From Geopsychrobacter sp. (GTDB taxonomy: Bacteria > Desulfobacterota > Desulfuromonadia > Desulfuromonadales > Geopsychrobacteraceae), in assembly GCA_021647445.1 (NCBI GenBank), contig JAKIUS010000011.1, positions 1-12,086 of the forward strand: a stretch of DNA of 12,086 bases, read 5' to 3'. Numbering within the stretch: the stretch's first letter is position 1; the number at the start of each line of letters is the position of its first letter. Made by a program: the position numbers and the translations under genes. Shown here in pieces: positions 1 to 12,086 of this stretch. The notes under the pieces were generated by a model that saw only the letters and a list, made by a program, of their open reading frames with translations, was not told the origin of the DNA and made no database searches.

Positions 1-498
1 GGAATTGTCGCTTGGAATCAAATCGGTCTGTCGGCGATCCTTTTCTACATGCTGGTTTATGCCTTCATGAATATCGGGGCCTTTGCGGTGCTGATTTTGA
101 TCGGCAAAAAGGGAGAAGAGAACCTGACTCTTGAGGGGATTTCTGGATTGGGTTACAAACGACCCTTTTTGGGCGTAGCCCTGTGTATCTTCATCTTCTC
201 GCTCATGGGGATTCCGCCGACCGCCGGTTTTGCCGGTAAGTTCTTCGTCTTCGCTGGCGCGATTAAGGCCGGTTATATATGGCTGGCAGTCATTGGGGTC
301 TTGAACTCAGCCGTTTCTCTCTACTACTATCTGCGTGTCATCGTCTATATGTACTTCCGCGAGCCCAAAGAGGATTTCGCTTGGGTCAAGATGGAGGTTC
401 CGACCGTAGTTTCGATTCTGCTGGCGCTTGCCAGAGTTCTGATTCTTGGAATCGTGCCCGGTCCGGTCATGGAATTGGCAAAAATGGCCGGTTTCTGA
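1..498 (+). CDS. nuoN: NADH-quinone oxidoreductase subunit N (C-terminal part)
   Basis: The frame is open from the first base of the window, so this is the C-terminal 165 residues of a protein usually about 480 residues long; the start lies upstream. NuoN is one of the antiporter-like membrane subunits of respiratory complex I and helps couple NADH (or ferredoxin) oxidation and quinone reduction to proton pumping. The sequence shows several hydrophobic helices and the family motif around MGIPPTAGFAGKFFVF, which holds the conserved lysine of the C-terminal half-channel. A helix rich in Tyr (SLYYYLRVIVYMYFRE) follows, as in other NuoN proteins. It is normally the last gene of the nuo operon, and the strong terminator 27 bases after its stop agrees with that. 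The quinone it reduces is probably the menaquinone made by genes further right. The identity is clear. Confidence 0.95.
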   Translation, partial: GIVAWNQIGLSAILFYMLVYAFMNIGAFAVLILIGKKGEENLTLEGISGLGYKRPFLGVALCIFIFSLMGIPPTAGFAGKFFVFAGAIKAGYIWLAVIGVLNSAVSLYYYLRVIVYMYFREPKEDFAWVKMEVPTVVSILLALARVLILGIVPGPVMELAKMAGF

Positions 499-524
499 TC
501 TTGACTGGCGATAATCTATAAGTG

Positions 525-560
525 AAAAGGCCCTTCGATGATTATCGGAGGGCCTTTTTT
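525..560 (+). terminator. Rho-independent terminator of the nuo operon
   Basis: A nine-pair stem AAAAGGCCC/GGGCCTTTT (525-533 with 550-558) continues inward through six more pairs, one of them a G-T wobble, to a four-base loop (GATT, 540-543). The right arm runs straight into a T tract ending at 560. It sits just after the nuoN stop and before the UbiD-like gene, so that gene needs its own promoter. Confidence 0.9.
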
Positions 561-646
561 CGCTTGAATCCAGCGGGATCGGTTATGTTAGATAAGCGCT
601 TTTCGCACCGTACTCCAGCCAGTCAGTCGGCCGATATGTTGATAAA

Positions 647-1984
647 ATGAACCTTATGACATTTATTTCATGGCTTGCCAGACAGCGTGAAATTCTCAAT
701 ATCGATATCGGGATCGACCCGGCGCTGGAAATTGCGGCCTTGACCCATCGGGTCTGCAGGATGGGAGGGCCGGCCCTTGGTTTCGCTCCGATTGTGGGTA
801 GCGAGACCAGGGTGGTCACCAATCTATTCGGCAGTGAACGCAGGATGGCGGCGGCTCTTGGTCATGAGAGTCTCGTCGATTTTGGCGCCCGGCTCGATTC
901 TGAACTCGGGTGTTATCCGGCGTCGAATTCGGCGCGAAGTCTATGTCGTCTTTCCGCCGCCGCCGAAATAACGAAGCAAAGCAGCAGGTTGATTCAAAGA
1001 CCGGATCTCAGCTTTTTACCGCAGTTTCGCTTTTGGGCCGCAGAACAACGAGCCTTCTTTACCCTAGCGGTGGTCGTCACCCGGGATCCCCACTCGAAGC
1101 AACAGAACTATGGTATTTATCGGCTTGGCCTGGTTGATAATACACATTTCGCCTTGAACCTTCTGCCTGCTTCTGGTGGGGCGAAGCATCTGCAGCAGTG
1201 GCAGCAACGCGGAGAAAAAATGCCGGTTGCTATCCTGCTGGGAGCGGATCCTGCTCTGATCTTCGCTGCTGCGGCCTCGCTGCCGACTGATTGTGACGAA
1301 GCATATTTCAGTTCATGGATTCAGGACCGGCCCATTGAGATGGTCACAGGCCAAACCCTGCCCCTCAGCTATCCCGTTTCGGCTCAGGTCGTTATTGAAG
1401 GCTGGATCGATTCGGCACAAACGATCAATGAAGGTCCCTTCGGTTGTTTTACCGGTGCTTACGGTGGAAACAATCTCTGTCCCTTGCTTGAGGTGTCTTC
1501 TGTTGCTAGTGCCGAACGACCATTAATTCCACAGACCCTGGCTGGCCCCTTGCCCATGGAGGACAGCTGGTTGGCACGTGCTAACCTTGAGTTTCTTATG
1601 GCGCGGTTGAGAATAGATCTGCCGCAGATCAAATCTTTGCAAATGCCTCTTGATGCCGTCTTCTTTGGGCTCTATTTTGCCAGTGTCGAAGGGGATCGAT
1701 TATGTGCTGCTGAGCTTGCTGCAGAACTGCGGAAACTTGATTACTTTAAGCATCTCAAAATGCTGGTGATGCTTGAAGAGGGAGAAAATCTTGAAACAGA
1801 TTGGCGACTTCAGGTGCAGCGCCAGGCGAAAGACTCTATCTGGAAAGAGGACTCGTTACGGCTGGAGGCTCTGTTGTGCCGTCGTCCTGCCGTGTTGCAG
1901 CACGATCCTGCCGTGCTGGATTCGGTCTTACAGCGTCTCATGCAGGCTGGTTTCAATCTCGAACGACTAAGCGGGGGAAGATGA
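647..1984 (+). CDS. UbiD-family decarboxylase, divergent; possible menaquinone MqnL
   Basis: This 445-residue protein aligns along its length with UbiD, the prenyl-FMN-dependent (de)carboxylase family. Family landmarks seen are DPALEIAAL and GGPALGF near the N-terminus, NYGIYR (N154-R159), LLGADPA (197-203), and EGPFGCFTG (262-270). In the futalosine pathway a UbiD paralogue (MqnL) removes the carboxylate from the prenylated naphthoate, and the window also has mqnP, ubiX and mqnE, so that role is plausible. Asn154, Arg159, Glu218 and Glu262 match family metal, catalytic or cofactor-site positions. The usual metal-ligand His (LSHRGGA in E. coli UbiD) is Ala175 here, and the second acidic residue (GPYGD or GPFGE) is Cys267, so activity is uncertain. 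The start has no clear Shine-Dalgarno sequence; Met4 at 656 is an alternative. The stop lies 3 bases before recQ, suggesting one transcript. Confidence 0.85.
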   Translation: MNLMTFISWLARQREILNIDIGIDPALEIAALTHRVCRMGGPALGFAPIVGSETRVVTNLFGSERRMAAALGHESLVDFGARLDSELGCYPASNSARSLCRLSAAAEITKQSSRLIQRPDLSFLPQFRFWAAEQRAFFTLAVVVTRDPHSKQQNYGIYRLGLVDNTHFALNLLPASGGAKHLQQWQQRGEKMPVAILLGADPALIFAAAASLPTDCDEAYFSSWIQDRPIEMVTGQTLPLSYPVSAQVVIEGWIDSAQTINEGPFGCFTGAYGGNNLCPLLEVSSVASAERPLIPQTLAGPLPMEDSWLARANLEFLMARLRIDLPQIKSLQMPLDAVFFGLYFASVEGDRLCAAELAAELRKLDYFKHLKMLVMLEEGENLETDWRLQVQRQAKDSIWKEDSLRLEALLCRRPAVLQHDPAVLDSVLQRLMQAGFNLERLSGGR

Positions 1985-1987
1985 GCA

Positions 1988-3793
1988 ATGAGCGATTTGG
2001 AAAATAATGCACTTCAATTATTGAACCGGGTCTTCGGTTATCAACAATTTCGTCAGCATCAGCAGGAGATCATTTCTCGGGTAGTTGCGGGCGGCGATGC
2101 TTTTGTCCTAATGCCGACCGGCGGCGGCAAATCACTCTGCTACCAGATCCCCGCCCTGCTGCGTAACGGGGTCGGGATTGTGGTCTCTCCCTTGATCTCC
2201 CTGATGAAGGACCAGGTCGATGCGCTCTGTGCCAATGGGGTACGTGCCGCCTGTTTCAACTCTTCGCTGACCGCCGACGAAGCGAGAAGGGTGCTGGCGC
2301 GGCTGCATGGCGGTGAGCTTGATCTGCTCTATGTCGCGCCGGAGCGTCTCTTGAACGATTCCTTTCTGGAGCGACTGGCCAGCATCGAGATTGCCCTTTT
2401 TGCCATCGATGAAGCCCATTGTGTCTCGCAGTGGGGGCATGATTTCAGGCCGGAGTATATCAAACTCGGCACATTGCACGAAATCTTCCCTGAGGTACCA
2501 CGTATTGCTCTGACCGCTACCGCCGAAAAGCAGACTCGTCTCGATATTCTGCAACGCCTGCAATTGCATAACCCGCTGCAGGTGGTCGCCGGGTTTGATC
2601 GACCGAATATCCGTTACACGGTGGTTGATAAGAAACGTCCCTATGATCAGCTCAAGCAGTTTCTGCAGGGACGCAGCGACGAGTCGGGCATTGTTTACGC
2701 CCTGAGCCGCAAACGGGTCGAAGAGATTGCCGCGCGTCTGCAGGGCGACGGCTTTCGTGCCGCTGCCTATCATGCAGGGATGAGTGCCGAAGATCGCCGT
2801 AAGACCCAAGATGACTTTCTGCGCGACGATCTGCAAATTGTCGTCGCCACCGTCGCCTTCGGCATGGGGATCGATAAGCCGAACGTGCGTTTTGTCGTCC
2901 ATTATGACCTGCCGAAAAACGTCGAAAGTTACTATCAGGAGACCGGTCGTGCTGGTCGTGACGGTCTGCCTGCCGAGGCCCTGTTGTTGCTCGGCTTTGG
3001 TGATATTGCCCTGGTGCGCGGGTTGATCGAAAAGAGCGGTAATCCTGAACAGGTACGCATCGAAGTGCAGAAATTGAACGCCATGGTCTCCTTTGCCGAA
3101 GCGGGGACCTGCCGACGTCGCGCCCTGCTCGGTTATTTCGGGGAACCCATGACAGAGGATTGTGGCAACTGTGATATTTGTCTCGATCCGCCGGAGACCT
3201 ATGATGCCACCGAAGACGCGCGAAAGGCACTCTCTTGTGTTTATCGGGTCGGGCAACGTTTTGGCATCGGCCATGTCATCGATGTATTACGCGGGGCCAA
3301 GACAGAACGCATCTTCAGTCTGCGACATGAGAAACTTTCGACCTGGGGCATCGGCCGTGAGCAGGGGCAGGATCATTGGAGTCACCTGTTGCGTCAGCTG
3401 ATCCACCTTGGGTATCTTGAACAGGATATGGCTAACTATTCGGTGCTCAAGTTGACGGCAACAGCGCGTCCCCTGTTGCGTGGTGAGATTGCCTTGAAAT
3501 TGAGTCGCCCGCGGATCAAGGCCGAACGCAAGAAAAGGCCCGCGCGTAAAATTGTCGGGCTTGAATATGACGAACAGTTGTTTCAACGACTGCGTGCCAG
3601 GCGCAAAAAGATCGCCGATCGCGACGGGGTGCCGCCCTATGTGGTTTTCGGCGACGCAAGTCTTGCCGAAATGGCGGCCAGCCTGCCGACCAGCGATGCT
3701 GATCTGCTCGGGATCAACGGTGTCGGGCAGACCAAGCTGGAACGCTACGGCAGTGAATTTCTGGCTGAAATTGTTGGTTATATGAGTCGGTGA
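1988..3793 (+). CDS. recQ: ATP-dependent DNA helicase RecQ
   Basis: RecQ is a 3'-5' superfamily 2 helicase that acts in recombination and stalled-fork repair. The 601-residue protein has the full three-part layout. The helicase core carries Walker A (MPTGGGKS, K48), a DEAH box (D141-H144) followed by the RecQ-specific aromatic loop (CVSQWGHDFRPEY), and motif VI (QETGRAGRDG). The zinc-binding RQC part has Cys375, Cys392, Cys395 and Cys398. A C-terminal HRDC domain covers roughly 520-595 (LFQRLRARRKKIA to LLGINGVGQTKLERYG). The length is normal for bacterial RecQ. The start is supported by a GGGGGAAG Shine-Dalgarno stretch at 1973-1980 inside the end of the UbiD-like gene, so the two are probably cotranscribed. 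Nothing essential is missing. Confidence 0.97.
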   Translation: MSDLENNALQLLNRVFGYQQFRQHQQEIISRVVAGGDAFVLMPTGGGKSLCYQIPALLRNGVGIVVSPLISLMKDQVDALCANGVRAACFNSSLTADEARRVLARLHGGELDLLYVAPERLLNDSFLERLASIEIALFAIDEAHCVSQWGHDFRPEYIKLGTLHEIFPEVPRIALTATAEKQTRLDILQRLQLHNPLQVVAGFDRPNIRYTVVDKKRPYDQLKQFLQGRSDESGIVYALSRKRVEEIAARLQGDGFRAAAYHAGMSAEDRRKTQDDFLRDDLQIVVATVAFGMGIDKPNVRFVVHYDLPKNVESYYQETGRAGRDGLPAEALLLLGFGDIALVRGLIEKSGNPEQVRIEVQKLNAMVSFAEAGTCRRRALLGYFGEPMTEDCGNCDICLDPPETYDATEDARKALSCVYRVGQRFGIGHVIDVLRGAKTERIFSLRHEKLSTWGIGREQGQDHWSHLLRQLIHLGYLEQDMANYSVLKLTATARPLLRGEIALKLSRPRIKAERKKRPARKIVGLEYDEQLFQRLRARRKKIADRDGVPPYVVFGDASLAEMAASLPTSDADLLGINGVGQTKLERYGSEFLAEIVGYMSR

Positions 3794-3804
3794 GGGTGGA
3801 CAAG

Positions 3805-3866
3805 GTTCGACGTTCTAAGTTCGACGTTCCAAGTTAACACCGAACCTTGAACATCGAACATCGAAC
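3805..3866. repeat. Palindromic heptad-repeat element between recQ and xth
   Basis: GTTC occurs at 3805, 3812, 3819 and 3826, exactly seven bases apart. GAAC occurs at 3842, 3849, 3856 and 3863, also seven apart. The two halves are symmetric about a central GTTAAC (3833-3838), so the whole can fold into a 62-base hairpin in which every GTTC pairs with a GAAC and the three-base spacers pair only in part. It lies 11 bases after the recQ stop and 19 bases before the xth start. It may slow or end transcription from recQ, although no T tract follows, or it may be a dispersed repeat of this lineage. Confidence 0.8.
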
Positions 3867-3885
3867 AACAACCACTGGAGATTGT

Positions 3886-4701
3886 ATGAAAATTGTATCC
3901 TTTAATGTGAATGGCCTGCGCGCACGTTTTCATCAATTGCAAGCTCTGATCGATAAACATCAGCCCGACATCATCGGTCTGCAGGAGATCAAGGTTAACG
4001 ACCCGGATTTTCCTCTCGATACGATCAGGGCCATGGGTTATGAGGTGGTCTATCACGGCCAAAAGACCCATTACGGGGTGGCGCTGATGTCGAAGATCGC
4101 ACCGAAGCAGGTGCAAAAAGGTTTTATCTGCGAGGCCGATGACCATCAGCGGCGCTTGCTGGTTGCCAGTTATCCCCTTGATGACGGGCGCAGGCTGAGA
4201 GTTGTGAATGGTTATTTTCCACAAGGGGAGAGCCGCGCACACCCGACCAAGTTTCCCGCCAAACGTGATTTCTACGCCAACCTGCAACGCTGGCTTAAGA
4301 CCGAAGCCGATCCGCAGGAGTTATTGCTGGTGATGGGGGATATCAATATTTCGCCAGAAGAGAAGGATATCGGCATAGGTGCCGACAACGCTAAACGCTG
4401 GCTGCGCACCGGCAAGTGCAGTTTTCTCCCGGAAGAGCGTGAATGGTTGGCAGGGATCAAGGCCTGGGGCCTGACGGACAGTTTCCGGGAACAAAACCCC
4501 GATATCGATAACCGTTTTAGTTGGTTCGATTACCGTTCACGCGGTTTTGACGCTGAGCCGAAGCGCGGTCTGCGTATTGATCTTATTATGGCGACCGCAC
4601 CGCTGATGGAAAAGTGCCGTGCAACGGGGATCGACTACGAACTACGCGGCATGGAGAAGCCCTCAGATCATTGTCCGATCTGGGCAGAATTTGCATTGTG
4701 A
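3886..4701 (+). CDS. xth: Exodeoxyribonuclease III (AP endonuclease)
   Basis: Xth cleaves DNA at abasic sites and degrades duplex DNA from the 3' end in base excision repair. The 271-residue length matches E. coli XthA (268). Active-site motifs are all present: FNVNGLRAR with Asn7, LQEIKV with Glu34, NGYFPQGES with Tyr110, [14 protein letters not shown] with Asp152 and Asn154, LRIDLIMAT, and PSDHCPIW with Asp261 and His262. The start at 3886 is chosen because TGGAG (3876-3880) lies five bases upstream and [10 protein letters not shown] is the normal N-terminus. An upstream in-frame ATG at 3847 would add 13 residues encoded by the palindromic repeat and is unlikely. Its last 80 bases recur in diverged form at 6265-6344, so this 3' end may have been replaced when the fic islet arrived. 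Confidence 0.96.
4622..4701 (+). repeat. Left copy of xth 3'-end direct repeat
   Basis: These last 80 bases of xth, including the stop, match 6265-6344 at 68 of 80 positions, with one identical run of 23 bases (4636-4658 and 6279-6301). Apart from the final codons, every difference is a synonymous third-position change. The two copies enclose the fic gene. This is what integration or gene-end exchange at the 3' end of a conserved gene would leave. Confidence 0.8.
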
Positions 4702-5025
4702 CATACAATTTATTCTTTTAAACTTTAAGCGGGGGGAATACGGCCTGTTCTAGTCTGAAGAGGAGTCTGCAGGGTGGGTCTGAATTTGAAAAGATGATTA
4801 TGCCAGTTGTGAGGCAGAAGGTAGATGCTGGAGGACCGATCCAAGCTTGATCATGACATCTCCGACCATTTGGATAACGTCAACAAAATGGTTGGTTTTT
4901 CCTGAAAATGCAGATGAGTTGAGTTGCTGATATGAGAAGCAAGTTGTCCTTTTCTATAAACGTTGCGCGTGATATGTATAGAAATCATCATTTTGTATGT
5001 ATGTTGTCAAGGGAAAGAGGTGCGT
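4702..5025. other. Gene-free left part of the fic islet
   Basis: This 324-base stretch between xth and fic holds no recognised gene on either strand and is more AT-rich than the flanking genes. The minus strand has a 51-codon stop-to-stop frame whose end reads GKTNHFVDVIQMVGDVMIKL and stops near 4801. It looks protein-like, but I cannot assign it, and it may be a decayed gene end. The plus-strand frame over the same bases has a 26-codon ATG stretch (4824-4904). Sequence close to fic (about 4940-5000) is AT-rich and probably holds its promoter, but no hexamer pair stands out. Confidence 0.4.
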
Positions 5026-6114
5026 ATGACGCAGATCCCGTCACTATACCAGCTACCGGCCGAACGTTTTGAAACTCCTGCGATTCTGAAAAAGCTGACT
5101 CAGGCCAGTCGCAATCTAGCTGAACTCAAAGGGGTCGCCGCATCCATTCCCCATCAGGGTATCCTTATCAACACCCTTGGCATGCAGGAAGCCAAGGACA
5201 GTTCTGCCATTGAAAATATTGTGACCACGCACGATGAACTTTTTCAGGATGCTCTTTTCCCCGAGAGAGTGGTTAATCCCGCAGCCAAAGAGGTCACCCG
5301 CTATCGTCAGGCACTACGGGTCGGGTTTGAACGGGTGTGCCATGATGAATTGCTCACGGTGAACCATATTATTGAAATCCAGGCTGAACTGGAACAGAAC
5401 AACGCCGGTTTTCGTAAATTGCCGGGGACAGAATTGAAGAATGGTGCGGGAGAAACAGTTTACACGCCACCGCAACAACCGGAGCAGATCGTTAGGCTGA
5501 TGCGCGATCTGGAGAAATTTATCAACTCTGATCATCAGACATACGCAGTGGATCCGCTCATAAAAATGGCACTGATTCATCACCAGTTTGAAAGCATTCA
5601 CCCGTTCTACGATGGGAATGGCCGTACCGGACGGATTATCAATGTGCTCTATCTGGTTAAAGAAGGTCTACTTGAAATTCCTGTACTCTACCTCAGTCGC
5701 TATATCGTACGTACCAAGACGGAATACTATCGTTTATTACAAGCAGTGCGAGAAAATAATGAATGGGAAGCCTGGGTTCTCTACGTGCTGTCAGCCATAG
5801 AGGTGACAGCCGCTGATACCATTAAAACCATTCAGGAGATAAGAGTAGCCCTGATGGATGTGAAGCACCGCATTCGTGAGCAATACAAATTTTACAGTCA
5901 GGATCTTATCAACAATCTTTTTATGCATCCGTATACCAAGATCGAGTTCATTATGCATGATCTGAAAGTCTCTCGTCTGACAGCCACCAAATACCTTGAT
6001 GCCCTGACCTCTGGTGGTTTTTTGCAGAAGCATAAAAAGGGGCGCAACAACTATTACATCAACCTGGCGTTGACCGGGATTCTAACTCGGGATTCACTAC
6101 AGGAAAACTCTTAA
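5026..6114 (+). CDS. fic: Fic-family protein, class II, with C-terminal winged helix
   Basis: Fic enzymes usually transfer AMP from ATP onto a hydroxyl side chain of a target protein. The 362-residue product has the complete catalytic motif [12 protein letters not shown] at 192-203. Ahead of it is an N-terminal helix with SSAIEN (59-64), fitting the (S/T)xxxE(G/N) inhibitory motif whose Glu (here Glu63) blocks ATP binding; this makes it a class II, self-inhibited Fic. The C-terminal part (about 300-355, [20 protein letters not shown]) looks like a winged helix-turn-helix, so DNA binding is possible. The start at 5026 is chosen for GGAAAGAGG (5012-5020) with five-base spacing; an in-frame start at 4963 has no such site. 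No small antitoxin gene accompanies it. Such stand-alone Fic genes often sit in restriction-modification loci, which fits its flanks. The target is unknown. Confidence 0.92.
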
Positions 6115-6116
6115 TT

Positions 6117-6230
6117 CATGACCAGAAATCGCAAGTCAAATCGTCCGAAATCCTCATCAACGAGGAATCGACGCGTAAAAACATCCCTTCAGTCGCGCAT
6201 CAGTCGAATATGTCTGATGCCAAAAAACGG
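6117..6230 (+). pseudogene. Possible N-terminal fragment of a modification methyltransferase
   Basis: Directly after the fic stop, the frame beginning at 6117 reads [20 protein letters not shown] and then QSNMSDAKK. From memory this resembles the N-terminus of adenine-specific methyltransferases of type III-like restriction systems, where a phrase like TRKNIPTAEYQSV is typical. No methyltransferase catalytic motif follows, because the frame runs into the xth-derived repeat within 50 codons. There is no ATG at the head of this frame; the ATG at 6118 is in another frame. If the match holds, this is the stub of a mod gene that once followed fic. The assignment rests on a short stretch and is tentative. 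Confidence 0.35.
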
Positions 6231-6264
6231 AGTTTCTATTTGCCGTGTTTAACGGTCTGTCACA

Positions 6265-6344
6265 CAACGGGAATCGATTACGAACTACGCGGCATGGAGA
6301 AACCCTCGGATCATTGCCCGATCTGGGCAGAGTTTAATTTATAG
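6265..6344 (+). pseudogene. Displaced 3' end of a second xth copy
   Basis: The 80 bases encode [20 protein letters not shown] and then AEFNL, followed by TAG, the last 26 residues of exonuclease III, without the rest of the gene. Relative to 4622-4701 the bases differ at 12 of 80 positions, yet only one residue changes (Ala to Asn before the final Leu). So the copy diverged under selection as part of a working gene and is not a recent tandem copy. Its stop abuts the ATG of the next gene at 6345, the tight spacing of an operon, which suggests that this is the original resident 3' end. The frame is open back through the mod-like stub, with an internal ATG at 6210. Confidence 0.8.
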
Positions 6345-7016
6345 ATGAAGAAACGAAGGCTTAAATGGTTGTTGGCCCTTCTATGGGGGCTGTTACTGCT
6401 GGCGGTTTTCGTCCTTTGGCGCAAAAGCCATCTGCCGTGGCGCGAGATCCCTTACCGGCTGGAATCCGCACTGGAGGATTTCGGTCTCTACAAGGCGGCG
6501 TTGATTTACGTGGTGATTTATACCCTGCGTCCTTTCCTGCTTTTTCCTGCAACCCTGTTGACAGTAACCTCTGGTCTGCTGTTTGGTCCCTGGTTGGGTA
6601 TCCTGTTTACCATCATCGGCGAGAATGCCAGCGCTAATGTTGCGTTTTGTGTGGCGCGCTGGTTCGGGCGCGATTGGGTCAAGCAAAAATCGGGGGTGAC
6701 GCTCGCCAAGTATGAGCAGCGTCTGCTTGAGAATGGATTGGTGACGGTGCTGATTCTGCGTCTGATCATGCTGCCGTTTGATGCGGTCAATTACGGCTGT
6801 GGATTGACCGCAGTGCGGCATCGTGATTACGCAATTGCAACCTTTATCGGGATTCTCCCGGCCTTGATCGCGTTTGTGCTGTTGGGAGGAATCGGTGCGG
6901 CTGGAGCCGGGAATCGTTGGTGGTTGTTGGTTGGATCCTTGGTTTTTCTGGTCTTGGGCATCTTGCTGGCCCGTTGGCTGGGCCGTCGGGAGCAATCAAC
7001 GGACGCGAAGACGTAG
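6345..7016 (+). CDS. TVP38/TMEM64 (DedA superfamily) membrane protein
   Basis: This 223-residue integral membrane protein has a basic N-terminus (MKKRRLK), a first membrane helix at about 8-26, and a central VTT (SNARE-associated) domain at roughly 55-185. Domain landmarks are RPFLLFPATLLTVTSGLLFG, the following GENASANVAFCVARWFGRDW, and LRLIMLPFDAVNYGCGLT. A last hydrophobic helix and a basic tail close it. Relatives include DedA-type proteins linked to lipid carrier recycling and membrane homeostasis, but the substrate here is not known. The start directly follows the TAG of the xth remnant, with only a weak purine stretch upstream (GCAGAG, about 6327-6332), so its translation may depend on coupling to upstream reading. 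Its last 21 bases overlap the end of the convergent MFS gene. Confidence 0.88.
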   Translation: MKKRRLKWLLALLWGLLLLAVFVLWRKSHLPWREIPYRLESALEDFGLYKAALIYVVIYTLRPFLLFPATLLTVTSGLLFGPWLGILFTIIGENASANVAFCVARWFGRDWVKQKSGVTLAKYEQRLLENGLVTVLILRLIMLPFDAVNYGCGLTAVRHRDYAIATFIGILPALIAFVLLGGIGAAGAGNRWWLLVGSLVFLVLGILLARWLGRREQSTDAKT

Positions 7017-8138
7017 TAACGGCAGGGCGAGGAGCATGAAAATAGCAGCAAAGTAGAAGAGAGTTTCAAGGCCAGCCAGTTCGCCGATAACCCCTAGCAA
7101 CAACGAGCCAACAAATGCCCCGCCATCGATGCTGCCGGTAAAAATGCCGGTCACCTTGCCGCGTAGTTCATAGGCCTCACCACGAATCGCCATGGCGTTG
7201 AGTGCCGGGAAGACCAGTCCGTGACCGGCACCCGATAGCAGACCACTGATAATCAGGAGTCCGCGACTGTCACAGAAGGGTAGGCCGAACATGCCGATTG
7301 CGCTCAACAGAACGCCCCAGGGCAGAAGTCGGTTTTCGCCAAAGCGATCTGCTATGCGTCCGGCGATAAAGCGGATACCGACTGCGGCGGCCGAATAGGC
7401 GAGGTAGTAACTGGAGATAAAGACGATTCCTTTCTTAGCGGCCAGTGGGGTGACAAATGTGCCGGTTGCCGCTAGTCCGAAGCCGAAGATCCCCGCAATA
7501 AGAGCGACGCGCAGATGCTTAGGCTGTTTCAATAGACTAAAGAAACCGACTCCGTTCAATCTCTCTGTTATCTCGCGTTTTGTCTCCGTGACCGGGAGGT
7601 GAAGCAGAAGCCCGATGCCCGCAAAGAGGGCCGCTTCGAGGAATAGGGCTGAAAAGCCACCGAATTTGATCATAAGTTCGGCCATCGCTGGCCCGATGGC
7701 CATGCCGATGAGTCCCGAGGTGCCGAACATCCCGATCCCTTCGTTTAGGCGTGTGGGCGGGATCAGGTCGACAATGAAGGTGAAGATAGCGGTGAAACAG
7801 ATGGCCAGGCCGATGCCATGGATAACGCGCAGAAACATGAGCGGCCAGAAGAAATTGGTGATGTCACCTGAAAGCGGCAGATAGAAAAGCGGAGCCAGGG
7901 TCATGATCAGGCTGCCGAGGGTGTAGCTGCGCTTACGCCCGATGCGGTCGATCATCTCTGAAATCCAGGGACGGCAGGCCGCCGAGGCGAGGGCGAAACA
8001 GCCCATCAACAGGCCAATATCGGTTTCGTTGCCACCATGGGCGGTGATGAAGAGCGGAAAGAGAAAGAATCCGGCAAAGCTGGCCACGATCAACAGGTTG
8101 GTGACATAGAGTGCTGCGAAGGCAGGCGTATAGAGCAT
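6996..8138 (-). CDS. MFS transporter
   Basis: This 380-residue polytopic membrane protein has the major facilitator layout of about twelve helices in two halves. The loop between helices 2 and 3 carries the MFS signature EMIDRIGRKR (61-70, with Asp64), and a related RFIAGRIADRFGENRL occurs in the second half. The motif GTSGLIGMAIGPAMAEL in helix 5 (antiporter-type glycine-rich motif C) suggests a proton-coupled exporter. The substrate cannot be told from the sequence. It starts 10 bases after the stop of the yqaA-like gene on the same strand, so the two form one minus-strand transcription unit; the ribosome-binding site is weak (GAG upstream). Its 3' end overlaps the opposing TVP38-like gene by 21 bases, with no visible terminator between them. 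Confidence 0.9.
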   Translation of the reverse strand: MLYTPAFAALYVTNLLIVASFAGFFLFPLFITAHGGNETDIGLLMGCFALASAACRPWISEMIDRIGRKRSYTLGSLIMTLAPLFYLPLSGDITNFFWPLMFLRVIHGIGLAICFTAIFTFIVDLIPPTRLNEGIGMFGTSGLIGMAIGPAMAELMIKFGGFSALFLEAALFAGIGLLLHLPVTETKREITERLNGVGFFSLLKQPKHLRVALIAGIFGFGLAATGTFVTPLAAKKGIVFISSYYLAYSAAAVGIRFIAGRIADRFGENRLLPWGVLLSAIGMFGLPFCDSRGLLIISGLLSGAGHGLVFPALNAMAIRGEAYELRGKVTGIFTGSIDGGAFVGSLLLGVIGELAGLETLFYFAAIFMLLALPLLRLRVR

Positions 8139-8148
8139 CAGTTAAATC

Positions 8149-8601
8149 TCAAAGCAGCTGGCGGCCGGTCAGGGTTAAGAATGCGACAAGGCTGTAACGG
8201 GCCGTTTTGCCCAGTGAGACCAGTAAGATAAAAGAGTCAAAGCGGTGCTTCAGGCTACCAGCAACCAGACAGAGTGGATCGCCGACCAGCGGCAGCCAGG
8301 AGAAGAGCAGCGCCCAGTGTCCATAAGTTTTGAACCAGCGCTCAGCTTTTTGCTGGGCCCGGTTGTCGATGCGCAGTAGCTTCTCAATCAGCCAGCGGCT
8401 TCCGCCGCGTCCGATCAGGTAGCTGGTGATCGCGCCGAGACTGTTGCCCAAGCTGGCCACCAGGACTGTCGTGAGTGGAAAATGTCCTTCTAAAAGCAGC
8501 GCTACCAGCAACCATTCTGAACCTAAAGGCAGCAGGGTCGAGGCACAGAAGCTGAGGAGAAAGAGCGACAGCAGGCCATGTTGGGTCAGGATTTCGGGCA
8601 T
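8149..8601 (-). CDS. yqaA: YqaA-like membrane protein (DedA superfamily)
   Basis: The 150-residue product matches the small YqaA family in length (E. coli YqaA is 142) and pattern: an N-terminal helix, then STLLPLGSEWLLVALLLEG, SLGNSLGAITSYLIGRGGSR, a charged segment with AERWFKTYGHWALLFSWLPL, and VGDPLCLVAGSLKHRF. It is a distant relative of DedA/VTT proteins, so it is notable that it lies close to another member of the superfamily at 6345. The function is unknown. It heads a two-gene minus-strand unit with the MFS transporter. No Shine-Dalgarno sequence precedes the ATG, and a good -10 box lies only seven bases upstream, so the mRNA may be leaderless. Confidence 0.85.
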   Translation of the reverse strand: MPEILTQHGLLSLFLLSFCASTLLPLGSEWLLVALLLEGHFPLTTVLVASLGNSLGAITSYLIGRGGSRWLIEKLLRIDNRAQQKAERWFKTYGHWALLFSWLPLVGDPLCLVAGSLKHRFDSFILLVSLGKTARYSLVAFLTLTGRQLL

Positions 8602-8608
8602 CGTTTGG

Positions 8609-8637
8609 ACTATAACAGGCCGAATCGTTCGAGGAAA
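8609..8637 (-). promoter_or_regulatory. Candidate promoter for yqaA-MFS unit
   Basis: On the minus strand, TATAGT (8609-8614) matches five of six bases of the -10 consensus. A weak -35 (TTTCCT, 8632-8637) stands 17 bases upstream. Transcription would begin at or next to the yqaA ATG. The -35 match is poor, so this is tentative. Confidence 0.35.
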
Positions 8638-8647
8638 GTCGCAACTC

Positions 8648-8676
8648 TTGCCGCCCTCTCATCTGCGGTGTAAGGT
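8648..8676 (+). promoter_or_regulatory. Candidate promoter for the mqnP operon
   Basis: TTGCCG (8648-8653) and TAAGGT (8671-8676) are separated by exactly 17 bases and lie 26 bases before the mqnP start, in the 101-base gap between divergent genes. Each box matches only half of the consensus strongly, so confidence is low, but a promoter must lie in this gap or within the divergent gene. Confidence 0.3.
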
Positions 8677-8702
8677 GTCGCCCTGACCAATCTCTTGAAA
8701 CC

Positions 8703-9602
8703 ATGGATCCTCTGATGCAAATGACAATCAATCGTGAACAGCTTCTGGCTAAAATCCGCGCCCTGCTGGAGATGATTAAATTCTCCCATACCATTTTTGC
8801 CTTCCCGTTTGCTCTTTTGGGGGTGGTTCTGGCCAGTCGTGCCAACGCCGGATTGCCGAGCTTCGGACAGGTCTTCTGGATCTGTGTGGCGATGGTCGGC
8901 GCACGCAGTGGTGCCATGGGTTTGAACCGTCTGATCGACGCGCGGATCGATGCCGCCAATCCCCGCACCGCAGAACGGCATATCCCGGCGGGTAAGGTGT
9001 CGCGTCGGGAGGCCTGGCTGTTTATTGTCGCTTCTTTAGCGATCTTTCTGTTCGCCGCCTGGATGCTCAACCCGCTCTGTTTGAAGCTGGCCCCCGTGGC
9101 GATCGGATTATTTATCCTTTACGCCCTGTGCAAACGTTTCACCCATTACGCCCACATCGTCCTCGGTCTGTGCCTGTCGGCGGCGCCTGTCGGGGCCTAT
9201 ATCGCCCTGCGCGGCGAATTGGACTGGCCGGTTGTGGCTTTAGCGTTGGCGGTGCTCTTCTGGGTTGCTGGTTTTGATATCTTCTACGCCCTGCAGGATT
9301 ACGACTACGATGTCGCGCGTGGGTTGCATTCGATTCCATCAAAACTCGGTATTGAAAAATCCTTTCTGCTGGTGCGGATCTTCCACGGCTTGATGCTGGC
9401 CTTTCTGCTACTGGTTATCCCCGGCAGTGGCCTAGGCTGGATTTACTTTGCCGGGGTGTTGGTGGTGGCTGGGCTGTTAATGTATGAGCATAGTCTGGTC
9501 GCGCCGGATGATCTGTCGAAGCTGGATGCGGCCTTCTTTAATATGAACGGTTACATCAGTGTGACGATTTTTGTTTTTGCACTGGTTGATGCGGTTGTTT
9601 AG
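8703..9602 (+). CDS. mqnP: UbiA-type polyprenyltransferase, MqnP
   Basis: This 299-residue membrane enzyme belongs to the UbiA aromatic prenyltransferases. It most likely attaches the polyprenyl chain to 1,4-dihydroxy-6-naphthoate in the futalosine route to menaquinone. The first Asp-rich motif is NRLIDARID (75-83) followed by AANPRTAERHIPAG. The second is DIFYALQDYDYDVARG (from D192) followed by LHSIPSKLG. These bind the prenyl diphosphate and Mg2+. The remainder is a series of hydrophobic helices. Placing it in the futalosine branch rather than ubiquinone synthesis rests on neighbouring mqnE and the DIxYALQD wording of the second motif. The start is uncertain: ATG codons at 8703, 8715 and 8721 are in frame and none has a strong ribosome-binding site. 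It is followed after 28 bases by ubiX. Confidence 0.9.
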   Translation: MDPLMQMTINREQLLAKIRALLEMIKFSHTIFAFPFALLGVVLASRANAGLPSFGQVFWICVAMVGARSGAMGLNRLIDARIDAANPRTAERHIPAGKVSRREAWLFIVASLAIFLFAAWMLNPLCLKLAPVAIGLFILYALCKRFTHYAHIVLGLCLSAAPVGAYIALRGELDWPVVALALAVLFWVAGFDIFYALQDYDYDVARGLHSIPSKLGIEKSFLLVRIFHGLMLAFLLLVIPGSGLGWIYFAGVLVVAGLLMYEHSLVAPDDLSKLDAAFFNMNGYISVTIFVFALVDAVV

Positions 9603-9604
9603 GT

Positions 9605-9625
9605 GTGACGAGTGACAAGTGGGAT
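9605..9625 (+). repeat. Short heptad repeat upstream of ubiX
   Basis: Three seven-base units, GTGACGA, GTGACAA and GTGGGAT, follow each other directly between the mqnP stop and the ubiX start. They share the seven-base period of the larger element at 3805-3866 but not its sequence or palindrome. The third unit supplies a GTGGGA that could serve as ribosome-binding site for the GTG at 9631. Confidence 0.45.
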
Positions 9626-9630
9626 ACAAG

Positions 9631-10236
9631 GTGAAAAATAATATCGTTGTTGGCATAACCGGGGCATCCGGATCTATTTATGGTCTGCGGCTGATCGAGG
9701 AGTTGCTGCGTGCTGAAAAAAAGGTGAGCTTGCTCCTGACCTCTGCCGGTCGTCAGGTGTTGGCTCACGAAACCGATCAGCAACTCGATACCGAGCCTGC
9801 CGTTTGCACGCAACAGCTTTTGCAATATTTCGGTTCTGAAGGGAAGCTGCAGACCTTCAGCATGGATGATTTCTTTGCCCCGGTCGCCAGCGGTTCCAGC
9901 GCGCCCGATGCCGTGGTGATCTGTCCTTGTTCCATGGGAACCCTGGGGCGTATCGCCGCCGGGCTCTCGGGTAATCTGCTCGAACGGGTTGCCGATGTGG
10001 CGCTCAAGGAGCAGAAGCAACTGTTGCTGGTACCGCGTGAAACCCCCTTCAACCAGATCCATCTTGAGAACCTGCTACGCATTTCACGGGCCGGGGGGCA
10101 GATTCTGCCCGCCATGCCCGCCTTTTATCAGCAGCCGCAGTCGGTTGAGGAGATGGTTGATTTCGTGGTCGGCAAGGTGCTGGATCAATTGGGGGTGGAA
10201 CATCAACTGTTCACGCGCTGGGGAGTTGGAGAATAA
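9631..10236 (+). CDS. ubiX: UbiX-type flavin prenyltransferase (MqnM)
   Basis: UbiX joins a dimethylallyl group to reduced FMN to make prenyl-FMN, the cofactor of UbiD-type decarboxylases. Motifs seen are the N-terminal flavin-binding GITGASGSIYGLRL, then CPCSMGTLGRIAAGLSGNLL, and LVPRETPFNQIHLENLL followed by GGQILPAMPAFY. The protein ends with the usual LDQLGVEHQLFTRWG. At 201 residues it is full length. GTG at 9631 is chosen because it gives MKNNIVVGITGASG and has GTGGGA a suitable distance upstream. GTG at 9619 would add four residues. It follows mqnP closely, so the pair is probably one operon; in futalosine clusters this paralogue is called MqnM. The UbiD partner is not adjacent; the only candidate in this window is at 647-1984. 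Confidence 0.93.
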   Translation: MKNNIVVGITGASGSIYGLRLIEELLRAEKKVSLLLTSAGRQVLAHETDQQLDTEPAVCTQQLLQYFGSEGKLQTFSMDDFFAPVASGSSAPDAVVICPCSMGTLGRIAAGLSGNLLERVADVALKEQKQLLLVPRETPFNQIHLENLLRISRAGGQILPAMPAFYQQPQSVEEMVDFVVGKVLDQLGVEHQLFTRWGVGE

Positions 10237-10263
10237 AGGACGCTTTTTAAGAATAACTCAAAC

Positions 10264-10362
10264 TTGATTTGTTGCGATTACCGGCAGTCAGATTATGGCA
10301 AGGCCATTTTGCCTATGACGGTTTTGCGGCGGCTGGATTCTGTGTTGGTGTTGAACAAATAA
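10264..10362 (+). pseudogene. Remnant of hsdM (type I methyltransferase N-terminus)
   Basis: The frame ending at TAA 10360-10362 reads DYRQSDYGKAILPMTVLRRL followed by DSVLVLNK. This is close to the conserved N-terminal segment of one HsdM subfamily (typical wording [28 protein letters not shown]). Just before it, another frame reads DLLR (10266-10277), the residues expected ahead of the Asp-Tyr, so about four bases have been lost at that point. Upstream of DLLR that frame has a stop. No methyltransferase catalytic motif or other hsd gene is present. It is therefore a decayed stub of a type I restriction-modification operon, lying just ahead of a Bro-N gene of the kind sometimes carried in such operons. 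Confidence 0.7.
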
Positions 10363-10417
10363 GAGGAATTAGCTCTATCTGTCAGGAGCCTGGGAAAAAT
10401 ATTTTGGAGGATTGATT

Positions 10418-11290
10418 ATGGGGGAATTAAAAAATAAAGAGCAAACGTTAGTCGTTTTTGAAAGCCAGGAAATACGCAGAGATTGGCATCAGGAGGAATG
10501 GTGGTTTTCGGTTGTTGATGTTGTTGGTGTACTGATGGAGCAGGATGATTTATTGAAGGCTAGAAAATATTGGAACAAACTGGCTCAGCGTCTGCGCGAT
10601 GAAGGAAGCGAAGTGGTGACAAATTGTCACCAGTTGAAAATGAAAGCCCCTGACGGCAAGATGCGCAAAACCGACTGCGCCAATACCGAAGGCCTTTTCC
10701 GCATCATCCAGTCCATCCCCTCCCCTAAGGCAGAACCTTTTAAGCGCTGGCTGGCAGCGGTCGGTTATGAACGGGTGCAAGAGATAGAAAATCCGGAACT
10801 TGCCCAGCAAAGGATGAAAGCCCTCTATGAGCAAAAGGGCTATTCCAAAGACTGGATTGACAAACGCTTACGCGGCATGGCCATCCGTCAGAACCTGACT
10901 GATGAATGGCAGCAGCGGGGGATCAAAGAGCAGAGCGACTATGGCATTCTGACCGCTGAAATCTCAAGAGCCACCTTCGGTATGACACCTGGCGAGTATA
11001 AAAAACACAAAAACATCCCAGCAAAATCAAAGGCTAACTTGCGGGATAATATGACCGACCTTGAGCTGATCTTCACCATGCTGGGAGAAAAGGTCACCAC
11101 CGAAATATCTCGTCAGGAAAAGCCTGAGACCTTTCCTGAAAACAAACAGGTTGCCCGGCGCGGCGGCAAGGTTGCTGGTAATGCCCGCAAGGATACCGAA
11201 AAAGAGTTGGGCCGATCCGTTATCTCCAAAGATAATTATCTGTCCGATCAGTTGCCTGGTAATGAGCAGCAGAAGCTGGAGAACGAATAA
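10418..11290 (+). CDS. Bro-N/antirepressor-type protein
   Basis: The 290-residue product has an N-terminal Bro-N-like domain (about 10-125: VVFESQEIRRDWHQEEWWFS, VVDVVGVLMEQDD, YWNKLAQRL, NTEGLFRIIQSIPSPKAEPF, KRWLAAVGYERVQE). Bro-N domains bind DNA in phage antirepressors and related proteins. The C-terminal region (about 205-280: NLRDNMTDLELIFTMLGEK, TTEISRQEKPETF, ARRGGKVAGNAR, GRSVIS) is shared with DinD- and RhuM-like accessory proteins that often lie in restriction-modification and other defence loci. The start at 10418 is set by TGGAGGA (10405-10411); a TTG at 10412 lies too close to it. The gene is intact, unlike the hsdM stub before it. It separates ubiX from mqnE in what would otherwise be one menaquinone group. 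The cellular role is unknown. Confidence 0.85.
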   Translation: MGELKNKEQTLVVFESQEIRRDWHQEEWWFSVVDVVGVLMEQDDLLKARKYWNKLAQRLRDEGSEVVTNCHQLKMKAPDGKMRKTDCANTEGLFRIIQSIPSPKAEPFKRWLAAVGYERVQEIENPELAQQRMKALYEQKGYSKDWIDKRLRGMAIRQNLTDEWQQRGIKEQSDYGILTAEISRATFGMTPGEYKKHKNIPAKSKANLRDNMTDLELIFTMLGEKVTTEISRQEKPETFPENKQVARRGGKVAGNARKDTEKELGRSVISKDNYLSDQLPGNEQQKLENE

Positions 11291-11442
11291 TGGCGTATTG
11301 TGGGAAAAAGTAAAGGAGCGGAGGGGTCAGAATCAGGGAATTTTTTAAAAGATTTTGGAAGATCAGTCGTTCGGAGTGCTGGTGAAAGAATTGGTGATGA
11401 AAAAGGTGTATGCAAAATTGAATGAAGGATCATCGAGAGAAT
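11291..11442 (+). other. Right flank of the Bro-N insertion
   Basis: After the Bro-N stop, the same frame stays open for 44 codons (to TGA 11423-11425), reading for example SGNFLKDFGRSVVRSAGERI, which I do not recognise; chance could give this. The stretch GGAGGGGTCAGAATCAGGGA (11320-11339) followed by a T run resembles sequences seen next to REP-type elements, but no hairpin is evident. The mqnE promoter, if it has its own, should lie here; no convincing boxes were found. Confidence 0.3.
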
Positions 11443-12086
11443 ATGGACAACCTGTTTAAATCAATAAAAGAAAAAGTTGCAGCGGGAACGCGCATTGATG
11501 ATGTTGAAGCCTTGGCATTGTTCGAATCGCACGATTTGCTCGTCATCGGTGAACTTGCGGCTGAGGCCAACCGGCGCAAGAACGGTGACAAGGTTTATTT
11601 CAACGTCAACCGGCACATCAACTACACCAACCTCTGTGTCAACCGTTGTACCTTCTGCGCATTCTCCAAAGAATCGGGCGAGACGGGAGAATATACTCTG
11701 GCGTTACAGGATGTGCGCGAGAAAGCCGAGCAGGCCGCTACAGCCAGGGCAACCGAAATCCACATCGTTGGCGGATTGCATCCCGAACTACCATTCGAAT
11801 TTTATCTGCAGATGCTGCGCTCAATCAAAGAGGTCTCAGCTGCTCTGCACATCAAGGCGTTCACGGCAGTGGAGATCGATTACTTCTCCGAGCTGGCCGA
11901 GTTGAGTATCCCTGAGGTGATAGCCGCGCTCAAGGAGGCGGGGCTCGGCTCGCTGCCCGGTGGTGGGGCAGAAATCTTCGCCCCCGCAGTGCGCGACAAG
12001 ATTTGCCCAGAAAAAATCTCCGGTGAGCGCTGGCTGGAAGTGACCGAGCAGGTCCATCTGGCCGGGCTGAAGTCGAACGCCACTAT
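11443..12086 (+). CDS. mqnE: Aminofutalosine synthase MqnE (N-terminal part)
   Basis: MqnE is the radical SAM enzyme that joins the chorismate-derived enolpyruvyl benzoate to SAM, forming aminofutalosine early in the futalosine menaquinone pathway. The 214 codons visible hold the [4Fe-4S] site CVNRCTFC (Cys65, Cys69, Cys72), preceded by the typical YFNVNRHINYTNL, and then EIHIVGGLHPELPFEFY and GSLPGGGAEIFAP. The phrase NRHINYTN and the absence of the TYIVDRNI wording of MqnC favour MqnE over that paralogue. The gene runs off the right edge. The ATG at 11443 gives the normal N-terminus, though the ribosome-binding site is imperfect: GAGAG is very close and GAAGGA (11424-11429) is 13 bases away. 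It belongs functionally with mqnP and ubiX but is separated from them by the Bro-N insertion. Confidence 0.93.
   Translation, partial: MDNLFKSIKEKVAAGTRIDDVEALALFESHDLLVIGELAAEANRRKNGDKVYFNVNRHINYTNLCVNRCTFCAFSKESGETGEYTLALQDVREKAEQAATARATEIHIVGGLHPELPFEFYLQMLRSIKEVSAALHIKAFTAVEIDYFSELAELSIPEVIAALKEAGLGSLPGGGAEIFAPAVRDKICPEKISGERWLEVTEQVHLAGLKSNAT

Follow-up and report, generated by a model that had tools for sequence, protein, structure and literature searches.

Islands at trmE supply a new gene end. Their entry at the 3' end of the gene is described in the consulted portion of PMC8409611. By homology-facilitated illegitimate recombination, as the excerpted account in PMC3240628 presents it, incoming DNA is held by one homologous anchor and closed by one non-homologous joint, with no recombinase taking part. 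A comparable anatomy is reported for T6SS effector-immunity loci and Rhs arrays, where the old 3' part gives way to an incoming one and ends up further downstream (PMC5361080, in the sections consulted). The probable cargo of the locus described below has relatives of its own: SoFic is characterized as a toxic abortive-infection protein, accompanied in Escherichia coli by a downstream antitoxin of 47 aa, AS1 (PMC12249575, in part), and the Streptococcus thermophilus SoFic is said, in the part of the source consulted, to stand alone.

The locus lies in a Geopsychrobacter contig, of which the whole stretch analysed, 12,086 nucleotides, is here called the window. It resembles homology-facilitated illegitimate recombination in the homologous anchor and the recombinase-free, non-homologous joint that we propose, although that process is known from laboratory events and the window's case is read from a fossil. 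With the T6SS and Rhs arrays it shares the displacement of an old 3' part by an incoming one; here, however, the gene is a housekeeping gene, the passenger belongs to defence and the displaced part is an 80-base scrap. Entry at a gene's 3' end recalls the trmE islands, but the window has no integrase and no recurrence, and no attachment core is shown. Domain make-up and a PADLOC match link the passenger to the SoFic anti-phage protein, whereas the window's fic stands beside a cut methyltransferase start with no antitoxin shown. Finally, in relatives the two enzymes of a BPTD_3080-type restriction-modification (RM) operon flank SoFic or DinD; the window differs in having no restriction gene and a cut methyltransferase. 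The insert has the look of one well-preserved instance of an already familiar type of gene gain, and not of a novel type of mobile element.

Two copies of the xth 3' end and the native junction

The xth gene (3886 to 4701, forward strand; Pfam Exo_endo_phos) encodes an intact exodeoxyribonuclease III of 271 aa, up to 85% identical to its congeneric counterparts. Its last 80 bases, the left copy (4622 to 4701), recur on the same strand at 6265 to 6344, the right copy, with 68 of 80 bases and 24 of 25 residues identical. When repeats are sought across the window, the direct repeat of 4622 to 4692 and 6265 to 6335 forms the largest family (92%; 65 of 71 bases over this shorter span), and window positions 4500 to 4962 match just one other place in the genome as a whole, the right copy (E 2.3e-22). 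The copies are separated by 1563 bases (4702 to 6264). Nine of the 26 codons at 4624 to 4701 differ between them: seven by synonymous sense changes, one by a residue (Ala on the left, Asn on the right, GCA/AAT, last but one) and one in the stop (TGA/TAG). All six changes within the first 23 codons are synonymous. Differences of this kind indicate that each end was a working gene end while it diverged. The left copy, ending EFAL-TGA, is the end that xth now uses and, by repeat search, junction and codon comparison, is the probable newcomer.

The right copy begins abruptly, a methyltransferase gene being cut shortly before it, and the full xth protein matches there only in residues 239 to 271; a right copy left over from a second full xth gene lost by deletion, which an earlier note on this DNA had named as grounds for giving up its reading, was not seen. 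The TAG stop of the copy is followed, without any base between, by the ATG of tvp38 (6345 to 7016, forward strand; Pfam VTT_dom), a VTT-domain (TVP38-type) membrane protein gene that synteny identifies as the native neighbour of xth. The note, made from the sequence alone, had described the 68-of-80 repeat, its almost wholly synonymous differences, an xth gene kept whole and a right copy abutting the tvp38 start as an original operon junction would, and in all of this it was accurate.

An xth match was present in 41 of 60 genomes (the window's own and 40 relatives), and 20 stretches, all from the same family, were compared, eight of them from congeners (G001 to G008). Read by eye and from alignment starts, the xth stop directly precedes the tvp38 start, at 0 bp, in six of the eight (G001, G002, G003, G005, G006 and G007). 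G004 is without tvp38 and the gene after it, and the contig of G008 stops about 109 bases past xth. The empty sites that the note had proposed to look for thus exist, and fic is absent from the xth site in all seven congeners that can be judged, G008 being set aside for its contig end. The right copy closes with EFNL-TAG, as xth does in G006 and G007; the EFAL-TGA of the left copy runs into other sequence. Because it combines the junction of six congeners with the end of these two, the right copy is the old, native xth end, a displaced scrap that the repeat, junction, xth-end and codon comparisons all describe, and it follows that the left copy and the 1563 bases between came in. No same-species empty site was seen among the matches listed, since none was close enough: the best 80 of 588 matches in a named-genome scan for xth include none above 67% identity (near relatives may be missing from it), and the best 120 of 8000 xth protein matches none above 86% besides the window's own. 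The join creates a 44-codon frame (6210 to 6344) that ends at the tvp38 start codon and has no known relatives among Pfam families; tvp38 has presumably lost its close coupling to xth as a consequence.

Several observations concern the surroundings. In G001, an internal deletion seems to have left only the start and the last 30 codons of tvp38 (L033 5505-5621). The spacer between recQ and xth (3794 to 3885) is repeat-like, with four further partial matches of 24 to 66 bases in the same genome, and for ubiD (647 to 1984) the identity to the six matching congeners is 44-52%, far below that of its neighbours nuoN or recQ. A BRO-N protein gene (10415 to 11290) is a second cargo gene; it matches the candidate defence model PDC-S13 (E 4.2e-121) and has no match at E 1e-8 in the loci of 20 relatives, not all of which reach beyond ubiX.

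The passenger gene, its flanks and the source operon

The passenger, fic (5026 to 6114, forward strand), is intact and encodes 362 aa. Fic_N, Fic and SoFic-like C-terminal domains are all present (Pfam), and residues 9 to 355 match the SoFic defence model PDLC03963 of PADLOC (E 1.3e-116). By domains and model the protein is a member of the SoFic family, with a predicted anti-phage activity by AMPylation. SoFic-like genes occur in five of 43 other family genomes at 46-58% identity, and an 84-residue SoFic start with 80% identity lies at a contig end in G025; among congeners, no SoFic match that spans more than half of the protein exceeds 34%. The fic leader (4895 to 5025, forward strand) is conserved from 4895 with G080, a member of another family, and from 4930 with G025. 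Over 1310 columns (window 4895 to 6201) the fic unit has 84.6% DNA identity to G080, whose xth protein is only 63% identical to that of the window, and fic has therefore moved between families. Plasmid records matching the Fic protein number 981 at E 1e-5 and 447 at 80% coverage (best 72%), and positions 6115 to 6344 have a single match in plasmid records, confined to the right copy.

As a counterpart of AS1, a 44-aa ORF at 6118 to 6252 was considered and set aside: it has no homologue and no Pfam family, and within 260 bases of the SoFic-like genes of five relatives a 44-aa ORF occurs in one, a 34-aa ORF in another and no ORF of 30 to 70 aa in the other three. A decayed methyltransferase gene start, seen in another frame, explains this ORF better. 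Rfam gave 0 matches. Promoter-like sites number one against 2.6 in shuffles, and terminator-like sites three against 1.5, two of the three lying inside the two xth ends.

That methyltransferase gene start, type III-like and cut after about 37 codons, occupies 6118 to 6233 (forward strand; matched frame 6135 to 6227) and is followed by about 30 bases without a match (6234 to 6264, flank comparison) and then the join. The frame 6117 to 6263 has a weak PADLOC match to type III methyltransferase (E 0.0035) and, in a search of 136 genomes of the order, matches six others at E below 0.001 (G111, G116, G004, G051, G080 and G131; 50-55% over 29 to 37 residues), each time at the start of a methyltransferase gene, which in G116 is 928 aa long. 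Such a match could not be chance. Since the match in the window stops after residue 37, some 30 bases short of the join, the insert does not end on the right as a complete element would. On the other side of fic, a probable dinD gene scrap (4849 to 4893, forward strand; 11 of 15 residues, 84% over 44 nt) reaches E 0.055 when the search covers the window and six loci and 8e-6 as a single comparison; it is short and could be chance. The gene behind the match, in G051, is DinD by NCBIfam NF008573 (E 8e-115). Positions 4745 to 4785 (forward strand) match one end of a repeat of two relatives at 82.9-85.4% over 41 nt. This end occurs at three places in G013 and one in G028, with different flanks and 75-97 bases from contig ends; it may be insertion-sequence-like, and its second end was not found in the window.

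The insert has a G+C content of 0.41-0.47, against 0.53-0.56 in recQ, the xth body, tvp38, mfs and ubiA. Every ORF of at least 60 aa within 4702 to 6264 overlaps fic, which leaves no room for an integrase gene, and no integrase family was found among nine stop-to-stop pieces compared with Pfam, eight of them wholly or partly in the flanks, where short remnants could escape. The absence of an integrase claimed earlier accordingly stands, as does an intact fic; the remainder, described as non-coding or decayed, includes on its right side the methyltransferase start. No restriction gene matches in the window, where only the methyltransferase start does, so that the restriction enzyme and full methyltransferase of a type III-like RM operon are not found there.

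Relatives preserve such operons (L208 73-5496; L210 1-5057; L206 2385-8946; L205; L207). The order is restriction enzyme, SoFic (82%) and methyltransferase in G131, and restriction enzyme (NCBIfam BPTD_3080 family), DinD and methyltransferase in G051. In G116 a 210-aa protein stands between the two enzymes, and in G111 and G004 the methyltransferase comes directly after the restriction enzyme, their aligned parts lying about 39 bases apart. Across these five relatives the operon type has a variable slot holding DinD, SoFic, the 210-aa protein or nothing. The window repeats the operon order in scraps, and its insert is, judging from these gene orders, a torn piece of an RM operon, comprising a DinD-like scrap, SoFic and the methyltransferase start. 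In G080, SoFic (90%) precedes a methyltransferase start that breaks off after about 28 residues (L209 2003-3180), with a Y1 transposase gene upstream and an arginase-family gene, on the other strand, after the cut. Because the methyltransferase start is cut in G080 too, the cut may predate entry into the window genome.

For EcoprrI, PrrC is a suicide backup of restriction. It is a long shot that the RM slot in this order likewise holds second-line genes, with SoFic as a suicide backup of restriction, and that the window preserves an operon survivor that re-entered the chromosome on a borrowed xth end, leaving the native end as a scar. No description of SoFic between a restriction enzyme and a methyltransferase was found in the literature covered, which lay mostly outside subscription journals and included sources represented in part.

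Origin of the second end

We give an even chance to the following account: an incoming piece with an xth end was anchored by homology in xth, joined illegitimately on its other side, and pushed the old end downstream. In the ancestor, xth would have been followed directly by tvp38. DNA from a related bacterium, carrying an xth 3' end and the torn RM operon piece with its DinD scrap, SoFic and methyltransferase start, would have recombined homologously within xth on one side; on the other, a joint without real homology would have formed inside the recipient's xth end, near 6264/6265. The outcome would be an unbroken xth closed by the incoming end, a passenger SoFic and the recipient's last 80 xth bases before tvp38, with no recombinase needed. 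Direction, donor and route (one-sided with linear DNA, or a single crossover with a circle) are the conditional parts of this account; the circular route would leave the same picture, both copies then being mosaic.

The displacement account draws on the native junction of the right copy (as in six of eight congeners), the six synonymous changes out of six in the first 23 codons, the methyltransferase cut before the join, the lower G+C of the insert and the movement of fic between families, and on the same anatomy having been proposed for T6SS effector loci (PMC5361080, in the part consulted). As expected of a one-off, a second end occurs in one genome of 86. Codon mosaics of the eight congeners, moreover, reach the identity between the copies in only 99 of 20,000 draws. 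As to how close the donor was, among the 69-base xth ends of 31 sequences the copies are each other's best match (0.913, six differences; next 0.884 for the left and 0.87 for the right). G006 and G007 likewise have ends at 0.913, with bodies at 0.898, and pairs with ends at 0.884 have bodies at 0.71-0.75, so that the donor may be anything from about 10% to nearly 30% away. Other results count against displacement. A tree of these ends, for which the note had called, is unresolved, setting the left copy with G010 and not grouping the copies, and in codon bootstraps, which do not settle the donor either, the left copy is the single nearest to the right in 3472 of 5000, with 607 ties. The left copy continues an intact xth, in which sliding identity and G004/G006 site counts show no clear crossover point; that site count, chosen after looking, separates body from left copy at p 0.037 only and does not settle whether the xth body is native. 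An xth-fic arrangement is absent from 44 family genomes, many of them fragmented, the nearest pair on one contig being about 52 kb apart. The methyltransferase cut, with its counterpart in G080, may be older than the entry. Of the element with its own xth end that the note derived from a related genome, the insertion and the empty sites hold up; the self-contained element does not, the insert being a torn operon piece.

The main rival, itself unlikely, is later erosion: a complete RM operon would have come in on a larger island or plasmid that entered the 3' end of xth, by its own integrase or a single crossover, gave it a new end and was eroded by deletions to fic. The methyltransferase start has strengthened it, and the scraps in operon order and the repeat end fit erosion of something larger as well. 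It can also appeal to the trmE islands as known cases of entry into the 3' end of a protein gene (PMC8409611, consulted in part), and to the repeat itself, in which seven bases are identical at the left edge and 23 in a row deeper inside. In G013, of another genus, 6.1 kb lie between xth and tvp38 (L043 6414-12560), and the four ORFs scanned there encode a ResIII/DEAD helicase that also has an S24 domain, a methyltransferase, a PIN-domain protein and a small nucleotidyltransferase. PADLOC models recognise three of the four, in two cases across only a portion of the model. Such defence-type cargo in the same interval favours the erosion rival and is the other cargo that the note had anticipated, but the G013 interval holds no copy of the xth end. 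No integrase match was found in the window's flanks, and a search with the last 59 residues of xth, which matched 86 of 136 genomes (one, G113, at 40% only), found a second end in the window's genome and in none of the other 85. The integrase gene and the repeated use of a site with end copies (here one of 86) that mark an integrase island at a gene's 3' end are thus both lacking. The note's hotspot proposal is weak, none of these genomes showing a parallel for an element that arrives with an end of xth; fic-less relatives carrying both copies, which would have told against its reading, were likewise not seen in the 136 genomes. Among the matches listed, and with subscription journals mostly outside the scope, no report was found of xth as an integration site for islands or integrases, or of horizontal transfer of a defence system in Geopsychrobacter.

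Tandem duplication of xth in this genome, with most of the second copy removed by a deletion as fic arrived, would agree with the copies being each other's best match among the 31 ends. We regard it as quite improbable: all six changes in 23 codons are synonymous, the native end and junction belong to the right copy, before which no further xth sequence lies, and the 85 other genomes have one xth end each. Marginally less probable still is an assembly artefact joining two strains of the sample. The metagenome-assembled genome is in 546 contigs and 71% complete, and the window is one whole contig; yet the window contains no N, the join at 6264/6265 lies in sequence unlike xth, and a join through a shared exact word would presumably need a strain with both features.

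Gene gains without a mobile-element gene are common, and the event is seldom legible. At this locus the recipient has kept its own gene end next to the incoming one, which lets the insertion and its boundaries be read, while the torn neighbours name the defence operon that was its source. Short second copies of gene 3' ends placed where the next gene begins could serve to gauge how often defence genes arrive in this way.
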